64,000 nucleotides of DNA, taken from NCBI RefSeq assembly GCF_000092425.1, contig NC_014221.1, positions 2,423,001-2,487,000 on the forward strand. Direction: 5' to 3'. The notes beneath the pieces were generated by a model. That model was not told where the DNA came from. It made no database searches and saw only the letters and a list, made by a program, of their open reading frames with translations. This DNA comes from Truepera radiovictrix DSM 17093. GTDB taxonomy: Bacteria; Deinococcota; Deinococci; Deinococcales; Trueperaceae. Below, piece by piece: positions 1 through 64,000 of this stretch; positions within the stretch are counted from its first letter, which is position 1; the number at the start of each line of letters is the position of its first letter. The translations under genes were made by a program, and so were the position numbers.

Positions 1-35
1 AGAAGGTGCTACGCTCGCTCCGTAGGAGGAGCAGC

Positions 36-518
36 ATGTTCGACAAGCTAAACGAGTTTTTCAACCAAGACCCTAAACGCCAGGACGACTACCGCGACTT
101 CGAGCGCCGCTACCGCGAAGACCCCAACAGCATCTCCGACGAGGAGGCCGCCCGCCGCTACCGCGAGCTGATGGCCCACATGGAGGACGACGACGAGGTC
201 GACGCGCAAGAGGAGTACGAGCAGGTGTTTGCGCGCATGACGCCCGAGGAGCGCCGCGCGCTCGCGCGGCGCTACCAAGAGGCGACCCGCGACCCGAGCC
301 GCCGGTACCAAGGCTACCGCGACGACTACGACGACGAGCGGGCGACCTCGCCGCGCGAACTCGCGCGCATGACCCGCCGCGCCTCGAAAGAGGACCCGGA
401 CCTCTTGGAGAGCCTCCTCGGCCCCAACAACCCGCTCAACTCCACCGGCGGCCGCGCCGCGCTCGCCGGGCTCGCCGCGCTCGCCGCGCGCAAGTACTTG
501 GGCGGACGCCGCCGCTAA
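36..518 (+). CDS. Small charged protein of unknown function
   Basis: A 160-residue protein I do not recognise. The start is the ATG preceded by TAGGAGG at 23-29; an in-frame ATG at position 6 is possible but has no visible ribosome binding site. The sequence is very rich in Asp, Glu and Arg, with an acidic run around residues 45-60, so most of it is probably helical or disordered. Only the C-terminal 25 residues are Ala/Leu-rich, ending in basic residues; this could be a short amphipathic or membrane-contacting segment. There is no signal peptide and no catalytic motif. A strong terminator follows 12 bases after the stop, so it is the last gene of its transcript. The upstream context lies outside the window. 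Confidence 0.7.
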   Translation: MFDKLNEFFNQDPKRQDDYRDFERRYREDPNSISDEEAARRYRELMAHMEDDDEVDAQEEYEQVFARMTPEERRALARRYQEATRDPSRRYQGYRDDYDDERATSPRELARMTRRASKEDPDLLESLLGPNNPLNSTGGRAALAGLAALAARKYLGGRRR

Positions 519-530
519 AGGCTCCCCGTG

Positions 531-562
531 GGCGCGCTGAAACGTTTCAGCGCGCCTTTTTT
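531..562 (+). terminator. Rho-independent terminator
   Basis: A perfect 12-bp stem (531-542 with 545-556, central CG) is followed by six T residues at 557-562. It ends the transcript of the small protein before it. Confidence 0.92.
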
Positions 563-601
563 GTGCACGCTGGGCGCGTGGCGGCGCGCGCGGGCGTCCC
601 G

Positions 602-607
602 TAAACT
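602..607 (+). promoter_or_regulatory. -10 box TAAACT for a leaderless start
   Basis: TAAACT lies 5 nt before the GTG at 613, the spacing expected for transcription starting at the start codon. No convincing -35 is visible. Confidence 0.5.
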
Positions 608-612
608 AAAGG

Positions 613-1788
613 GTGCTCACCCCCCCCACCCCCCCCGACGCCCCGACCGCACCCGAGGGGCGGCTCGCGGTCATTGACATCGTGCGCGGCGTCGCGCTCT
701 TGGGCATCTTCACCGTCAACATGCTGTTTTTCAGCTCCCCGGCGGGGTACTTCGGACTCACCCGCACCTGGCCGGGGGAGCTTAACTGGTGGCTCGAGGC
801 CGCCGTGCGCACCTTTTTTCAGGGGGCGTTCTACGCCCTCTTCTCCTTTCTCTTCGGGCTCGGCTTCGCGTTGCAGCTGCGGCGCGGGCGCGCGGCGCTG
901 CCGCGCTTTCGCCGCCGCTTGCTGGTGCTTTTGGGCATCGGCGCGCTCCACGCGAGCTTGATCTGGTACGGCGACATCCTGCTGAGCTACGCGGCGGCGG
1001 GGTTTGTGCTCGCGCCCTTTGCCTTTCGCCGCACCGGGGTGGTCATCGCCGGCGCCGCCCTCTTTTTCACGCTCTCGAGCGGTTCGTACCTGGGTTTTTG
1101 GGACCTCGGGTTCGCGGGGCGCGCGCCGTGGCTGACGCTCGCCGCTTTCGACCGGACCTTCGGCGAGGGGACGTACCCCGAGGTCGTCGCGTACCAGCTC
1201 CGCCTCCTCGGGCGCGAGGTGCTCAACTTCCCGAGCTTTCTACCGACCGTGTTGTGGCTGTTTCTCCTAGGGCTCCTGGCGGGACGCCACGAGGTCTTCG
1301 CCCGCCCCAACCGCCGCCTCTGGCTCTGGGTGCTCGCCGCCGCCCTGCCCTTGGCGCTCATCTTCAAGGGGTTTTACGCCACCTGGCTGCTCACTGGGAC
1401 GCGGCACCCCTTCTCGCTCGCCTTTTCGTTCGCCCTCGGCGGGCCCGCGCTGATGTTCGTCTACCTCGCCCTCTTGAACCTGCTCCTGGCGCGCGCGCGG
1501 TGGCGGCAGCGCCTCGGCTTTTTCGGCGCCGCGGGGCGCATGGCGCTCAGCAACTACCTCGCCCAGTCGCTCATCTGCACGCTCATCTTTAACGGTTACG
1601 GGCTCGGTTACTGGGGGGAGTTGGGCCTCACCGTCACGCTCCCCTTGGCGCTCGCCATCTTCGCCCTGCAGGCGGTCTTTAGCGTCCTCTGGTTGCGGCA
1701 CTTCCGCTTCGGCCCCGCCGAGTGGGTCTGGCGCAGCCTCACCTACGGCGCGCCCCAACCGCTGCGCCACGCGCGCGCGGGGTCGTGA
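613..1788 (+). CDS. DUF418-family membrane protein (first copy)
   Basis: A 391-residue integral membrane protein of the YeiB/DUF418 family, whose biochemical role is not established. Family features: an N-terminal IDIVRGVALLGIF segment (family form D-x-x-RG-x-A-x-x-G), many Leu/Phe-rich membrane helices, a GLGFALQL segment near residue 85, and the C-terminal conserved part with GRMALSNYLAQS and WLRHFRFGPAEWVWRSLTYG. Length is normal for the family. The GTG start has no good Shine-Dalgarno but sits 5 nt after TAAACT, so translation is probably leaderless. Its stop overlaps the GTG of the next gene. A paralogue lies two genes downstream (2303-3490). Family assignment is secure, function is not. 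Confidence 0.88.
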   Translation: MLTPPTPPDAPTAPEGRLAVIDIVRGVALLGIFTVNMLFFSSPAGYFGLTRTWPGELNWWLEAAVRTFFQGAFYALFSFLFGLGFALQLRRGRAALPRFRRRLLVLLGIGALHASLIWYGDILLSYAAAGFVLAPFAFRRTGVVIAGAALFFTLSSGSYLGFWDLGFAGRAPWLTLAAFDRTFGEGTYPEVVAYQLRLLGREVLNFPSFLPTVLWLFLLGLLAGRHEVFARPNRRLWLWVLAAALPLALIFKGFYATWLLTGTRHPFSLAFSFALGGPALMFVYLALLNLLLARARWRQRLGFFGAAGRMALSNYLAQSLICTLIFNGYGLGYWGELGLTVTLPLALAIFALQAVFSVLWLRHFRFGPAEWVWRSLTYGAPQPLRHARAGS

Positions 1789-2255
1789 GGTCGCGCCTCG
1801 TGCGCGCCGCCCGCACCTGGCCGGGGGTGCGGGGCTGGGGGGAGACGCTCCTGGCGCTCGCGGTCTTCGCCGCGCTCGCGCTGCCCCTGGGACGTTGGGG
1901 TGGGCTGCTCGAGGCATCCGCCGCGCTCCCCCCCGGAGCGGCCCTGAGAGTCGTTCTGCGCGCCTTTTTCGTACCGAGCGCGCTTGAAGAGATCCTCTTT
2001 CGGGTGCTCCCGCCACCCCGCTGGGCGCTCCCCGCACTCGGCGCCTACGTGCTCACGCACCCGCTCAACGCCCTTTTCGTGCGGGGGGCGCGGGACGTCT
2101 TTTTGAACCCCCTCTTCTTGCTGCTGACGCTCCTTCTGGGGGCGCTCTGCAGCCTCCTCTACCGCCGCACGGGGTCGCTCTGGCCGCCCGTGGTGCTGCA
2201 CTGGGCGGTGGTGAGCGTCTGGCTCCCCTGGGGGGGCGCGGCGGCGCTCGGATAG
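1785..2255 (+). CDS. CPBP-family intramembrane protease (CAAX-protease-like), short form
   Basis: A 156-residue membrane protein resembling the CPBP (Abi/CAAX protease, Rce1-like) family. The first family motif is visible as EEILFR, and a histidine motif as THPLNAL. A third conserved segment, SLWPPVVLHWAVV, carries the last metal-ligand-type His. Four or so hydrophobic helices are apparent; at this length it is a minimal family member. I chose the GTG at 1785, giving a GTGA overlap with the preceding DUF418 stop, over an in-frame ATG at 1722 deep inside that gene. Overlap implies translational coupling. CPBP proteins include prenyl-protein proteases and bacteriocin self-immunity proteins; nothing here decides which. 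Confidence 0.75.
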   Translation: MRSRLVRAARTWPGVRGWGETLLALAVFAALALPLGRWGGLLEASAALPPGAALRVVLRAFFVPSALEEILFRVLPPPRWALPALGAYVLTHPLNALFVRGARDVFLNPLFLLLTLLLGALCSLLYRRTGSLWPPVVLHWAVVSVWLPWGGAAALG

Positions 2256-2302
2256 CCCCATCTCACCCCGCCTTTGCTAGCTTAAAGGGGAAAGGAGCTG
2301 CC

Positions 2303-3490
2303 ATGACTGCCCCTTCCACCCCCTCGAAGACCGACCCCCTCTTCGCCCCCGCCGTCCCCGAAACCCGCTTCGTCACCCTCGACATCCTGCGCGGGTTCGC
2401 CCTGTTTGGCGTGTTGCTCGTCAACATGCTCATGTTCTCCTACCTTGCGCCGCTCTACCCGCCGCTGGCCGCGCCCGGTCTCGGTCCCCTCGAGCGCGCC
2501 GCCGAGTGGGTGATCGTCACCTTCGCCGAGGGGTCGTTTTACCCGATCTTCGCCTTTTTGTTCGGCCTCGGCTTCGCGCTGCAGCTGCGCAAGGGCGAGG
2601 GGGTCGTGCCCCTCTACCGGCGGCGTCTTTTCGTCCTGCTCGGTATCGGGGTGCTGCACGCCGTCTTCGTCTGGTTGGGCGACATCTTGGTCACGTACGC
2701 GCTCGTGGGCTTTTTGCTGCTCCCTTTTCGGAACCGCTCGGACCGGACGCTGCTCCTATGGGTCGTGGGCGGGACGCTCTACACCTTCATCGCCTTTTAC
2801 GTGCTCACCCTTTTCGGTGGCAACGCGCTGCCGCCCGAACTCCTCGCGCAGCTCGAGGGGCTCTACCGCACGGGCAGCTACGCCGAGCTGACGCTCGTGC
2901 GCCTCAGCTGGCTGTTTCTCAACCTCACGAACCTGCTCGTGGTCTTTCCGCAGATTTTGGCGCTCTTTCTGCTCGGGCTCCTCGTCGGGCGGCGGGGGGT
3001 GCTCCAGGACCCCGAGGCGCACGCGCCTCTGCTGCGCCGCACCTTTGGGGTGACCCTCGCGGTCGGTCTACCGCTCGTGCTGCTGCGCGGCGCGGCGCTC
3101 GCCCGGGGGGGCAGCACGCCGCTTTTCGAGGCGCTCGACGTCGCCATCGGCAGCCCCGCCCTCGGCTTCGCCTACCTCTCGGGGCTCGCGCTGCTTTTGC
3201 GCGCCGCGCGGTGGCAAGCGCGTCTGGGGCCGCTCGCCGCCGTCGGGCGCACCGCCCTCAGCAACTACCTGGCGCAGTCCCTGATCTGCACGCTCCTCTT
3301 CTACCCCTACGGTTTAGGGCTTTTCGGCCGCGTCGGGCCGGCGTGGGGCATCGTGCTCACCCTGGCGCTCTTCGCCGCGCAGATCGTGCTCAGCAACCTC
3401 TGGTTGCAGCGCTACCGCTACGGGCTCGCCGAGTGGGTCTGGCGGGCTCTGACCTACCAAGCGCGTCCGGCGCTGCGGCGGGGGGTCTAA
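2303..3490 (+). CDS. DUF418-family membrane protein (second copy)
   Basis: A 395-residue paralogue of the protein at 613-1788, with the same landmarks: LDILRGFALFGVLLVNML near the N-terminus, FGLGFALQLRKGEG, RTALSNYLAQSLICTLLFY, and a C-terminal RYRYGLAEWVWRALTYQ. Several membrane helices are predicted by eye. AAAGGAG lies at a normal distance before the ATG, unlike the first copy, whose start looks leaderless. The two copies flank a CPBP protease gene, so the trio probably arose by local duplication. The role of DUF418 proteins is unknown; transport or signalling at the membrane is a guess. Confidence 0.9.
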   Translation: MTAPSTPSKTDPLFAPAVPETRFVTLDILRGFALFGVLLVNMLMFSYLAPLYPPLAAPGLGPLERAAEWVIVTFAEGSFYPIFAFLFGLGFALQLRKGEGVVPLYRRRLFVLLGIGVLHAVFVWLGDILVTYALVGFLLLPFRNRSDRTLLLWVVGGTLYTFIAFYVLTLFGGNALPPELLAQLEGLYRTGSYAELTLVRLSWLFLNLTNLLVVFPQILALFLLGLLVGRRGVLQDPEAHAPLLRRTFGVTLAVGLPLVLLRGAALARGGSTPLFEALDVAIGSPALGFAYLSGLALLLRAARWQARLGPLAAVGRTALSNYLAQSLICTLLFYPYGLGLFGRVGPAWGIVLTLALFAAQIVLSNLWLQRYRYGLAEWVWRALTYQARPALRRGV

Positions 3491-3499
3491 GCCTCAAAA

Positions 3500-3531
3500 G
3501 CGCCCCCGACCGGCCTGGGCGTCGGGGGCGC
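3500..3531. terminator. Inverted repeat after the second DUF418 gene
   Basis: An 11-bp perfect stem (3500-3510 with 3521-3531, 10-nt loop) begins 9 bases after the stop codon. There is no T tract on the + strand, only AAAA before it, so it may be an mRNA 3'-end stabiliser rather than a full terminator. Confidence 0.45.
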
Positions 3532-3610
3532 GCTTGGCGGAGCACGATTTCGTCCTCGGTGCTGTTGACCTTCATGCACTTTGGCCGCTGGTTTAGCGCC
3601 CAGCGAGCGC

Positions 3611-3654
3611 CTGTGGCTTGGCCACAAGCCACAGGCCACAGGCCACGAACCCAA
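3611..3654. repeat. Heptamer array (GGCCACA-type) with an inverted arm
   Basis: CTGTGGCTTG at 3611-3620 pairs with CAAGCCACAG at 3625-3634. From 3621 the sequence runs in 7-base units close to GGCCACA. The rest of the 3532-3795 gap holds nothing I recognise. Confidence 0.6.
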
Positions 3655-3795
3655 ACCGGTTCATGCGGAAGCTTAGAATAATGCTTAGGACGACGTCAAC
3701 GGAACCTAGGTCGTGCTAGCCGACCGGACGCTCAAATCGCAAAAACCCTTGGCGCTGTCGCCAAGGGTCTTCGAGGTAAGGCCGTTCTCGAGGGT

Positions 3796-4311
3796 CTAGA
3801 AGTGGAAGTTGAACCCGAAGCGGCCGCGGAACGAACCGCGCGGGTTGTTGAAGTTGGGCGGCGCCACGACGCCGGGTTGCAGCTCGCCGAAGAGCCCGAT
3901 GCGCCCGAGCATCGCCTCGGCCCCCACGACGCCGTGGACCCCGAAGCGGCGCACGTCGGTGAGGCGGCGCGCGCTCTGGCGGTAGTAGCCGTCGACCCCG
4001 GCGCCCAGGTAGAGGTTGCTGTGGGTCGTGGTGTTGGGCGCGGCGCTCGCGCGCACGTTGACGTTGTCGGTCGTGAAGTAGTAGACCGGCACGAGCACGT
4101 CCAAGCTCGCCATCTCGGGGCGGGCGTCGCGCAGGCTCCCCTCGGCGCTCACGCGCAGCTCGAGCGACGGCGAGAGCGCGACGCCGAGGTGCGCGCCCGC
4201 CTTAAAGTCCTCGTTGACGTAGGGCGAACCGGTCGAGAGGCCAAAATAGAACGCCTGCGCGTGCGCGGCCCCCAGGACGACGAAAAGAAGGACAAACAGG
4301 GTTTTTTTCAC
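3796..4311 (-). CDS. Secreted, probable outer-membrane beta-barrel protein
   Basis: A 171-residue protein with a clear signal peptide (MKKTLFVLLFVVLGAAHAQA, cleavage near residue 20). The mature part has alternating polar/hydrophobic residues, many Gly and aromatics, and ends in Phe (FGFNFHF), which is typical of outer-membrane beta-barrels that insert through BamA. No enzyme motif is visible. The start is a GTG preceded at 4 nt by GGAGGTT. It is separated from its neighbours by an intergenic region on one side and a decayed locus on the other. The barrel assignment is inference from composition and the terminal Phe; a soluble periplasmic beta protein is an alternative. Confidence 0.7.
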   Translation of the reverse strand: MKKTLFVLLFVVLGAAHAQAFYFGLSTGSPYVNEDFKAGAHLGVALSPSLELRVSAEGSLRDARPEMASLDVLVPVYYFTTDNVNVRASAAPNTTTHSNLYLGAGVDGYYRQSARRLTDVRRFGVHGVVGAEAMLGRIGLFGELQPGVVAPPNFNNPRGSFRGRFGFNFHF

Positions 4312-4341
4312 GCGTAACCTCCACCGCCCACCCTAGCAGCC

Positions 4342-4505
4342 CTAGCTTAAGCGAAGTTTAAGAGGCTCGAGCCACCCCTTCTCCCGCGCGAGGCGCGCCG
4401 TGCGGTTGCTGACGTCCAACTTGCCGATCGCCTCCGAGAGGTAGAGCGCACCGCCCCGTCTGAAAGCCCGAGCTCGCGGGCGATCTCGGGGCTCGGGCGA
4501 GCGCC
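4342..4505 (-). pseudogene. Fragment of a LuxR/NarL-type response regulator (HTH part only)
   Basis: The DNA-binding end of a NarL-family response regulator is readable only across two frames. One frame gives EIARELGLSDGAVR; the continuation YLSEAIGKLDVSNRT followed by LAREKGWL is in another. Restoring one base near 4453 would give the usual VRSYLSEAIGKL of DesR-like regulators, so a 1-nt deletion broke the gene. The LAREKGWL end also looks a few residues short. No receiver domain with phospho-acceptor Asp can be found in the 4505-4655 stretch; that part is lost. Together with the broken ABC ATPase upstream (5100-5540) this looks like the remains of an ABC-transporter / two-component locus. 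Confidence 0.7.
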
Positions 4506-4654
4506 GTGCGCCCCCAGCCGAGCGCCCCGAAGTCGGGGGCAACCAGGGGCTGCACAAAGGCGCCGAGCAGCTACACCAGGTGCAAAGCGGGCTCCCACCC
4601 GAGGGCGGCGGGCGCGAGAGCGCAACACGGCGCGACCTTGACCCGCGAGGCCGC

Positions 4655-5038
4655 TTAGAAGCGCTCGAGCTCGAGCTCGCCGAAGATGACCGTGCCGCTC
4701 AGGCGCAGCGTCGGCGAAGCGTCCGAGAGCGCGGGCGGCACCCCGACCTCGTCGACGCTGCCCAGAATCGGCTGCGCGTCGCTCAGGACGCGCCACGAGG
4801 CGGGGACGCGCAGCTCGACGCCACCAAAAAGGACGAAGAACTCGAGCTTCACCTCCGGCGCGGCGAGCACCGCCTCGCGCAGGTCGAGGCGAATCGAACC
4901 GAACACGCACGACAGGTTGCCCCCTGAAACGTGCATCCCCGCAGCGCGCACCTCGGCGCTGCCGAAGATCACCGTGCGGTCGACGCGTTGGGCGGGTGCG
5001 GTGGGCGGGGTGTCGGGTGAGGCGGGGGTCGGGTCCAT
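4655..5038 (-). CDS. LiaF-like C-terminal-domain protein
   Basis: A 127-residue protein matching the C-terminal beta-helical domain of LiaF/VraT-type proteins (cell-wall-active antibiotic response). The pattern is TVIFGSAEVR ... SCVFGSIRLDLREA ... EFFVLFGGVELRVPASWRV ... LSGTVIFGELELERF, repeated short strands with FG turns. No membrane helices precede it, so it is the soluble domain only. The ATG at 5038 has AAAGGA about 9 nt before it. It lies between pseudogene fragments of an ABC ATPase and of a DesR-like regulator, the kind of locus such domains normally accompany; it may be the last intact member. The same frame continues upstream into the ABC fragment, but that part is not one protein with it. 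Confidence 0.72.
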   Translation of the reverse strand: MDPTPASPDTPPTAPAQRVDRTVIFGSAEVRAAGMHVSGGNLSCVFGSIRLDLREAVLAAPEVKLEFFVLFGGVELRVPASWRVLSDAQPILGSVDEVGVPPALSDASPTLRLSGTVIFGELELERF

Positions 5039-5099
5039 CGTCGATCCTTTCCAGCTGCTACCAGGCAGCCTCATGAGCCGCGCCCCGTAGGGCGATTGT

Positions 5100-5540
5100 A
5101 AGCCAAATCGGCTACGACGCTGCGGGCTACCCGTAGGTCTGGCCTTTGGGGCGACGTCTAGGCCCGTCGTCAGTTCGTCCAGGTTTAGCAGGTCGGGATC
5201 GCCCACGAGGGCGAGCGCGAGGTGCAGCCGCCCCTTCTGCCCGCCCGAAAGACTCCCGTAGAGCCGGCGCTCGAGCCCCGAGAGCCCCGCGCGCGCCACG
5301 ACCTCGCCCAACGGGAGCGGCTGCGGGTAGTAGGCGGCAAAGTGCGCTACGTGCTCGCGCACCGTGAGCGTCTCCGGCACGCCGGAGAGCTCGAGCACCG
5401 CCCCGACGCGCGTGCGGTTCGCCGCGCCCCGAGAAGTCGGCGCCGAAGAGCCGCGCGTCGCCCGCGGTCGGTTTGAGAAGCCCCAGCATGAACCCGACCG
5501 CTTCCCGGGCAGGGGCTTTGGGCCGGGGCACCGGCGCTAA
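5100..5540 (-). pseudogene. Broken ABC-2-type transporter ATPase
   Basis: The middle of an ABC ATPase is present in two frames. FMLGLLKPTAGDARLFGADF is in one; RTRVGAVLELSGVPETLTV and SLSGGQKGRLHLALAL are in a second, so there is a frameshift near 5420-5440. The Walker A loop is destroyed (a remnant with GK is seen in a third frame) and Walker B reads LLNLDELTTGLD, with Glu in place of the usual Pro. The sequence stops matching right after TTGLD, so the C-terminus and the permease gene are missing. The gene is therefore non-functional. Confidence 0.78.
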
Positions 5541-5621
5541 GCGCTGCACCCCGATACGCGTTGGCGGGGAGCAGCGCCGCCCCCGTCGTGCCGGTCTCCC
5601 CGTTGGCGCGAATGGGGCGCT

Positions 5622-5640
5622 AAACGGGGGGTGATCCCCC
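5622..5640 (-). terminator. Possible weak terminator after the carotenoid operon
   Basis: On the minus strand a GGGGG-ATCA-CCCCC hairpin starts directly after the stop codon and is followed by GTTT. The stem is short and the T run poor, so this is tentative. Confidence 0.35.
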
Positions 5641-7077
5641 TTAGCGGCGCACGCGACCCGCCAAGACGAGCGCCGCCGCGTGGCGCCCCGACAGGAGCGC
5701 CAGCGGGATCCCGCCCCCCGGGTGCACGGTGCCGTTCGCCAGCACGAGGTTGCGCACGCCCCGCAGGGTCTGCTTGGGCCGCAGGGTGGCCGCGAGCGAG
5801 TGCGGCGCGGCGCCGTAGATGGCGCCGCGGTGCGCGAAGCGCGCGAGGTAGGCGGGCGGCAAGACCCGGCGCACGCGGACGCGCTCCCGCACGTCCAGGC
5901 CGCGCCGCGCCAAGACGCCCAAGAGGTGCTCGGCGTAGCCCTCCCCCCCGTGCGCCCCAGCGGGCGCGGCCTCGGGGAGGGCGGGGGCGTTGACCAGCAC
6001 GAACCAGTTCTCGCAGCCCGGGGGGGCGTCGCCGACCTCCGACTTCGAGCTGATCGAGACGTAGAGCGTCGGGTCCGCGGGGAGCGCGCCGCGCGCGATC
6101 GCCCGGAATTCGGCGCGGTAGTCGTGCGGGAAGAGGATGTTGTGGTGCGCCAGCCCCGGCGTCTTTCCCTCGAGCCCCAAGAGCAGCACGAAACCCGACA
6201 GCGAAGGCTCTCGCCGCTCGGCCCGCGAGCGCCTCCCCAAAAGCCGGTGCGTGCGGATGAGGTCGAGCCCGGAGACCACCACGTCCGCCGCGAAGACCCC
6301 CGCGCTCGTGTGCGCCGCCGCGACGCGCCCGCTTTGCACCTCGAGGCGCTCGACGTGCACCCCCGTGTGCAGCGCCACCCCCAGCTTCTCGGCGAGCGCC
6401 GCGAGGCGCCGCACCACCCCCTTGATGCCGCCGACCGGGTAGAACACCCCTAAGCCCAGCTCCACCCAGGCGATGTTGTGCAGCACCGCCGGGGCGCGCG
6501 TGGGGTCGGCGCCGAAGTAGGTCGCAAAGCGCAAAAAGAAGGGCTCGAGGTCGCCCGTGGCGCCGAACTGCCGCAAAAGGGCGGGCAGGCGCTTTCCCGG
6601 GTGCGCTCTTAGCCCCCCGCCAAGGGCGTAGCGCAAGAGCTCGCGCGGCCCCGGCGCGTGCCCGAAGAGGAAGGTGGGGGCCGCCGCCTCGTAGAGCGCG
6701 CGCGCCTCGCGCACGAGCCGCCGGTACGCCCGCGCCTCGTGGGGCGTCAGCTGCGCGGTCGTCGCCTCGGCGTCTTTGAAAACGTCCCACACCCGCCCCG
6801 ACGGGTAGAGGTAGCGGCAGAGGGGGGAGAGCGGCCAAAAGACGGGGGGCGTCTCCCCCGCGCGCGCGAAGAGCTCCGTAACGATCTCGGGGAGCGTCCA
6901 GACGCTCGGGCCGAGGTCGAAGCGAAACCCGCCCGCCGCAAACTCCCCCGCCTTGCCGCCGACCTCGGGCTCCCGCTCCACGAGCGTCACCTCTAGCCCC
7001 GCGAGCGCTAGGTGCAGCGCCGCTGAGAGCCCCGCGAAACCGCCCCCCAAGACGAGCGCCGTTTTAGGGGCGCTCAC
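5641..7077 (-). CDS. Carotenoid desaturase of the CrtI/CrtD/CrtN family, probably CrtD-like
   Basis: A 478-residue FAD-dependent carotenoid desaturase. The N-terminus holds the dinucleotide-binding fold (ALVLGGGFAGLSAALHLALA, then VTLVEREPEVGGKAG). The C-terminus has the family signature LANGTVHPGGGIPLALLSGR, which also contacts FAD. GTG at 7077 overlaps the glycosyltransferase stop (GTGA) and was chosen over the longer ORF. Being last in an operon with a glycosyltransferase and a lycopene cyclase/CruF hydratase fusion, it most likely acts as a 3',4'-desaturase on a 1'-hydroxy carotenoid (CrtD role in deinoxanthin or myxol synthesis). A phytoene-desaturase role cannot be excluded, because no other CrtI candidate lies in the window. 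Confidence 0.82.
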   Translation of the reverse strand: MSAPKTALVLGGGFAGLSAALHLALAGLEVTLVEREPEVGGKAGEFAAGGFRFDLGPSVWTLPEIVTELFARAGETPPVFWPLSPLCRYLYPSGRVWDVFKDAEATTAQLTPHEARAYRRLVREARALYEAAAPTFLFGHAPGPRELLRYALGGGLRAHPGKRLPALLRQFGATGDLEPFFLRFATYFGADPTRAPAVLHNIAWVELGLGVFYPVGGIKGVVRRLAALAEKLGVALHTGVHVERLEVQSGRVAAAHTSAGVFAADVVVSGLDLIRTHRLLGRRSRAERREPSLSGFVLLLGLEGKTPGLAHHNILFPHDYRAEFRAIARGALPADPTLYVSISSKSEVGDAPPGCENWFVLVNAPALPEAAPAGAHGGEGYAEHLLGVLARRGLDVRERVRVRRVLPPAYLARFAHRGAIYGAAPHSLAATLRPKQTLRGVRNLVLANGTVHPGGGIPLALLSGRHAAALVLAGRVRR

Positions 7078-8168
7078 GACGCCCCCCCGTAGGTGCGGCC
7101 CTTCCAGGTGTAGGTGCGCGACAGCAGCGCGCGCCACCCCACCCGCCAGAGGGGAAAGGCCATCAGGGGCTGCAAAAACGCCTCCAGGGGGCTCCGGCGC
7201 GTTTTAAAGCAGGTGAGCGCGCGCTGAAAGGCGCCCATCGCCGCCGGCACCAACCAGAGCGGGTGCCAGAGCGACAGGGGCCACGCGAGCGTGTAGGCGA
7301 GGGTGTTGAGCAAAAGTGACGCCACGAGCTGCGGGCGCCCACCATGGGCCGCCACGATGTTTTTGGAGAAGCCCGCGACGGTCTCCTCGGCGCTCCGGTA
7401 CATGCGGGTGCTGAGGAGCTCGCCGCCGAGCGCTAGGGCTACCTTGAGCCCCTTGCCCTTGGCGCGCTGGCCCATACGCACGTCCTCCAAAACTTCGTCC
7501 CGAAAGGCGCGGTGACCGCCGACTTGCAGATACGCCGAACGCGTCCAGAGCATGCACTGGCCGTTCCCCGCCGAAAAGGCCGCGTCGCGGGTGCGCCGCA
7601 CGGCGGGGTACGGCAGATACCCCAGGAGGATAAGGTCGATTAAGGGCACCGTGAGGCGCTCGAAGAGGGTGTGCGTGCGCTGCCGCGGCCAGACGCTCGC
7701 GTACACCGCGTCGTGGCGTTCGGCAAAGGCGAGGAGCGCGCCCAAAGCCCCCCGCTCCCAGAAGACGTCGGCGTCGGTAAACACCACCAGCTCGCCCGAG
7801 GCCGCCCCCGCGAGCTGGTAGCAGGCCCAGTTCTTCCCCCCCCACCCCGCCGGTAGGGGCTCGCCCCGCAAGACCCTGAGCTGCGGGTGCTCGGCGGCGA
7901 AGCCCTGCAACACCCGCAGCGTGTCGTCCGTGGAGTTGTCGTCCAGGACGATCACCTCCGCCGCGCCCTGGGCCAGGAGGCCGGGGAGCGTCTCCGGCAG
8001 GGTCGCCGCTTCGTTGCGCGCGGGGACGAGGAGCGACACGCGGCGCCGGCGCACCGGCTCGGCGGGCGCGAGGACGGGAAACGTCGCGGCGTTGATGAGC
8101 AGCACGGCGAGCTGCACGCCCAAAAAGAGCGTCACGAGCCACCACAGCGCCGTCGCAGGCGGGCTCAC
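7074..8168 (-). CDS. Family 2 glycosyltransferase, probable carotenoid glycosyltransferase (CruC-like)
   Basis: A 364-residue membrane glycosyltransferase of the GT-A fold. An N-terminal helix (residues 5-30) is followed by VSLLVPARNEAATL, VIVLDDNSTDDTL and the metal-binding VVFTDADVFW (DAD in place of DXD). EDVRMGQRAKGKG resembles the ED motif that precedes the acceptor site. Two or three C-terminal helices (LAWPLSLWHPLWLVPAAM) anchor it. GTG at 8168 overlaps the upstream stop (GTGA). In green sulfur bacteria the pair CruC (glycosyltransferase) and CruD (acyltransferase) decorates hydroxy-carotenoids; here an acyltransferase domain is fused to the upstream protein, so glycosylation of a carotenoid 1'- or 2'-hydroxyl is the likely job. 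The substrate is inferred from context. Confidence 0.82.
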   Translation of the reverse strand: MSPPATALWWLVTLFLGVQLAVLLINAATFPVLAPAEPVRRRRVSLLVPARNEAATLPETLPGLLAQGAAEVIVLDDNSTDDTLRVLQGFAAEHPQLRVLRGEPLPAGWGGKNWACYQLAGAASGELVVFTDADVFWERGALGALLAFAERHDAVYASVWPRQRTHTLFERLTVPLIDLILLGYLPYPAVRRTRDAAFSAGNGQCMLWTRSAYLQVGGHRAFRDEVLEDVRMGQRAKGKGLKVALALGGELLSTRMYRSAEETVAGFSKNIVAAHGGRPQLVASLLLNTLAYTLAWPLSLWHPLWLVPAAMGAFQRALTCFKTRRSPLEAFLQPLMAFPLWRVGWRALLSRTYTWKGRTYGGAS

Positions 8169-10306
8169 GAGCGAAACACCCGCCCCACCCACGCCGCGCG
8201 CTCGTGCGTGCTTTTCGCGCCGCCTAGCCACGCCGTAAAGCCCGGCGGTGGCTGCTCCGCTTCGGCGCGGCGCAGCAGGTCGTCGAGGTCGCCTAAAAGC
8301 GCGTTGAGGGCCCCCTCGAGCGCCGCGGCGTCGGTCGCTTCAAGGGGCGCGCCTACGCTGAGGAGCGCCTCGGGGTGCTGCGCCCCGCGCACCGTGACGC
8401 GTATCGCGAGCGGCACCACCGGCACCCCCGCGCGCCGCGCGAGGTAGAGGACGCCGGGGCGCGTCCGTGACACCTGCCCGGGGGGGCGCAGCACCCCCTC
8501 GGGGAAGAGGATAAGGACCTCGCCGCGCGCGAGGCGCCGCAGCGCTTCGCGCACCTCGGTGGTCTTTAAAGCGCCGTGAGCGCGGAAAAAGGGGAAGCGC
8601 TCGACGGTCGCGTCCAACATCAGCCCGCTCAGGGGCCGGCCGAGGCGGCGGCCGATGAACCACGCCAAGTAGGGGTCCCACCACGCGTGATGGTTCGCCG
8701 CCAGGATAAAGCCCCCCTTGGGGAGCGCCCCCCACGGCCCGCGCGCGTAGACCCCGTGCAACCCCCGCCGCAGCGAACGCCGGATGATCCAGGGGAGGCA
8801 GCGAGCGATGAGCGCGACCAGGGCCCCTTGCGCGGCGCGCTTGAGGCGCGCCGCGCCCCCCACGGCCCAAGCGGTGGTCTGCTGCGGGAACGCCGCCCAG
8901 ATGCCGACCGCGCCCATCGCCACGAGCACCGCCAGCGCCGCCCACGGCAGGCCGAAAAAGAGCAGGCCGAAGGTCATGAGAAAGAGCTGCACCCAGAAGA
9001 CCGCGTGCAGGTCGCGCGGACGCTCCGTCTCCAAGCGGGGCTCGAGCCGCAGCAGCAGCGCCACCAAGACCCACCCCGCGGCGTACCACCCCACGAAGTT
9101 GCTCAGGGGCACCCCGTAGTACGCCCCCGACGCGAACGCCCAGAAGCCCTGCGACACCATGAGCGGGTCGAGCCCCACGTCCCACGCGACCAGCACCAGG
9201 GGCGCGAACCAGCGCGCGCTGCCCCGCGGGGCGAGCGCGAGGGCGATCATGGTGAACGCGAACCAGCCTAGAGGCACCAGCAGCGGCACCCCCAAGAGCG
9301 CCGGCCCCGGCGCGGTGTAGCGGTACGCCCCGAAGGGCACACCCGTGCGGTAGCCGAGCCACTCGACCACCACCCCGAAAAGAAAGGCGAGCGCAAAGAG
9401 CGACCACGCCCGCCGCCCGTAGCGCTCCAGGGCGCAGCCCAGCACCCCGAGGGTCAGCAGGAGCGTGCTGAGGTAGGCGAGCGGGACGAACGCCCCCGGC
9501 AGGAGCGGCGTCGGCACCATCGTCAGCACCCACAAGACGAACGCCACGCGCCACCAGCGGAGCTTGGCGAGCGCGCGCAACCGCCCTAACGACTCGGGCG
9601 CGAGGGCGAGCGTCATCCCGAAGACGATGAGCAGGTTTGTGAGCAGAAAAAAGAGCGCCTCCTCGACGGGCAGCCCTAGGGGCCGCCACCCCGTCGAGAG
9701 CGCCGGTGAGATCCACCAGATGCCCGCGCCGAGGGCGACGCGGTCGGCCAACCAGAGGTAGAGCGTCGGCAGCGCGGCGCTCGGCAGCACCCAGCGCCAG
9801 CGCCTGACGAGCAGGTCGCCGCCAAACCCCCACTGCAGCGCCAACACGGGCGCCGCCCACGCCGCGATGAGGCCGAAGTAGGTGCCGCGTTCGGTCGAGA
9901 GCGCGAGCACCCCGGCCGCCGCCAAGAGAAGCCACGCGAGCGCCCCGCCGCCCTGCACGAGGCGCGCGGTGTGGGCTCCTAGGGGCGGCCCCAAGCGCAC
10001 CGAACGCCCCAAGAGCAGCGTCAGCGTCCCCGTCAGCAGCGTCTGGAGGATGAAAAACAGGTACTCCTCGAAGGGCACCCACCCGACGGTGAAGAGCACC
10101 CGCCCCGCCCCGTACCCCCACACGCCGCGCGCCACCAGGTAGTTGTCCCACGGGGTGGTGTAGAGAAACGCCACGAGCGCGTGCAGGGCGAGGGCGGCGA
10201 GGCCGAAGCGGGGGAGCTCGCCGCGCCGCGCCGCGCGGCGCGTCAGCGCGCCGAGCAGCAGCAAAGGCGGCAGGAGGAAGACGAGGTGAAACTGCAAGTA
10301 GGTCAT
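8165..10306 (-). CDS. Three-part fusion: lycopene cyclase (CrtYcd type) - CruF-like hydratase - PlsC-type acyltransferase
   Basis: A 713-residue protein carrying three enzymes. Residues 1-240 are two lycopene beta-cyclase units of the CrtYc/CrtYd type, with PWDNYLVARGVWGYG (52-66), VPFEEYLFF (77-85) and LPVEEALFF (212-220). Residues about 265-470 match the membrane carotenoid 1,2-hydratase CruF (DUF422), including GVPFGAYRYT and VAWDVGLDPLM (373-383). Residues about 490-713 are a PlsC-like acyltransferase with NHHAWWD (538-544, the HX4D catalytic motif) and FPEG (601-604). The ATG at 10306 fits the usual start of the cyclase domain; an in-frame ATG 17 codons earlier is possible. It is first in an operon, followed by overlapping glycosyltransferase and CrtD-like genes. 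The predicted roles are cyclising one lycopene end, hydrating the other, then acylating the attached sugar (CruD-like). Confidence 0.88.
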   Translation of the reverse strand: MTYLQFHLVFLLPPLLLLGALTRRAARRGELPRFGLAALALHALVAFLYTTPWDNYLVARGVWGYGAGRVLFTVGWVPFEEYLFFILQTLLTGTLTLLLGRSVRLGPPLGAHTARLVQGGGALAWLLLAAAGVLALSTERGTYFGLIAAWAAPVLALQWGFGGDLLVRRWRWVLPSAALPTLYLWLADRVALGAGIWWISPALSTGWRPLGLPVEEALFFLLTNLLIVFGMTLALAPESLGRLRALAKLRWWRVAFVLWVLTMVPTPLLPGAFVPLAYLSTLLLTLGVLGCALERYGRRAWSLFALAFLFGVVVEWLGYRTGVPFGAYRYTAPGPALLGVPLLVPLGWFAFTMIALALAPRGSARWFAPLVLVAWDVGLDPLMVSQGFWAFASGAYYGVPLSNFVGWYAAGWVLVALLLRLEPRLETERPRDLHAVFWVQLFLMTFGLLFFGLPWAALAVLVAMGAVGIWAAFPQQTTAWAVGGAARLKRAAQGALVALIARCLPWIIRRSLRRGLHGVYARGPWGALPKGGFILAANHHAWWDPYLAWFIGRRLGRPLSGLMLDATVERFPFFRAHGALKTTEVREALRRLARGEVLILFPEGVLRPPGQVSRTRPGVLYLARRAGVPVVPLAIRVTVRGAQHPEALLSVGAPLEATDAAALEGALNALLGDLDDLLRRAEAEQPPPGFTAWLGGAKSTHERAAWVGRVFRS

Positions 10307-10398
10307 GGCGCCGAAGGGCTCGTGGCTTGTAGGGAGCAGGTGGCGCAACCGTGCCAAGTGCTGAGACAGGCGTACCGAGTCGCTGGTTTAAAACGCAT

Positions 10399-10436
10399 CT
10401 CTCGTCTCTCGGCACTCATCTCTCAGTACCACCTCT
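10399..10436. repeat. Degenerate heptamer run between crtO and the cyclase fusion
   Basis: Four roughly 7-base units (TCTCTCG, TCTCTCG, GCACTCA, TCTCTCA) resemble one arm of the larger heptamer arrays near 44.2 and 58.2 kb. It lies in the 10307-10482 gap, where no gene is seen. Confidence 0.45.
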
Positions 10437-10482
10437 AGCCACAAACTTCCGATCCAAATCACTATCCCGCTTACAAACCCCC

Positions 10483-12021
10483 TCATACCCGCTTGCGCTC
10501 CAGATCCTTGAGCACCACCCGCGCCGCGTTCCGGCCCGAGGCCCCCATGATGCCACCGCCCGGGTGCGTGCTCGCCCCCGTCAGGTAGAGCCCCCGCAGG
10601 TGCGTCCGGTACTCCGCCATCCCCAAAAAGGGCCGCAGGGCGAACATCTGGTCCAAGCTCATCTCGAGGTGCATGACGTTGCCCCGGTAGAGCCCCAAGT
10701 GGCGCTCGAGCCACGCCGGGTGCTGAAACAGCCGCCCGACGACCTTCGCCTTGGTGCCGGGGGCGTGGACCTCGAAAGCGTCCAGGATGGTCTCGGCGAC
10801 CTCGTCCTCGATGTCGTCCCAGCGCCGAGCGCCGGCGAGCTCATAGGGGAAGTACTGCGCCCAGAGCCACAGCACCTCCCCCCCGGGTGGCGCCAAGGTG
10901 TCGTCCACGGCGCTAAAACTCATGGCCACTAGGGGCGGGTCGGAGGCGGGGTGGCCCGCCAGGTACTCGCCGTACGCGGCATTTAGCTGCGCCCGGTCGC
11001 GGCAGATGAGCCCTAGCGCGCGCCGCGCCTCGTCACCGGGGTGGGCGCGGTAGCGGACCCGCTCGCGTAGCGCGAGCCGCAAAATCGCTCCGAAACCGTT
11101 GCCCACGCGCATGCTGCGGCTCCCCTCGGGGCGGTGCGCCTCGGGCAGAAGTTTACCGAAGGTCTCTAGTGCGTGCGCCCCGGCGACCACCGTGCGCGCG
11201 GTGTAGACCTCCCCCCCGACCTGCACCCCCGTCGCGCGACCCCCCTCGACGAGGATGCGCTCGGCGGGCGCGTTGACGAACACTTGGCCGCCGTGCGCCG
11301 CGATGTGCCGCGCCAGCGCCTGCGTGAGCATCCCCGAACCGCCCTTCGGCCGCGCCATCCCGCCCTCGTGGTAAAGGGGCTGCCAGAGGACGAAGGGCGA
11401 CGAGAAGGGCTCGCTGGGCGGCGGCCCCGACTGCGCCGCCATCCACACCAAGGGCGCTTTGACCCGCTCCTCTTGAAAGTAGCTGTCGACGACCTCGCCG
11501 TAGGGTTTGAGGATCATGGACAGGGCCCGCTTCCAGTCGCCGCGCACCGCCTTACCGAAGACCATCTTGCGGCCCAGGTTTAACGGGCTCGGCGTGCTCA
11601 AAAAGAGCTCTTTGACGACCCTGCCGAAAGGGCGCCAGTCGTCCAGAAAGCGCCGGTACGCCTCCCCCTCGCCCGGGTAGGCGCGCTCGAGCCCCTCGAT
11701 GGTCCGCTCCTCGCTGCGCCACACGAAGACGCTCTCCCCGTCCTCGTAGGGGGCGAAAAAGAGCGGGTCGATGTCGAGGTACTCGAGCCCGAAGCGCTCG
11801 AGCCCCAGCTCCTCGACGATGGGGGTGAGGCGAATGAGGATGTGGGCGCTCCCGCCCAGGTCGAAGCGGTAACCCGGAATGATCTCCTGCGTGGCGACCG
11901 CCCCCCCCACGATCTCGCGGCGCTCGAAGACGCCGACTCGGTAGCCCGCCTGGGCGAGGTAAGCGCTGGTGATCAGCGCGTTGTGGCCCGCGCCCACGGT
12001 GATGACGTCGAAGTCTGGCAC
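10483..12021 (-). CDS. crtO: Carotene ketolase CrtO
   Basis: A 512-residue FAD enzyme of the CrtI superfamily that adds a 4-keto group to beta rings of carotenoids. It resembles the D. radiodurans CrtO as I remember it, through stretches such as [18 protein letters not shown] (FAD-binding), [49 protein letters not shown] and the C-terminal [20 protein letters not shown]. Length is normal. The GTG start is 5 nt after TAGAGT on the minus strand with no Shine-Dalgarno, so it is probably leaderless and transcribed apart from the cyclase operon. With a lycopene cyclase nearby, the likely substrate is a mono- or bicyclic carotene, as in deinoxanthin synthesis. Confidence 0.93.
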
Positions 12022-12026
12022 GCCTC

Positions 12027-12032
12027 ACTCTA
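12027..12032 (-). promoter_or_regulatory. -10 box TAGAGT for leaderless crtO
   Basis: TAGAGT on the minus strand ends 5 nt before the crtO GTG. The remaining 12033-12227 gap shows nothing else beyond the next promoter. Confidence 0.5.
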
Positions 12033-12212
12033 GCCCGCCCCCAACGGCCTAATCGTGGAAGCCGCCTACACATGGCCCTTTTCCCAGCGGGCCGCTGCGG
12101 GGCGCGCGTCGTGCGCGCCGTCCTCGAACCGTCGCCGAGCAGAGCCGCGGCCCACCCGCTCGAGCGCCGTGAGGTCGCCCGCTGAGCCGCCCAGGGCTCT
12201 ACCCACCCGTGC

Positions 12213-12218
12213 TAGACT
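12213..12218 (+). promoter_or_regulatory. -10 box TAGACT
   Basis: TAGACT ends 9 nt before the ATG at 12228, giving a very short or absent leader; no Shine-Dalgarno is visible. Confidence 0.45.
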
Positions 12219-12227
12219 AGCCCCACC

Positions 12228-14135
12228 ATGAAAAGGCGGACGAATGACGCTGCGCGCACGCGGTGCGGCGCGGCCATAGCGGCTATCTGGGCCTCGGTGG
12301 CGCTGAGCCTAGCAGGTGGCGGCGCGGCCATAGCGGCTACCCCGAGCGCGGCCCCGCGCGTCGCGCTCGCCTCCGCGGCGTACCCCGACGGGGCGCTCGA
12401 GGGGTGCTTGACGCTGGACGGCGCGGACGTCGAGGGGCAGATCGGGGGGCTCGCGCGCACGTTTTTCGACGCCGAAATCGCCGCTGTGGACCTGCCGCGC
12501 CTCGTCGACCGCAAGTGGCTCGAGCTCGGGATGCCCAACCTGCTCCAGCGGGAGGTCGACCGCGCCATCGAGGGGGTGCGTCGCGACACCCCCTTCACCC
12601 AGCGAACCGTCGCGTCGTTTTCCCCGGCCTCGGCCAACGCGCTCGCCGAGCGGGTCGCCGAACACACCTTTCGCGGCGAGGCGCTGCAAAAGCGCCTCAC
12701 CACGCTCGCCGACGAGGTGGCAGCCGAATTCACCCGCACCTTTACGACGGTCGCCGCGCGCAGCGCGGGCGAGACCGCCGCGTGCCTGCAACGCTACTTG
12801 GGGGCCGCTTATGGCGACGCGGTCGGGGGGGCGTTCGAGCGCGAGCTGCAGCGTTACGTCGAGCGGCTCGGTACGGAAGCGCTCACCCAGGGTTTTGTTC
12901 CCGAAGTGGGTGTCGGCGCGACGAGCGCCGTCGGGATCACCGCCATCGCGGGTGGCTACGCCGCCCGCGCCGTCGCCCAGCGCCTGAGCACGCAGCTCAC
13001 CCGGCGCATCGCGGGCAACCTCAGCGCGCGCCTCTTGGGCCGCGCCGGCACCGCTGCGATCCCCGTGGTGGGGTGGGTGTTGGGGGGTGGGCTGATCATC
13101 TGGGACCTGGCCAGCAGCGCCCTTCACGGCCCCTTCCCGGCCATCCGGCGGCAGCTCACGAGCGAGGCGACGCAGCGCGACATTCAGCTGCAGATCGTCG
13201 CCGCCCTGCGCGATGAGCTCCCGGAGGTCAGCGAGGTGCTCGCTCACGGCGTCGCCGAGGAGGTCGCGCGGCAGTGGGGACACTTTACCGAGAGCTTCGG
13301 TACCCTGATCGTGCTCGCCGAGGACCCCGACTTTCACGCCGCGCTGCACGCCACCCCAGCGGAGCAGCTCTACACGTTGGCGCGCGTCGCCGAGAGAGCC
13401 CCCGAGGACGTCGTGGCGGTAGCGCGCGAGGGGCGCTTAGGGCGCGTTTTGCGGCACGGCGAAAACGCCTTGCGGGTGCTCGAGGTAGCACCCCTTAGCA
13501 CCGTCTTGGCGTGGCTCGAGGTCGCCGGCGACCGGTTCGACGAACTCGTGGCTTTCGAGGTCTACCGCTACAAGGCGCCGACGGACTTCTCCTCGCGCTC
13601 CCTGGCGCGCCTTCTCGACACCGGCGACTTCCGCACGGTCGCCGCTCTTGCCCTGCTCCCACGAGAGGAGATGGACCCCCTCTTGGCGCTCCCCGCCCCC
13701 ACCCTCAACGCGCTAGCTGACGCGTTCCCGCGCGACCTGAGCGCCGTCGCGTTCTATGTCGGCGCCCTTCCCCAGGAGGCGCGCAACGACCTCGTGACGC
13801 GGCTTTTGGAGCAGCCTTCGCGGCTGGAGAAGTTCACCCCCCCCGCCGTGCGGCGGGCCGTCGCTAGCAGCCGTGAACCGAGGCGCGCTGTCGCTATGGT
13901 CGGCAGCGAACCCACCTTCGGCCCCTTTGGTGCGGACCTTGTGCAGGGCTTTGGTGAGGACGTTACGGCGGTGCTTTCAGGCCACGTTCGCCCCCGCCTG
14001 CTCCTCGCCAAGTACCACTTCGGCCCGACTGCCGCAGCCGCCACGCTCCCCTTGGTCGCGGCCGTGCTTCTGCCCTTCGTGCTGCTTGCTGCCACCCCCT
14101 ACTGGTGGTGGCGCCGGTTGCGGCGGAGGCGTTAG
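12228..14135 (+). CDS. Large exported or membrane-anchored protein of unknown function
   Basis: A 635-residue protein I do not recognise. An N-terminal Ala-rich segment (residues 13-37) looks like a signal sequence or anchor. It contains an imperfect internal duplication: a 21-bp stretch at 12265-12285 recurs at 12319-12339, both encoding AAIAA. Residues about 220-295 form a Gly/Ala-rich hydrophobic region (GITAIAGGYAARAVAQRL, then TAAIPVVGWVLGGGLIIWDL), reminiscent of membrane-associated hairpins. The C-terminus has a transmembrane helix (about 606-626) followed by a basic WWWRRLRRRR tail. The middle is helical without catalytic motifs. The next gene starts immediately after its stop, so the two are co-translated. 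Localisation is inferred; function is unknown. Confidence 0.75.
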   Translation: MKRRTNDAARTRCGAAIAAIWASVALSLAGGGAAIAATPSAAPRVALASAAYPDGALEGCLTLDGADVEGQIGGLARTFFDAEIAAVDLPRLVDRKWLELGMPNLLQREVDRAIEGVRRDTPFTQRTVASFSPASANALAERVAEHTFRGEALQKRLTTLADEVAAEFTRTFTTVAARSAGETAACLQRYLGAAYGDAVGGAFERELQRYVERLGTEALTQGFVPEVGVGATSAVGITAIAGGYAARAVAQRLSTQLTRRIAGNLSARLLGRAGTAAIPVVGWVLGGGLIIWDLASSALHGPFPAIRRQLTSEATQRDIQLQIVAALRDELPEVSEVLAHGVAEEVARQWGHFTESFGTLIVLAEDPDFHAALHATPAEQLYTLARVAERAPEDVVAVAREGRLGRVLRHGENALRVLEVAPLSTVLAWLEVAGDRFDELVAFEVYRYKAPTDFSSRSLARLLDTGDFRTVAALALLPREEMDPLLALPAPTLNALADAFPRDLSAVAFYVGALPQEARNDLVTRLLEQPSRLEKFTPPAVRRAVASSREPRRAVAMVGSEPTFGPFGADLVQGFGEDVTAVLSGHVRPRLLLAKYHFGPTAAAATLPLVAAVLLPFVLLAATPYWWWRRLRRRR

Positions 14136-14453
14136 GTGCTCTACACCACGGAGCGCGTCGAGGGGGTTGAGGTCGGTGAGCTCCTCACCGCCTGCGCCGT
14201 GAGCGCCGCGAACGTCGTCAAAGACCTCCGGGAGAACCTGCGCAACCTCGTCGGCGGGGAGATGAAGCACTACGAAGCCCTCCTCGAGAGGACCCTGACG
14301 CGCGCCCTGGAGACCCTCGAGGAAAAAGCCAAGGCAAACGGCTACGACGGCGTGCTCGGTGTCAGGGTGGTTGCGCCCAAGGTCGTTGAGGGGGGTGCTG
14401 AAATCATCGTGTATGGCAACGGCTTTCGCTACCGACACCCTCGCCCCGACTGA
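14136..14453 (+). CDS. YbjQ/DUF74-like (UPF0145) protein
   Basis: A 105-residue protein resembling the YbjQ family of small beta/alpha proteins thought to form pentameric rings and to be heavy-metal related. Visible features: the N-terminal VEGVEVGEL element, the [18 protein letters not shown] helix with the family's D-x2-R/GG pattern, an [20 protein letters not shown] segment equivalent to the usual A-x-x-GA-x-A-(V/I)-x-G-(V/I), and a last strand ending in a tyrosine-rich tail. The GTG start follows the preceding stop without a gap, so it is translated with the large membrane protein before it. Biochemical role not established for the family. Confidence 0.7.
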
Positions 14454-14741
14454 GGGCGAAGTGACCTACTAAGCGGCCCAGAAGCGTAAGTAGGCCCCCG
14501 TGCGCGGCCTCGACGACCCCCGCGGCGCTGTGGGGGAGCGAGAAGGGCGCCCGTCGGCGAAGCGCACGCACGAACAGGAGCAGCGCCGCGAAACGCCGTT
14601 ATGGGTCTTTAAAACGTGTGTGCAGGGTAGCTCGCCTGAGCGCGTAACCCGCCAGGTGATGCCCGTCATGGGCAGCAAAAAGCAAAGGGACCGACCCGGT
14701 CGGCCCCTCGCGCTCTTACGTTGGACGACGACGCGTCAGCC
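14454..14741. other. Intergenic stretch between convergent genes
   Basis: Between the YbjQ-type gene (+) and the Met/Gly-repeat protein (-). Apart from the terminator at 14677-14707 I see no gene or RNA in it. Confidence 0.5.
14677..14707 (-). terminator. Terminator for the Met/Gly-repeat secreted protein
   Basis: On the minus strand a GC-rich hairpin (14698-14707 with 14687-14696, one G-U pair) is followed by TTTGCTTTTT. Confidence 0.7.
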
Positions 14742-15233
14742 TTACTGGCTGTCCGAGTCGTCCTCCGAGTCGTCCATGTCGCCCCCGGTCATGACACCCA
14801 TGTCGCCACCGGTCATCACGCCCATCTCACCGCCGGTCATCGCGCCCATGTCGTCACCCGTCAGCATGGCGCCCGCTTCGGAGAGCAGGTTGCCGAGCTC
14901 GACGAGCTGGTCTTCGCCAGCGTCTTGGCCGACAGCTGCCGTCTCGGCGCCTAAGCTGGTCAGCAGGGCGCCGACCTCGGCACCGTCGATCGTTTCGGCG
15001 CTGAGCGCTTCACGGAGTTGACCGAGCTGGTCGGCGATGCTCTGCACGGCGACGTCTTCGGAGCCGCTAAGCTGCTCCTCCCACCCCTCGATGTTGGCGA
15101 TAGCGGCGTCTAAGGGGATGTTGGTGATGCCCCCCTCGAGCGCGGCGATGGTCTCCTCTACCGTCGGCGCGTTTTGAGCAAAGGCGAAGAGCACAAGTAG
15201 CGAGATGCCGATAAACGCAGCGAACTTTTTCAT
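14742..15233 (-). CDS. Secreted protein with a C-terminal Met/Gly repeat
   Basis: A 163-residue exported protein of unknown function. A signal peptide (MKKFAAFIGISLLVLFAFAQ) is followed by an acidic, helical domain with regular hydrophobic spacing (residues about 22-120). The C-terminus (residues about 123-153) repeats an 8-residue unit of the form MGxMTGG(D/E) three times or so, then ends in an acidic DDSEDDSDSQ tail. Met- and Asp-rich tails can bind metals such as Cu(I), but that is speculation here. The start was placed at ATG 15233, with AAGGAG upstream, rather than at the longer ORF. It is a single-gene transcript with its own terminator. Confidence 0.75.
   Translation of the reverse strand: MKKFAAFIGISLLVLFAFAQNAPTVEETIAALEGGITNIPLDAAIANIEGWEEQLSGSEDVAVQSIADQLGQLREALSAETIDGAEVGALLTSLGAETAAVGQDAGEDQLVELGNLLSEAGAMLTGDDMGAMTGGEMGVMTGGDMGVMTGGDMDDSEDDSDSQ
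14775..14867 (-). repeat. 24-bp tandem repeat inside the secreted protein gene
   Basis: About three to four copies of a 24-bp unit encode MGxMTGG(D/E). Copy number could vary by slippage. Confidence 0.7.
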
Positions 15234-15674
15234 AAGGGAGGTCTCCTTCGGGGTGCGCGCGCGGTGCAAGCAGGTGACAGCAGGGTTTTGTCACACGCTC
15301 TTTAGGCCTGAAGCGAGTATAGGCGTAGGGTCGCGGACGCAACCTCACCCTGTCTTACAAAGTGCATGAGGGACGCGTTAAACCGTGCTTTGGCTCACCT
15401 ATGAGGGTCAAGGTCTCCCTGCAGATAACGGCAGCGGCACATCAGGTCACCCTCGCCGGACACGTCGGGGCGGTACTCTGATTGCCTCACCCCGCTGTTG
15501 ATGCGCCCGCCCCGAAACGTGCATGTTACGCCTCAGGAGAGCTTGGGAACCTCGGTGCTCGAAGCTGGGACGACCGTCTGCACCCCTACACCCCTAAGGG
15601 CAGACGCGTAAAGGGTGCTGAGACGCGTAAAGGGTGCTGACAGCTAGCGAAACCCCAGGGGGCTCTGGGCGCCG
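15234..15674. other. 441-bp intergenic region before crtB
   Basis: No ORF, tRNA or known riboswitch is apparent. It contains the upstream region of the Met/Gly-repeat gene and one tandem repeat (15602-15639). Confidence 0.5.
15602..15639. repeat. Perfect 19-bp direct tandem repeat
   Basis: AGACGCGTAAAGGGTGCTG occurs twice without a gap, at 15602-15620 and 15621-15639, just downstream of the crtB stop. Confidence 0.85.
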
Positions 15675-16574
15675 TTACGGGGCGCTGCAGATGCCGTAGA
15701 CGGCTTTGGGAATCAGCGCGAGCCGTTCGACGGGGCGCAAGTAGGCGCGCTTGGTCAGGTTGTCGTAGCCGTTTTGCCGAAGCTTGTTGAGGATCCCCTC
15801 GTAGTTGAGCGCAGCTACCCCGACCGCCGCCGCCGCTACGCCGTTGAGTTTGGGGATCCCCTGCCACCCCTCGCGGTAGAGCGCGCAGGTGCGCTCGGCG
15901 AGCTCCTCCAAAAGGGCGATGTAGCGGTCGCTGACGACGCCCGCCTCGAGCGAAGCGCGGGTCACGCCGTGCTTGTCCATCAGCTCGAGGGGCAGGTAAA
16001 GGCGCCCCATGGCGAGGTCTTCGCCGACGTCGCGCAAGATGTTGGTGAGCTGCATCGCCTGGCCGAGCGCTAGGGCGCACTGCAGCGTCGCCTCGCCACC
16101 GCGGTAGCCCGCGATCGGGGCGATGAGCAGCCCGACGACCCCGGCGACGCGGCGGCAGTAGAGCATCAGCTCGTCCATGGTGTGAAAAGGACGGTTGTCG
16201 AGGTCGGACTCGAGCCCCAAGTAGAGTTCGTCGAAGGCGCTCCGGGGGACCTCGTAGTGCTGCAGCACCCAGTGCAGACCGACCTCTAGAAACGCTCCGG
16301 GTTGCGGCTCGCCGGCGTAGGCGCGCTCGATCCCCTCTTGCCAAACGAGCAGGCGCCTGCGCCCCACCTCCGGCGAGGGCGCCTCGTCGACGGCGTCGTC
16401 GCCGCTGCGACAGACGGCGTAGATCACCGACACGGCGCTCCTTTCACGGGCCGGAAAGAAGCGCGAACCCAAGTAGAAGGTGCTCGAGTGCGCGCGGGTG
16501 AGCTGCGCACAGGCGGCGACGGCCTCTTTGGGTTCGAACACGTGGGTCAGCCCGGACGCTCGCGCACCGATCAC
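15675..16574 (-). CDS. crtB: Phytoene synthase
   Basis: A 299-residue squalene/phytoene synthase that condenses two geranylgeranyl diphosphates to phytoene, the first committed step of carotenoid synthesis. Both Asp-rich Mg-diphosphate motifs are visible: CRSGDDAVDE near residue 57 and NILRDVGEDLAMGRLYLP near residue 180. ALNYEGILNKLRQNGYDN near the C-terminus is typical of the CrtB subfamily. I prefer the GTG at 16574, preceded at 6 nt by GGAGGCG, to the GTG nine codons earlier. It is monocistronic, downstream of ispG in the same orientation with a 200-bp gap, and supplies the cluster at 5.6-12 kb. Confidence 0.95.
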   Translation of the reverse strand: MIGARASGLTHVFEPKEAVAACAQLTRAHSSTFYLGSRFFPARERSAVSVIYAVCRSGDDAVDEAPSPEVGRRRLLVWQEGIERAYAGEPQPGAFLEVGLHWVLQHYEVPRSAFDELYLGLESDLDNRPFHTMDELMLYCRRVAGVVGLLIAPIAGYRGGEATLQCALALGQAMQLTNILRDVGEDLAMGRLYLPLELMDKHGVTRASLEAGVVSDRYIALLEELAERTCALYREGWQGIPKLNGVAAAAVGVAALNYEGILNKLRQNGYDNLTKRAYLRPVERLALIPKAVYGICSAP

Positions 16575-16774
16575 AGTCGCCTCCGATAGGCTCTCCCCCA
16601 CCCCATGTGGCCCCGACGCATTGGGTCAGTTCCGCCGGCGATCGTCATGTGGCCCAATCATGACACGCGCCAAAAAAGCCCAAGTACGACCCACCCCACG
16701 TTCTCGCCGCGCTAGGTGTGCTCTTGCCGCCGCCCTCGCCGCCGACTTGGGACTTGGCCGCAGCTGGCGACGCG

Positions 16775-18004
16775 CTACGCGCTCACTTCCCGCTGGCCGT
16801 AACGCGCCTTGACGTACTCGTCGAGCATGCGGTTAAAGTCTTCGACGATGGTTTTGCCCTGCAACACGCCGACGAACTGGCCGTCGCGGTAGACGGGGGC
16901 TCTCGGGTCCTCACCGGTGCCGGGGAGCGAGATACCGATGTCCGCGTGCTTCGACTCGCCGGGGCCGTTGACCACGCAACCCATGACGGCTACTTTGAGC
17001 CCTTCGACCCCCGGGTACTGCTCGCGCCAGACGGGCATCTGCGCCTTGAGGTAGGCCTGGATGTCGCGCGCCATCTCCTGGAAAAGCGTGCTGGTGGTGC
17101 GGCCGCAACCGGGGCAGGCGGTCACCGTCGGGGCGAAGCGCCGCAGGTCGAGCGCCGAGAGGATCTCCTGGGCGACCTCGACCTCTTTGGTGCGCGGCGC
17201 CCCCGGCTCCGGCGTGAGGGAGACGCGCACCGTGTCGCCGATCCCCTCGGCGAGGAGCACGCTAAGCCCGACCGCGCTCGCCGCGATGCCCTTGACGCCC
17301 ATTCCCGCTTCGGTGAGCCCTAGGTGGAGCGGGTAGTCGCAGCGCGCCGCTAGGCGCCTGTAGACCTCCCAGAGGTCACGCGGGGCGGAGACCTTGGCCG
17401 AGAGGATGATCTTGTCGTGCCCCAAGCCGTGCGCCTCGGCGAGCTCGGCCGAGAGCAGAGCCGACTGGAGCATCGCCTCGATCATCACCTCGCGCGCCTC
17501 TTTGGGCTCGGGCGAAGCGGCGTTTTCATCCATCAGCTTGGTCAAAAGCTGCTGGTCGAGCGACCCCCAGTTCACCCCGATGCGCACCGGTTTGTCGAAA
17601 GTTTTGGCGACCTCGATGATGGTCAAGAAGTTCTGGTCGTGGTACCGCCCCGCCCCGACGTTGCCGGGGTTGATGCGGTACTTCGCGAGCACTTCGGCGG
17701 TCTTGGGAAACTCGCGCAGCAAGAGGTGCCCGTTAAAGTGAAAGTCGCCGACGAGCGGCACCTCTAGACCCTCGTCGAGGAGCCGCGCCTGGATCTCGGG
17801 AACGGCTCTAGCGGCGTCTTTGGTGTTGACCGTGATGCGGACGACTTCGCTACCGGCGCGGTAGAGCTCGGCGACCTGCTGCGCGGTCGCTTGCGCGTCG
17901 GCGGTGTCGGTGTTGGTCATCGACTGCACCACGATGGGGTGCTCCGAACCGATGGGGACGCCCCCCACATAGGTCGTGACGGTTTTGCGGCGAGGGTAGG
18001 CCAT
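16775..18004 (-). CDS. ispG: 4-hydroxy-3-methylbut-2-enyl diphosphate synthase (IspG/GcpE)
   Basis: A 409-residue iron-sulfur enzyme converting methylerythritol cyclodiphosphate to HMBPP in the MEP isoprenoid pathway. The N-terminal TIM barrel begins [12 protein letters not shown]. The 4Fe-4S ligands are visible at C297 and C300 (ACPGCGRT) and C343 ([10 protein letters not shown]). Length fits the bacterial form without the plant/chlamydial insert. ATG 18004 is 6 nt from TAGACT on the minus strand with no Shine-Dalgarno, so it is probably leaderless. Its closeness to crtB fits supply of prenyl precursors for carotenoids and retinal. Confidence 0.97.
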
Positions 18005-18010
18005 GCGTCT

Positions 18011-18016
18011 AGTCTA
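18011..18016 (-). promoter_or_regulatory. -10 box TAGACT for leaderless ispG
   Basis: TAGACT on the minus strand is separated from the ispG ATG by 6 nt. Confidence 0.55.
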
Positions 18017-18191
18017 CTCACAAGGGCTCGGGGGGCGTGTTGCGACCCTCGGAGGAGTAGGCCCGTCCCAACAGGTTTGTCTTGCGCGCGCCCTACGTGG
18101 CGCGTGACGCGCGCGGAGGCGGCGGGCCCCGATTGTAAGAGCGGCCGAAGACGCCCCGCGCGGAGCGCACGAAGATAGCGGGGTAGCTCGG

Positions 18192-18232
18192 GCCGGACGG
18201 GGCGCGGACCGAACGAGCGCGCCCCGTCCGGC
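18192..18232. repeat. 15-bp hairpin directly before an SDR gene's ribosome binding site
   Basis: A perfect 15-bp stem (18192-18206 with 18218-18232, 11-nt loop) ends at the first base before GAGGGAGG. There is no T tract. It may shield the ribosome binding site or block readthrough. Confidence 0.6.
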
Positions 18233-18246
18233 GAGGGAGGGGACCC

Positions 18247-19257
18247 ATGCAGCTTAAAGCGCTTCACGACCAGGTGATGGTGATCACGGGCGCGTCGTCG
18301 GGGATCGGGCTCGTCACCGCGCGGCGGGCCGCCGAACGCGGGGCGAAGCTCGTGCTCGCCGCCCGCAACGAACAGGCGCTGCAGACGCTCGCCGCGGAGC
18401 TTCAACGCGGGGGCACCGACGCGGTGTACGTCGTTGCCGACGTCGGCAAGGAAGCCGACGTCGAGAGGATCGCTCAGCGCGCATGGGAGCGCTTCGGCGG
18501 CTTCGACACCTGGGTCAACAACGCCGCTGTCGGGATTTTCGGACCGATCGTCGAGGGCCAGATCGAAGATTACCGGCGGCTTTTCGAGACGAACTTCTGG
18601 GGGGTAGTCTACGGCTCGCTGACGGCGGTGCGGCACCTTAGGGGGCGCGGCGGGGCGCTCATCAACGTCGGTTCGGCCGTCGGCGACCGCGCGCTCCCCA
18701 ACCAGGGGCTCTACTCCGCCTCCAAGCACGCTGTCAAGGGCTTTACCGACGCCCTGCGGGCCGAGCTCGAGGCCCAAGGGGTCCCCATTTCGGTCACGCT
18801 CATCAAACCTGGAAGTATCGACACGCCCTTCCCGCAGCACGCCAAAAACTACATGGACGAAGAGCCCACCCTGCCCGCCCCGGTCTACGCGCCCGACCTC
18901 GTCGCCGAGGCAATCATGCACGCCGCCGAGACGCCCGTGCGCGACCTCGTCGTGGGGGGCGGCGGCAAGCTCATCTCGGTGCTCGGCCAACGCGCGCCGC
19001 GCCTCGCCGACAAAGCGCTCGGCAGCCAGGGGTTTCTCGAGCAGCAGCGCTCGGGTAGGCCCCCGCAAAACCCCGAGGGGGCGCTGCACGCCCCGACGTT
19101 CGGCCTTTACGAGCGCGGCGCGTACGAGGGGCGCGTGCGCGAAACCAGCCTCTACACCCGCGGGGCGCGCCACCCCTTGGCGGCCGCGCTGATCGCCGCG
19201 GGCGCCCTTGGCGTCGGGGTCGCCGCGGCGCTCGCCGGCAGGCGCGCCCTAACCTGA
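18247..19257 (+). CDS. Short-chain dehydrogenase with a C-terminal membrane anchor
   Basis: A 336-residue classical SDR oxidoreductase with a long extension. The Rossmann motif is TGASSGIG (residues 14-21), followed by NNAAVG and the catalytic Ser plus YSASK (Tyr/Lys). The family core ends near residue 250. The remaining 85 residues include a basic linker and a C-terminal hydrophobic helix (LAAALIAAGALGVGVAAALAG), so the enzyme is probably tethered to the membrane. GAGGGAGG precedes the ATG, and a long hairpin lies directly upstream of it. The substrate is unknown; lipid or polyketide-like substrates are plausible for anchored SDRs, but this is not shown. Confidence 0.88.
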   Translation: MQLKALHDQVMVITGASSGIGLVTARRAAERGAKLVLAARNEQALQTLAAELQRGGTDAVYVVADVGKEADVERIAQRAWERFGGFDTWVNNAAVGIFGPIVEGQIEDYRRLFETNFWGVVYGSLTAVRHLRGRGGALINVGSAVGDRALPNQGLYSASKHAVKGFTDALRAELEAQGVPISVTLIKPGSIDTPFPQHAKNYMDEEPTLPAPVYAPDLVAEAIMHAAETPVRDLVVGGGGKLISVLGQRAPRLADKALGSQGFLEQQRSGRPPQNPEGALHAPTFGLYERGAYEGRVRETSLYTRGARHPLAAALIAAGALGVGVAAALAGRRALT

Positions 19258-19340
19258 GCTCACCCCACAGACCGCGCCCCCCTGAGCCGCCACAATGGCG
19301 TTACACAACCGAACGCACCTGCGTTCAGAAAGGGGCAACG

Positions 19341-19916
19341 ATGGGCAACGAACTGCAGGGCCGCAAGGTCGCCCTCCTCATCTCGCCTAGGGGCACCGAG
19401 CAGGTCGAGTTTACCGAGCCGAAAAAGGCCGTCGAGGCGGCCGGCGGCACCGTGCACGTGATCAGCACGGAGACCGGCAGCGTCCAGGCGGTCAACAGCG
19501 ACCTCGAGCCCGGCGACACCTTCACGGTCGACAAGCGCTTTTCGGAGGTCTCGGCCGACGACTACGACGCCCTCATCATCCCCGGCGGCACGGTCGGCGC
19601 CGACACGCTCCGCGGCGAGGAGGCGGCCGTACGCTTCGTGCGCGCCTTTTTCGAGCAGGCCAAACCGGTCGCCGCTATCTGCCACGGCCCTTGGCTGCTC
19701 GTCGAGGCGGGCGTCGTCGAGGGGCGCGAACTCACCTCCTACCCGACGCTGAAAACCGACATCCGCAACGCGGGCGGCACCTGGGTCGATCAGGAGGTCG
19801 TCACCGACCAAGGGTTGGTCACGAGCCGCAACCCGAACGACCTGCCCGCTTTTTGCGCGAAGCTCGTCGAGGAGATCGCCGAAGGCGAGCACCAAGCGCA
19901 GGCGCGCAGCGCTTAG
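19341..19916 (+). CDS. PfpI/DJ-1 family protein (type 1 glutamine amidotransferase-like)
   Basis: A 191-residue member of the DJ-1/PfpI superfamily, class I glutamine amidotransferase fold. The nucleophile elbow is AAICHGPWLL (Cys with the following His), and the early YDALIIPGGTVGADTLR segment supplies the conserved Glu/Gly region. The C-terminal GLVTSRNPNDLPAFCAKLVEE is typical of the YhbO/PfpI group, reported as stress-related glyoxalase/deglycase or protease proteins. AAAGGGG is upstream of the ATG. It is transcribed alone: a strong terminator follows. The specific activity cannot be read from sequence. Confidence 0.93.
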   Translation: MGNELQGRKVALLISPRGTEQVEFTEPKKAVEAAGGTVHVISTETGSVQAVNSDLEPGDTFTVDKRFSEVSADDYDALIIPGGTVGADTLRGEEAAVRFVRAFFEQAKPVAAICHGPWLLVEAGVVEGRELTSYPTLKTDIRNAGGTWVDQEVVTDQGLVTSRNPNDLPAFCAKLVEEIAEGEHQAQARSA

Positions 19917-19933
19917 GGGTTGCCAAGCTGCGA

Positions 19934-19970
19934 GGCGCGAGGGTCGCCGCAGGCGACCCTCGCGCCTTTT
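19934..19970 (+). terminator. Rho-independent terminator
   Basis: A perfect 15-bp stem (19934-19948 with 19952-19966, 3-nt loop) is followed by TTTT. It isolates the PfpI-type gene from the rhodopsin gene. Confidence 0.92.
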
Positions 19971-20016
19971 GACCCTCCCGCTCGCCACGTAGCGGGACGG
20001 CCCGCCGGGGGTTGCT

Positions 20017-20901
20017 ATGCTCACCATGGAAAACCTGCTCACCTACTCGCCCGTGTCCTACAGCATCGTCTCCAACACGCTCACGCTCGGGTACGCGGCG
20101 ATGGCCGCGGGGCTCGTCTACTTCGTGACCACCAGCAAACGCGCCGCCCCACCCTACCGCCTCTCCTCGACGCTCTCGGCGGTGGTGATGGTGAGCGCCT
20201 TTTTGGCGCTCTATCAGCTCCACCAGACCTGGCTGAGCGCCTTTACGTTTAACGGCGAGGTGTGGGAAGGCGGCGCGACCGCCTTTAACAACGGCTACCG
20301 CTACATCAACTGGTCGATCGACGTCCCCATCCTGCTCACGCAGCTCCTCATCGTCATGGGGTTTACCGGCGCGCGCTTTCGCCGCCTCTGGTTGCAGTTC
20401 GTCGTCGCCGGCCTGGCGATGATCTACACGGGGTACGCGGGGCAGTTCTATGAGGCTACCGACAGCGCCCGGCTCTACCTCTGGGGGGCTATCAGCACGG
20501 CGTTTTTCCTCTGGATTCTGGTGCTCGTGCGGCGGACCATCTTCGACCCGCCGGACGCGCTGCCGGAGCGCGCCGCGGGGCTCATGCGGGGGGTGTGGTG
20601 GGTGCTCCTCGGGTCGTGGCTGCTCTATCCGGGCGCCTACTTAATGCCCGTCTTCGCCCTCTCCGAAGGGGGCGTGGTAGCACGGCAGATCTCGTTTACG
20701 GTCGCCGACGTCGTCTCGAAGGTGATCTACGGGGTGATGCTGAGCCGCGTCGCCGAGCTGCGCAGCCAGGCCGACGGCTACGCGCACGCGCTCGAGTCCG
20801 AAACGCAGCCCAACCCCGACCGGCGCGGGGGTGCGGGGGTCGCGGCGGTGCAGCCCCAGGGGGGGCGCGCCCCGCGCAAGGGGCGGGTCCACCGCTCCTA
20901 G
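20017..20901 (+). CDS. Microbial rhodopsin with the NDQ motif, predicted light-driven Na+ pump
   Basis: A 294-residue seven-helix retinal protein. Helix C reads RYINWSIDVPILLTQLL, giving Asn98, Asp102 and Gln109 at the three functional positions; this NDQ combination defines sodium-pumping rhodopsins such as KR2. Helix G has DVVSK, with the Schiff-base Lys235 and counter-ion Asp231; Arg95 is also kept. Gly157 in helix E (LWGAIST) sits where bacteriorhodopsin has Trp138 and xanthorhodopsin has the Gly that admits an antenna carotenoid. The C-terminal 45 residues are polar and disordered. ATG 20017 gives the longest form; ATG 20026 is equally likely, since the only TANNNT box (TATGCT, 20016-20021) overlaps the first. 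A terminator upstream shows it has its own promoter. No retinal-forming dioxygenase gene is in the window. Confidence 0.95.
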   Translation: MLTMENLLTYSPVSYSIVSNTLTLGYAAMAAGLVYFVTTSKRAAPPYRLSSTLSAVVMVSAFLALYQLHQTWLSAFTFNGEVWEGGATAFNNGYRYINWSIDVPILLTQLLIVMGFTGARFRRLWLQFVVAGLAMIYTGYAGQFYEATDSARLYLWGAISTAFFLWILVLVRRTIFDPPDALPERAAGLMRGVWWVLLGSWLLYPGAYLMPVFALSEGGVVARQISFTVADVVSKVIYGVMLSRVAELRSQADGYAHALESETQPNPDRRGGAGVAAVQPQGGRAPRKGRVHRS

Positions 20902-20917
20902 GGGTGGTCACTTTCGC

Positions 20918-20923
20918 TTGACA
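20918..20923 (+). promoter_or_regulatory. Possible -35 box TTGACA before the ATP-grasp gene
   Basis: A perfect TTGACA lies 40 nt before the GTG at 20964. No good -10 lies at 17 nt, so the promoter is uncertain. Confidence 0.3.
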
Positions 20924-20963
20924 AGCCCCACGGGGGGTGTCATGGTGCGCCCGAGGAGACCCC

Positions 20964-22016
20964 GTGACCCGCACCGACCCCCGCTACGGCGCCAAGCGCC
21001 CCCTTCGGTTTCTCAAAAAGCGCCTCGAGTACCAGCGCGAGGCGCCGCTGACGACGAGCTTGCCGCGGCGCCTGGCGATGTGGCGCGGCGGCCTGCGCGA
21101 GGCGTCGTTTCGCCTCTACGACCTCCACGACCCCGAGGGCGCGGCGACCTATCTGCCCGACACCGCGCGGCTCGAGACCTTCTTTATCAACGGCAGCTTC
21201 GCTCAGGGCCTGCTCAAAGACAAGCTGCTCTTCAGCCAGACGCTCGGGGCGCTGCTGCCGGTACCCGCGGTCGTCGGCCTCATCGAACGGGGGACCTTCT
21301 ACCCCGCCACCCCCGACGCCCCTCCCGACCTTTTGGGGGCGCTCGCGGCCTACGGCAGCCTGGTCCTCAAACCGTCGCGTGGGACGCGCGGGCAGGGGGT
21401 GCTGCGCTTGGAAGCGCCGCCTTTGCGGCTTAACGGCGCGCCCGTCGATGAGGTGGCCCTCCGGGCGCGCGTCGGGGCGCTCGACGACGTGATCGTCACC
21501 GTGACCGTGCCGCAAGCCGCCTACGCGGAGGCGATCTTTCCGGGTTCGACCAACACCGTGCGGGTGATGACCCTCCGCGACCCCGACACCGACGAGCCCT
21601 TTGTCGCGCGCGCCGTGCACCGCTTCGGCGCGCGCGGCACCGAACCGACCGACAACTGGTCGCGCGGCGGGCTCTGCGCGCTCGTCGAACCGCACACGGG
21701 CGCGCTCTCTAGGGGGGTCAAGCACGCCAAACGCACCTCGGGGAAGCTCGTGTGGCAGACCCATCACCCCGACACGGGCGCCCCCATCGAGGGCACCGTG
21801 GTGCCGCACTGGCGGGCGCTCTGCGAGGCGCTCCTAGGGGCGGTGCGGGCCCTGCCGCTGCTGCTCTATGTCGGTTGGGACGTGGTCGTCACCGAGACGG
21901 GGTTCTGCGTCTTAGAGGGCAACGCCAACCCCGACCTCGACTTGTTGCAGGTTCACGGCGGCCTCCTGCGCGACCCCCGGGTGCGGCGCTTTTACGAGCA
22001 TCACCGGGTCATCTAG
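20964..22016 (+). CDS. ATP-grasp protein of the sugar-transfer-associated type
   Basis: A 350-residue protein resembling the sugar-transfer-associated ATP-grasp family. Features: GSLVLKPSRGTRGQGVLRL (nucleotide-binding lysine and Gly-rich loop), TNTVRVMTL, RAVHRFGARG, and the metal-binding C-terminal VLEGNANPDLDLLQVHGG (E-x-N pair). ATP-grasp enzymes join a carboxylate to an amine or similar group via acyl-phosphate. Members of this family are found with polysaccharide or peptide-modification genes, but none is adjacent here. The GTG at 20964, with GAGGAG 5 nt before it, was preferred to the longer ORF at 20937. The substrate is unknown. Confidence 0.8.
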   Translation: MTRTDPRYGAKRPLRFLKKRLEYQREAPLTTSLPRRLAMWRGGLREASFRLYDLHDPEGAATYLPDTARLETFFINGSFAQGLLKDKLLFSQTLGALLPVPAVVGLIERGTFYPATPDAPPDLLGALAAYGSLVLKPSRGTRGQGVLRLEAPPLRLNGAPVDEVALRARVGALDDVIVTVTVPQAAYAEAIFPGSTNTVRVMTLRDPDTDEPFVARAVHRFGARGTEPTDNWSRGGLCALVEPHTGALSRGVKHAKRTSGKLVWQTHHPDTGAPIEGTVVPHWRALCEALLGAVRALPLLLYVGWDVVVTETGFCVLEGNANPDLDLLQVHGGLLRDPRVRRFYEHHRVI

Positions 22017-22127
22017 GGCGGGTAGCCCCTGGTTCCCGACGCGACCGTCACCCACAGGGGTGTGGCGCCCACCCTCCGGAGACGCCACCTGCGGCTTCGC
22101 GATCGGGGTCGCAGCGCCCCCCGGCCT

Positions 22128-23159
22128 TCACTCCCCCGGCAGCGGCTCGGTGGGCAGCAGCGCGTTGCTAAAAAGGGTCTCTAGCGGCAGCTCGGTCACG
22201 GGGTCGCCGCCCACGTCGGTGAGCACCCCCGCCGCCAACAAAAACCGCGGGTAGGAGCGCTCACCGGCCCAAAACTCGGGGCGCTGCACCCCCCAGGGCC
22301 GACCGGGTTCGCGCAGCGAGCGCGACACCACGCGCTGCGAGTCGCGCACCAGTTCGGGGTCGGGGAGCGACCCCGGGGGCGCCGCCGCCAGGAGCAGCTC
22401 GGCCGCCTCGTCGGGGTGCTCGGCCGCGAAGGTGTAGCCGCGCGCGGTGGCCCGCAAAAACGCGCGGAGCGCCGCCGCCGCCTCCTCGTCCTCTAACGCC
22501 TCCGGATGGACGGTGAGTAGCGGCGTGTAGTAGTCGGGGATGCCGTAGTCTTTAAAGTTAAAGAGCGTCACATCGATGCCCGCGCGTTCGGCGATGACCC
22601 CTTGCCACCCCTCGAACACCCAGGCGAAGTCGGCGCGGCCCTCGAGCACCGCGTCGAAGCTCGCGGTGGTGAGCTGCACCTCGCGAAAGTCGCCCCGGCC
22701 GCCGTCGTGGCGGATCACCGCCTCGATGACCGGGCGCGCCCAGGGCACGCCGATCGCGGCAAACAGGCGGCCGTCGAGGTCGCGCGGGCGGGTGATGCCG
22801 GCGTCGCTGCGCACGGCCAAAGCGGCGGTGTTGGTCGCCAAAATCGCCGCTACCGCGACGACCGGCTCGCCGACCGCGGCGGCGTGGAGCACGCTCTCGG
22901 TGCCCGAGATGCCGACGTCGGCTTGGCGCTGCGCGACCAGCAGGTTCGGGGTGACGCCGCCGAAGGGCAAGAGCTGCAGCTCGACCCCCTCCTCGCGGTA
23001 CCACCCCCGCTCGAGCGCGACGAAGATGCCGGTGTGGTTGGTGTTGGGCACCCAGTCGAGCGCGAGGCGCACGCGGTGGGGTTGGGCCGAGGCGACGCCA
23101 AAGCTTAGGCTAAGGGCGAGTAGACAGAGTAGACAGGTCGAGAAAAGCGTCCGGCGCAT
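22128..23159 (-). CDS. thiY: ABC transporter substrate-binding protein for a thiamine pyrimidine precursor (ThiY-like)
   Basis: A 343-residue NMT1/THI5-like periplasmic binding protein. A signal peptide (MRRTLFSTCLLCLLALSLSF) is followed by the family opening VRLALDWVPNTNHTGIFVAL and later FGGVTPNLLVAQRQADVG, WVFEGWQG and LFNFKDYGIPDYYTPLLTV. ThiY binds formyl-aminopyrimidine, a thiamine breakdown product. The ATG overlaps the permease stop (TAATG), with AAGGAGG inside the end of that gene. It is the last gene of the TPP-riboswitch operon, so the pyrimidine role is well supported by context; HMP itself is an alternative ligand. Confidence 0.9.
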   Translation of the reverse strand: MRRTLFSTCLLCLLALSLSFGVASAQPHRVRLALDWVPNTNHTGIFVALERGWYREEGVELQLLPFGGVTPNLLVAQRQADVGISGTESVLHAAAVGEPVVAVAAILATNTAALAVRSDAGITRPRDLDGRLFAAIGVPWARPVIEAVIRHDGGRGDFREVQLTTASFDAVLEGRADFAWVFEGWQGVIAERAGIDVTLFNFKDYGIPDYYTPLLTVHPEALEDEEAAAALRAFLRATARGYTFAAEHPDEAAELLLAAAPPGSLPDPELVRDSQRVVSRSLREPGRPWGVQRPEFWAGERSYPRFLLAAGVLTDVGGDPVTELPLETLFSNALLPTEPLPGE

Positions 23160-23983
23160 TACTCCTCCTTGAAATCCCACGTGAGGTTGCTAGGCTTGGG
23201 GTCACTGGGTTTGAGGTCGCTAGGTTTGAGGTGAACGGGTCGGGGGGTACGCTCCTTGCGGTAACGCCACGGGAGCGCGCGGCGCTCGAGGACCCCGACG
23301 AGGGCGAAAAAACACCAGCTCGCGCAGGCGGTGACGACGATGGCGGCGAACACGAGCGGGGTCGCGCGGGCGTTCGCGGCGCTCTGGATGAGCACGCCGA
23401 GCCCCGCGAAACCGCCCACGTACTCGGCGAAGATCGCGGCGCTGACGCTGTAGGCCGCGGCGATGCGCACCCCCGAAAAGAGGCTCGGCAGCGCGGACGG
23501 CCACCGCGCCCACCACAGCGTCTGGGTGCGGCTCGCGCGCACGGAGCGAAACACCTTGAGGAGCTCCGGGTCGGTGCGGGCGAGGCCGTCGGTGGTGGCG
23601 ACCGCGATGGGGAAAAAGCAGAAAAACGCCACCAGCAGCACCTTGGGCAGGAGGCCGAAGCCGAACCAGATGAGCATGAGGGGCGCGAGCGCGACGATGG
23701 GCACCGTTCGCGAGGCGACCAGCCAGGGGTAGAGCGCCCGCCGCAGGGTTGTTGAGAGGTCGATGAGCAGCGCGAGCGACACCCCGACGATGAGCGCGAG
23801 CGCAAAGCCCAACAGCGTCTGCAACAGCGTCGTCAGGGTGTGGTGCGCGAGCAGCGGGGCGTTCTCCACGAGCGTCCGCGCCACCAAGGTCGGCGGCGGC
23901 AGCAGCGTCGGCGGCGTCGCACTGACCCTTACGGCGAGCTCCCAGAGAGCGAGCAGCGCCGCGCCGAAGAGCGCCGCCGTCAC
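23159..23983 (-). CDS. thiX: ABC transporter permease for a thiamine precursor (ThiX-like)
   Basis: A 274-residue permease of the nitrate/sulfonate/thiamine-precursor type. About six membrane helices are visible, and the coupling loop that contacts the ATPase is around RTDPELLKVFRSVRASRTQTLWWARWPSALP broken here as ELLKVFRSVRASR then PSALPSLFSGVRIA, matching the EAA-type motif. GTG 23983 overlaps the ATPase stop (GTGA). The last 25 codons are a low-complexity tail (KPSDLKPSDPKPSNL) made by a 15-bp DNA repeat, beyond the normal end of the family; it is probably a repeat insertion that the gene now reads through. Confidence 0.9.
   Translation of the reverse strand: MTAALFGAALLALWELAVRVSATPPTLLPPPTLVARTLVENAPLLAHHTLTTLLQTLLGFALALIVGVSLALLIDLSTTLRRALYPWLVASRTVPIVALAPLMLIWFGFGLLPKVLLVAFFCFFPIAVATTDGLARTDPELLKVFRSVRASRTQTLWWARWPSALPSLFSGVRIAAAYSVSAAIFAEYVGGFAGLGVLIQSAANARATPLVFAAIVVTACASWCFFALVGVLERRALPWRYRKERTPRPVHLKPSDLKPSDPKPSNLTWDFKEE
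23165..23232 (-). repeat. 15-bp (8+7) repeat forming the tail of the permease gene
   Basis: Units close to GGTCGCTAGGTTTGA recur about four times, degenerate at both ends, and encode a LKPSD-type repeat. Confidence 0.6.
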
Positions 23984-24765
23984 GCGGGCTCCAAGAGCGC
24001 GCTAAGTAGCGTCGCCTCGAGCTCGGCGAGCTCGGCGAGCGCCTGCGGGGGGCGCGGCCGCGGCAGCGGCACCTCGAGGCGGAGCCGCACGCGCGCCGGC
24101 GGCCGGCTGAGGACGCAGATGGTGTCGGACAACAGCAGCGCCTCGCGGACGTCGTGGGTCACGAGCAGGGCGCTCGCACCGCACGCGGCGACGAGTTCGG
24201 CGAGCCAGCGCTGCACGCTCAGGCGCGTGAGCGCGTCGAGCGCGCCCAAGGGTTCGTCGAGGATCAGCAGGCGGCGCTCGAAGAGCACCGCGCGCAGCAG
24301 CGCCGCGCGCTGCCGCATCCCCCCCGAGAGCTCGTGCGGGTAGGCGTTCTCGAAACCGCCTAAGCCGAAGCGCTGCAAAAGCGCGCGCGCTTCGGCGAGC
24401 GCTTCGCGGCGCGCGACCCCGCGGACCTGCGGCCCCAGCATCACGTTGTGTAAAAGGGTGCGCCACGGCAGCAGGTGATCGCCCTGCGGCACGTACCCCG
24501 CGGCCCCCGGCGCGGTGAGCGCGCGGCCGCCGAGCAGCACCCGCCCCGCACTCGGCTTAAGCAGCCCCGCGGCGATCTCTAGAAGCGTGCTCTTGCCGCT
24601 CCCCGAGGGGCCGATCAGCGAGACGAACGCGCCCGGCGCGACGGTGAGCGACACGTCGCGCAGCACCTCGAAGTCCCCGAAGCGCTTGGAGACGCCGACG
24701 AGCTCGAGCGCTGGCGCCTGGACGGGCGCGGCGACCGCCGGCGCCGTCGTTGCAACGGCGCTCAT
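23980..24765 (-). CDS. thiZ: ABC transporter ATPase for a thiamine precursor (ThiZ-like)
   Basis: A 261-residue ABC ATPase with all motifs intact: Walker A GPSGSGKST (residues about 54-62), Q-loop in GYVPQGDHLLPW, signature ELSGGMRQRAALLRA, Walker B RLLILDEPLGALD and switch His in LLVTHDVREAL. The DEPLGALD form is typical of nitrate/taurine/thiamine-precursor importers. ATG 24765 overlaps the tenA stop (ATGA). It energises the ThiX permease with ThiY as binding protein. Confidence 0.94.
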   Translation of the reverse strand: MSAVATTAPAVAAPVQAPALELVGVSKRFGDFEVLRDVSLTVAPGAFVSLIGPSGSGKSTLLEIAAGLLKPSAGRVLLGGRALTAPGAAGYVPQGDHLLPWRTLLHNVMLGPQVRGVARREALAEARALLQRFGLGGFENAYPHELSGGMRQRAALLRAVLFERRLLILDEPLGALDALTRLSVQRWLAELVAACGASALLVTHDVREALLLSDTICVLSRPPARVRLRLEVPLPRPRPPQALAELAELEATLLSALLEPA

Positions 24766-25451
24766 CGCGGTGGCGGCAGCTCGAGCAGGCCGTCGTAAAA
24801 GAGCCGCTCGAAACCGTGTGAGAGCTCGACGGCGCGCGTCACGCGCTCGCGCTCGGCGTCGGTCTGGACCAAGGGCGCGAGCAACCCCGAGAGGGCGCGT
24901 TCGGCCGGCTCGAGCGCCTCGTGAACGCTGAAAAAGGCGACTTCGTCCGCTGTAAAGCCGTAGACCTCCAAGAGTGGACGCTCGACTCGGGCGCAGAGCT
25001 CTAAAAAGATCGTTTCGCTCGCCCCGATCGCGGCGACGGCTTCGGCGAACGAGCTGCGCACCAAGTGGTAGTAGAAGTGCGCGGTGAGCCCCGCACAGGC
25101 GGGTAGGGGCACGGGGTCATCGAACGCCCGCTCGCTTAAGCCGAGCGCCCTTCCGAAACGCACGAGCGCCCCCCACGCCTCGCGCTTGAAGGCGAGTTTG
25201 GCGATAAGCGCGTCCGCCGCCTCCAGGTTCGGTGCCTTGGCGATGGCGAGGCCGTCTAGGCGGTGGACCTCGCGGATCAGCCAAGCGTCTTGCAGGGCGA
25301 ACTGAGCGAGCTGCGCGCGGGTCGTCTCGCCGGTCTCCAACCCCCGCCAGAAGGGGTGCTCTAGCAGCCCTCGCCGCAGGGGCGACAGGTCACGGGTCAA
25401 CAGGCCCGACAAAAAGCCGGTGCCGACCCCTATACCGTAGCGCGCGCTCAT
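24762..25451 (-). CDS. tenA: TenA-family thiaminase II / aminopyrimidine aminohydrolase
   Basis: A 229-residue all-helical TenA/PQQC-family protein. TenA hydrolyses aminomethyl-pyrimidine (from degraded thiamine) to HMP for reuse. Visible family elements are HPFWRGLETG, FALQDAWLIREVHRLDGLA, SSFAEAVAAIGASETIFLELCARV and, near the C-terminus, ELSHGFERLFYDGLL with the conserved Glu-x-x-Phe-(Y/W). I cannot see the active-site Cys in the usual C-x-x-x-(Y/F/W) setting of TenA-C; it may be a TenA-E type. Its start and stop overlap both neighbours by four bases, which ties it to the transporter in one salvage operon. Confidence 0.9.
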   Translation of the reverse strand: MSARYGIGVGTGFLSGLLTRDLSPLRRGLLEHPFWRGLETGETTRAQLAQFALQDAWLIREVHRLDGLAIAKAPNLEAADALIAKLAFKREAWGALVRFGRALGLSERAFDDPVPLPACAGLTAHFYYHLVRSSFAEAVAAIGASETIFLELCARVERPLLEVYGFTADEVAFFSVHEALEPAERALSGLLAPLVQTDAERERVTRAVELSHGFERLFYDGLLELPPPR

Positions 25452-26023
25452 CCCGCCGCAGTTCGCCGCGAAGGGCTGTTGGCCGCGAGCGTCGCGTGGA
25501 TCACCACGTGCGGTGTCCTCTCGGCGGCGGCGTCGAACGCCCGCCGCAGCTCGGCGAACACCTGCGGCAGCGGCCCCTCGAGGCGGGTGCAGAAGTGCTG
25601 CGGCGTCACGCGAAGGCCCGGGCGCGAGCGCGCCGCTTTGATCTGGTCGTAGATGGCGTCCATGTAGGCGGCCGTACCCATGGGGTAGAGCGAAAACTGG
25701 CAGGCTACCTCGGCACCCTCGGCGGCGCGCGCCGCCGGCGTCTCGGAGGGCGCCGCGCGTGGGTCGCAGCGGTCTTCACCGGGTTCGCCGGGGCAGCCCC
25801 GCGAGAGCAGCAGGCTCATCGCCACGTGCTCGCCGCTCGCCGCGGCGCGACCGAAAACGTCCTCTAAGGCGCAAAAGAGTGCGTTCTCCTCGCCGCTCAC
25901 GAAGGTCGAGAGGTCGTCCATGTCGCGCTCTAAGGGCGCCTCGTCGAGGGCGCCGAGCGCCTCTAAGATGCGCGGCACGAAGGCGTCGGTCATCGGGTAG
26001 AGCGAGAAGCGCGCGCCGATCAC
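25448..26023 (-). CDS. ykoF: YkoF-family thiamine/hydroxymethylpyrimidine-binding protein
   Basis: A 191-residue protein with two ACT-like halves, each opening with the same FSLYPM element (ARFSLYPMTDAFVPRIL and CQFSLYPMGTAAYMDAI), as in Bacillus YkoF, which binds thiamine or its pyrimidine. The two halves are joined by an acidic, Pro-rich linker containing two Cys. GTG 26023, with GGAGG 5 nt before it, is a better start than the TTG four codons earlier. First gene after the TPP riboswitch and terminator; it overlaps tenA by ATGA. Likely role: soluble carrier or sensor of the imported pyrimidine. Confidence 0.88.
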   Translation of the reverse strand: MIGARFSLYPMTDAFVPRILEALGALDEAPLERDMDDLSTFVSGEENALFCALEDVFGRAAASGEHVAMSLLLSRGCPGEPGEDRCDPRAAPSETPAARAAEGAEVACQFSLYPMGTAAYMDAIYDQIKAARSRPGLRVTPQHFCTRLEGPLPQVFAELRRAFDAAAERTPHVVIHATLAANSPSRRTAAG

Positions 26024-26062
26024 CGCGCCCTCCAAAGGGCTCTAACGGCAGGCTGAAACATC

Positions 26063-26096
26063 AAAACACCCCCTCGGTGTCGGTCACTCAGGGGGT
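26063..26096 (-). terminator. Attenuator terminator of the TPP riboswitch
   Basis: On the minus strand ACCCCCT (26096-26090) pairs with AGGGGGT (26074-26068) across a 15-nt loop, followed by GTTTT. Placed between the aptamer and ykoF, it fits transcriptional control. Confidence 0.78.
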
Positions 26097-26131
26097 CAAA
26101 GCAGGCGTGCAGGACGACGGGGCGTCCGCGC

Positions 26132-26224
26132 GTCACACTCCCTACGCCAGTATGATCTGGATCAGGTTCGGTGGGTTGGACCGCGCTGACGCCGTCCTCT
26201 CAGCCCGAAGGCACCCCTGGTGAC
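26132..26224 (-). promoter_or_regulatory. TPP riboswitch (THI box)
   Basis: The minus strand contains the THI-box elements in order: GGGGTGCC, GGGCTGAGA, then GAACCTGATCCAGATCATAC and TGGCGTAGGGA. The ends GTCAC and GTGAC close P1. When thiamine pyrophosphate binds, the terminator at 26063-26096 should form and switch off the ykoF-tenA-thiZXY operon. Confidence 0.95.
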
Positions 26225-26251
26225 GAGGGTAGTGTACGCGGCGCGCGCGCC

Positions 26252-27079
26252 TCAAAAGGTAGCTTGGGCACCATCCGCTGCCGGCGCGTCGCCCTCACCT
26301 ATGAGCGCCAAGAGCTCGGGCAAGAGCGCCCGGGTCGTGCTCATCGCCTCCCCGCCGTGGATCGTCTCGCGCCCCGACCAGTCGCCGAAAAAGCCGCCCG
26401 CCTCGCGCAGCAGCGCGGGGAAAGGGCCGCAGTCCCAAGCGTTCATCACGGGGTCGAGCATGACTTCGGCGCGGCCCGTGGCGACCAGCATGTGCCCATA
26501 AGCGTCCGACCAGCCGCGCCGGTCGTACGCCGCGCGCGCCACGCGGCGCCACGCCCCCTCGCGCCCGTAGCGCGCAAAAGCGCCCGCGTCGGTGTGCGCG
26601 ACCGTGGCGCGCGCGAGCGTCGTGACCTCGGAGACGCGCACCGCGCGCCCGTTGAGCGTGCACCCCAAGCCGGTCGCCGCGGCGCACATCTCGTTCAGCG
26701 CGGGGAAGTAGGCGACGCCGACCTCGACGCGGCCTTCGATCTCGAGCCCCAACAAGACGCCGTAGAGCGGCACCCCGCGCACGAACGCCTTGGTGCCGTC
26801 GATGGGGTCGACGAACCAGCGGTGCGTGCTCCCCGCGTTCGTCTCGCCGTACTCCTCCCCCACGACGGCGTGGTCCGGGTAGCGCGCCTCCAGGCGCCGG
26901 CGGATAAGCGCCTCGGCCTCGCGGTCGGCCCTCGTGACCGGCGAGTCGTCGTCCTTGTACTCGGTGTACTCGGTGCCCTCCAAGCCCTCCAGGGAGGCGC
27001 GGCCGAAGTAGCCGAGCGTGAGGCGTCCGGCGTCGAAAGCGAGTTCGGTGGCGAAGTCGAGGTAGGCGCGGAGGTTCAT
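26252..27079 (-). CDS. Inositol-monophosphatase-family phosphatase, possibly histidinol-phosphatase (HisN)
   Basis: A 275-residue Mg-dependent phosphatase of the IMPase superfamily. Metal-binding motifs: VVGEEYGE (Glu pair), WFVDPIDGTKAFVRGVP (DPIDGT) and AWDCGPFPALLREAGG (the C-terminal WD motif). The form DGTKAFVRGVP with a Cys after WD is more like HisN-type histidinol-phosphate phosphatases than CysQ or SuhB. No his genes are nearby, so the substrate is open. It is transcribed divergently from the dGTPase gene. Confidence 0.88.
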   Translation of the reverse strand: MNLRAYLDFATELAFDAGRLTLGYFGRASLEGLEGTEYTEYKDDDSPVTRADREAEALIRRRLEARYPDHAVVGEEYGETNAGSTHRWFVDPIDGTKAFVRGVPLYGVLLGLEIEGRVEVGVAYFPALNEMCAAATGLGCTLNGRAVRVSEVTTLARATVAHTDAGAFARYGREGAWRRVARAAYDRRGWSDAYGHMLVATGRAEVMLDPVMNAWDCGPFPALLREAGGFFGDWSGRETIHGGEAMSTTRALLPELLALIGEGDAPAADGAQATF

Positions 27080-27218
27080 CGTGGGGCTCCCTGGGTGTGG
27101 TGTGAACGTGTTGGGCGTTGGCGCGTAAGCGTGCGGGACGCCAGGACTAACCTACCACCTGCGTCCCGAGCCCCTCCAACTGCGCGTTATCCCCCTGCCC
27201 ACACGCGCGCCAACCCGC

Positions 27219-27224
27219 TAAGCT
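27219..27224 (+). promoter_or_regulatory. -10 box TAAGCT for leaderless dGTPase
   Basis: TAAGCT is followed after 6 nt by the ATG at 27231; no Shine-Dalgarno is seen. Confidence 0.5.
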
Positions 27225-27230
27225 AAATGC

Positions 27231-28379
27231 ATGATCCTCTCCAGAGAGCGCCTCGAGCGGGCCGAAGAGGCGGCGCTCGCCCCCTACGCCGCGCGCGCCA
27301 GCGCGAGCCGCGGGCGCGTCTACCCCGAGAGCGAGTCGCGCTACCGCACCGCCTTTCAAAAGGACCGCGACCGCGTGGTGCACACCACGGCGTTTCGCCG
27401 GCTCGAGTACAAGACCCAGGTGTTCGTCAACCATGAAGGCGACCACTACCGCACGCGCCTCACCCACACCCTCGAGGTCGCCCAGGTCGCCCGCTCGATC
27501 GCCCGCGCGCTGGGTCTGAACGAAGACCTCGCCGAGACGGTCGCCCTCGCCCACGACCTCGGCCACCCGCCCTTCGGGCACGCGGGCGAGAAGACGCTAG
27601 ACCGCCTCGCCAAAGCGGAGGGGGGGTTTGACCACAACAAGCAGTCGCTGCGGGTCGTGACCGAGCTCGAGCGCCGCTACCCGGACTTCCCCGGCCTCAA
27701 CCTCACCTGGGAGACCCTCGAGGGCATCATGAAGCACGAGACCGAGTACGACGTGCCCGACACCGACTGGGAGAGCGACAAACAGCCCTCTTTGGAGGCG
27801 CAGGTCGTCAACGTCGCCGACGAGCTCGCTTATAACGCCCACGACCTCGAGGACGGCTTGCGCAGCGGCCACCTGACCCCGCACCAGATCGCCGAGGTGC
27901 CCCTTATCGGCGAACTCATGGCGGCGCTCAAGCTCGACCCTGCGCATTTTGGCAGCGCCGAGCGCTACGTGCTCATCCGCGAACTGTTGGGGCTCATGAT
28001 CGAGACGACGATCCGAGCGACCCACGAGCAGATCGAGGCGCACGGCGTCACAAGCCTCGAGGACGTGCGCAGCGCCCCCCGAAAGCTCGTCTGCACCACC
28101 CCCGAACTGACGCGGAAGCTGCGCGAACTCAAGCGTTTTTTGTACGCCAACCTCTACTACCACTACCGCCAGATCCGCATGACCAAAAAGGCCGACCGCA
28201 TCCTGGAGGCGCTCTTTTGCGCCTACATGGAGACGCCCAAGATGCTCCCCGCCGACCTGCAGCGCCGCGCCGAGGAAAAAGGCCTCACCCGCACCGTCAC
28301 CGACTACCTCGCGGGGATGACCGACCGCTACGCGGGCGACGAGTACCGGCGGCTCTTCGACCCGCACACGCTGACGTGA
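27231..28379 (+). CDS. dgt: dGTP triphosphohydrolase-like HD-domain protein
   Basis: A 382-residue HD-superfamily enzyme that removes triphosphate from deoxynucleotides and so helps set dNTP pools. The landmarks are HTTAFRRLEYKTQVF, the metal-binding RLTHTLEVAQVARSIA (first His) and ALAHDLGHPPFGHAGE (HD pair), with HNKQSLRVVTELERR and LADE/YNAHDLEDG-like catalytic segment (VADELAYNAHDLEDGL). This is the shorter type-2 family (about 380 residues) rather than E. coli Dgt. The start is probably leaderless. Strict dGTP preference cannot be inferred. Confidence 0.94.
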   Translation: MILSRERLERAEEAALAPYAARASASRGRVYPESESRYRTAFQKDRDRVVHTTAFRRLEYKTQVFVNHEGDHYRTRLTHTLEVAQVARSIARALGLNEDLAETVALAHDLGHPPFGHAGEKTLDRLAKAEGGFDHNKQSLRVVTELERRYPDFPGLNLTWETLEGIMKHETEYDVPDTDWESDKQPSLEAQVVNVADELAYNAHDLEDGLRSGHLTPHQIAEVPLIGELMAALKLDPAHFGSAERYVLIRELLGLMIETTIRATHEQIEAHGVTSLEDVRSAPRKLVCTTPELTRKLRELKRFLYANLYYHYRQIRMTKKADRILEALFCAYMETPKMLPADLQRRAEEKGLTRTVTDYLAGMTDRYAGDEYRRLFDPHTLT

Positions 28380-28410
28380 GCGCTGCGCCCCGAGCGGCGG
28401 GCCGTGGGCG

Positions 28411-29463
28411 CTAGAGCACGGGGAGCACCATCATGTTCTGCAACCTGACCTGCCCCGCTAAGATGCGCGCGGCGCGGCGCAGCGCCTGCGCGTCGGGGCT
28501 TTCGGGGGCGGCCACCACGAGCGGCGCGCCGCCGTCGCCCGCCTCGCGCACGGCGCGGTTGATGGGGATCTCGCCCAAGACCTCTAGCCCCTCGGCCTCG
28601 GCGAAGCGCCGCGCCCCCCCCTCGCCGAAGATGTAGTCGCGCGTGCCATCGGGGAGCGCGTAGTAGGCCATGTTCTCGATGACCCCCAACACCGGCACGT
28701 GGGTTTTGCGAAACATCGTGTAGGCGCGGCGCACGTCCATGAGCGCCACGTCCTGCGGGGTGGTGACGAGCAGCGCACCCGTCACCGGCACGAGCTGCGA
28801 GAGCGACAGCTGCACGTCGCCGGTACCCGGGGGCAGGTCGACGAGCAGGTAGTCGAGCTCCCCCCAAACGGTCTGCTTGAGTAGCTGCGTGAGCGTCCCG
28901 TGCAGGATGGGACCGCGCCAGGTGAGGGCCTGACCGTCCTCGACGAGGTTGGCGATGGAGATGAGCTTAACCCCGTAGTTGCGCAGCGGGATGATGCGTT
29001 TTTCGTCGTCCGCCATGAGCCGCTTGCCTTCGACGGCGAACATCTTGGCTTGGCTCGGGCCGTAGATGTCGGCGTCTAAAAGTCCAACGGCGGCGCCCTC
29101 GAGCGCCAAGCTCGCGGCGAGGTTGGCCGCGACCGTGGATTTGCCGACCCCCCCCTTGCCCGAACCGATCGCCACGATGTTTTTGATCCCCGGCAGTTCG
29201 CGCTGCTGCGACGCGCTCACCTCGGCGTCAAACGACAGGTCGACGTGCGTCACACCCGGCAGCGCGCCGAGCGCCGCGCGCACCTCGCGCTCCAGGGCCT
29301 CTTTAAGGGGCGTTTTGGGGGTCGTGAGGTTGAGGGTGAGCGCCACGCGCCCCCCCTCGGCGCTGAGCGCTCGAATCATCCCGAGCGCCACCACGTCGCG
29401 GCGCATCTCGGGGTCGCGCACCGCGCGGAGGGCGTCGAGGAGGGCTTCTCGAGAGATGTCCAT
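28411..29463 (-). CDS. Mrp/ApbC-type P-loop NTPase without cysteines
   Basis: A 350-residue Mrp/NBP35-type ATPase, normally an iron-sulfur cluster carrier. An N-terminal DUF59-like domain (residues 1-85) is followed by the deviant Walker A SGKGGVGKST (about 101-110), LDADIYGPSQ, and LVDLPPGTGDVQLS. The paired Cys that usually follows ENM(S/A)-x-F is absent: here the sequence is ENMAYYALPDGTRDYIFG. I find no Cys in the whole protein, so a bridging cluster cannot be held in the usual way. Its function may differ from cluster transfer, or rely on non-Cys ligands. It is convergent with dgt. Confidence 0.92.
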   Translation of the reverse strand: MDISREALLDALRAVRDPEMRRDVVALGMIRALSAEGGRVALTLNLTTPKTPLKEALEREVRAALGALPGVTHVDLSFDAEVSASQQRELPGIKNIVAIGSGKGGVGKSTVAANLAASLALEGAAVGLLDADIYGPSQAKMFAVEGKRLMADDEKRIIPLRNYGVKLISIANLVEDGQALTWRGPILHGTLTQLLKQTVWGELDYLLVDLPPGTGDVQLSLSQLVPVTGALLVTTPQDVALMDVRRAYTMFRKTHVPVLGVIENMAYYALPDGTRDYIFGEGGARRFAEAEGLEVLGEIPINRAVREAGDGGAPLVVAAPESPDAQALRRAARILAGQVRLQNMMVLPVL

Positions 29464-29561
29464 GATGCGCTTACGCTAGCAGCTTCCGGGGGCCCTCACA
29501 AGGGTTGACGACACCGGCCCCACCCGCTTCCGGCCGGGGCGCGTTCGGGAATCGCTAAGGC

Positions 29562-29567
29562 TATACT
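29562..29567 (+). promoter_or_regulatory. -10 box TATACT
   Basis: A consensus TATACT lies 6 nt before the GTG at 29574, so the transcript should begin at that codon. Confidence 0.6.
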
Positions 29568-29573
29568 GACCGT

Positions 29574-29687
29574 GTGAGCGGTTCCCACTACCCCCCTTTG
29601 GTACCCTTGGGGGATGCCCCCCCCAGGGGTCCGAGCGCTACGCGGCGGCCGCGTAGCAGCCGCAGGGGCGCGGATGGTGTCCCATGA
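29574..29687 (+). CDS. 37-codon leaderless leader ORF before the pseudokinase gene
   Basis: The GTG at 29574 begins a 37-codon frame that ends in TGA at 29685-29687, overlapping the ATG of the next gene (ATGA). A TATACT box 6 nt upstream would start the transcript at this codon. The peptide is rich in Pro, Arg and Ser and matches nothing I know. The mRNA contains two strong hairpins inside this ORF: a G-run/C-run stem at about 29605-29629 and the palindrome at 29638-29656. Together these suggest a leader peptide coupling translation to, or attenuating, the downstream gene. Existence as a translated ORF is inference. Confidence 0.5.
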   Translation: MSGSHYPPLVPLGDAPPRGPSATRRPRSSRRGADGVP

Positions 29688-31177
29688 AACCGAGCCAAAG
29701 GCCCAACGTGGTGCCAACGCACCGGCACGCGCACTACCACCGCCAGGAGCTCCTCGCCGACGAGGGCGGCGTTCAGGTCTACCGCGGGATCGACCCCCTC
29801 AACGGTCTCCCGGTGCGCATCTACGCATTTTCCGGCGAACCCACCGCGCCCGCTGGCCGCATCTCCGCTTTTATCCCCGTCCTGCTCGCCTCGAGCTATC
29901 ACGAGGACGATCGCGGTGCGGGCGCGGGCGAGGTCGTCAGCGCCTTTTCGGCCTCCTATCAACCCGTCACGGCGCCCGTGTCGGGGGGGCACGCGAGGAC
30001 GCTCCTGCGTCAGACCGCCACCGCCCTCGACGACGCCGCCAAGGCCGGGGTCATCCACGGCGACCTGCGGCCCGAACGGGTGTTCTATATCGACGAGGCG
30101 GAGCGCCCGGACGTGCCCCCGCGGCGCCGCTTCCTGCTCGAGGGTTACGGCGTGCCGTGGCCGTTGCAAACGGGCGAATTCAGCCCCCCCGAACGCATCG
30201 GAGGGGCCTCTTACGCCGGGGACGTCTTCTCGTGGGCGATGACCATGCGCGCGCTCGCGGGTCCCCTGCCCGGCGAGGTGCGCGACCTGCTGCTTAGCTG
30301 CCTCGACGCCGACCCCGAAAGCCGCCCCCACGCGCGCGACCTCTGCGCAGCGCTAGCGCGCTGCAGCTGGCACGACGCGAGCGCGCCGCGCCCAGCGTCC
30401 CCCGTCCGCGTCGTCGCCGACCCCCCCGCGGACCGTGACAGCGACGACAGCGACGCAGCGGCGCAGGGCGCAGGGGCACCGGACGCGACGAGCGCCGAGG
30501 CCGCGGGTGCCGGCGCGTCGGGCGAGGCGCCCCCAGCGACACCCACCGAGGACGCCGTGGCCGAACCCGCCCCCCCCGAGGGACAGACCGAGCAGCCGCG
30601 GGGACGCGCGCCACACTCCGCTCAGCACCCACCCCCTCGCCGCGACGCGGTGCCCCGAGCGGGCGCCTTTAGCGGCTTCGACGTCGCCGACGACGAGGCG
30701 GAGCGCGCAGCCGACGCGCGGCTGCGCGACGCTTTCGCCCCCGTGCGGGTCGTGCAGGCGCGCACGGAGGGACAGACCCCAGGAGCCGACGCCACCCCCC
30801 CCGGGGAGACCGACGCGCCCCCCCCTGCCGCCGACGTCCGCCCCACCGCACCGAGCGCACCCCCCTCTGACGCAGCGGACGACGCCCTCAGACGCACGGA
30901 CGCGACCGCAGCCTACCGGGAGCGGCGCGAGCGCTACGAGGCGGTGCGGAGCCGAGCGGCCCCGAGCGCCCCGGCCCGAGACCGCCCCCCCCGCCGTGAG
31001 GAGGCACCCCGCGTGCGCGTCGGGCGTTCCGAGGCGGACGACTTCGAGGTGTTCGACGACATCGACGACCGCGCCCCCGACCCGACCGTCCCGCGCGGCG
31101 GCCTCCGGGTCGTGCTCTTGTCGCTGCTGGTGATCGCCACGCTCGTCCTCCTCGCGCTGCTCCTCTTCAACCCTTAA
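29684..31177 (+). CDS. Tail-anchored pseudokinase-like protein
   Basis: A 497-residue protein with a degenerate protein-kinase fold (about 15-225), a long disordered Pro/Ala/acidic region (about 230-460) and a C-terminal membrane helix (VVLLSLLVIATLVLLALLLF) that ends the protein, so it is tail-anchored with the kinase part in the cytoplasm. Kinase landmarks are HGDLRPER at 125-132 (catalytic-loop Asp kept, the metal-binding Asn replaced by Arg), LLEGYG where DFG is expected, SPPERIGG and SYAGDVFSWAM (the APE and F-helix region), and DADPESRP. The VAIK-type lysine is not evident. ATP transfer is therefore unlikely; a scaffold or sensor role is likelier. A leaderless ORF ends on its start codon. 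Confidence 0.78.
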   Translation: MKPSQRPNVVPTHRHAHYHRQELLADEGGVQVYRGIDPLNGLPVRIYAFSGEPTAPAGRISAFIPVLLASSYHEDDRGAGAGEVVSAFSASYQPVTAPVSGGHARTLLRQTATALDDAAKAGVIHGDLRPERVFYIDEAERPDVPPRRRFLLEGYGVPWPLQTGEFSPPERIGGASYAGDVFSWAMTMRALAGPLPGEVRDLLLSCLDADPESRPHARDLCAALARCSWHDASAPRPASPVRVVADPPADRDSDDSDAAAQGAGAPDATSAEAAGAGASGEAPPATPTEDAVAEPAPPEGQTEQPRGRAPHSAQHPPPRRDAVPRAGAFSGFDVADDEAERAADARLRDAFAPVRVVQARTEGQTPGADATPPGETDAPPPAADVRPTAPSAPPSDAADDALRRTDATAAYRERRERYEAVRSRAAPSAPARDRPPRREEAPRVRVGRSEADDFEVFDDIDDRAPDPTVPRGGLRVVLLSLLVIATLVLLALLLFNP

Positions 31178-31259
31178 GCTCCGCTGACCGTTTTACACCC
31201 CAACCCGCACCGGGCGCCCACCACCGCGCCGCGACCCGCCAAGACCCGGAAAGGACCCG

Positions 31260-32837
31260 ATGGCAAGCCCTACCCCACCCCCCCCCGCAGAGGCTCCCGA
31301 GGCCCCCGCTAGCATCGTCGTGCTCGACTACGGCTCGCAGTACACGCGGCTCATCGCGCGGCGGCTGCGCGAGCAGCACGTCTTCTCGGTGATCGTAAGC
31401 GCCGACTCGAGCCTCGAGGCGATCCGCGCCCACCGCCCCAAGGGCGTGGTGCTCTCCGGCGGCCCCAGAAGCGTCTACGACCCCGGCGCGCCGGGGTTGC
31501 CGGAAGGCCTCCTGGAGGCTGGCCTACCGATCCTGGCGATCTGCTACGGGATGCAGCTCCTCGCGCACGCCGCCGGCGGCGAGGTCGCACCGAGCACGGT
31601 GCGCGAGTACGGCAAAGCGCCGCTGACGCGCTACGGCGGCGAGCTGTTTCGCGGGGTCGAGGGGGAATTTATCGCCTGGATGAGCCACGGCGACTCGGTC
31701 GTACGCCTCCCCGAGGGCTTTCGCGTCGTCGCGAGCACCCAAGACACCGAGATCGCGGCCATCGAGGACCCGGAGCGCGGCCTCTACGGGATGCAGTTCC
31801 ACCCCGAGGTGCACCACACCCCGAAGGGTCGCACGCTCTTGGAGAACTTTCTGGCGCGCACCGGCATCGCGCGCGACTGGACCCCCGAACACATCCTCGA
31901 GGTCATGACCCGCGAGGTCAGGGAGCGTGTCGGCGACGAACGGGTGCTGCTAGCGATCTCCGGCGGGGTGGACTCGAGCACGCTGGGGCTCCTGCTAAAC
32001 CGCGCCATCGGCGAACGCCTCACCGCCGTCTTCGTCGACCACGGCCTCTTGCGCGCCGGCGAGGCCGAGGAGGTCGAGCGGGCTCTGCGCGGCGTCGGCG
32101 TCAACTTGACCGTCGTCGACGCCGCGGAGCGCTTTTTGGGGGCGCTGACGGGGGTGGCCGACCCCGAAGAGAAGCGCAAGATCATCGGCCGCGAGTTTAT
32201 CGAGGTCTTTAACGGGGTCGTGCGCGACAAGCAGGCCGAGGTGGGCCACATCCGCTTCCTCGCGCAGGGCACCCTCTACCCCGACGTCATCGAGTCCTCG
32301 GGGGGCCACGGCGCGGCCAACATCAAGTCGCACCACAACGTCGGCGGGCTCCCCGAAGACCTTCGCTTCGAGCTCCTCGAGCCCTTTCGCACCCTTTTCA
32401 AAGACGAGGTGCGCGAGCTCGCCACGCTTTTGGGGCTGCCCCCGCACCTCGCGCAGCGCCACCCCTTCCCCGGCCCGGGCTTAGCCATCCGCTGCTTGGG
32501 GCCGGTGACGCGCGAGCGGCTCGCCGTCTTGCGCCGCGTCGACGACATTTTCGTGAGCGCGCTGCGCGAGTTCGGGCTCTACGACGAGACCTGGCAGGCG
32601 CTCGCGGTGCTCACCCCGCTGAGGTCGGTCGGCGTGATGGGCGACGCCCGCACCTACACGAACACCGTCGCGCTAAGAGCGGTGACCTCGGTCGACGGTA
32701 TGACCGCCGACTGGGCGCGGCTGCCGCACGACTTTCTGGCGACCGTCTCGAGCCGCATCGTCAACAGCGTGCCGGAGGTCAACCGCGTGGTCTACGACAT
32801 CACCAGCAAACCGCCGGGGACCATCGAGTGGGAGTAG
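31260..32837 (+). CDS. guaA: GMP synthase (glutamine-hydrolysing)
   Basis: A 525-residue two-domain enzyme converting XMP to GMP. The amidotransferase half has the nucleophile elbow [17 protein letters not shown] and the His/Glu pair in [11 protein letters not shown]. The ATP-pyrophosphatase half has the P-loop [14 protein letters not shown]. The C-terminal dimerisation domain ends in the usual [17 protein letters not shown] precedes the ATG. Monocistronic, with a converging gene after it. Confidence 0.98.
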
Positions 32838-32859
32838 GGCGCGTGGGAGTAGGGGCGCG

Positions 32860-32887
32860 AAAAAGAGGCTCCAACACCTGGAGCCTC
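32860..32887 (-). terminator. Terminator of the lipoprotein gene
   Basis: Stem 32865-32873 with 32879-32887 (9 bp, 5-nt loop), followed on the minus strand by TTTTT. It may also stop guaA transcripts less efficiently. Confidence 0.82.
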
Positions 32888-32907
32888 CAGCGGGGTCACG
32901 GCTCGGC

Positions 32908-34101
32908 CTAGCGCGACCAGACCCGTTTTCCTTGACTGTCGAGGCGGAGCACGAAGGCGTCGACGCCGCCCGCCCGCACCCCATTCACCGGGCTTTCCGT
33001 GGCGCCGACGACGTAGAGCTCGCTCGCCGAGGCCGCCGCGATGGCGGCGCTCGCGTCCGTGCCGTGGCGGTGTTTGTTGAACACCCGCGACCACACCACC
33101 GCGCCGTCCGGGCGGTACTTGCGTACCAAGATGGCGGAGCGGCTCGGGTCGCTGTCGTCGTCCCCGGAGCAGGTCAGGTCCCACACCTCGTAGTCGAAGG
33201 TGAAGCTGCCACCACACGCCCAGTGCTCCGTCGTCCAGTAGAGGTGCCCGTCGGCGGTAAAGGTCACTGCGGGCGAGGCGGAGCTGCCAAACGTGTAGAC
33301 GCTGTCCCCCCAGCGCTCAGTGCCGTCGGGCGCGAACACGCGCAACCCCGCGCTCAACACCGTGCCCTCCATCCCCGAGTCGGTGTAGGTCGCGGCGATC
33401 TCCTCGTTGGGCCCCAAGGCCACGTTGACGGCGCCGCTATAGCGGAAGTTGCGGGTGGACCTAAAGAGCTGGGTGCCGCGAGCGTCGTACTTGACGATGA
33501 GCCCGTTGTCGCTCGCCGCCACCACGTTGCCGCTCGGCGCGACGGCGACGTTGGTGATCCGCGCGCCGCGGTTGCTCGGCCGGCGCTCCCAGATCAGGGC
33601 GCCCGAGGGCGCGTACTTGCGCACCGCGTTCTCCCCGCCCACGTAGAGGTGCCCCGAGGCGTCGACCGCCATGCTGTGGAGGTCGGGGTAGCTGCGGCGC
33701 CAGAGCTGCGCGCCGCTCGCGCCGTACTTGATCACCGACGCGCCGCGGCGCGTCCCCAAAAAGCAGCAGGGGTCATCGTATTCGGCAAACGCGAGGTAGC
33801 TGCTGCCCTCGCCGTCTACGGCTGCGGCGACCGCTCGGGTACGGTTTCCCAGCTGGCGCTCCCACGCGAGCGAACCGTCGCGCCGGTAGCGGCGCAAAAA
33901 GGCGCGCTCGCCGAAGTTCCCCGCGACGTAGACGTGCCCCAAGCGCCGCTGCACGGCGACGTCGACCGCATAGTCGTCACGGGAGGTACCGAACTGCGGC
34001 TCGAGCGCCGCTGCCGGTAGGTCGGTACTCTGGCTGCACGCGGAGATAAAGATAAGGAGAAGCGCGATCAAACCGACTGCTTGACGCGTGATCATCAGCA
34101 T
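32908..34101 (-). CDS. Lipoprotein with a predicted beta-propeller
   Basis: A 397-residue exported lipoprotein: hydrophobic leader then lipobox FISAC, with lipid attachment at about Cys22. The rest is built from short repeats of the kind (V/L)YV-x-G, VRKYAPSGALIWER, IVKYDARGTQLFRS, LVRKYRPDGAVVWSRVF, which resemble SBBP or PQQ-type propeller blades, roughly seven in number. No catalytic motif is visible, and a CCF pair near residue 112 plus another Cys pair may form disulfides. It has a terminator right after its stop and lies alone between guaA and the EVE gene. Function unknown; a surface-binding or scaffold role is plausible. Confidence 0.8.
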   Translation of the reverse strand: MLMITRQAVGLIALLLIFISACSQSTDLPAAALEPQFGTSRDDYAVDVAVQRRLGHVYVAGNFGERAFLRRYRRDGSLAWERQLGNRTRAVAAAVDGEGSSYLAFAEYDDPCCFLGTRRGASVIKYGASGAQLWRRSYPDLHSMAVDASGHLYVGGENAVRKYAPSGALIWERRPSNRGARITNVAVAPSGNVVAASDNGLIVKYDARGTQLFRSTRNFRYSGAVNVALGPNEEIAATYTDSGMEGTVLSAGLRVFAPDGTERWGDSVYTFGSSASPAVTFTADGHLYWTTEHWACGGSFTFDYEVWDLTCSGDDDSDPSRSAILVRKYRPDGAVVWSRVFNKHRHGTDASAAIAAASASELYVVGATESPVNGVRAGGVDAFVLRLDSQGKRVWSR

Positions 34102-34292
34102 CCTTTCCGTTCAAGAAGCCCTCAAAACGACACTCCTGCACGACAACGCCTCACCCCGTCACATCGCCCTCCTTTGCAGCACTCTGGCCGATGGGAGGAG
34201 CGTAACTCATCAAACTTAAGTGGAACTTAAGATGGGCTCATGTCGCGAGGTGGGGCCCGCGACGCCCCGCGTCGGCAGGCGGGGCGCTCCGG

Positions 34293-34298
34293 TATACT
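34293..34298 (+). promoter_or_regulatory. -10 box TATACT for leaderless EVE gene
   Basis: Consensus TATACT, 7 nt before the ATG at 34306. The 34102-34292 gap upstream shows no other feature. Confidence 0.55.
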
Positions 34299-34305
34299 TA
34301 GGCCG

Positions 34306-34815
34306 ATGGCCACCCCCCGCTGCTGGCTCCTCAAGACCGAGCCGGAGGTCTTTTCGTTCGCCGAGCTGCTCGCCGCGCCGGAGAGGACGACCGTGTGGGA
34401 CGGGGTGCGCAACTACCAGGCGCGCAACTTTCTGCGAGAGATGCGCCGCGGCGACCCCGTGCTCATCTACCACTCGAACACCCGCGCCAAAGGGGTAGTG
34501 GGGCTCGCCACGGTCGTGCGCGAGGCGTTTCCCGACCCCACCCAGTTCGACCCCGAGAGCCCCTACGTCGACCCCAAAGCCACGCCGGAGGCGCCCCGCT
34601 GGGTCGCGGTCGCGGTCAGGGCCCGGTGCGCGCTCCCGCTCCCGGTGAGCCTGCAAACCCTCAAAACCCACCCCGAGCTCCAGGGGCTCCCCCTCGTGCG
34701 CCGCGGCAACCGCCTCAGCGTGATGCCGGTCGGCGCAGCTGAACTCGAGGTGATCTTAAAGCTCGCCGGTGTTACCGACGTAAACCACGCGCTCGCTGAA
34801 AGGACCCCCGCATGA
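34306..34815 (+). CDS. EVE-domain protein
   Basis: A 169-residue PUA-like EVE-domain protein. It opens with CWLLKTEPEVFSF and continues with TVWDGVRNYQARNFLREM, the family pattern W-x-G-V-R-N-x-Q-A-R-N, then GDPVLIYHSN and later PLPVSLQTLKTHPEL. EVE domains, related to YTH, bind modified bases in RNA or DNA; a stand-alone copy is common in bacteria. The ATG at 34306 is preferred to a start 22 codons upstream, because the TATACT box overlaps that extension. It overlaps the M20 peptidase gene by four bases. Confidence 0.93.
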   Translation: MATPRCWLLKTEPEVFSFAELLAAPERTTVWDGVRNYQARNFLREMRRGDPVLIYHSNTRAKGVVGLATVVREAFPDPTQFDPESPYVDPKATPEAPRWVAVAVRARCALPLPVSLQTLKTHPELQGLPLVRRGNRLSVMPVGAAELEVILKLAGVTDVNHALAERTPA

Positions 34816-36008
34816 GCACCCCCCCTACCCCCGCCGCCGACGCCCTTCACAGGGCCGCCCAAGCCCTTCTGGAGGAGACCATCGCGCAGCGCCGCGACTT
34901 TCACCAACACCCCGAGATCGCCTTCGAGGAGGTGCGGACCTCAAGCGTGATCGCGGACAAGCTGGAGACCTTGGGCCTCAGCGTGCGCCGCAACGTCGGC
35001 AAGACGGGTGTGGTGGCCGTGCTCGACTCGGGTAAGTCGGGCCGCACCGTGCTGGCGAGAGCCGACATCGACGCGCTCCCCATCCAGGATGAGAAAAGCG
35101 CCCCCTACCGCTCGCAGGTCGCCGGCAAGATGCACGCGTGCGGCCACGACGGTCACGCGGCGGTGCTCCTAAGCGTCGCCAAGCTCCTCGCCGAGCACCG
35201 CGACGGCCTCACGGGGCGCGTGGTGTTCGTCTTTCAACCCGCCGAGGAGATCGTCGGCGGCGCGCGCGCGATGCTAGGGGACGGCGCCCTGGCGGGTCTC
35301 GCACCCGACGCCGTCATCGGGCTCCACCTCATCTCGGACTATCCGGTCGGCACCATCGCCCTGCGCAGCGGCCCCGCGATGGCCGCGACGGGCTCCTTTC
35401 GGATGCGGCTGCGGGGCTTCGGGGGGCACGCCGCCAAACCGCACGAGTGCGTCGACCCCGTGCTGATCGCCGCGCAGCTCGTCACCGCGCTCCAGAGCCT
35501 CGTCTCGCGCGAGACCGACCCGCAAGACAGCGCGGTGGTGTCGGTGACGAGCCTGCACGCGGGCACCGCCTACAACATCATCCCCGAAGAGGTCGAGCTC
35601 AAGGGGACGCTCCGCACCTTTTTGCCGGAGACGCGCGAGCGCCTCGTGGGCCGCATCGAGGCGCTCGCTCACGGCCTGGTCACGAGCCTGCGCGGGGCGC
35701 TCGAGCTGAGCTGGGTCACCGACTCCCCGGCGGTCATCAACGACCCCGCGATGACCGAACGCATGCGCCGGGTCGCCGCCACGGTCGTCGGTGAGGAGCG
35801 GGTTGTGGAGAGCGTCCCCACCATGGGCGGCGACGACATGGCGCTCTGGCTGCAACAGGCGCCCGGCTGCTACTTCTTCGTGGGCGCCGGCAACGCGGCG
35901 CTCGGGGCCGACAAACCGCACCATCACCCGCAGTTCGACCTCGACGAAGCGGCCCTGGCCGTCGCCGTCGAAGCGCTCGCTAGGGGCGTGCTCGAGTACT
36001 TGCAGTAA
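34812..36008 (+). CDS. M20-family amidohydrolase / carboxypeptidase
   Basis: A 398-residue zinc or manganese-dependent amidohydrolase of peptidase family M20D (hippurate/N-acyl-amino acid/IAA-amino acid hydrolase-like). Metal and catalytic elements: MHACGHDGHAAVLL, FVFQPAEEIVGGARAML (catalytic Glu pair), GLHLISDYPVG, HAAKPHE, TAYNIIPEEVELKGTLRTF in the dimerisation domain, and the C-terminal HHHPQFDLDEAAL. Length is usual. AAAGGA precedes the ATG, and the gene is coupled to the EVE gene by overlap. The substrate is not determinable; family members release amino acids from N-acyl conjugates. Confidence 0.92.
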   Translation: MSTPPTPAADALHRAAQALLEETIAQRRDFHQHPEIAFEEVRTSSVIADKLETLGLSVRRNVGKTGVVAVLDSGKSGRTVLARADIDALPIQDEKSAPYRSQVAGKMHACGHDGHAAVLLSVAKLLAEHRDGLTGRVVFVFQPAEEIVGGARAMLGDGALAGLAPDAVIGLHLISDYPVGTIALRSGPAMAATGSFRMRLRGFGGHAAKPHECVDPVLIAAQLVTALQSLVSRETDPQDSAVVSVTSLHAGTAYNIIPEEVELKGTLRTFLPETRERLVGRIEALAHGLVTSLRGALELSWVTDSPAVINDPAMTERMRRVAATVVGEERVVESVPTMGGDDMALWLQQAPGCYFFVGAGNAALGADKPHHHPQFDLDEAALAVAVEALARGVLEYLQ

Positions 36009-36065
36009 CGCCCTCGCGCAGGGTTCTGGCCGTAAGGGGCGCACGAAACCACCCCTCGGGGGTGG

Positions 36066-36071
36066 TATACT
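36066..36071 (+). promoter_or_regulatory. -10 box TATACT for leaderless hrcA
   Basis: TATACT, 6 nt before the ATG at 36078. A GGAGG directly touching the ATG is too close to serve as a Shine-Dalgarno. Confidence 0.55.
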
Positions 36072-36077
36072 TGGAGG

Positions 36078-37058
36078 ATGAAAGGGCGGACGCAAAAGGT
36101 CCTCGACCTCGTCACGGAGCGCTACATCCGCTCGGCTAAACCGGTACCGTCGTCGGACGTCGCGGCGCTTTTGCGGGTGAGCAGCGCGACCGTGCGCAAC
36201 GAGTTCTCCAAGCTCGAGGAGGCGGGATACCTCGCGCAGCCGCACACCTCGGCGGGGCGCGTCCCGACGACGCGGGGTTTTCGCCGCTACGCGCGCTCCT
36301 TTTTGCCGCCCCAACCCCTACCGGCGGCGCAGCGCGCGCTGCTCTCGGCGCGGCTGCGCGGGGCGCACGGCGAGGGGCTGTTGCAGCGCGTCGCGAGCGT
36401 CGCCGCCGAGCTCTCCGGGTACGCGGTGGTCGTCAGCCTACCCGCCGAAGACGACCTCTTCACCCTCGAGGTGCACCTCTCCCCCCTCTCAGACACCCAC
36501 GTCTTGGCGGTCGTGGTGCTGCAAAACGGCCTCGTGCGGCAGCTCGCCCTCGAGATCACCCCGGCGCCCAGCGAGCGCGACTTGCGCGACGCCGAGAGCA
36601 GTCTGCGGCAGCTCGCCCTGCCCGTACGGGAGTTTCCGGTGGCCCTTAGCGACATCGCGCGCCGCGAAGCCGAGGGGGTCGCGCGCACCTTTTTGGCGCT
36701 CGTCGAGGCGTGGCCGCAGCTCCAAGCGCCGCGCTTTTTCAGCTACGGGTTACGCAACCTGCTCACTGAGCCCGAATCGGCCGACCCCAGCTTCGTGCGG
36801 CTCGCCCTCGAGCGCGCCGAGCGCCCGACCGCCGTCCCCGCAACGTCCGGTGAGCCCGAACAGGGGGACGCCGTGACGCTCTTTTTCGAGGAATCGTTGG
36901 CGCTCGTTTCGGCGCCGGTCGGTTGGGGAGAGCTGCAGGCGCGGCTTTTTCTCCTCGGGCCGGTGCGGATGCGCTACCCCGAGAGCCTGATGATCGCCCG
37001 CGGGGTCGCCGACACGGTCGCCGAGCGCTTTGGAAGCTTCGAGGGTGCGGTCAACTAA
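36078..37058 (+). CDS. hrcA: Heat-inducible transcription repressor HrcA
   Basis: A 326-residue HrcA-family repressor that binds CIRCE operators of groE/dnaK genes and is relieved by GroEL. N-terminal winged helix: VSSATVRNEFSKLEEAGYLAQPHTSAGRVPTT, where SSATVRNE is the recognition helix and PHTSAGRVPT the family hallmark. The C-terminus shows the expected GPVRMRYPESLMIARGVADTV. Length fits the family. The start is probably leaderless. It overlaps the next (moaDE) gene by 14 bases. I do not see a CIRCE element in the window, so its targets lie elsewhere. Confidence 0.9.
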   Translation: MKGRTQKVLDLVTERYIRSAKPVPSSDVAALLRVSSATVRNEFSKLEEAGYLAQPHTSAGRVPTTRGFRRYARSFLPPQPLPAAQRALLSARLRGAHGEGLLQRVASVAAELSGYAVVVSLPAEDDLFTLEVHLSPLSDTHVLAVVVLQNGLVRQLALEITPAPSERDLRDAESSLRQLALPVREFPVALSDIARREAEGVARTFLALVEAWPQLQAPRFFSYGLRNLLTEPESADPSFVRLALERAERPTAVPATSGEPEQGDAVTLFFEESLALVSAPVGWGELQARLFLLGPVRMRYPESLMIARGVADTVAERFGSFEGAVN

Positions 37059-37749
37059 CCGGCTCTCGGTGCTGCTCTTTGCCACCTACCGCGAACAGGC
37101 GGGGTGCAAGGAGGTCGCGCTCGAGGTGCCCGCAGGGGCCACCGTGCGCGAGGTCGCCGCGCAGCTCGAGGCCGCCTTCCCCGAGCTCACCCTCCAGGGG
37201 GCGCTCGCCGCGATCAACGAGACCTACGCCGCGCCGGACGCCGTACCGGCCGCCGGCGACACGGTCGCCTTTTTCCCGCCCGTAGCGGGCGGCTCCGGCG
37301 CGGCGGAGGCGGGGCGAGACCACCTGTTTGTCGTCTCGGGGGCGCTCGACCTCGAGCACCTCCACGCGCTCGCTGTCGCCCCGCGCTACGGCGCGGTCGC
37401 GAGCTTCGTGGGCACGGTGCGCTCGCCCAACGCCGGGCAGCCGGTCAGCCACATCGACTACGAGGGGTACGAGGCGATGATCCTCACCCAGATGAAGCGT
37501 GCCGCCGCGGAGCTCCGCGGCCGCTTCGCGCTCGGCCATCTCGTCTTCGCGCACCGCTTGGGGCGGCTCACGCCGGGGGAGGCGTCGATCGCGATCGTGA
37601 TCTCGTCCGAGCACCGCCGCGCCGCCCTCGAGGCGACGCACGCCGCCATCGACCGGCTCAAAGAGCTCCTGCCCATCTGGAAGCGCGAGGTGACCGAGGC
37701 GGGCGCGCAGTGGGTGGCGGGCTCGAGCGCCGCCGCCGAGACGCTTTAG
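37045..37749 (+). CDS. MoaD-MoaE fusion, molybdopterin synthase
   Basis: One 234-residue protein carries both subunits of molybdopterin synthase, which turns cyclic pyranopterin into molybdopterin using the thiocarboxylate on MoaD's C-terminal Gly-Gly. Residues about 1-90 are MoaD (ubiquitin-like, LLFATYREQAGCKEVAL), ending in FFPPVAGG, which here is internal, followed by SGAAEAG and then MoaE (YGAVASFVGTVRSPNAGQPV, LGHLVFAHRLGRLTPGEASI, HRRAALEATHAAIDRLKE, PIWKREV). For activity the chain should be cut after Gly-Gly, as reported for the mycobacterial MoaX fusion. GTG 37045 is my start; later GTG codons are possible. Confidence 0.88.
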   Translation: MRSTNRLSVLLFATYREQAGCKEVALEVPAGATVREVAAQLEAAFPELTLQGALAAINETYAAPDAVPAAGDTVAFFPPVAGGSGAAEAGRDHLFVVSGALDLEHLHALAVAPRYGAVASFVGTVRSPNAGQPVSHIDYEGYEAMILTQMKRAAAELRGRFALGHLVFAHRLGRLTPGEASIAIVISSEHRRAALEATHAAIDRLKELLPIWKREVTEAGAQWVAGSSAAAETL

Positions 37750-37793
37750 CTTCAGGTTCCCCTGGGCTGAGGCCACCCCTGAAACCGCCGGGC

Positions 37794-38762
37794 TCAGTCT
37801 GCGCGGTAGAAGTTGCGCGGCCAAGCGTGGTCTTTAAGCCGCGCCAACACCTCCGGCGAGAGCAGCCGCCCGTCGGACACGGCGGCGTTTTGCGCGACCC
37901 GCGCCGGCGACCGCATCCCCGGGATCACCGTCGAGACGGCGGGGTGCGAAAGCGTAAAGCGCAGCGCCGCTTCGGCGAGCGTGGCGCCGTCCTCGGTCAA
38001 AAAGGCGAGCGCCTGCGTCCTTTCGTAGACCTGGGCTTTGCGCTCGCCCGCAAAGTAGCTCGCGCGCCAGTCGCCCTCCTCAAAGGTCGTCTCGGGGGTG
38101 ATCGCACCCGTGAGCCCCCCTTCGTCGAGCGGCACCCGGACGATCACCCCGACGCCGAGGCGTTCGCAAGCCGGGAAGAGCCGCTCTGCCGGGGTTTGGT
38201 CGAAGATGTTGTAGATGACCTGCACGGTGTCGACCAGGCCGGTCTCGAGAGCCGCGAGCGCGTTTTCCGGCTCGTGGTCGTTGAGAGACAAACCGAACGC
38301 GCGGATGCGGCCGGAGCGCTTGAGCTCCTCCACCGTCTCGCGCCACGCCGCCTCGTGCGCCCAAGCATCGTCCCAGACGTGAAACTGCAAGACGTCCACC
38401 TGCTCCTTACCGAGGTTTTGCAGGGACTGGTCGGTGCACGCCAGCACGTAGTCTTTGGGGAACGTCTCCGCCAAGGTCGTCCCTTTGCGCGCGGGCCAGA
38501 GGCGGTTTTTGGGGGGCACCTTGGTCGCGATCACGACCTCCCGGTCGCTCCCCCCGACGACCTGGCCGATGAGCCGCTCCGAATGCCCCTCGCCGTAGCC
38601 GAGCGCGGTATCGATAAAGGTGATCCCCTCCTCGAGGGCGCGTTCGAGGGCCGCGAGCGCCGCGGTGTCGTCGCGCTCCCCCCAACCGCCGCCGATACCC
38701 CAGGCGCCGAAGCCGATCTCAGAGACGCGAATGCCAGTTTTGCCTAGCTGCCGGTAGTGCAT
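37794..38762 (-). CDS. Aldo/keto reductase
   Basis: A 322-residue NADPH-dependent aldo/keto reductase with the TIM-barrel landmarks [42 protein letters not shown] (catalytic Asp and Tyr), [10 protein letters not shown] (Lys) and [11 protein letters not shown] (His). The family's C-terminal [20 protein letters not shown] is also clear. GGAGGCG precedes the ATG. Family members reduce a wide range of aldehydes and ketones; no substrate can be assigned. It is convergent with moaDE and divergent from the SDR gene. Confidence 0.94.
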
Positions 38763-38885
38763 GGTCGCCTCCTTACGGGACTACAGCGCCTACTAAACCG
38801 CTTTTTCGGGACGCCGAGGGCGTGCTAGGCAGCTTTTGCCGCCCCATACCCGGCCTAAGGGCCCCGCAGCGTGACGCGCAGCCGC

Positions 38886-38891
38886 TATACT
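38886..38891 (+). promoter_or_regulatory. -10 box TATACT before the SDR gene
   Basis: Consensus TATACT about 100 nt upstream of the SDR ATG, so this transcript has a leader, unlike many in the window. Confidence 0.45.
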
Positions 38892-38989
38892 AGAGGCCAC
38901 ACCCACAGGGGCGCGCCCCACGCACGCGCCACAAACCACCCGGGTACCGGCTTCTCGTAGGTACTGCCTAGACAGCCCTTGGAGGCACC

Positions 38990-39745
38990 ATGTCCACCAT
39001 GTCCGGCAAAGTCGCCCTCATTACCGGCGCCGGCGGCGGTATCGGCCGCGCCACGGCCCGTTTGTTCGCGGAGCGCGGCGCGCGCGTCGTCGCCACCGAC
39101 GTCGCCGAGGCGGGGCTCGAGGAGACCGCCGCGTTGATCCGCGACGCCGGCGGCGAGGTCACCACGCTCAGGGTCGACGTCGCCAACGAAGAGGACGTCG
39201 CGCGGATGGTCGAGACGACCGTCTCGACGTACGGGCGCCTCGACTACGCCTTTAACAATGCCGGCATCGTCGGCGCCCAAGCGCCCCTTACCGAGCTGGC
39301 CGAAGCCGACTGGGAGCGGGTCATCGCGGTCAACCTCAAAGGGGTGTTTCTGGGGCTCAAGCACGAGCTGCGGCAGCTCGCCAAACAGGGTACGGGCGGC
39401 GCGATCGTCAACACCGCCTCCACAGCGGGCGTGGTCGGCAACCCCAACATCGCCGCCTACACCGCCTCCAAGCACGGCGTCATCGGCCTCACCAAGGTCG
39501 CGGCGCTCGAGCACGCCAGAGCGGGGGTGCGGGTCAACGCCATCTGTCCGGGGGTCATCAAGTCGCCGATGACCGACGGCTTTTCGGGCGGCGACGCAGC
39601 CGAGCTGATGAAAGACGTGCAGCCCGTAGGGCGGGTCGGACGCGCCGAGGAGGTCGCCGAGCTGGTGCTCTTTCTCTGCCACGACGCGGTGGGCTACATC
39701 ACCGGGCAGGCCTACATCATCGACGGGGGGTACACCGCCCAGTGA
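38990..39745 (+). CDS. Short-chain dehydrogenase/reductase (glucose dehydrogenase / 3-oxoacyl reductase type)
   Basis: A 251-residue classical SDR. Cofactor motif TGAGGGIGRATARLF, then NNAGIVG, catalytic NTASTAG...YTASKHGVIGL, and the C-terminal YITGQAYIIDGGYTAQ typical of FabG-like and glucose-dehydrogenase-like enzymes. An Asp at the end of the second beta strand (VATDVAEAG) suggests NAD rather than NADP. CTTGGAGGCACC precedes the ATG. It is monocistronic. The substrate is unknown. Confidence 0.94.
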   Translation: MSTMSGKVALITGAGGGIGRATARLFAERGARVVATDVAEAGLEETAALIRDAGGEVTTLRVDVANEEDVARMVETTVSTYGRLDYAFNNAGIVGAQAPLTELAEADWERVIAVNLKGVFLGLKHELRQLAKQGTGGAIVNTASTAGVVGNPNIAAYTASKHGVIGLTKVAALEHARAGVRVNAICPGVIKSPMTDGFSGGDAAELMKDVQPVGRVGRAEEVAELVLFLCHDAVGYITGQAYIIDGGYTAQ

Positions 39746-39832
39746 AGCGAACGCCCTTTGCTGCGTCGCGGCAGACGAGCGCGCTTTGCCTCCGAGTGCA
39801 CCTCGCCAACCCATAGCGGCCGCTTGAGCCGA

Positions 39833-39838
39833 TAAGAT
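39833..39838 (+). promoter_or_regulatory. -10 box TAAGAT
   Basis: TAAGAT is 7 nt before the ATG at 39846, giving a leaderless start for the short ORF before the GNAT gene. Confidence 0.45.
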
Positions 39839-39845
39839 GAGGGGG

Positions 39846-39923
39846 ATGTTAACGTCACGACCGCGCCCCCCCCGCGCCGCTCTACGCGCTGCACACCCGA
39901 CCTCGGTGGCGGGGGGTGCATGA
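39846..39923 (+). CDS. 25-codon leaderless leader ORF before a GNAT gene
   Basis: The ATG at 39846 opens 25 codons ending in a TGA that overlaps the ATG of the next gene (ATGA at 39920-39923). The promoter-like TAAGAT 7 nt upstream leaves little or no leader. The predicted peptide is Ala, Arg and Pro rich. The layout is the same as at 29574-29687. There is no clear Shine-Dalgarno for the GNAT gene other than GGGGGG, so coupling to this ORF would explain its translation. That it is translated is inferred. Confidence 0.42.
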   Translation: MLTSRPRPPRAALRAAHPTSVAGGA

Positions 39924-40477
39924 CCCTCCGCTACGGCCGGGTGCTCCTTAAGCCGCTGGCCGAGCTCGACCAGGCCGCCTGGCGGCGGATTCACGCGCAC
40001 TTCCGCGACCCCGAGATCGCGCACCTCAACGGCACCCCGCCGAGCCGGCTGCCCCTGTGGCTTTTAAAACGCATTCTCAAAGCCGACGCCCGCCGCCCCG
40101 ACCGCGAGACGTACGGCATCCTCGACACCACCGACGACGACGCCTACATCGGCACCATCGAGCTCTACGACATCCGCTTCGACCGCGCTACTTTGGGCAT
40201 CATCATCGGCGAGCGGAGCCACTGGAGCCGCGGTTTCGGCCCCGAGGCGATGCGGGCGCTTTTGCACCGAGCTTTCGACGAGCTCGGGCTCGAGCGCGTG
40301 GTGCTAAGCACCTTCGGCGACAACGAACGCGCTCAGCACGCCTTTCGCAAGGTCGGCTTTCGCGAAAAGCGGCGCGTCCCCACCCCCCGCGGCCGCATCG
40401 ACGTGCAGATGGAGCTGAGCCGCGCGGCGTGGCTCGAGGACCGGGCGCGGCGCACCGCCGAACAGCTCGTGCCCTAA
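39920..40477 (+). CDS. GNAT acetyltransferase of the RimJ/RimL type
   Basis: A 185-residue acetyl-CoA-dependent N-acetyltransferase. The fold elements are DDDAYIGTIELYDI (beta strand before the CoA site), LGIIIGERSHWSRGFGPEAMRALLHRAFDELGL (the pyrophosphate-binding loop, R-x-x-G-x-G form) and LSTFGDNERAQHAFRKVGFREKR. This is the pattern of RimJ/RimL and SpeG-like enzymes that act on protein N-termini or small amines. Its stop overlaps the converging photolyase stop by three to four bases. Acceptor unknown. Confidence 0.9.
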   Translation: MTLRYGRVLLKPLAELDQAAWRRIHAHFRDPEIAHLNGTPPSRLPLWLLKRILKADARRPDRETYGILDTTDDDAYIGTIELYDIRFDRATLGIIIGERSHWSRGFGPEAMRALLHRAFDELGLERVVLSTFGDNERAQHAFRKVGFREKRRVPTPRGRIDVQMELSRAAWLEDRARRTAEQLVP

Positions 40478-41934
40478 GCGCTAGGCCGCGTCGGCACCTC
40501 CTCCCACCCGTTTTCGGCCCTGAGCCGCGCCGCCTCCCGCCGCACCTCGTCGCGCGCGCGCCACGCCCCCAACGTCCGCCGCGCTTCGGCGTAGGCCGCT
40601 TTGGGGTCGACGATCGGCGCGGGGTAGTGCTTGCCGACGACGCACCCGAGCATGGTCTGCACCAAGGGCGGCGCCGCCCACGGTTCGGCGAGGTCGTGCG
40701 TCGGCAGCCCCGCGAGCTCCGGCACCCAGCGGCGGATAAAGGCGCCCGTGGGGTCGTGGTCGCGGGCCTGTTTGGCGGGCGAGTAGATGCGCGGCGCGTG
40801 CACCCCCGTGACCCCCGACTGCATCTGCAGCTGCGGCCAGTGGATGCCGGGTTCGTAGTCGAGCCAGCCACGCGCCAGCAGCCGACCGACCGGGCGCCAG
40901 TCGAGCCAGAGGTGGTAGCAGGCAAACGAGACCAAAAGGGCACGCATGCGGAAGTTGAGCCAACCGCCCGCCTGGAGCGCCCGCATGCACGCGTCCACCA
41001 TCGGGTAGCCCGTTCTCCCCGCTGCAAAAGCCTCCAGGCGCTCCCGCGCCAGCACCTCCGGCAATCCCTCGCGCATCCCGTCGAAGCCGCGGTTGAGGTT
41101 CTCGAACTCGGTGCGGGGGTACCACTCGAGCTTCTGGATAAAGGCGTCGCGCCAGCGCAGCCGCGTTTCAAAGGCCAGCAAGGCGCGCTCGAAGCGGCTC
41201 CCCGCGCCGAGGTGAGCACGCAGCTCGAGGCGCCGCCGCGCGCTCGCGGCAAACACCTGCCGCACCGAGAGGTTGCCCAGGGCGAGGTAGGGGCTCAGCC
41301 TCGAGGCGTAGCGAAGCGCCCGCTCCGGGCTCGAGATGCCGCCCAGGTAGCCGCGCCCCCGCACCGTCAAAAAGCTCTCCAGCGCCGCCCGAGCGGCCGC
41401 CTCCCCCGCCGTCGGGAGGTTTTGTGGGCTCGGCGCGAGCCCCAGCTCCCAGGGGGTGCGGAAGCGCTCAGCGGGAACCGCCGCGGGCGCGACAAGCCGT
41501 GCGGGCGGCGGGAGCCTGGCACCGCGCACGACGCCCGCGGAGGGGAACTCGTAAAACGGCACCCCGCGCGAGCGCGCCCACGCCCGCACCCGCCGGTCTC
41601 GCTCAAAGCTCGCCCAGTCGCCCGTCTCCTCGTGGGCGTAGAGGGCCGCTAGGGGCAGGTCGCGGTGCAGCGCCTCCAAGACCGCCGGCATCTCGCCGAC
41701 GCGGAAGACGAGGCGCCCGCCGCGCGCGGCGAGCTCGGCCTCGAGGCTGAGGAGCGACTGGTTGAGGAGCTCTAGGTGCGCCCCGCTAAAGGTCTCAGCC
41801 CCGTACACCTCCGGTTCGTAGACGTAGAGGCAGAGCACCGCGCCCCGCCGCGCCGCCTCGCGCAGCGGGGCGTGGTCGGCGACGCGCAGGTCGCGCTTAA
41901 ACCAGACGAGGTTGACGGGCTCGCAGTGGGGCAC
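40474..41934 (-). CDS. Photolyase/cryptochrome-family flavoprotein of an unusual branch
   Basis: A 486-residue photolyase/cryptochrome superfamily protein: N-terminal antenna-type Rossmann domain (LVWFKRDLRVADHAPL) and C-terminal FAD domain (LRWRDAFIQKLEWYP, FAAGRTGYPMVDACMRALQAGGWLNFRMRALLVSF). The FAD-binding end differs from class I photolyases: where they have DGDLAANNGGWQW this protein has LDYEPGIHWPQLQMQSG, followed by RIYSPAKQARDHDPTGAFIRRWVPEL. The Asn that normally contacts FAD N5 is not obvious. Repair of cyclobutane dimers is likely from the family but not certain; a cryptochrome role is possible. GTG 41934 lies 5 nt from TATACT on the minus strand, so it is probably leaderless. 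Confidence 0.88.
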   Translation of the reverse strand: MPHCEPVNLVWFKRDLRVADHAPLREAARRGAVLCLYVYEPEVYGAETFSGAHLELLNQSLLSLEAELAARGGRLVFRVGEMPAVLEALHRDLPLAALYAHEETGDWASFERDRRVRAWARSRGVPFYEFPSAGVVRGARLPPPARLVAPAAVPAERFRTPWELGLAPSPQNLPTAGEAAARAALESFLTVRGRGYLGGISSPERALRYASRLSPYLALGNLSVRQVFAASARRRLELRAHLGAGSRFERALLAFETRLRWRDAFIQKLEWYPRTEFENLNRGFDGMREGLPEVLARERLEAFAAGRTGYPMVDACMRALQAGGWLNFRMRALLVSFACYHLWLDWRPVGRLLARGWLDYEPGIHWPQLQMQSGVTGVHAPRIYSPAKQARDHDPTGAFIRRWVPELAGLPTHDLAEPWAAPPLVQTMLGCVVGKHYPAPIVDPKAAYAEARRTLGAWRARDEVRREAARLRAENGWEEVPTRPSA

Positions 41935-41939
41935 GGCGC

Positions 41940-41945
41940 AGTATA
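41940..41945 (-). promoter_or_regulatory. -10 box TATACT for the leaderless photolyase gene
   Basis: TATACT on the minus strand ends 5 nt before the GTG at 41934. Confidence 0.55.
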
Positions 41946-42003
41946 CCTTAAATTATGAGGTATGGGGCGTGGTGTGACACGGCTGAGCGCCCCGAGTGCG
42001 CAC

Positions 42004-42030
42004 AAAAAAGCCCTACCCGGCAGGTAGGGC
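42004..42030 (-). terminator. tmRNA terminator
   Basis: On the minus strand GCCCTACC (42030-42023) pairs with GGTAGGGC (42017-42010), followed by TTTTTT. Confidence 0.92.
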
Positions 42031-42033
42031 GCT

Positions 42034-42391
42034 TGGTGGAGGCGGCGGGAGTCGAACCCGCGTCCGAAACCCCCTGAGACTGGCTTCTACGCGTGTAGTC
42101 ACCGCTCGGTTGTCGGCGCGACCCGAGCTCGGTGACCCGCTCCTAGGTCGCGCTTACGCGCCTTTGCTTTCGCCTCAGCCCGGCGCTAGAGGCTTTCGGC
42201 TAGCCGACTTTGGGACGTTCTACCCGCGAGCCATCGGCTGGGCTTCGGGCGAACGGCCGCTGCGATTAAGCAGCGAGTGCGTAGCTGTTGCTGTTGCCAG
42301 TTATTGGCGGTGCCGTTTTTTAAAGAGGCCAACGGCGCCCTCTACGCGCTACCAAGTCCGCGGAAAGTCCCGTCGAAACCAGGTCGCCCCC
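42034..42391 (-). ncRNA. ssrA: tmRNA (ssrA)
   Basis: A 358-nt transfer-messenger RNA that rescues stalled ribosomes. The 5' end GGGGGCGACC pairs with the 3' end CGCCTCC before the encoded ACCA, making the acceptor stem. GGTTTCGACGGGA near the 5' end and GGGTTCGACTCCCGCC near the 3' end are the tRNA-like parts. The internal reading frame encodes [10 protein letters not shown] and then TAA (stop at about 42265); the resume codon is GGC. The tag resembles the Gly-Asn-initiated D. radiodurans tag in its ends. A terminator follows at once. Because a long + strand frame runs across it, gene callers may extend the next gene wrongly. Confidence 0.95.
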
Positions 42392-42484
42392 TCGGGCCGC
42401 GCCTACGCCCGCGCGGCTTGGAGTTGGGCAAAGTTTATTTTAGCATATCGGCGCGGCATGGGGCAACGCAGCCAACGGGTTTGC

Positions 42485-42490
42485 TACACT
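42485..42490 (+). promoter_or_regulatory. -10 box TACACT for a leaderless ABC ATPase gene
   Basis: TACACT is 6 nt before the ATG at 42497 with no Shine-Dalgarno. The preceding 42392-42484 gap includes an AT-rich patch near 42435. Confidence 0.55.
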
Positions 42491-42496
42491 TCGGTC

Positions 42497-44134
42497 ATGC
42501 CGAGCGCTCCACCGCGCGTCGTCGCCGACGCCCCCCGCACGCCCCACACCACCCACGCCCCCTTGGCCGTCTCCATGCAGGGGATCGTCAAGCGCTTTCC
42601 GTTGGTGCTCGCTAATGACCACGTCACCTTCGAGGTGGCGTGGGGTGAGGTGCACGCGCTTATCGGGGAGAACGGGGCGGGTAAGAGCACCTTGATGAAG
42701 ATCCTGGGGGGCGTGCAAGAGCCCGACGAGGGGCAGATCATCGTAGACGGCCAGCGCGTGCGCGTCGCGAGCGCCAAAGACGCCTTCAAGCTGGGGATCG
42801 GGATGGTGCACCAGCACTTTATGCTGATCGAACCCTTAAGCGTCACCGAGAACCTGGTGCTCGGCGCGGAGCCGCACCTCGGGCCGAGCCTGGACCTGCG
42901 TACGGCGCGGCGCAAGACGCGCGAGCTCATCACGCGCTTCGGCTTCGACATCGACCCGGACGCGCGGATCGAGTCGCTACCGGTCGGGTTGCAGCAGCAG
43001 GTCGAGATCCTTAAAACGCTCTACCGCGGGGCGCGCATCCTCATCATGGACGAGCCGACCGCCGTGCTGACGCCGCAGGAGACGCGCGGGCTCTTCGCCT
43101 TTATCCGCGAGTTCGCCGCTGCGGGCAACGCGGTCGTCTTTATCTCGCACAAGCTCGACGAGGTCATGGCGATCTGCGACCGGATGAGCGTGATGCGCGA
43201 CGGCAAGATGATCGGCACCGTGAGGCGTGAGGAGACCGACCAGCGGCGGCTCGCCAACATGATGGTCGGGCGCGAGGTGCTTTTGCGGGTCGACAAGCGC
43301 CCCGCGACGCCCAAAGAGGTGCGGCTCGAGGTGCGAAACGTCACGCTGCGCAACCCCGGCAAGGACAAACCGGTGTTGCAAAACGTCTCGTTTTCGCTGC
43401 GCGCCGGCGAGATCCTGGGCGTCGCGGGGATCGAGGGCAACGGGCAGTCCGAGCTCGTCGAAAGCCTTACGGGGTTGCGCGCGGTCGACGAGGGGCAGAT
43501 TCTCATCAACGGGCGCGACCTCACCCGTGAGGGGGCGCGGCGCGTGCGCGAGGCGGGGGTGTCGCACATCCCCGAAGACCGCAACGAGCGCGGGCTCGTC
43601 GGCCCCTTTAGCGCCGCCATGAATAGCGTGTTGGGCGACGCCTACCGCCCCCCCTTCAGCCGCTTCGGCTTTTTGCAAGAGGGGGCGATTCGCGCCCACG
43701 CCGAAAGGCTGATTCGCGCCTACGACGTGCGCCCGGCGTCGACCGAGGTGAGCGCGCAGAGCTACTCGGGCGGCAACGCGCAAAAGCTCATCGTCGCGCG
43801 CGAGCTCGAGCGGGGTCCACAGATCCTCATCGCCTCGCAGCCGACGCGCGGGGTCGACATCGGCGCCATCGAGTTTATCCACAAGCAGATCGTCGCCGCG
43901 CGCGACCGCGGGCTCGCGGTGCTCCTCGTCTCGGCCGACCTCAGCGAGGTCATGAGCCTTTCAGACCGCATCTTGGTGCTCTTCGAGGGCCAGGTCATGG
44001 GGGAGCTCACGCAGGAGGAGGCGACAGCGGAGCGGCTCGGGCTCATGATGGCGGGCTCCAAAGGCGGCGAGGGGGGCGAACCCGACGCCGTCGCGCGGGG
44101 CTACGAGGGCGCGGCGCGGGAGCTGCACGAGTAG
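42497..44134 (+). CDS. Double ABC-domain ATPase of the nucleoside/simple-sugar importer type (NupO-like)
   Basis: A 545-residue protein with two ABC domains. First: Walker [10 protein letters not shown] (about 53-61), then Walker [15 protein letters not shown] and a degenerate signature before it ([12 protein letters not shown]). Second: Walker A-like [10 protein letters not shown] and signature [18 protein letters not shown], with [11 protein letters not shown] in the Walker B region. This layout and [19 protein letters not shown] match BmpA/NupO-type ATPases of nucleoside and ribose-class importers. A longer in-frame ORF from 41996 is rejected because it crosses the tmRNA; ATG 42497 fits the TACACT box. 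The usual permease and lipoprotein partners are not adjacent in the window. Confidence 0.94.
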
Positions 44135-44147
44135 GGAGCAACGAGAC

Positions 44148-44227
44148 ATGAGTGATGAGCCATGAGCAATGAGTAGGATTTGTCACTCGTTACTCATCAC
44201 TCATGACTCGTGACTCATGGCTCATTG
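44148..44227. repeat. Heptanucleotide inverted array (ATGAGNN / NNCTCAT)
   Basis: A left arm of four ATGAGNN units (44148-44175), a short GGATTTGTC spacer, and a right arm of six or more ACTCATN-type units (44184-44227). The arms are mutually complementary, so the RNA or single strand can fold into a long irregular hairpin. The same structure recurs at 58134-58241. Confidence 0.7.
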
Positions 44228-44283
44228 CTTTCTCCCTCGCCTTTTCGCGACGCTCCCCCCATTCTGGCTTAGGGCCCTGCGGC

Positions 44284-44289
44284 TAGACT
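44284..44289 (+). promoter_or_regulatory. -10 box TAGACT upstream of the GH15 gene
   Basis: TAGACT about 60 nt before the ATG at 44349, which also has GAGGAGA; probably the promoter of the GH15-zwf pair. Confidence 0.4.
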
Positions 44290-44348
44290 CGAGGAACGAG
44301 CGGGCGCGTGTCGCCTGCACCCTCTACCTTCTGACCTCGAGGAGACCC

Positions 44349-46286
44349 ATGAGCCAGACCACCAAGACAGAGCGCGACGCCCCCGCGGACGTCCCCTCGT
44401 ACGTCAAGCACCACCAAGAGCCCTACAGGGAGGGCGTCAAACCCGACTACGCGCCGCTACGCTACCTAGACGGCTACCTGCCGATCGAGGACCACGGCCT
44501 TATCGGCGACCTCGCCACGGCCGCCCTCGTGGGGCGCGACGGCGCGATCACCTGGTTTTGCGCCCCCTTCTTCGACTCCCCCCCCATCTTCGCCGGCATC
44601 TTGGACCACCAGCGGGGTGGCCACTTCACCGTCGCCCCCGAGGGGTTGGAGACGGCGCGGCAGTACTACGTCGAGGACTCGGGCGTGTTGGTCACCGAGA
44701 TGACCTGCCCGGGCGGGGTGGTGCGGCTCACCGACGCGCTGACCTTTCGCGCCGGCGCCGACCTCGCCGAGGGGACGCCGGTCGAGCGCAACGAGCTGCT
44801 GCGCTGCGTCACCGTACTGGAGGGCACCGTCCGGCTCAAGGTGGCGTGCCGACCGCGGGGGGGCGCGAAGGCGGAGAAGCGCAGCGGCGGTCTGCGGGTG
44901 CACCTCAACGACCGCCCCGACGAGCACCTGCACCTGCTCTGCTCGAGGCCGCTCGAAGGGCTGGAGAGCACCTTCGAGCTCGCCGCAGGCGACGAGTTCT
45001 ACCTCCGTCTCACCTGGGGGACCCCGCCGCACCGCTACCAACCGCTCGAGCCGAGCGAGGTGCTAGAGAGCACCGTGGCGTCGTGGCGGCGCTGGCTGGA
45101 GACCTTTTCGTACGAGGGGCTGCAACAAGACCTCGTGCGCCGCTCGGCGATCACCCTCAAGATGCTCGACTACAGCCGCTCGGGGGCGATCGTCGCCGCG
45201 CCCACCTCGTCGCTCCCCGAGACGCTGGGCGGCGAGCGCAACTGGGACTACCGCTACGCCTGGGTGCGCGACGCGGCCTTTTCGGTCTACGCGCTGCGGC
45301 GCGTCGGCTTCCCCCACGAGGCGCGCGGCTTTCTGGGGTGGGTGCTCGACGCCGTCGAACGGCATAACGGCCCCAAGATCCTCTACACCGTCGAGGGCGA
45401 CCTGCCCCCCGAAGAGGTCGAGGACGCGGAGCTCGAGGGCTACCGCAAGTCCCCCCCCGTGCGCTGGTATAACGGCGCCGCCGACCAGATCCAACACGAC
45501 GTCTACGGTGAGATCATCGACTGCGCCTACCTCTGGGCGATGGCCGGCGGCGAGATCGACATGCCGTTGTGGGAGAAGCTGCGCGAACTCATCGAAACGG
45601 CGCGCGAGGCGTGGAAGACGCCCGACCAGGGCATCTGGGAGGTGCGCAGCAGCGGGCGGCACTTTACCTACTCGGTGGCCATGTGCCACGTCGCGCTCGA
45701 CCGCGGCGCGCGCCTGGCGCAGCGCTACGGGCTGCCGGGGGACATCGAGGGGTGGCGCAAGGAGGCCGAGACCATCCGCGAGGCGATCCTTGGGGGCGCC
45801 TGGAACGAGGAGCTCGGCGCGATCACCGAGCACTTAGAGGGCGACGGCGGTCTCGACGCGAGCCTCCTGACGCTCCCCATGCGCCGCGTCGTGCCCGCCG
45901 AGCACCCCAAAATGGTCGCCACCACCGAGGCCGTGGTCAAGACCCTCGGCACCGACGGCGACGCGCACGGGCAGGGCCTCATCTACCGCTACCTCCCCGA
46001 AAAGTCGCCCGACGGCCTCGCGGGCGAGGAGGGTGCCTTCGTCCTCTGCTCGTTCTGGGTGGTCGACAACCTCGCCTACCAGGGGCGTTTGGAGGAGGCC
46101 GAGGCGCTCTACAACGCGCTCTGCGCGCGGGCGAACCACCTGGGGCTGATGTCGGAGCAGATCGACCCGCATACGGGCCTCTTCCTCGGCAACTTCCCGC
46201 AGGCGTTCTCGCACATCGGCATCATGACGAGCGGCGTCAACCTCATGCAGCAAAAGCGCAAACGCGAGGCCGCTCAGGGTGCCTAG
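44349..46286 (+). CDS. Glycoside hydrolase family 15 protein (glucoamylase/trehalase-like)
   Basis: A 645-residue GH15-type enzyme. The N-terminal beta domain begins IEDHGLIGDLATAALVGRDGAITWFCAPFFDS, as in bacterial trehalase-like GH15 proteins, and the (alpha/alpha)6 barrel has YRYAWVRDAAFSVYALRRVGF, GIWEVRSSGRHFTYSVAMCHVALDR (first catalytic-type Glu in WEVR) and GLMSEQIDPHTGLFLGNFPQAFSHIG (second Glu in SEQ). Family members cleave alpha-1,4 glucans or trehalose; which one is not decidable. GAGGAGA precedes the ATG. The stop overlaps the zwf start, so glucose release and the pentose-phosphate entry step are co-expressed. Confidence 0.9.
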   Translation: MSQTTKTERDAPADVPSYVKHHQEPYREGVKPDYAPLRYLDGYLPIEDHGLIGDLATAALVGRDGAITWFCAPFFDSPPIFAGILDHQRGGHFTVAPEGLETARQYYVEDSGVLVTEMTCPGGVVRLTDALTFRAGADLAEGTPVERNELLRCVTVLEGTVRLKVACRPRGGAKAEKRSGGLRVHLNDRPDEHLHLLCSRPLEGLESTFELAAGDEFYLRLTWGTPPHRYQPLEPSEVLESTVASWRRWLETFSYEGLQQDLVRRSAITLKMLDYSRSGAIVAAPTSSLPETLGGERNWDYRYAWVRDAAFSVYALRRVGFPHEARGFLGWVLDAVERHNGPKILYTVEGDLPPEEVEDAELEGYRKSPPVRWYNGAADQIQHDVYGEIIDCAYLWAMAGGEIDMPLWEKLRELIETAREAWKTPDQGIWEVRSSGRHFTYSVAMCHVALDRGARLAQRYGLPGDIEGWRKEAETIREAILGGAWNEELGAITEHLEGDGGLDASLLTLPMRRVVPAEHPKMVATTEAVVKTLGTDGDAHGQGLIYRYLPEKSPDGLAGEEGAFVLCSFWVVDNLAYQGRLEEAEALYNALCARANHLGLMSEQIDPHTGLFLGNFPQAFSHIGIMTSGVNLMQQKRKREAAQGA

Positions 46287-47646
46287 CGGGGCGACGCGCG
46301 TCGCTATTTTGGGAGCGGACGGCGACCTGACGGCGCGGCTCCTGCTGCCGGCGCTCGCCGAACTCGTCGAAGCGGGCCGCTGCGGCCCGCTCGAGATCCT
46401 CGGCGTCGGTTTGGGACCCTACACCACCGAGAGCTTTCGCGAGCGCGCCGCGCCCTGGCTCAAAGAGCGGGCACCGAGCGTCAGCGAGGCGAGCCGCACC
46501 CGGCTTCTGCACGCGCTGCACTACACCCGGGGCGACGTCACCGACGCGGCGGTGCTTGGGGGGGCGCTGGCACCCGAACGGGGTCCGCTGGTCGTCTACT
46601 TGGCGCTCCCCCCGGCGGTGTTCGCGCCGGCCGTTCGCGCCCTCGTCGCGAGCGGCGTCACGGGCGAGAGCCGCGTGGTGGTCGAAAAACCCCACGGCCA
46701 GGACCTCGCCTCCACGCGGGCGCTCAACCGGCTGCTGCACGCACACTTCCCCGAAGCGCACCTCTTTCGCATGGACCACTTTCTGGGCAAACAGACGGTG
46801 CAGAACGTGCTCGGGCTGCGCTTCGCCAACCGCCTCTTCGAACCCCTCTGGAACGCGCAGCACGTGGCGCGCGTCGAGGTGCGCTGGGACGAGACCTTGA
46901 CCTTAGAGGGCCGCGCCAACTACTACGACCGCGCGGGGGCGCTCGTCGACATGCTGCAAAACCACCTTCTGCAGCTTGCGGCGCTCGTCGGGATGGAACC
47001 GCCGCGGACCCTGGGCGAGCGCGACCTGCGCGACAAAAAGCTCGAGTTCTTGCGCGCCGTGCGCTCCCTGAGCCCACAGGAGGTGCGCGCCCAGACCGTG
47101 CGCGCCCGCTACGGTGCCGGTCGGGTCGGCGAGCGCGCGGTGCCCAGCTACGAGGACGAGGACGGGGTGAAGCCGGAGCGCGGCACCGAGACCTTCGCCC
47201 AAGTCGCGCTGTGGGTGGACAACTGGCGCTGGGCGGGCGTGCCCTTCGTGCTGCGCTCGGGCAAGGCGCTCGGCAGTGACCGCCACGAGATCGCCGTGCA
47301 CTTTCGCGAGGTCCCCTTCTTGGCCTTCGGACAGCCCGAACACCCCACGTGCAACGTCTTGCGCCTCGGCTTCAACCCCGACCGTTTGGACCTCAGCCTC
47401 AACCTCAACGGCGCGGGCGACCCCTTCGAGCTAGAAGGTGCCGAGTTGGGCTTGACGCTCGCCCCGCAGCGGCCGAGCGCCTACGCGCGGCTTTTGCAAG
47501 ACATCTTGGAGGGCGACCCCGCGCTGTCGATCCGCGCCGACGAGGCCGAGGAGGCGTGGCGCATCGTGACGCCGATTCTAGAGGCGTGGCGCGCGGACGA
47601 GGTGCCGATGCAGGAGTATCCGGCGGGGGGGACGTTCGAGCCGTGA
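46279..47646 (+). CDS. zwf: Glucose-6-phosphate dehydrogenase
   Basis: A 455-residue G6PD, the first, NADPH-forming step of the oxidative pentose-phosphate pathway. The N-terminal fold is VAILGADGDLTARLLLPAL (GADGDL instead of the usual GASGDL), then VVVEKPHGQDLAS, the substrate-binding signature FRMDHFLGKQTVQN (Asp-His), and the C-terminal domain with FVLRSGKALG. Length is near the bacterial norm. GTG 46279 overlaps the GH15 stop by eight bases. The pairing with GH15 suggests use of stored glucan or trehalose for NADPH. Confidence 0.93.
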   Translation: MPSGATRVAILGADGDLTARLLLPALAELVEAGRCGPLEILGVGLGPYTTESFRERAAPWLKERAPSVSEASRTRLLHALHYTRGDVTDAAVLGGALAPERGPLVVYLALPPAVFAPAVRALVASGVTGESRVVVEKPHGQDLASTRALNRLLHAHFPEAHLFRMDHFLGKQTVQNVLGLRFANRLFEPLWNAQHVARVEVRWDETLTLEGRANYYDRAGALVDMLQNHLLQLAALVGMEPPRTLGERDLRDKKLEFLRAVRSLSPQEVRAQTVRARYGAGRVGERAVPSYEDEDGVKPERGTETFAQVALWVDNWRWAGVPFVLRSGKALGSDRHEIAVHFREVPFLAFGQPEHPTCNVLRLGFNPDRLDLSLNLNGAGDPFELEGAELGLTLAPQRPSAYARLLQDILEGDPALSIRADEAEEAWRIVTPILEAWRADEVPMQEYPAGGTFEP

Positions 47647-47697
47647 GGCGGCGTGACCTGCCGGTCAAGGCTAAACGGTAGTGGGGAGGCTTAAGCC

Positions 47698-48192
47698 GTG
47701 CGGATAACTTACCTACCCGACGAAGCGGTAGACGAAGCGCTAGACGCCGAACTCCGGACGCTCCTCACCCGCTGCTTTGGAGGGGCGTTCAGGTCCAAAC
47801 GCTACCACTTCGAGATGCCGCAACACCGCTGGCTCGCCTTCGATGAGGACGCGCTCGCCGCACACGTCGCCGTCCACGACAAGACGTTTGCGTGTGGTGA
47901 GCGCGCAGTTCCCTTTATCGGCGTCGCCGAGGTCTGCGTCGCCCCGCCCTACAGGGGGCGCGGCTTGGTCAAAGCGTTACTTAAGGAGGCCGAAGCGCAC
48001 TTTCGTAAGGGGCCCTTCGCCATCCTCTTGGGCGATCTGAAGGTGTACGGCTCGAGCGGCTACCGCCCGGTTCACAACGTCTACTTCCCCTTTGAAGACG
48101 CCACAAAACCGCAGCCCGGCGTGCTCGTCAAGCCGCTACGCTCCGAAGTGTGGCCCGAGGGGCGCGTCACCATCGAGGGGCCGCTCTTCTGA
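47698..48192 (+). CDS. GNAT-family acetyltransferase
   Basis: A 164-residue GNAT protein. The acetyl-CoA motif is VAEVCVAPPYRGRGLVKALLKEAEAHF (R-x-x-G-x-G/A form RGRGLV), followed by FAILLGDLKVYGSSGYRPV. The start is the GTG with GGGGAGG 7 nt upstream. It lies after zwf with a 50-base gap, so it may be cotranscribed. The acceptor is unknown. Confidence 0.88.
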   Translation: MRITYLPDEAVDEALDAELRTLLTRCFGGAFRSKRYHFEMPQHRWLAFDEDALAAHVAVHDKTFACGERAVPFIGVAEVCVAPPYRGRGLVKALLKEAEAHFRKGPFAILLGDLKVYGSSGYRPVHNVYFPFEDATKPQPGVLVKPLRSEVWPEGRVTIEGPLF

Positions 48193-48204
48193 TAACCGCA
48201 CCCC

Positions 48205-49389
48205 TTACTCTAGAGACGCCAAAAACCGCCTCAGCCGCGCCGCTAGCTGCGGAAACTCGATCAAAAAGGCGTCGTGGCCGTGTGGCGAGCGCACGCGCGC
48301 GTACTCGGCGTTCGGCAGCCCCGCGACCAGCTCGCGCTGCTCGCGCTCGGGGTAGAGCACGTCCGAGTCGATACCCATCACCAAGGCGGGCATGGTGAGG
48401 CGCTTGAGCACGTCCTTGAGGCGGCCGCGGCCCTCGGCGAGGTCGAAGTCGTCCATCGCGCGCGTCAGGTAGAGGTAGGTGTTGGCGTCGAAGCGCCGCA
48501 CCAGCTTGACCCCTTGGTAGGCGAGGTAGGACTCGATCTCGAAGCTCGGGGCGAGCAGCTCGCGCGTCTGCGACACGCGTTCGCGGCCAAACTTGGCCTC
48601 TAGCGACTCCACCGAGCGGTACGAGAGCATGGCCACGGCCCGCGCCAGCCCGAGCCCCGCCTCGGGCTGCGTGCCGACCGGGTAGTCCCCCCCCATCCAC
48701 GCGGGGTCGCTCGTAATGGCGCGCCGGGCGACCTCGTTGAGGCCGATCGCCCACGCCGAGTGCCGCGCGCCGACGGCGATGGCGACAAAGCTGCGCACGC
48801 ACTCGGGGTACGACGCGGCCCACTCGAGCACCTGCATCCCGCCCATGCTCCCGCCGATCACGGCTTTCAGGCTCTCGACCCCCAGGGTGCCCAAAAGCCG
48901 CCGCTGCACCGCGACCATGTCGCGCACGGTGTAGCGCGGGAAAGCGAGGCGGTAGGGCGCGCCCGTAGCGGGGTCGACGCTGCTCGGGCCGGTCGTCCCG
49001 TAGCACCCGCCGAGCACGTTGCTGCAAAGTACGAAGTGCGTGCGCGTGTCGATGGCTTTGCCCGGGCCGATAAGCGGGTCCCACCACCCCGGCACCTCGC
49101 GCTGCCCCGGCGCCGAGGGGTGCACCCCGGCCGCCTGCGCGGAGCCGGTCAGGGCGTGGCAGAGCAAAACGGCGTTGTCGCGCGCGGCGTTCAGCTCGCC
49201 GTAGGTCTCATAGGTGACGCTGACGTGCTCCAAGACGCCGCCGTACTCGAGCCGCAGCGGGTCGTCGGGGGTAGCGACCACGGCGACTTGCGGCTGCACC
49301 ACCCCCACGCTCCCGCTCGGGGCGCTCGCCGAGCGCGCGAGGAGCGCCGCGTGGTCGCCCCAGGTCTCGTGGATCAGGGTGCGCGTCAC
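48205..49389 (-). CDS. metX: Homoserine O-acetyltransferase (MetX)
   Basis: A 394-residue alpha/beta hydrolase that acetylates homoserine for methionine synthesis by direct sulfhydrylation. Visible: YGELNAARDNAVLLCHALTGSAQAAG, the nucleophile elbow VIGGSMGGMQVLEWA (Ser), LLYP-type VLYPEREQRE before the Asp region, and HGHDAFLIEF (His). Bacterial MetX proteins can instead be succinyltransferases; sequence alone does not settle this. It starts with GTG, four bases after the upstream metY-type gene, and is last in the SAM-riboswitch operon. Confidence 0.93.
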   Translation of the reverse strand: MTRTLIHETWGDHAALLARSASAPSGSVGVVQPQVAVVATPDDPLRLEYGGVLEHVSVTYETYGELNAARDNAVLLCHALTGSAQAAGVHPSAPGQREVPGWWDPLIGPGKAIDTRTHFVLCSNVLGGCYGTTGPSSVDPATGAPYRLAFPRYTVRDMVAVQRRLLGTLGVESLKAVIGGSMGGMQVLEWAASYPECVRSFVAIAVGARHSAWAIGLNEVARRAITSDPAWMGGDYPVGTQPEAGLGLARAVAMLSYRSVESLEAKFGRERVSQTRELLAPSFEIESYLAYQGVKLVRRFDANTYLYLTRAMDDFDLAEGRGRLKDVLKRLTMPALVMGIDSDVLYPEREQRELVAGLPNAEYARVRSPHGHDAFLIEFPQLAARLRRFLASLE

Positions 49390-49393
49390 GGCG

Positions 49394-52089
<2,696 letters not shown>

Positions 52090-52270
52090 CTACTCCTCGG
52101 TTGACGTCGGTTGCGCTAGAGCGTCGGGGGGGGTCGCAAGGGTTCAGAGGCCGCCAGACAGCTACGCCCACAGGCGGCGGGCGGCCCCAGCGGGCGGCTC
52201 GCGCCGCCTACGGCATTCGTTGTGAGGTGGGTGTCACGCGTTCGCCTCCAAAGGGGGATGAGGCGGCTAA

Positions 52271-52392
52271 GCCTCTATCTTTCCGGGTCGCGTCATCGTG
52301 GCTGCTACCGGCTGGATGGAGCACCCGCTTAGATGAAAGCTGGTTGCTGCGGCGTCGCCGGGCCAGATCCCTCGGCCGCTCTCGATAAAGGC
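52271..52392 (-). promoter_or_regulatory. SAM-I riboswitch (S box)
   Basis: On the minus strand GCCTTTATC (52392-52384) pairs with GATAGAGGC (52279-52271) as P1. Between them are the S-box elements GAGAG, CGAGGGA-TC-TGGCCC, GCAGCAACC and GGTGCT. P1 can compete with a GAGGC/GCCTC hairpin (52275-52260), so a switch is plausible. I cannot resolve whether it acts on transcription or translation. It lies upstream of metY-metY-metX. Confidence 0.92.
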
Positions 52393-52754
52393 CACTCGAG
52401 GAGTGGTAAAGCGCAGTAAACCACACGCGGCGCGCTCGGCGCAAGGGAGCCCGCGCGCGCGTAAGACGCGCAGCAGCGTACCAGAGGGCGTTTTCGGGGT
52501 CACGCCAGGGGGGCGTTGTACAGCTGCGCCGCCAGCCCCTCGCGCACCGGCGCCGCACCCTTTATCCTGGTTGGCAAGGTGGCGCTCCTAGCGTTGGGGC
52601 GCCGCTGACACCCCCCTGACGCACGCCCCCTACAATAGAGAGTCCGCTTCTGGGTTGGGCGCCGTGCGCTTCGGGATGCTCGAGGAGCCACGTGCGGTGA
52701 CGCCGCCGACGCGCGACCCACCCGCAAGTCTCCCCGTTCCCGAAAGGAGGACCT
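52393..52754. other. Intergenic region between two divergent operons
   Basis: Holds the promoter side of the SAM-riboswitch operon (minus) and that of the sugar importer (plus). No ORF with coding character was seen. Confidence 0.5.
52631..52636 (+). promoter_or_regulatory. -10 box TACAAT for the sugar ABC operon
   Basis: TACAAT with a CTGACA-like -35 about 20 nt upstream, roughly 120 nt before the GTG at 52755; spacing is longer than ideal. Confidence 0.4.
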
Positions 52755-53906
52755 GTGAGCCGCACGCTTTCGCCGCCCGCCGCAGGGCGCGTCCGCTTCA
52801 ACCGGAGCCGCCTGCGCGAGGGGCTCTCCGGCTACGCCTTTATCCTCCCCGCCGTGCTGATCATCGCCGTCTTCGGCCTTTTCCCCATCCTCTACGCCGT
52901 CTACATGAGCGGCCACGCGTGGCGCGTGCGCCGCGGCGCGGTGGTCTGGCTCGGCAACTTCGAGCAGCTCATCGGCAGCTGGCCGGGCTTCGGCCTCCTG
53001 GTGCTCGGCTTGGCGCTCTTCGCCCTCGCGCTGTGGCTGCCCGGGCGGCTGCGCGCGCGGCCGCTCCCGCAGCGGCTTCTCGCCCTCGCCCTCTTCGGCC
53101 TCGCGCTCTTTGGCGTCGGCGCCGGCTGGGGGCTGATGCGCGAGGCGGGCGACGGCCGTTTTCTGCGCTCGGTCGAGGTCACGCTCTACTACGCGCTCGG
53201 CACCATCCCCGCGCAGATCGTTTTGGGGCTCCTTATCGCCTACGTCTTGTTCCAGAACCTCAAGGGCCAGGCGTGGTTCCGGATGATCTTCTTTCTGCCC
53301 TACATCGTCCCCGTGGTGGTCGCCGCGACGGTCTTTTCACGCATCTTTAGCGCCCGCGAGACGAGCTTTGCCAACACCCTCGCGACCGCCCTGGGCCTCC
53401 CCGCACAGCGCTGGCTGCAGGAGCCGACCCCCGTGCTTGAACTCCTCACGGGGCTCTCGGTCGAGGGGTTTTGGGCGGGGCCCAGCTTGGCGCTCGTCGT
53501 CGCCATCGTCTTCGGCATCTGGAACTACACGGGTTTTTGCATCATCTTGTACCTCGCAGGCCTCGGCAACATCCCCAAAGAGCTCTACGAAGCGGCCGAG
53601 ATCGACGGCGCGGACCGCTGGGCGGCGTTTCGCAGCATCACCGTACCGCTACTCTCCAACGTCACCTTCTACCTCTCGGTGATCTCGTTTATCGGCGTGC
53701 TGCAGGTGTTTAACACCATCTACGTGCTGCGCACGCCCCAAGCGCTCGGGTCGATGGACGTCGTCGGCATCGTCATCTTCGACACCTTCTATCTGCGCAA
53801 CCAGTACGGCCTCGCGGCGGCGCAGGCGCTGCTGCTCTTCGGGCTCATCCTCTACGTCACCCTCATCCAGTACCGCATCCTCGGCAGGAGGGTCTACCGT
53901 GGCTAG
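52755..53906 (+). CDS. Sugar ABC transporter permease (MalF-like)
   Basis: A 383-residue CUT1-family sugar permease. The EAA loop that contacts the ATPase reads LYEAAEIDGADRWAAFRSITVPLL near residue 280. It is longer than usual: residues about 78-120 hold an extra pair of hydrophobic stretches (FGLLVLGLALFALALWLPG and LLALALFGLALFGVGAGWGLM) before the normal core, which starts at VEVTLYYALGTIPAQIVLG. AAAGGAGG precedes the GTG. The next gene (MalG-like) overlaps its end. A maltose- or other oligosaccharide substrate is inferred only from family. Confidence 0.93.
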   Translation: MSRTLSPPAAGRVRFNRSRLREGLSGYAFILPAVLIIAVFGLFPILYAVYMSGHAWRVRRGAVVWLGNFEQLIGSWPGFGLLVLGLALFALALWLPGRLRARPLPQRLLALALFGLALFGVGAGWGLMREAGDGRFLRSVEVTLYYALGTIPAQIVLGLLIAYVLFQNLKGQAWFRMIFFLPYIVPVVVAATVFSRIFSARETSFANTLATALGLPAQRWLQEPTPVLELLTGLSVEGFWAGPSLALVVAIVFGIWNYTGFCIILYLAGLGNIPKELYEAAEIDGADRWAAFRSITVPLLSNVTFYLSVISFIGVLQVFNTIYVLRTPQALGSMDVVGIVIFDTFYLRNQYGLAAAQALLLFGLILYVTLIQYRILGRRVYRG

Positions 53907-54840
53907 CACCTTGACGCGCGACACCCGCCCAGACGCCGCGCTACCGGAGACGGCGCCGAGCGCGGCGGTGCCGGACGCGAGGACCTCGGCGCAGCGCCCC
54001 CCCTACCGCTTCCGGCTCTGGCACCTGCCGCTCTACTTTGTCCTCGTCGTCGGCGCCCTCATCGCCGTGCTGCCCTTTTTGTGGATGGTCTCGACCTCGC
54101 TCATGAGCCTCGGCGAGACCATCCAGCGGCAGCTGCTGCCGAGCACCCCGCGCTGGGAGAACTACCTCGAGGCGTGGTCGGGGGCGAACTTCGGCCGCTA
54201 CTTTCTCAACACCGTGGTGATCACCGGCGTCACCGTCACGGGCGTGCTCGTCACCTCGGTTTTGGCCGCCTACGCCTTTGCCCGCATCGACTTCTGGGGC
54301 CGCGACGTGATCTTTACCGTGCTGCTAGCGACCATGATGGTCCCCGACGTGGTGACTTTGATCCCCAACTTTTTAACCATCCGCGGCGACATCTTTCCGC
54401 TCCCCGGCGGCACCTGGATCAACCGCCTGCCCGCCCTGACGGTCCCCTTTATGGCGCAGGCGTTTATGATCTTTTTGCTGCGGCAGTTTTTCATGAAGAT
54501 CCCCTGGGACCTCTGGGACGCGGCGCGCTTAGACGGCGCGGGGCACCTGCGCTTTCTGCTCTGGGTGGTCGTCCCTATGAGCACCGCGCCCTTACTCACC
54601 GTGACGCTGCTCTCAGTGATGGCCTCGTGGAACTCGTTTCTGTGGCCGCTCGTGGTCACCTCCGACGACAGCTGGCGCCCCATCATGGTCGGGTTGCAGC
54701 GCTTTAACACCGAAGGCGGGCAGCAGACGCACCTGGTGATGGCGGCCGCGCTGATCGCCATGCTGCCCATTCTGATCCTCTACTTTCTCGTGCAAAAGCG
54801 CTTTACCGACGCCTTCGCCTCGTCGGGCCTCAAAGGCTAG
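53899..54840 (+). CDS. Sugar ABC transporter permease (MalG-like)
   Basis: A 313-residue CUT1-family permease, partner of the preceding MalF-like protein. The EAA motif is LWDAARLDGAGHLRFLLWVVVPM near residue 210. The polar first 35 residues are variable. GTG 53899 overlaps the upstream stop by eight bases. A binding-protein gene follows; the operon has no ATPase, which is common where one MsmK/MalK-type ATPase serves several importers. Confidence 0.95.
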   Translation: MASTLTRDTRPDAALPETAPSAAVPDARTSAQRPPYRFRLWHLPLYFVLVVGALIAVLPFLWMVSTSLMSLGETIQRQLLPSTPRWENYLEAWSGANFGRYFLNTVVITGVTVTGVLVTSVLAAYAFARIDFWGRDVIFTVLLATMMVPDVVTLIPNFLTIRGDIFPLPGGTWINRLPALTVPFMAQAFMIFLLRQFFMKIPWDLWDAARLDGAGHLRFLLWVVVPMSTAPLLTVTLLSVMASWNSFLWPLVVTSDDSWRPIMVGLQRFNTEGGQQTHLVMAAALIAMLPILILYFLVQKRFTDAFASSGLKG

Positions 54841-54923
54841 GGGAGCTGAAGGTGCGCTGACGTTGGTTCGTTAGCCTAGAGCCGATGCCCAAAAACACCG
54901 CCATCACACGTAAGGAGGACACG

Positions 54924-56255
54924 ATGCACAGACTCGCCGCGCTCACGCTGCTCGCCGCTCTCCCCCTAGCGGCCGCCCAAGAGGACCCCTGGGCGGAGGT
55001 CGACCCCTCGGGGCAGACGGTCACGTTCTGGCACCAACACTCGGGCGAGCGGGAAGAGGCCCTTAACGACCTGATCGCCGACTTTAACGAGACTAACGCG
55101 TACGGGATCACCGTCGAACCGCTCTATCAGGGCTCCTACGGCGACATCTTTAACCAGATGCTCGTGCGCCTAGGCACCCCGGACGTCCCCGACCTGGTCG
55201 TGGCCTACCAGAACCAGGCGGCCACCTACGCCCTCGCCGACGGGCTTATCGACATGAATTCGCTCGTCGAGAGCCCCACGTGGGGCTTTTCGGAGGAGGA
55301 AGTGGCCGACTTCTTCCCCGGCTTTTGGGAGCAGGACGTCTTCCCGACCTTCGGCGGCGCCCGCTTCGGCCTGCCCCCCAACCGCTCGCTAGAGGTCATG
55401 TACTACAACGCCGACTGGCTCGCCGAACTCGGCTACGACGGACCGCCCGAGACCCCCGAGGCGTTTCGCGAGATCGCCTGCGCCGCTGCTGAAACCCCCT
55501 TTAGCGGCGCCACGGGCTCCGGCAGCTTGGGCTACCAGCTCTCGCTCGACGCGAGCCGCTTCGCCTCGTTTACCTTCGCCTTCGGCGGCGACATCTACGA
55601 CGACGAGAGCAACCGCTACACCTACGACGACCCCGCCGCGGTCGAAGCGATGACCTTTTTGCAGGAGCTTATCCAAGACGGCTGCGCGAGCACCGTGACC
55701 GAGCGCTTCGGCGATCAGACCGACTTCGGGGCGGGCACCTTGATGTTCACGGTCGGCTCCTCGTCGGGGCTGCCCTTTTATGCGAGCGCGGTCTCCGAGG
55801 GTGCCGGGCACGACTGGAGCGTCGCCGCCATCCCCCACGTCACGCCCGAGCCCGTGATGAACCTCTACGGCGCCTCGGTCAGCATGCCCGACACCGGCAG
55901 CCTCGAGCGCCAGCTCGCGACCTGGGTGTTCCTCAAGTACTACACTTCGCCCGACGTGCAAGCCGAGTGGGCGCTGCGCTCGAACTACTTCCCGGCCCGC
56001 ATCAGCGCCGCCGAGAGCGAGCTCATCCAGCAGGAGTTCGAGAACAACCCCACCTACGAAACCGCCTTTAACCTGCTGCAGTACGCCACCGCCGAGCCGC
56101 CCACCCCCGGCTACGACTTCGTGCGCGACCTCGTCGCCACGGCGATGGCCGAGATCGCCGCCGGCGCCGACGTCGAGAGCACCCTCACGGCGCTCAACGA
56201 AGAGGCCAACGCCATCTTAGACGAGCAGCTCGCGGAGATGGCCGCAGCGCAGTAA
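54924..56255 (+). CDS. Sugar ABC transporter substrate-binding protein
   Basis: A 443-residue extracellular solute-binding protein family 1 (maltose/glycerol-phosphate type). The signal peptide MHRLAALTLLAALPLAAAQ begins at ATG 54924, which has AAGGAGGAC upstream. The mature part starts VTFWHQHSGEREEALNDLIADFNE, as in UgpB/MalE relatives. An in-frame ATG at 54885, 7 nt from a TAGCCT box, would add 13 residues before the signal peptide; I treat that as the transcript's start region, not the protein start. Terminated by the palindrome at 56272-56303. Confidence 0.93.
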   Translation: MHRLAALTLLAALPLAAAQEDPWAEVDPSGQTVTFWHQHSGEREEALNDLIADFNETNAYGITVEPLYQGSYGDIFNQMLVRLGTPDVPDLVVAYQNQAATYALADGLIDMNSLVESPTWGFSEEEVADFFPGFWEQDVFPTFGGARFGLPPNRSLEVMYYNADWLAELGYDGPPETPEAFREIACAAAETPFSGATGSGSLGYQLSLDASRFASFTFAFGGDIYDDESNRYTYDDPAAVEAMTFLQELIQDGCASTVTERFGDQTDFGAGTLMFTVGSSSGLPFYASAVSEGAGHDWSVAAIPHVTPEPVMNLYGASVSMPDTGSLERQLATWVFLKYYTSPDVQAEWALRSNYFPARISAAESELIQQEFENNPTYETAFNLLQYATAEPPTPGYDFVRDLVATAMAEIAAGADVESTLTALNEEANAILDEQLAEMAAAQ

Positions 56256-56271
56256 ACCGCTCCATCCAGCG

Positions 56272-56303
56272 AAAACAGCGACGGGTGCACCCGTCGCTGT
56301 TTT
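56272..56303. terminator. Bidirectional terminator
   Basis: A perfect palindromic stem with AAAA and TTTT ends between the convergent sugar-binding protein and GNAT genes; it can end both transcripts. Confidence 0.9.
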
Positions 56304-56348
56304 ACTGCCCAACTTTGCCGCCCGCCTGTGCGGTCGCTGCCGAACGCG

Positions 56349-56831
56349 CTACAGCTCTTTGGCGTACCACTCGAGCACCGGCCGCGCGTCGATGGCGAAA
56401 CGGTAGCCGAGCGAGTCCCAAAAGCGCTTGGCGCGGCTGTTTTGCCCGTAGATGCTGGCGAGCACCCGTTTGACCCGCCCTCTAAGCCGCTCCTCCAAAA
56501 GGGTGATGGTGCGCCGCCCGTAACCGCGGCTCTGCAAGTTTTCTGGGATGAGGAGCAGGTTGACCGTCGCGTCCCCCTCTTCCGGGTAGTCGAGCTTGTA
56601 GTCGAGATAGCCGACGACCTCGCCCTCGTGTACGACGAGTTCGGTGCAGCGTTTGGGGTCGAGCACGGCCGCCTCGAGCTCGCGTTCGACCTCAAGCGGC
56701 GTCGGGGGCGGAATCGAAATCAGCTCGAAATAGCTCGGCGCACCGCAGTACAGCTCGTAGATAATTCCCGCGTCTTGCAGCGCCGCCGGGCGCGTGTGCA
56801 GCGGTGCTGCAGCTGGTGTCGGTGAGTGCAA
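56349..56831 (-). CDS. GNAT-family acetyltransferase
   Basis: A 160-residue GNAT protein. Key features: VVHEGEVVGYLDYKLDYPEEGDATVNLLLI, then the CoA-binding SRGYGRRTITLLEERL (R-G-Y-G-x-x form) and SIYGQNSRAKRFWDSLGYRF. It starts with TTG, preceded by GGAAGGGGGAG; later in-frame starts would cut the fold, so TTG is my choice. Acceptor unknown. Confidence 0.85.
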   Translation of the reverse strand: MHSPTPAAAPLHTRPAALQDAGIIYELYCGAPSYFELISIPPPTPLEVERELEAAVLDPKRCTELVVHEGEVVGYLDYKLDYPEEGDATVNLLLIPENLQSRGYGRRTITLLEERLRGRVKRVLASIYGQNSRAKRFWDSLGYRFAIDARPVLEWYAKEL

Positions 56832-57070
56832 GGTCTCCCCCTTCCAAGAACGAGAAAACGACGAAGGTCACGAAAAACTCGAGAAAGCGTACCGCGCAAG
56901 GATGACGCTGTTTGCAAAACGCCCTGAGGACGTCCTAAGCCGCCTGAGTCCGCTATGCACCCTGTTTTCATCCCAGTATAGCGCGTTTACACCCCTTCTT
57001 TGTGATGGATTAAGAAATCGTGGAGTCACGCTGCGCTTGTCTCGGGGGCCGGACGGCCGCGGCGACAGCG

Positions 57071-57076
57071 TAGACT
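57071..57076 (+). promoter_or_regulatory. -10 box TAGACT before the dipeptidase
   Basis: TAGACT is 8 nt before the ATG at 57085, at the upper edge of leaderless spacing. The 56832-57070 gap shows nothing else. Confidence 0.45.
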
Positions 57077-57084
57077 GAGCCATC

Positions 57085-58122
57085 ATGACCCTTTACATCG
57101 ACGGACATCTCGACCTCGCCTACAATGCCCTCGCCGCTGGGCGCGACCTCACCCGCGACCTAGACGCCTTGCGGCGGACGCACCCGGACGCGTTGGTGAC
57201 GCTCCCCGAGCTGCAGCGCGCGGGGGTGCGGATCGCGTTCGCGACGATCTTCGTGCTCCCGCAGCAGGCGGCGCCGTCGGACAGTAGCGCGGCGACGAGC
57301 GCTCTACGCGGCCACACCTACAGCACGCCCGACGAAGCGCGCACCTTGGGGCTCGCGCAGCTCGAGCTGTACGAGCGCCTCGAGGAGGCCGGGCACCTCC
57401 GCATCCTGCGCACCCAAAGCGACCTTGAAGCGCACCTCGCCGATGCGCGGGCGCAAGGGGCCCCGCTCGGGATCGTCCTCCTCTTGGAGGGCGCCGACCC
57501 CTTGCGCACCCCCGACGAGCTAGCGGCGTGGGCCGCGCGCGGGCTGCGGATCGTCGGCCCCGCATGGCAGCGGACCCGTTACGCCGGCGGCACCCACCAC
57601 CCCGGCCCACTCAGCGCGATGGGGCGCGAACTCATCCACGCGCTCCGGGAGCTCGGTTTGGTGCTCGACACCAGCCACCTCGCCGAGGAGAGCTTTTGGG
57701 AGGCGCTCGAGCTCGGCCCGGGGCACGTCATCGCGAGCCACTCGAACGCGCGCGCGCTGGTCCCCACCGACCGCCACCTCTCCGACGCCATGATCCGCGC
57801 GCTCGGCGCGCAAGGCGGCGTCATCGGCCTCGTCATCGCCAACCCCTTTTTAAACGCCCACACGCGCCGAGGAGCACCCAAGCGGGAGACGACGCTCGAG
57901 CACGTCCGCCGCCACGCGGAGCACGTCGCGGGGCTTATCGGTTGGGAGCACCTCGCTGTGGGCAGCGATTTCGACGGCGGCTTCGGCGTCGAGGACGTCC
58001 CGGTGGGCCTCACGCGGGCGGCCGACTTCGCCACGTTGGGTGGCGCGGTGCCGGAGGCGGCGCGGGAGGGTTTTCTGGGCGGGAACTGGCTGCGGCTGCT
58101 GCGGCGGGTGTTGCCGGGGTAG
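57085..58122 (+). CDS. Membrane dipeptidase-like M19 metallopeptidase
   Basis: A 345-residue M19 (renal-dipeptidase-like) enzyme of the amidohydrolase superfamily. Zinc-site elements: IDGHLDLAYNA (H-x-D), LLLEGADPL (bridging Glu), LDTSHLAEESFWEALELG (His), IASHSNARALVPTDRHLSD (His) and GSDFDGGFG (Asp). Members hydrolyse dipeptides with a D- or beta-amino acid at the C-side. There is no signal peptide, so it acts in the cytoplasm. A heptamer repeat array separates it from the dus gene. Confidence 0.93.
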   Translation: MTLYIDGHLDLAYNALAAGRDLTRDLDALRRTHPDALVTLPELQRAGVRIAFATIFVLPQQAAPSDSSAATSALRGHTYSTPDEARTLGLAQLELYERLEEAGHLRILRTQSDLEAHLADARAQGAPLGIVLLLEGADPLRTPDELAAWAARGLRIVGPAWQRTRYAGGTHHPGPLSAMGRELIHALRELGLVLDTSHLAEESFWEALELGPGHVIASHSNARALVPTDRHLSDAMIRALGAQGGVIGLVIANPFLNAHTRRGAPKRETTLEHVRRHAEHVAGLIGWEHLAVGSDFDGGFGVEDVPVGLTRAADFATLGGAVPEAAREGFLGGNWLRLLRRVLPG

Positions 58123-58133
58123 TGAGAAAAGAA

Positions 58134-58241
58134 AAGAGTAATGAGTAAAAAGAGTAATGAGCAATGAGTAGTGAGTGGGGTCTGTCACTCATCACTCGTT
58201 GCTCATCACTCGTGGCTCGGCACTCATAACTCGTTGCTCAT
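58134..58241. repeat. Heptanucleotide inverted array, second copy
   Basis: Left arm of GAGTAAT/ATGAGNN-type units (58134-58176), spacer GGGGTCTGTC, right arm of ACTCATC, ACTCGTT, GCTCATC and ACTCGTG units to 58241. Same design and junction (GTCACTC) as 44148-44227. It begins 12 nt after the dipeptidase stop. Confidence 0.7.
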
Positions 58242-58257
58242 CCCCAAACGCGTCGCG

Positions 58258-58263
58258 TACCCT
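58258..58263 (+). promoter_or_regulatory. -10 box TACCCT for leaderless dus
   Basis: TACCCT is 6 nt before the ATG at 58270. It starts 17 nt after the repeat array. Confidence 0.45.
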
Positions 58264-58269
58264 AACGGT

Positions 58270-59259
58270 ATGAACGGTGTGAGCGCCCTCGCCCCCTCGC
58301 CCCCGAGCCCTCCCCCGCTAGCTCGTGACTTCTACACCCGCAAACTCGCCGAGGGGGGCGCCGTGCTGGCGCCGATGGCGGGGTTTAGCGACGCCCCCTT
58401 TCGGCGGCTCTGCCGCCGCTTCGGCAGCGCTTGGGCGGTGACCGAGATGGTGAGCGCCAAGGCGCTGACCGTGGGCGACGAACGCGGGCTCGAGATCAGC
58501 GCCCCTTACGAGGGCGAGCGCGACCTCGTCATCCAGGTCTTTGGCGGCGAACCCGAGGTCGTCGCGGCGGGGGGGCGGCTCCTCTACGAACGCTTTTCCC
58601 CCGCCGCCCTCGACCTCAACATGGGCTGCCCCGTCAAAAAGGTGACGGGCCGCAGCTGCGGCGCCAAACTGATGAACGACCCCGGGCGCGCCGCCGCGAT
58701 CATCGGGCAGCTCGCGCGCGCCGTGCCGGTGCCCGTGAGCGCCAAGCTGCGCCTGGGTTACGACCGCGTCAACGCCCTCGAGGTCGCTCTGGCGCTGCAG
58801 GAGGCGGGGGCGGCCCTCATCACCATCCACGGCCGCACCGCCGCCCAAAAGTACACGGGCGAGGCCGACTGGGAGGCGGTCGCCGAGATCGCCGCGCGGC
58901 TCGCCATCCCCGTCGTCGGGTCGGGCGACGTGACGACGCAGGAGCAGTTCCGGCGCTACCGCGCCTGGGGGCTCGGCGTGATGGTCGGCCGCGGCGCGCT
59001 CGGGCGCCCCTGGGTGTTTCGCGAGCTGCGGGGGGAGCCCGCACCCCCACTCCCCGAGATCAAAGACCTGATCCTCGAGCACGCCCGCAGCATGCGCGCC
59101 TGGTACGGGACCGACCACGCCGTCATCAAGATGCGCGGCCACCTCGCGCGCTACGCCCAGGCGTTTCCCGAACCCGAGGCCTTGCGCAAAGCGCTCATGC
59201 AGGTGAGCACCCTGGGGGCGCTCGAGCGGGTTTTGGCGTGCGCCCTACCGGGGGCGTAA
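58270..59259 (+). CDS. dus: tRNA-dihydrouridine synthase
   Basis: A 329-residue FMN enzyme reducing uridines in tRNA to dihydrouridine. FMN-site and catalytic motifs: APMAGFSDAPFRRLCRRFG, DLNMGCPVKKVTGRSCGAKLMNDP (catalytic Cys in GRSCGA) and IHGRTAAQKYTGEADW, then GSGDVTTQEQFRRYRAWGLGVMVGRGALGRPWVF. DusB-like by the CPVKKV motif. ATG 58270 is preferred to a longer ORF from 58171, because a TACCCT box lies in that extension. tRNA-Leu follows. Confidence 0.94.
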   Translation: MNGVSALAPSPPSPPPLARDFYTRKLAEGGAVLAPMAGFSDAPFRRLCRRFGSAWAVTEMVSAKALTVGDERGLEISAPYEGERDLVIQVFGGEPEVVAAGGRLLYERFSPAALDLNMGCPVKKVTGRSCGAKLMNDPGRAAAIIGQLARAVPVPVSAKLRLGYDRVNALEVALALQEAGAALITIHGRTAAQKYTGEADWEAVAEIAARLAIPVVGSGDVTTQEQFRRYRAWGLGVMVGRGALGRPWVFRELRGEPAPPLPEIKDLILEHARSMRAWYGTDHAVIKMRGHLARYAQAFPEPEALRKALMQVSTLGALERVLACALPGA

Positions 59260-59313
59260 AGCGCCCAGCAGGTTGACCGCTAGGCGCGACGAGGGGTAAG
59301 ATAGCGTGTTTTT

Positions 59314-59398
59314 GCCGGGATGGCGGAATTGGTAGACGCAGTAGACTCAAAATCTACCGGCTTCGGCTGTGCGGGTTCGAGTCCCGCTCCCGGCACCA
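59314..59398 (+). tRNA. tRNA-Leu (CAA)
   Basis: An 85-nt tRNA with 7-bp acceptor stem (GCCGGGA/TCCCGGC), a long variable arm as expected for leucine, anticodon loop CTCAAAA (anticodon CAA) and an encoded 3' CCA. A + strand ORF overlapping it is spurious. Confidence 0.97.
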
Positions 59399-59532
59399 CA
59401 CGACGTTCCCGCCGCGCGCGACAGAGAGCGTGCGCGGCGCTGCCCTACGAGGCGCCCGATAGGCGCGCCCCACCGAGGGCTACGCAGGCCCCGCGGCGCG
59501 CGTTCGCGGGTTCAGGTTGACGGAGGCTGCTG

Positions 59533-59772
59533 GTGTACATCCTTTTCTGGGTGGTGTTCGTTCTATTTGTCGTTCTCTCCCTCGCGCTGACGGCGGTGAT
59601 CCTGCTGCAGGAGCCGCGACAGGGTGGTCTCGGTGAAGGGTTGGGCGGCGGCGCGCAAGACTTCGCTGGTACGCGGGGGGGTACGGCCGGCGGCCTTCAG
59701 CGCCTCACCATCTACATGGGCGTCGTCTGGGGGCTTCTCGCGCTCGCGCTCGCCGTGCTGCCGCGGGCGTAA
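59533..59772 (+). CDS. secG: Preprotein translocase subunit SecG
   Basis: A 79-residue SecG. Two membrane helices: residues about 3-24 and 58-77, joined by a Gly-rich cytoplasmic loop (LLQEPRQGGLGEGLGGG then GTRGGTAGGLQRLT), the usual SecG pattern. It assists SecYE-mediated export. The start is GTG with GGAGG about 9 nt before. A terminator follows 57 bases on. Confidence 0.92.
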   Translation: MYILFWVVFVLFVVLSLALTAVILLQEPRQGGLGEGLGGGAQDFAGTRGGTAGGLQRLTIYMGVVWGLLALALAVLPRA

Positions 59773-59829
59773 GCTTCCCAAAGCCGCGCGCCGAGTACAC
59801 CTGTCACGTACACATGCTGCTAACGCTCG

Positions 59830-59856
59830 AGCTGCCCCTAGGCAGCTTTTCTTTTT
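59830..59856 (+). terminator. Terminator after secG
   Basis: Stem AGCTGCC/GGCAGCT (59830-59836 with 59841-59847), 4-nt loop, followed by TTTCTTTTT. Confidence 0.85.
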
Positions 59857-60153
59857 GGGCATCTCGCGCTGATCGTCCCTCAGGGCTACCGCGCCGAAGC
59901 GCTCAGGTGAAGCAAGGTCACCGCCAGGGTGTGTACCCATAGCCCACACTCATCGAAAAAGTATACAACTACAGCGCGGGCAAAAGCTTCACCAAACCCA
60001 TCATTTCCACACACAGTGTCACTGGGAAAGTGACCCTTTGACCCACTTTTGCCGAACAGCGTACACGACACAGCCCCTGAAAGCTTAAGCAGATGCGGGC
60101 GCGAGCGGGGGGCGTGCAACAAAACCATACTGGTGCGTCTGCGCCAAGAGTGA
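59857..60153. other. Intergenic region before the peptide importer operon
   Basis: Less GC-rich than its surroundings. It contains one short inverted repeat (GTCACT with AGTGAC, about 60018-60034), which could be an operator. No gene is seen. Confidence 0.4.
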
Positions 60154-60159
60154 TACATT
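60154..60159 (+). promoter_or_regulatory. -10 box TACATT
   Basis: TACATT is 8 nt before the GTG at 60168 and probably drives the peptide-importer transcript. Confidence 0.4.
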
Positions 60160-60167
60160 AAACCCCA

Positions 60168-60368
60168 GTGAGGAGGGTGACGGTTTGTTCACCGTTTTCG
60201 TGGCGCGCGAAAGGTCGCTTGATTTTTAGCCCTCTTCACGTTAGCCTTTTGGGGCGACACAACCTGTTCGCTAAAAAGGGGGCAGCGACCGCTGCTAGAG
60301 ATGGAGCGTCTCCAAGAATCTGTGCAGCCAACTCTGGTGAGGAGCGGCCCCACACGCATAGGAGGTAG
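60168..60368 (+). CDS. Possible 66-codon leader ORF before the peptide-binding protein gene
   Basis: The GTG at 60168 opens a 66-codon frame whose TAG stop (60366-60368) lies 2 nt before the ATG of the binding-protein gene at 60371. Its peptide is basic, with no recognised domain. A GGAGG at 60361-60365 serves the downstream gene. This follows the arrangement at 29574 and 39846 but is less convincing, since the -10 spacing is longer and the main gene has its own good ribosome binding site. It may be only a 5' leader. Confidence 0.3.
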   Translation: MRRVTVCSPFSWRAKGRLIFSPLHVSLLGRHNLFAKKGAATAARDGASPRICAANSGEERPHTHRR

Positions 60369-60370
60369 TG

Positions 60371-62188
60371 ATGAAGAAACCCTCGTTGGCCCTCTCGGCG
60401 GGTGCGCTCGCGGCGACGGCGCTTTTGCCGCTCGCGTCGGCGCAGCCCTTTCAGTGGCCGGAGAACTACGCGCCGACGGCGGTGCAGGGCGGCACGATCC
60501 AGGAGACGCTCTTCGGCGACTTCCTGACCTTTAACACCGTGCTCTCCTCGAGCGCCCAGGAGACCGCCGTGCTCGGCCTCACCGCCGCCCCTAGCCTGGT
60601 CTACCGCGACTGGCTCGGGACGCGCTCGTTCCGCGATGAGGAGGGCAACTTCAACCTCTTCTTCGCCGCCGACATCGAAGAGGTGCGCACCGAACAGGAG
60701 TTCATCATCACCTTGCGCGAGGGCTGGACCTGGTCGGACGGCGAGGAGATCACCGCCGAAGACTTTATGGCCGCGCGCACCATCATCGGCGACCCCGACG
60801 TGCAATCCAACACCTACTCGTTTACCGTGCAGGGCGAAACGCAAGAGCCCGTGATCTACGAGCAGCTCGGCGAGTACCAGTTCCGCGTCACCTTCCCCGA
60901 ACCGCAGGTGAACGCCATCGGCCGTATCGACGGCATCAGCGCCGTTCCCGCGCACATCTTTATGCCCGTCTACGAAGCGGAAGGGGCCGAGGGCATCCGC
61001 GCGCTCTGGAGCATCGACACCCCGGTGACCGAGCTCGTCTCGGGTGGCCCGTACATGATCACCGAGTTCGCCCCCGGCGAGCGCATCACGCTCACCCGCA
61101 ACGACGCCTACGCCCAGAACGTGCTCGCTGCCGACGGCACGCCGCTCCCCGGCCCAGACAGCTGGACGGTGACCTTCGTCGAGGACCGCAACGCGCAGCT
61201 CGCGCTCGTGACCACCGACCAGACCAGCTTCTACTGGCCGACCACCCTAGACGAGGTGCGCGCGGTGCAGCAGGCGGTGCAAAACGGCACCATCGGCGGG
61301 CAGCTTTTCGCCAACATCGGCCCCGACTCGCTGGTCGACTTTATGACCTTTAACTTCAACAAGCGCGACGAGTGCAAACGCAACCTCTTCCGCGCGACCG
61401 AGTTCCGCCAAGCGGTCGCCATCATGATCGACCGCGAAGCGCTCATCCAGGCGGCTTTGGGCGGCCTCGGCTTCCCCGCCAAGGACTACCAGAGCGAAGC
61501 GGCGGCGCCCTTCGACGCGCCCAACCTCGAGCCCTTCGAGTTCGACCCCGAACGGGGCGTCGAGCTGCTCGCCGCAATCGGCTTTACCGAAGAGGGGCCC
61601 GACGGCGTGCTGCGCAACCCCGAAACCGGCTGCCGCGCCGAGTTCGACCTGCAGTTCAACTCCGGTAACAACCGCCGCGCGCAGATCGCGCAGGTGATCT
61701 CGCAGACGCTCGAGCCCTACGGCGTGCGCGTCAACCCGCGCGAGGTCGCCTCGGAGATCTGGAGCGACTCGATCGTCGGCACCGACTACGACCCCGAAGT
61801 GGGCCGCACGGTCGACTACGACGCGCAGATCTGGGGCCTCGCCGGCGGCGACGTCGACAACCCCTCGTCGGTCAACGTCTTAGGCCTCGGTGAAAACCTC
61901 AACTCGTGGAACAAAGACCGCGGCGACGCCGAGCTCTGGGAGATCTCCATGGATAGGCTCTCGCGCCGCATGGACCGCACCTTGGACCTCGAGGAGCGCG
62001 TCGCGATCTACAACCAGCGCGCCGAGATCATGCGCGAGCACCTGCCCATCATCCCGCTCATCTCGCCCGCGTTCCACTTCTACCACGACCTCGGTAACGT
62101 CTGGCCGGAAGAGGTGTTAGACGCCAACTCGATCGAATCGCCCTACACCCCGGGCAACTTCCGCACCCTCGTCACCGAGCCGCAGTAA
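60371..62188 (+). CDS. Peptide ABC transporter substrate-binding protein (OppA/DppA family)
   Basis: A 605-residue family-5 solute-binding protein, long for the family. Signal peptide MKKPSLALSAGALAATALLPLASAQ, preceded by GGAGG at 5 nt. The conserved family core is LREGWTWSDGEEITAEDFM near residue 115, with GVRVNPREVASEIWSD later. Length and composition suit oligopeptide or similar substrates. It heads the operon with two DppB/DppC-type permeases after it; the substrate is not known. Confidence 0.94.
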   Translation: MKKPSLALSAGALAATALLPLASAQPFQWPENYAPTAVQGGTIQETLFGDFLTFNTVLSSSAQETAVLGLTAAPSLVYRDWLGTRSFRDEEGNFNLFFAADIEEVRTEQEFIITLREGWTWSDGEEITAEDFMAARTIIGDPDVQSNTYSFTVQGETQEPVIYEQLGEYQFRVTFPEPQVNAIGRIDGISAVPAHIFMPVYEAEGAEGIRALWSIDTPVTELVSGGPYMITEFAPGERITLTRNDAYAQNVLAADGTPLPGPDSWTVTFVEDRNAQLALVTTDQTSFYWPTTLDEVRAVQQAVQNGTIGGQLFANIGPDSLVDFMTFNFNKRDECKRNLFRATEFRQAVAIMIDREALIQAALGGLGFPAKDYQSEAAAPFDAPNLEPFEFDPERGVELLAAIGFTEEGPDGVLRNPETGCRAEFDLQFNSGNNRRAQIAQVISQTLEPYGVRVNPREVASEIWSDSIVGTDYDPEVGRTVDYDAQIWGLAGGDVDNPSSVNVLGLGENLNSWNKDRGDAELWEISMDRLSRRMDRTLDLEERVAIYNQRAEIMREHLPIIPLISPAFHFYHDLGNVWPEEVLDANSIESPYTPGNFRTLVTEPQ

Positions 62189-62200
62189 CGTCGCTTTCCA

Positions 62201-62228
62201 AGGGGTGTCCGCTACCACGGACACCCCT
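62201..62228 (+). repeat. Intercistronic hairpin between binding protein and permease
   Basis: An 11-bp perfect stem (62201-62211 with 62218-62228, 6-nt loop) without a T tract, 12 nt after the binding-protein stop. This type often stabilises the upstream message and limits the downstream one. The 62229-62320 stretch has nothing else clear. Confidence 0.65.
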
Positions 62229-62320
62229 GCTGTTCCCTACCACCTTACCCACACCTGCTGTACCGCCCGCCCCCTCCCCCTATTTCGTAAGCGCGGAACC
62301 GAGCACCCTGGAGCCCTCAC

Positions 62321-63301
62321 GTGATCGCCTATCTTTTTCGCCGTCTGCTCAACCTTATTCCGACCTTTTTTATCGCCACCTTTCTCGCCTGGATCGTGAT
62401 CGAACTCGCGCCGGGCGACTTTGCGAGCCAGTTTGCCTTCGACCAGCTCGACCCGGGGCGGGCCGAGCGCATCCGGCAGTCGCTCGGGCTCGACCAACCC
62501 TGGTACGTGCGCTACTTCTACTGGCTGCGCAACGTCGTGACGGGGTTTGACTTCGGCACCTCAATGACCACGCGCGGCGACGTCACCAACCTCATCTGGC
62601 CGCGGATGGTGAACTCCCTGACGCTGCTGCTGCCCGCGACGATCTTGACCTATCTCATCGCTATTCCCATCGGCGTCTACTCGGCCGTGCGCAAGTACTC
62701 GCTCGGCGACCGGGCGCTCACCATCTTTAGCCTCATCGGCCTCGCTATTCCCAACTTTTTCCTCGCGCTCCTCGTGGTCGCGTTCGCCGTGCAGTTTTTT
62801 CAAGCCAACGGCTACCTCCTTATCCCAGTCGGCGGGATGACCAGTCAGAACCACGCTCAGCTCAGCGCTTGGGGGCAGTTTGCCGACCGGCTCTGGCACC
62901 TCATCGCCCCGATGCTGGTCATCGCCCTTTCGGGGCTCGCCTCGATCTCACGGTTTATGCGCGGGGAGATGCTCGAGGTCTTGGGCCAGGACTACATCCG
63001 CACCGCGCGCGCCAAGGGGCTCTCCGAACGGGTAGTGAACTACAAGCACGGGCTGCGCAACGCCGTGATCGTCATCGTCGCGACCATCGGCGGCGTGCTC
63101 CCCAGCCTGATTAGCGGCGCCGGTTCGGTCGAGTACGTGCTCCGCTGGCCCGGCATCACCCCGCTCTTTTTGCGCTCCATTTACGCGCAGGATATCTACG
63201 TCATCATGGCGCTCCTGACCATCCTGACGCTGCTGCTGATGATCGGCAACCTGATTTCGGACATCGCCCTGGCGCTGATTGACCCGAGGATCCGTTACTA
63301 A
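62321..63301 (+). CDS. Peptide ABC transporter permease (DppB-like)
   Basis: A 326-residue permease of the OppB/DppB type. The N-terminal helix MIAYLFRRLLNLIPTFFIATFLA is typical, followed by the family's ELAPGDFA, DFGTSMTT and the EAA-like coupling loop YIRTARAKGLSERVVNYKHGLRNAV. GTG 62321 lacks a clear Shine-Dalgarno. The next permease starts within its stop (TAATG). Confidence 0.95.
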   Translation: MIAYLFRRLLNLIPTFFIATFLAWIVIELAPGDFASQFAFDQLDPGRAERIRQSLGLDQPWYVRYFYWLRNVVTGFDFGTSMTTRGDVTNLIWPRMVNSLTLLLPATILTYLIAIPIGVYSAVRKYSLGDRALTIFSLIGLAIPNFFLALLVVAFAVQFFQANGYLLIPVGGMTSQNHAQLSAWGQFADRLWHLIAPMLVIALSGLASISRFMRGEMLEVLGQDYIRTARAKGLSERVVNYKHGLRNAVIVIVATIGGVLPSLISGAGSVEYVLRWPGITPLFLRSIYAQDIYVIMALLTILTLLLMIGNLISDIALALIDPRIRY

Positions 63302-64000
63302 TGGCCGACGTTACCCCCCCCGTCACCCAAGCGCCCGACACCATGAGCGCGCCGCCGGGCCGCAAGCCCCGCGGGGAGTCGCTCACCTCGATCGCTTGGA
63401 AGCAGTTCCGCAAGCACCCGCTCGCGCGCGTGTCGCTCGTGGTGCTCAGCGTCCTCTACCTGCTCGCCGCGTTTGCCGACTTTCTCGCCCCCTACCCCGA
63501 ACGCTTCATCAACACCGGCGCCACCTTTCAACCCCCCAACCGCATCCGTTTCTGGGATGAAAACGGCTTTACCCGCCCCTTTATCTACGGCATGACGCGC
63601 GAGCTCGACCTAGAGACGCTCGAAAACGTCTGGGTCGAAGACCCCTCGAGGCGCTACGAGCTGCGCTTTTTCGTCCGCAGCGACAACGTCCGCGAACGCT
63701 ACGTCCCCTTCCCCGTCAACCTGATCCCGGTCCAGCTCCGCCAAGCGTGGGGTATCCGCCCCTGGGCGTCGCTGCGCCTTTTCGGCCTCGATGACCCAAA
63801 CGCCCGCATCTACATCTGGGGCTCAGACGACCTCGGCGCCGACGTTTTCAGCAAGGTTCTCTACGGCGCCCGCATCAGCTTGACCGTCGGCATCCTCGCG
63901 GCAGCGGTGGCGATCGCCATCGGCGTCGTCATGGGTGGCATCGCGGGGTTTTTCGGGGGTTGGGTCGACGAACTCATCATGCGCTTTATCGAGGCGCTCG
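63301..64000 (+). CDS. Peptide ABC transporter permease (DppC-like), truncated by the window end
   Basis: The first 233 codons of an OppC/DppC-type permease; the frame remains open at the window's last base. ATG 63301 overlaps the preceding stop (TAATG). After a polar 30-residue N-terminus comes the family's AWKQFRKHPLARVSLVVLSVLYLLAAFADFLAPY, then an extended periplasmic loop of about 100 residues (63500-63820), GSDDLGADVFSKVLYGARISLTVGILA (the family's D-x-x-G-R-D/D-x-F segment) and a second helix. The loop is larger than in Opp/Dpp of E. coli, as in some extremophile relatives. Confidence 0.92.
   Translation, partial: MADVTPPVTQAPDTMSAPPGRKPRGESLTSIAWKQFRKHPLARVSLVVLSVLYLLAAFADFLAPYPERFINTGATFQPPNRIRFWDENGFTRPFIYGMTRELDLETLENVWVEDPSRRYELRFFVRSDNVRERYVPFPVNLIPVQLRQAWGIRPWASLRLFGLDDPNARIYIWGSDDLGADVFSKVLYGARISLTVGILAAAVAIAIGVVMGGIAGFFGGWVDELIMRFIEAL

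Follow-up and report, generated by a model that had tools for sequence, protein, structure and literature searches.

Several fusions among carotenoid enzymes have been described that resemble parts of the protein reported here. One of them is trd_1162 of Thermomicrobium roseum, described in 2009, a single protein with CruF ahead of an acyltransferase, whose gene neighbours those for a GT2 glycosyltransferase and CrtI; it carries no lycopene cyclase domain, and T. roseum was reported to lack any known lycopene cyclase and to produce linear carotenoids (PMC2615216). Fusion-type CrtYcd lycopene cyclases, which hold CrtYc and CrtYd in one chain without a hydratase or an acyltransferase, are known from Sulfolobus and Algoriphagus (cited in PMC2889829). 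CruF of Deinococcus (dr0091 type) goes back to Sun et al. 2009, as cited in PMC11306087 and PMC11855829. The CrtIBY protein of thraustochytrids likewise joins three carotenoid enzymes in one polypeptide, a CrtYcd-type cyclase included (PMC10016063), but its other parts are a desaturase and a synthase rather than a hydratase and an acyltransferase, and it is eukaryotic and of independent origin. The CruF-acyltransferase fusion, the fusion-type CrtYcd and trifunctional carotenoid proteins of other kinds are therefore already known.

We analysed a stretch of 64,000 nucleotides (the window), which covers positions 2,423,001-2,487,000 of the Truepera radiovictrix genome (single contig, 3,260,398 bases). 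On its reverse strand lies a gene (8165..10306) that starts with ATG at 10306, ends with TGA at 8165-8167 and encodes 713 amino acids without any internal stop; its initial MTY is nearly invariant in an alignment of relatives. The lycopene-cyclase model TIGR03462 matches two stretches within aa 1-235 (127.4 bits against a cut-off of 39.4), the CruF family PF04240 matches aa 281-461 (117.8 bits, gathering score 25) and the acyltransferase family PF01553 matches aa 529-635 (43.4 bits, cut-off 23); PF18916 on the cyclase part reaches 24.4 bits, just under its cut-off of 27. The first-pass annotation had proposed that these three domains share one uninterrupted frame, and all three are indeed found there above cut-off. 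As in T. roseum, CruF and an acyltransferase occupy one chain, and the cyclase domain is an addition. In relatives the three domains are colinear at roughly 40-70% identity, which argues against a chance fusion. An AlphaFold model of the protein has a mean pLDDT of 92.5 and a pTM of 0.69; confidence drops only over the initial half of a long helix (474-515) that links two domains and over the 12 C-terminal residues.

The cyclase domain (9602..10306, reverse strand; aa 1-235) is of the CrtYc+CrtYd heterodimer type. It is built of two repeats whose homology is supported by hhalign (95.5%, E = 1.5e-8), both matched by TIGR03462, in agreement with the earlier description of two CrtYc/d units. CrtYc carries a PWDN motif (10142..10153, reverse strand; aa 52-55), of which P52, W53 and D54 are invariant in 22 relatives, and a PFEE motif (10064..10075, reverse strand; aa 78-81), while CrtYd carries a PVEE motif (9659..9670, reverse strand; aa 213-216); P78, E80, E81, P213, E215 and E216 are likewise invariant in relatives. 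The predicted folds of CrtYcd and CruF resemble each other as helix-helix-strand-helix units, but profile comparison did not support homology between their sequences (E = 0.07, probability 0.8%). A Foldseek search of the membrane part against the PDB returned no significant match.

The CruF carotenoid 1,2-hydratase domain (8891..9520, reverse strand; aa 263-472) retains the residues that are invariant among relatives (E315, PFG 324-326, D376 and N403). It scores below all three NCBIfam equivalog cut-offs for CruF (82.4 against 154.7, 57.8 against 300 and 36.2 against 400 bits) and so is a member of the same family that falls outside the three curated subgroups. Its family and its operon point to hydration of a psi-end as its putative reaction.

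The PlsC-type acyltransferase domain (8168..8821, reverse strand; aa 496-713) contains the HX4D motif (8675..8692, reverse strand; aa 539-544), whose H and D are invariant in 26 relatives, and the FPEG motif (8495..8506, reverse strand; aa 601-604), as aligned with relatives. Both had been called intact at first pass, and in the alignments no conserved motif is lost from any of the three domains. Structure searches with Foldseek match PlsC (5kym) and PatA (5f2z), of which PatA acylates a lipid-linked sugar. On the lysophosphatidic acid (LPA) acyltransferase model TIGR00530 the domain reaches 24.9 bits, far under the cut-off of 102.95, and it is therefore predicted not to be a standard LPA acyltransferase. 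As it matches the PlsC/PatA fold, scores far below the LPA-acyltransferase model and always adjoins a GT2 gene, it likely acylates the sugar of the carotenoid. The resemblance to 5kym, and the annotation of family members merely as acyltransferases, would also suit an enzyme acting on ordinary membrane lipid, but we regard this as quite improbable: besides its low score, the domain keeps its place across the phylum between CruF (CrtYcd in Thermus) and GT2, another acyltransferase gene is present elsewhere in the T. radiovictrix genome, and in T. roseum acylated carotenoid glycosides accompany the same CruF-acyltransferase pair (PMC2615216).

The CruF-PlsC junction (8807..8890, reverse strand; aa 473-500) begins the long predicted helix and has the lowest pLDDT inside the chain (61-75). 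In a sister Truepera MAG (L004), an ATGA gene overlap stands at the corresponding position. PlsC might be made in the cell as a separate polypeptide by internal initiation, or the fusion might be a sequence error. In-frame GTG and ATG codons occur at aa 460-482, the sister species starts PlsC at an ATG of its own in another frame, and the other triple fusion found in our survey (see below) has an internal ATG with GGGAGG upstream; however, no Shine-Dalgarno-like sequence was seen before the codons at aa 460-482 in the window gene. As for an error, GC3 stays at 0.92-0.97 across the junction, frame +1 is stop-free over aa 444-559 and frame +2 until aa 655, so that a single base wrongly dropped or inserted would not be enough to mask the usual end of CruF; a single-indel sequencing error is thereby ruled out as the cause of the fusion. 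The genome is also finished, with a stated error below 1e-5 (PMC3072082). Taken as a pair, internal initiation and sequence error are very improbable, and we treat the gene product as one polypeptide.

The surrounding genes are those of a carotenoid operon. The next gene on the same strand, kept in that place phylum-wide, encodes a CruC/CruG-like GT2 glycosyltransferase (7074..8168, reverse strand), whose GTG start overlaps the stop of the fusion (GTGA). A CrtD-like desaturase of the CrtI family follows (5641..7098, reverse strand; TIGR02734, 300.9 bits; start codon provisional), assigned also by synteny. A candidate CrtO-like carotene ketolase (10483..12021, reverse strand) lies on the other side of the fusion; synteny and its best match, NF045689, suggest this assignment, at 335 bits against an equivalog cut-off of 1000. 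A member of the phytoene/squalene synthase family, the CrtB candidate, is at 15675..16601 (reverse strand; PF00494, 250.8 bits), directly downstream of a gene that we assigned by eye as IspG-like (16775-18004, reverse strand). The order CrtO-[CrtYcd-CruF]-PlsC-GT2-CrtD is that of the Deinococcota operon in the Trueperaceae and Deinococcales examined. In most Trueperaceae the phytoene synthase gene precedes and adjoins CrtO, and in T. radiovictrix it stands elsewhere within the window; CrtI lies elsewhere in the genome (588.7 bits). Since most of the enzymes around the fusion, like CruF itself, score under their NCBIfam equivalog cut-offs, the exact pathway steps proposed for them are family-level guesses.

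To place the fusion among its relatives, we surveyed 111 Deinococcota genomes and scanned contigs (best 80 of 391 matches), together with a sample of 400 Chloroflexota genomes. In nearly all CruF-bearing Trueperaceae among the 111 genomes and the contig scan, CrtYcd is fused to CruF and directly followed by the gene for PlsC, which mostly lies in a different frame; the same double fusion occurs in three other Deinococcales genomes (L120, L121 and L125). These proteins (e.g. L004, L009 and L120) share with the window protein the first two domains, their order and the operon, but their PlsC is a separate and usually overlapping gene. Among the 111 genomes of Deinococcota and the 80 best contig matches out of 391, the triple fusion was found only here and in a single unrelated Trueperaceae MAG (G099, loci L006 and L086), and others may exist beyond this set. 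The first-pass annotation knew of the three enzymes only as separate proteins. That view fails on two counts, the CruF-acyltransferase fusion published in 2009 (PMC2615216) and the CrtYcd-CruF fusion that is the normal state in Trueperaceae; what proved rare on searching the Deinococcota is the triple, and only the joining of PlsC is special to this gene.

In a maximum-likelihood tree the window protein groups with the unfused L004 (97/92), apart from L006, whose branch is long. Two independent triple-fusion events are thus needed, and a single origin for both was rejected because the tree forces two changes. At locus L003, CruF and PlsC share one frame and are separated by a single TAA, which shows that the join can form easily. 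We propose that the fusion of CrtYcd with CruF arose early in the history of Deinococcota and that PlsC was added later, independently in T. radiovictrix and in the one MAG. In Thermus, CrtYcd and PlsC are neighbours and CruF is absent; four loci (L055, L078, L123 and L124) have the order CrtYcd-PlsC-GT2. Thermus makes acylated zeaxanthin glucosides (thermozeaxanthins), which this order without CruF fits. CrtYcd and CruF are unfused neighbours in Chloroflexota, where open frames of 550-573 aa that resembled a fusion were discarded, as a genuine stop codon in the DNA separates the cyclase from CruF. One member of the Trueperaceae (G096, locus L127) has CruF and PlsC, has lost the CrtYcd domain and has CrtL instead.

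We also compared the distribution of FAD-type lycopene cyclases with the state of CrtYcd. Of the CruF-bearing Deinococcota genomes, 19 have lost CrtYcd or hold it in degenerate form, and 18 of these have a FAD-type cyclase; of the 28 in which CrtYcd is intact, 8 have one (P = 5e-6 by Fisher's exact test, a value that overstates the contrast, as the genomes are related). The distance from the FAD cyclase gene to a downstream CruF with a cyclase remnant is 47-327 nt in 16 genomes; in family f2, no FAD cyclase accompanies the intact CrtYcd of three genomes, and the only genome with a remnant has one adjacent to it. No FAD cyclase was found in G099, which holds the other triple fusion. The distribution looks like what replacement of a working CrtYcd cyclase would leave.

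The orthologous CruF of Deinococcus, found in this operon alongside PlsC, GT2 and CrtD, has about 150 residues ahead of the hydratase. This N-terminal part aligns over 68 columns to the middle of CrtYcd (hhalign probability 97.1, E = 6e-11, score 74; the best of 40 local shuffles scored 24 and reversed sequences 13-14). In the Deinococcus genomes examined (dr0091 not among them), the cyclase part is thus a short, degenerate remnant from which, unlike in the window protein, PWDN and the two PxEE motifs are missing, and immediately upstream of it lies a gene for a FAD-type cyclase (L103-L116 and L122, the set comprising Deinococcus and one f2 genome). The remnant has a dN/dS of 0.26-0.49, where the CruF part has 0.05-0.30; this indicates mild purifying selection, so that constraint at the protein level persists. 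The remnant implies that the cyclase-hydratase fusion predates Deinococcus CruF, in which the cyclase half would have died, displaced. In the literature within our scope, which leaves out most subscription journals, we found no description of the join between cyclase and hydratase, the triple fusion, its double origin or the Deinococcus remnant.

T. radiovictrix belongs to the eight genomes that combine an intact CrtYcd with a FAD-type cyclase. Its CrtL-type lycopene beta-cyclase (genome C1:2654546-2655853, L147:6547-7854; 531 bits, above the equivalog cut-off) belongs to a type found in the Deinococcota sample only in Truepera (T. radiovictrix and its sister species) and G096, and the fused cyclase is therefore not the sole ring-closing candidate. 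It is conceivable that CrtL makes the ring and that the fused CrtYcd has become a scaffold, decaying towards what is seen in Deinococcus, as the presence of CrtL in both Truepera species and the remnant on Deinococcus CruF would allow. We consider this unlikely, however, since the window protein, unlike the remnant, retains every PWDN and PxEE motif, and a FAD cyclase occurs beside an intact CrtYcd in six further Trueperaceae. The genome moreover encodes microbial rhodopsins and has a blh match, so CrtL may serve beta-carotene for retinal, although its feeding of retinal synthesis is a guess. A rhodopsin gene with the sodium-pump NDQ pattern (NWSIDVPILLTQ) lies at 20017-20901 on the forward strand, some 10 kb away from the carotenoid genes, and a second NDQ-type rhodopsin at genome positions 3205288-3206040. 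A remnant of a proton-pump-type rhodopsin with both ends missing (genome C1:195283-196926, L149) lies downstream of a TnpB-like zinc-ribbon end; after it comes a blh gene whose sequence is divided between two frames, the two genes being either a decaying pair or the result of a frameshift; no further blh match was found in the T. radiovictrix genome.

From the domains, single frame, conserved motifs, synteny and phylogeny observed, we infer the activities, substrates, product and any coupling benefit. The gene probably encodes a trifunctional membrane-bound enzyme, evolved stepwise from an operon, of a pathway to acylated, glycosylated monocyclic carotenoids, for which the best reading is a 4-keto-gamma-carotene/torulene type resembling salinixanthin. 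The CrtYcd part would close one beta-ring on lycopene to give gamma-carotene, and the CruF part would then hydrate C1',2' of the remaining psi-end. Separate operon enzymes would carry out 3',4'-desaturation (CrtD-like), 4-keto formation (CrtO-like) and glycosylation of the 1'-OH (GT2), before the PlsC part finally esterified a fatty acid to the sugar. The suggestion made at first pass, that the domains act at opposite ends of the molecule and on the sugar, agrees with this predicted pathway and with synteny.

Both cyclase and hydratase begin by protonating the psi-end. As the two compete for the same end group, their 1:1 tie would favour a product with a single ring and a single hydrated end rather than beta-carotene or dihydroxylycopene. 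With Nonlabens genes expressed in E. coli, crtY yields beta-carotene, cruF yields dihydroxylycopene and both together yield 1'-hydroxy-gamma-carotene (PMC11855829). Most relatives keep PlsC as a separate gene, so the triple join is not required for the pathway; it could conceivably bring a channelling benefit. A bolder reading, which we put forward tentatively, is that the fused cyclase and hydratase act as an end-counting enzyme whose covalent 1:1 pairing sets the asymmetry of the product, and that Deinococcus CruF is its fossil, with the dead cyclase half still attached and replaced by the upstream FAD-type cyclase.

These results portray a carotenoid operon condensing stepwise into one protein, with the stages (separate, double, triple and decayed) alive in relatives. 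The competition between cyclase and hydratase becomes directly testable, and the gene would be a natural single-gene tool for asymmetric, acylated carotenoids. The N-terminal part of Deinococcus CruF may be reread as a lost cyclase. For the radiation-resistant T. radiovictrix, whose genome paper gives no pigment data (PMC3072082), the proposed pathway would predict the nature of the red pigment.

Follow-up and report, generated by a model that had tools for sequence, protein, structure and literature searches.

The rhodopsin locus and the genes around it

The window, a stretch of 64,000 nucleotides covering positions 2,423,001-2,487,000 of the single-contig Truepera radiovictrix genome (3,260,398 bases), contains an NDQ-type microbial rhodopsin gene on the plus strand and a set of carotenoid genes on the minus strand (Table 1). 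A probable terminator separates the rhodopsin from the preceding DJ-1/PfpI gene, and this strong hairpin with its short T run suggests that the rhodopsin is probably transcribed alone; it should be noted that a consensus terminator scan requiring five T did not list the hairpin.

Table 1 Features of the rhodopsin locus, with positions counted from the first base of the window.
Feature	Position	Strand	Basis
CrtI/CrtD-type carotenoid desaturase	5641..7137	-	Profile match
CruG/HpnB-like family 2 glycosyltransferase	7074..8231	-	Profile match
Lycopene cyclase (CarR) domains fused to CruF-like carotenoid hydratase, one ORF	8165..10357	-	Profile match
CrtO-like carotenoid ketolase	10483..12021	-	Best NCBIfam match BCarotKetCrtO, below its cut-off
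Squalene/phytoene synthase family	15675..16601	-	Profile match
17-bp perfect hairpin then TTTT, probable terminator	19932..19968	+	Lies between DJ-1/PfpI gene and rhodopsin
NDQ-type microbial rhodopsin, 294 aa, ATG start (rds2 or rds4 / TrNaR)	20017..20901	+	ORF, Pfam, homology, AlphaFold2 model
Ala64, codon GCG (KR2 L74)	20206..20208	+	Alignment
Asn98 (KR2 N112)	20308..20310	+	Alignment
Asp102 (KR2 D116), Schiff-base counterion by homology	20320..20322	+	Alignment
Gln109 (KR2 Q123)	20341..20343	+	Alignment
Gly157, helix-E fenestration position (KR2 G171, XR G156, GR G178)	20485..20487	+	Alignment
Leu202, codon CTG, after helix-F Trp (KR2 T216, XR G201, GR G223)	20620..20622	+	Alignment
Lys235, retinal attachment (KR2 K255)	20719..20721	+	Alignment

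The carotenoid set also includes IspG on the minus strand. As several of the matches fall below curated cut-offs, the genes are named by resemblance. The CrtO-like, cyclase-CruF and CruG-like genes, whose proximity had been noted in an earlier reading of this DNA from sequence only, do lie nearby, at 8.0-12.9 kb upstream of the rhodopsin on the other strand. Judging from known pathways, these genes would fit a pigment resembling salinixanthin or deinoxanthin. T. radiovictrix RQ-24T, an alkaliphile from a hot spring in the Azores, is red-pigmented, and its pigments were left uncharacterised in the genome paper (PMC3072082). A location 8 kb away on the opposite strand provides no tie between the carotenoid set and the rhodopsin, and red pigment alone explains the presence of carotenoid genes in a red, radiation-resistant cell.

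The genome contains four rhodopsin genes. These were listed in a 2013 paper, in which rds2 and rds4 resembled the second Dokdonia rhodopsin (60% and 47% identity), one gene was truncated and one was called sensory. The NDQ pair was later named TrNaR1 and TrNaR2 (PMC4585134, PMC5118547), so both the window protein and its family had already been published, as had the beginnings of the antenna idea. ADI16038.1, which is one or other of the two T. radiovictrix NaRs, gave no photocurrent in mammalian cells, consistent with poor membrane expression (PMC5531490). The second NDQ protein (L002) has a canonical residue where KR2 has L74 and falls inside the KR2-like group in our tree, which argues that the two Truepera NDQ proteins have separate histories. 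The truncated gene, rds1, is xenorhodopsin/ASR-like (L030, about 3900-6000; chromosome about 193.9-196.0 kb) and is split after the first helix by a TnpB-type insertion, and its reading frame also changes in helix G. Another rhodopsin (L004, 1486-2244; chromosome about 3167 kb) is a relative of MrHR, a chloride pump from cyanobacteria, and has an unusual motif, with the helix-C residues Ala-Ser-Leu vs Thr-Ser-Asp in MrHR.

Family, motif and transported ion

We compared the window rhodopsin to 33 DTE proteins and to other NDQ rhodopsins, giving a set of 57 NDQ sequences (including KR2, IaNaR and the window protein) from Actinomycetota, Bacteroidota, Cyanobacteriota, Chloroflexota, Spirochaetota, Planctomycetota and other taxa. 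The protein matched Pfam Bac_rhodopsin at 133 bits (cut-off 24.6), and its best relatives of solved structure were sodium pumps: IaNaR 8jh0 (E = 5.9e-73) and KR2 4xtl (E = 2.3e-65). No model was matched in the NCBIfam search, and a plasmid collection gave only distant matches (30%). In the tree the protein was placed in the NDQ clade, apart from the DTE pumps, with branch support of 100/100. The AlphaFold2 model had a mean pLDDT of 94.8 and its nearest solved folds were those of ErNaR (the top match), KR2 and IaNaR (TM 0.90-0.96, with ErNaR and KR2 at about 0.95).

Both the Asn98-Asp102-Gln109 motif and the retinal Lys235 proposed in the sequence-only reading were confirmed, as they aligned with N112/D116/Q123 and K255 of KR2. 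The protein contains the full RNDQDK set, that is NDQ on helix C plus the equivalents of R109, D251 (D231 in the window protein) and K255, and all of KR2 S64, S70, R109, Y154, Q157, E160, R243, D251, S254 and K255 are retained. Identity to KR2/NaR proteins is about 45-50%. Unlike KR2, the window protein has Ala64 for L74, Leu202 for T216, Asn20 for H30 and Thr88 for D102, the last being at the interprotomer Na+ site.

The conserved motif and KR2 polar residues, the nearest folds being those of sodium pumps and the strongly supported NDQ clade favour reading the product of this gene as a light-driven ion pump of the NDQ type (KR2/NaR family) that binds retinal, and the fenestration residues (see below) favour one that lacks an antenna. 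We consider this reading probable as a whole, although the Ala64 substitution, the silent Truepera NaR ADI16038.1 and a frame-shifted blh gene (see below) count against it. By analogy to KR2, light would isomerise the retinal on Lys235 and Asp102 would take up the Schiff-base proton; Na+, or H+ if Na+ is scarce, would then enter from the cytoplasm past Gln109, be held briefly near Asn98 and Asp231 and exit outward.

The residue at the KR2 L74 position makes the identity of the ion less certain. In KR2, L74 flips jointly with N112 upon Na+ binding and the L74A mutation dramatically lowers pumping (PMC7195465, PMC11006869). Of the published NDQ subgroups, Subgroup 1 has Leu or Ile at this position and Subgroup 2 has Glu; the other 56 of the 57 NDQ proteins likewise have one of these three residues, with Ala found only in the window rhodopsin. 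By this residue the protein fits neither subgroup, while still lying inside the NDQ clade, and we found no literature report of its Ala64. The closest sequence relatives are Glu-type proteins from actinobacteria (Blastococcus, Modestobacter, Micromonospora; about 55-61%), and the top structural match, ErNaR, also belongs to Subgroup 2, from which the window protein differs in that Ala64 replaces the additional Glu counterion. Support for placing it with all of the Glu-type rows was weak (69/33) and a position with the KR2-like clade could not be rejected (p-AU 0.3), so we could not clearly establish that Ala64 replaced a Subgroup 2 Glu, a step that would take one base (GAG to GCG).

Na+ transport should therefore not be taken for granted, and Na+ pumping by this protein appears less certain than its NDQ motif suggests. 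The natural Ala64 could weaken the Na+-holding switch at Asn98, leaving a protein which is mainly an H+ pump, a poor Na+ pump or something with another role, such as a sensor. The effect of L74A in KR2, the occurrence of Ala in this one protein among 57, the Asn20 and Thr88 substitutions and the presence of a second, canonical NDQ protein in the same genome all speak for this. However, all of the remaining Na+-path residues are retained, H30 or D102 is missing in many NDQ proteins and neighbouring residues may compensate; on balance we judge this reading to be unlikely.

Retinal supply

The only blh/BCD (beta-carotene dioxygenase) locus found (L030, chromosome 196.08-196.93 kb) is approximately 1 Mb from the window rhodopsin, with the broken rds1 just upstream of it, and shifts frame by +1 close to a run of T. 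A search of the genome for an RPE65-type oxygenase found none. An unbroken blh match was present in seven Trueperaceae relatives, and we found no report in the literature of a frame-shifted blh in the T. radiovictrix genome. In Blastococcus (L005), a blh-like reading frame lies directly 3' of the NDQ rhodopsin gene.

With its single blh locus frame-shifted and no RPE65 homologue found, RQ-24T might rarely load the opsin with retinal, so that the protein would either use outside retinal only or act without it, for instance as a lipid scramblase, a role which has been proposed for opsins in genomes without the last retinal enzyme (PMC12805836). This seems very improbable, since the frame change near the T-run is possibly a sequencing error, or could be tolerated, and the opsin gene is intact with a conserved retinal pocket.

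Fenestration and carotenoid antenna

The sequence-only reading had also proposed a carotenoid-harvesting sodium pump, citing the CrtO, CruF and glycosyltransferase genes nearby. On this view, a 4-keto carotenoid produced by those genes would sit in the opening at Gly157 and pass its light energy to retinal, as in xanthorhodopsin (XR). Gly157 does align at the fenestration, with the glycines of KR2, XR and Gloeobacter rhodopsin (GR). However, Gly was found at this position in all 57 NDQ proteins, KR2 included, and in 32 of the 33 DTE proteins; Gly157 therefore carries no antenna information, and we rejected it as a distinctive sign of one.

A second opening sets the antenna pumps apart from most sodium pumps, the window protein among them. 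It lies at the residue following the helix-F Trp, which KR2 numbering on the alignment confirmed to be T216. This residue was Gly in 31 of the 33 DTE proteins, including XR, GR, Kin4B8 and thermophilic rhodopsin (TR), and in psXR (HMMER alignment), vs Met (n = 26), Thr (n = 7), Phe (n = 7), Asn (n = 7), Leu (n = 4), Trp (n = 3) and Gly (n = 3) among the 57 NDQ proteins. In the window rhodopsin it is Leu202. On its own, this residue determines binding in the Dokdonia PRO95 NaR: as Anashkin 2018 is related in PMC10026069 and PMC9728251, carotenoid is bound by the T216G mutant and not by the wild type (T216). XR, GR, Kin4B8 and TR share the helix-E glycine and the general fold with the window protein, but have the DTE motif, Gly after the helix-F Trp and Ile at XR I205; identity to XR and GR is about 29-31%. 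Changing T179 or I227 of GR to Gly impairs carotenoid binding (PMC9151804), and the window equivalents of these residues are Ala158 and Gly206. We also counted how many of the seven carotenoid contacts common to XR and GR (PMC3587595) are retained, and rejected this count as a discriminator, as the window protein keeps four of seven, as do KR2 and the salinixanthin-binding TR.

An XR-like antenna on the window rhodopsin is thus unlikely, and the fenestration glycine being family-wide, with Leu202 filling the place of the antenna-pump Gly, suggests that the protein most likely uses retinal alone. The case for an antenna draws on the placement of Gly157, on the CrtO-, CruF- and CruG-like genes within 8-13 kb and on DDR2, the Nonlabens dokdonensis NaR, which is likewise of sodium-pump type with Gly171. 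DDR2 binds salinixanthin 1:1 in vitro, which counts against the antenna-free part of our preferred reading and is the sole case of a natural NaR shown to bind carotenoid that we found in the literature; efficient energy transfer was, however, not detected (PMC10026069). Given this, the invariant helix-E glycine, Leu202 and the residues at GR T179 and I227, we regard the xanthorhodopsin-like arrangement as very improbable. Taken overall, the earlier reading was right as to the NDQ type, the fenestration glycine and the keto-carotenoid genes nearby, but its carotenoid-harvesting sodium pump was not supported. That a natural NDQ pump could bind its own 4-keto carotenoid in a non-xanthorhodopsin geometry despite Leu202 and harvest light for Na+ transport is likewise very improbable; if true, we know of no earlier native sodium pump with an antenna.

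The three NDQ proteins with Gly after the helix-F Trp (L064, L065 and L066, from genomes G289, G246 and G268) are actinobacterial and have Gly at both the helix-E and helix-F positions and Ile at XR I205, and blh homologues are present in all three genomes. The CrtO model matched these genomes under its cut-off, and also matched 12 of 14 control genomes, so that its matches tell nothing about them. On their residues, these proteins are stronger candidates than the window protein for a sodium pump with a native antenna, and the best that we found.

The antenna-free NDQ pump remains our preferred reading of the window gene. Its Ala64 can serve as a natural experiment on the N112-L74 switch which is thought to gate Na+ in KR2. 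For sodium-pump rhodopsins as a family, the helix-E glycine alone does not predict a carotenoid antenna and has to be read together with the helix-F position.
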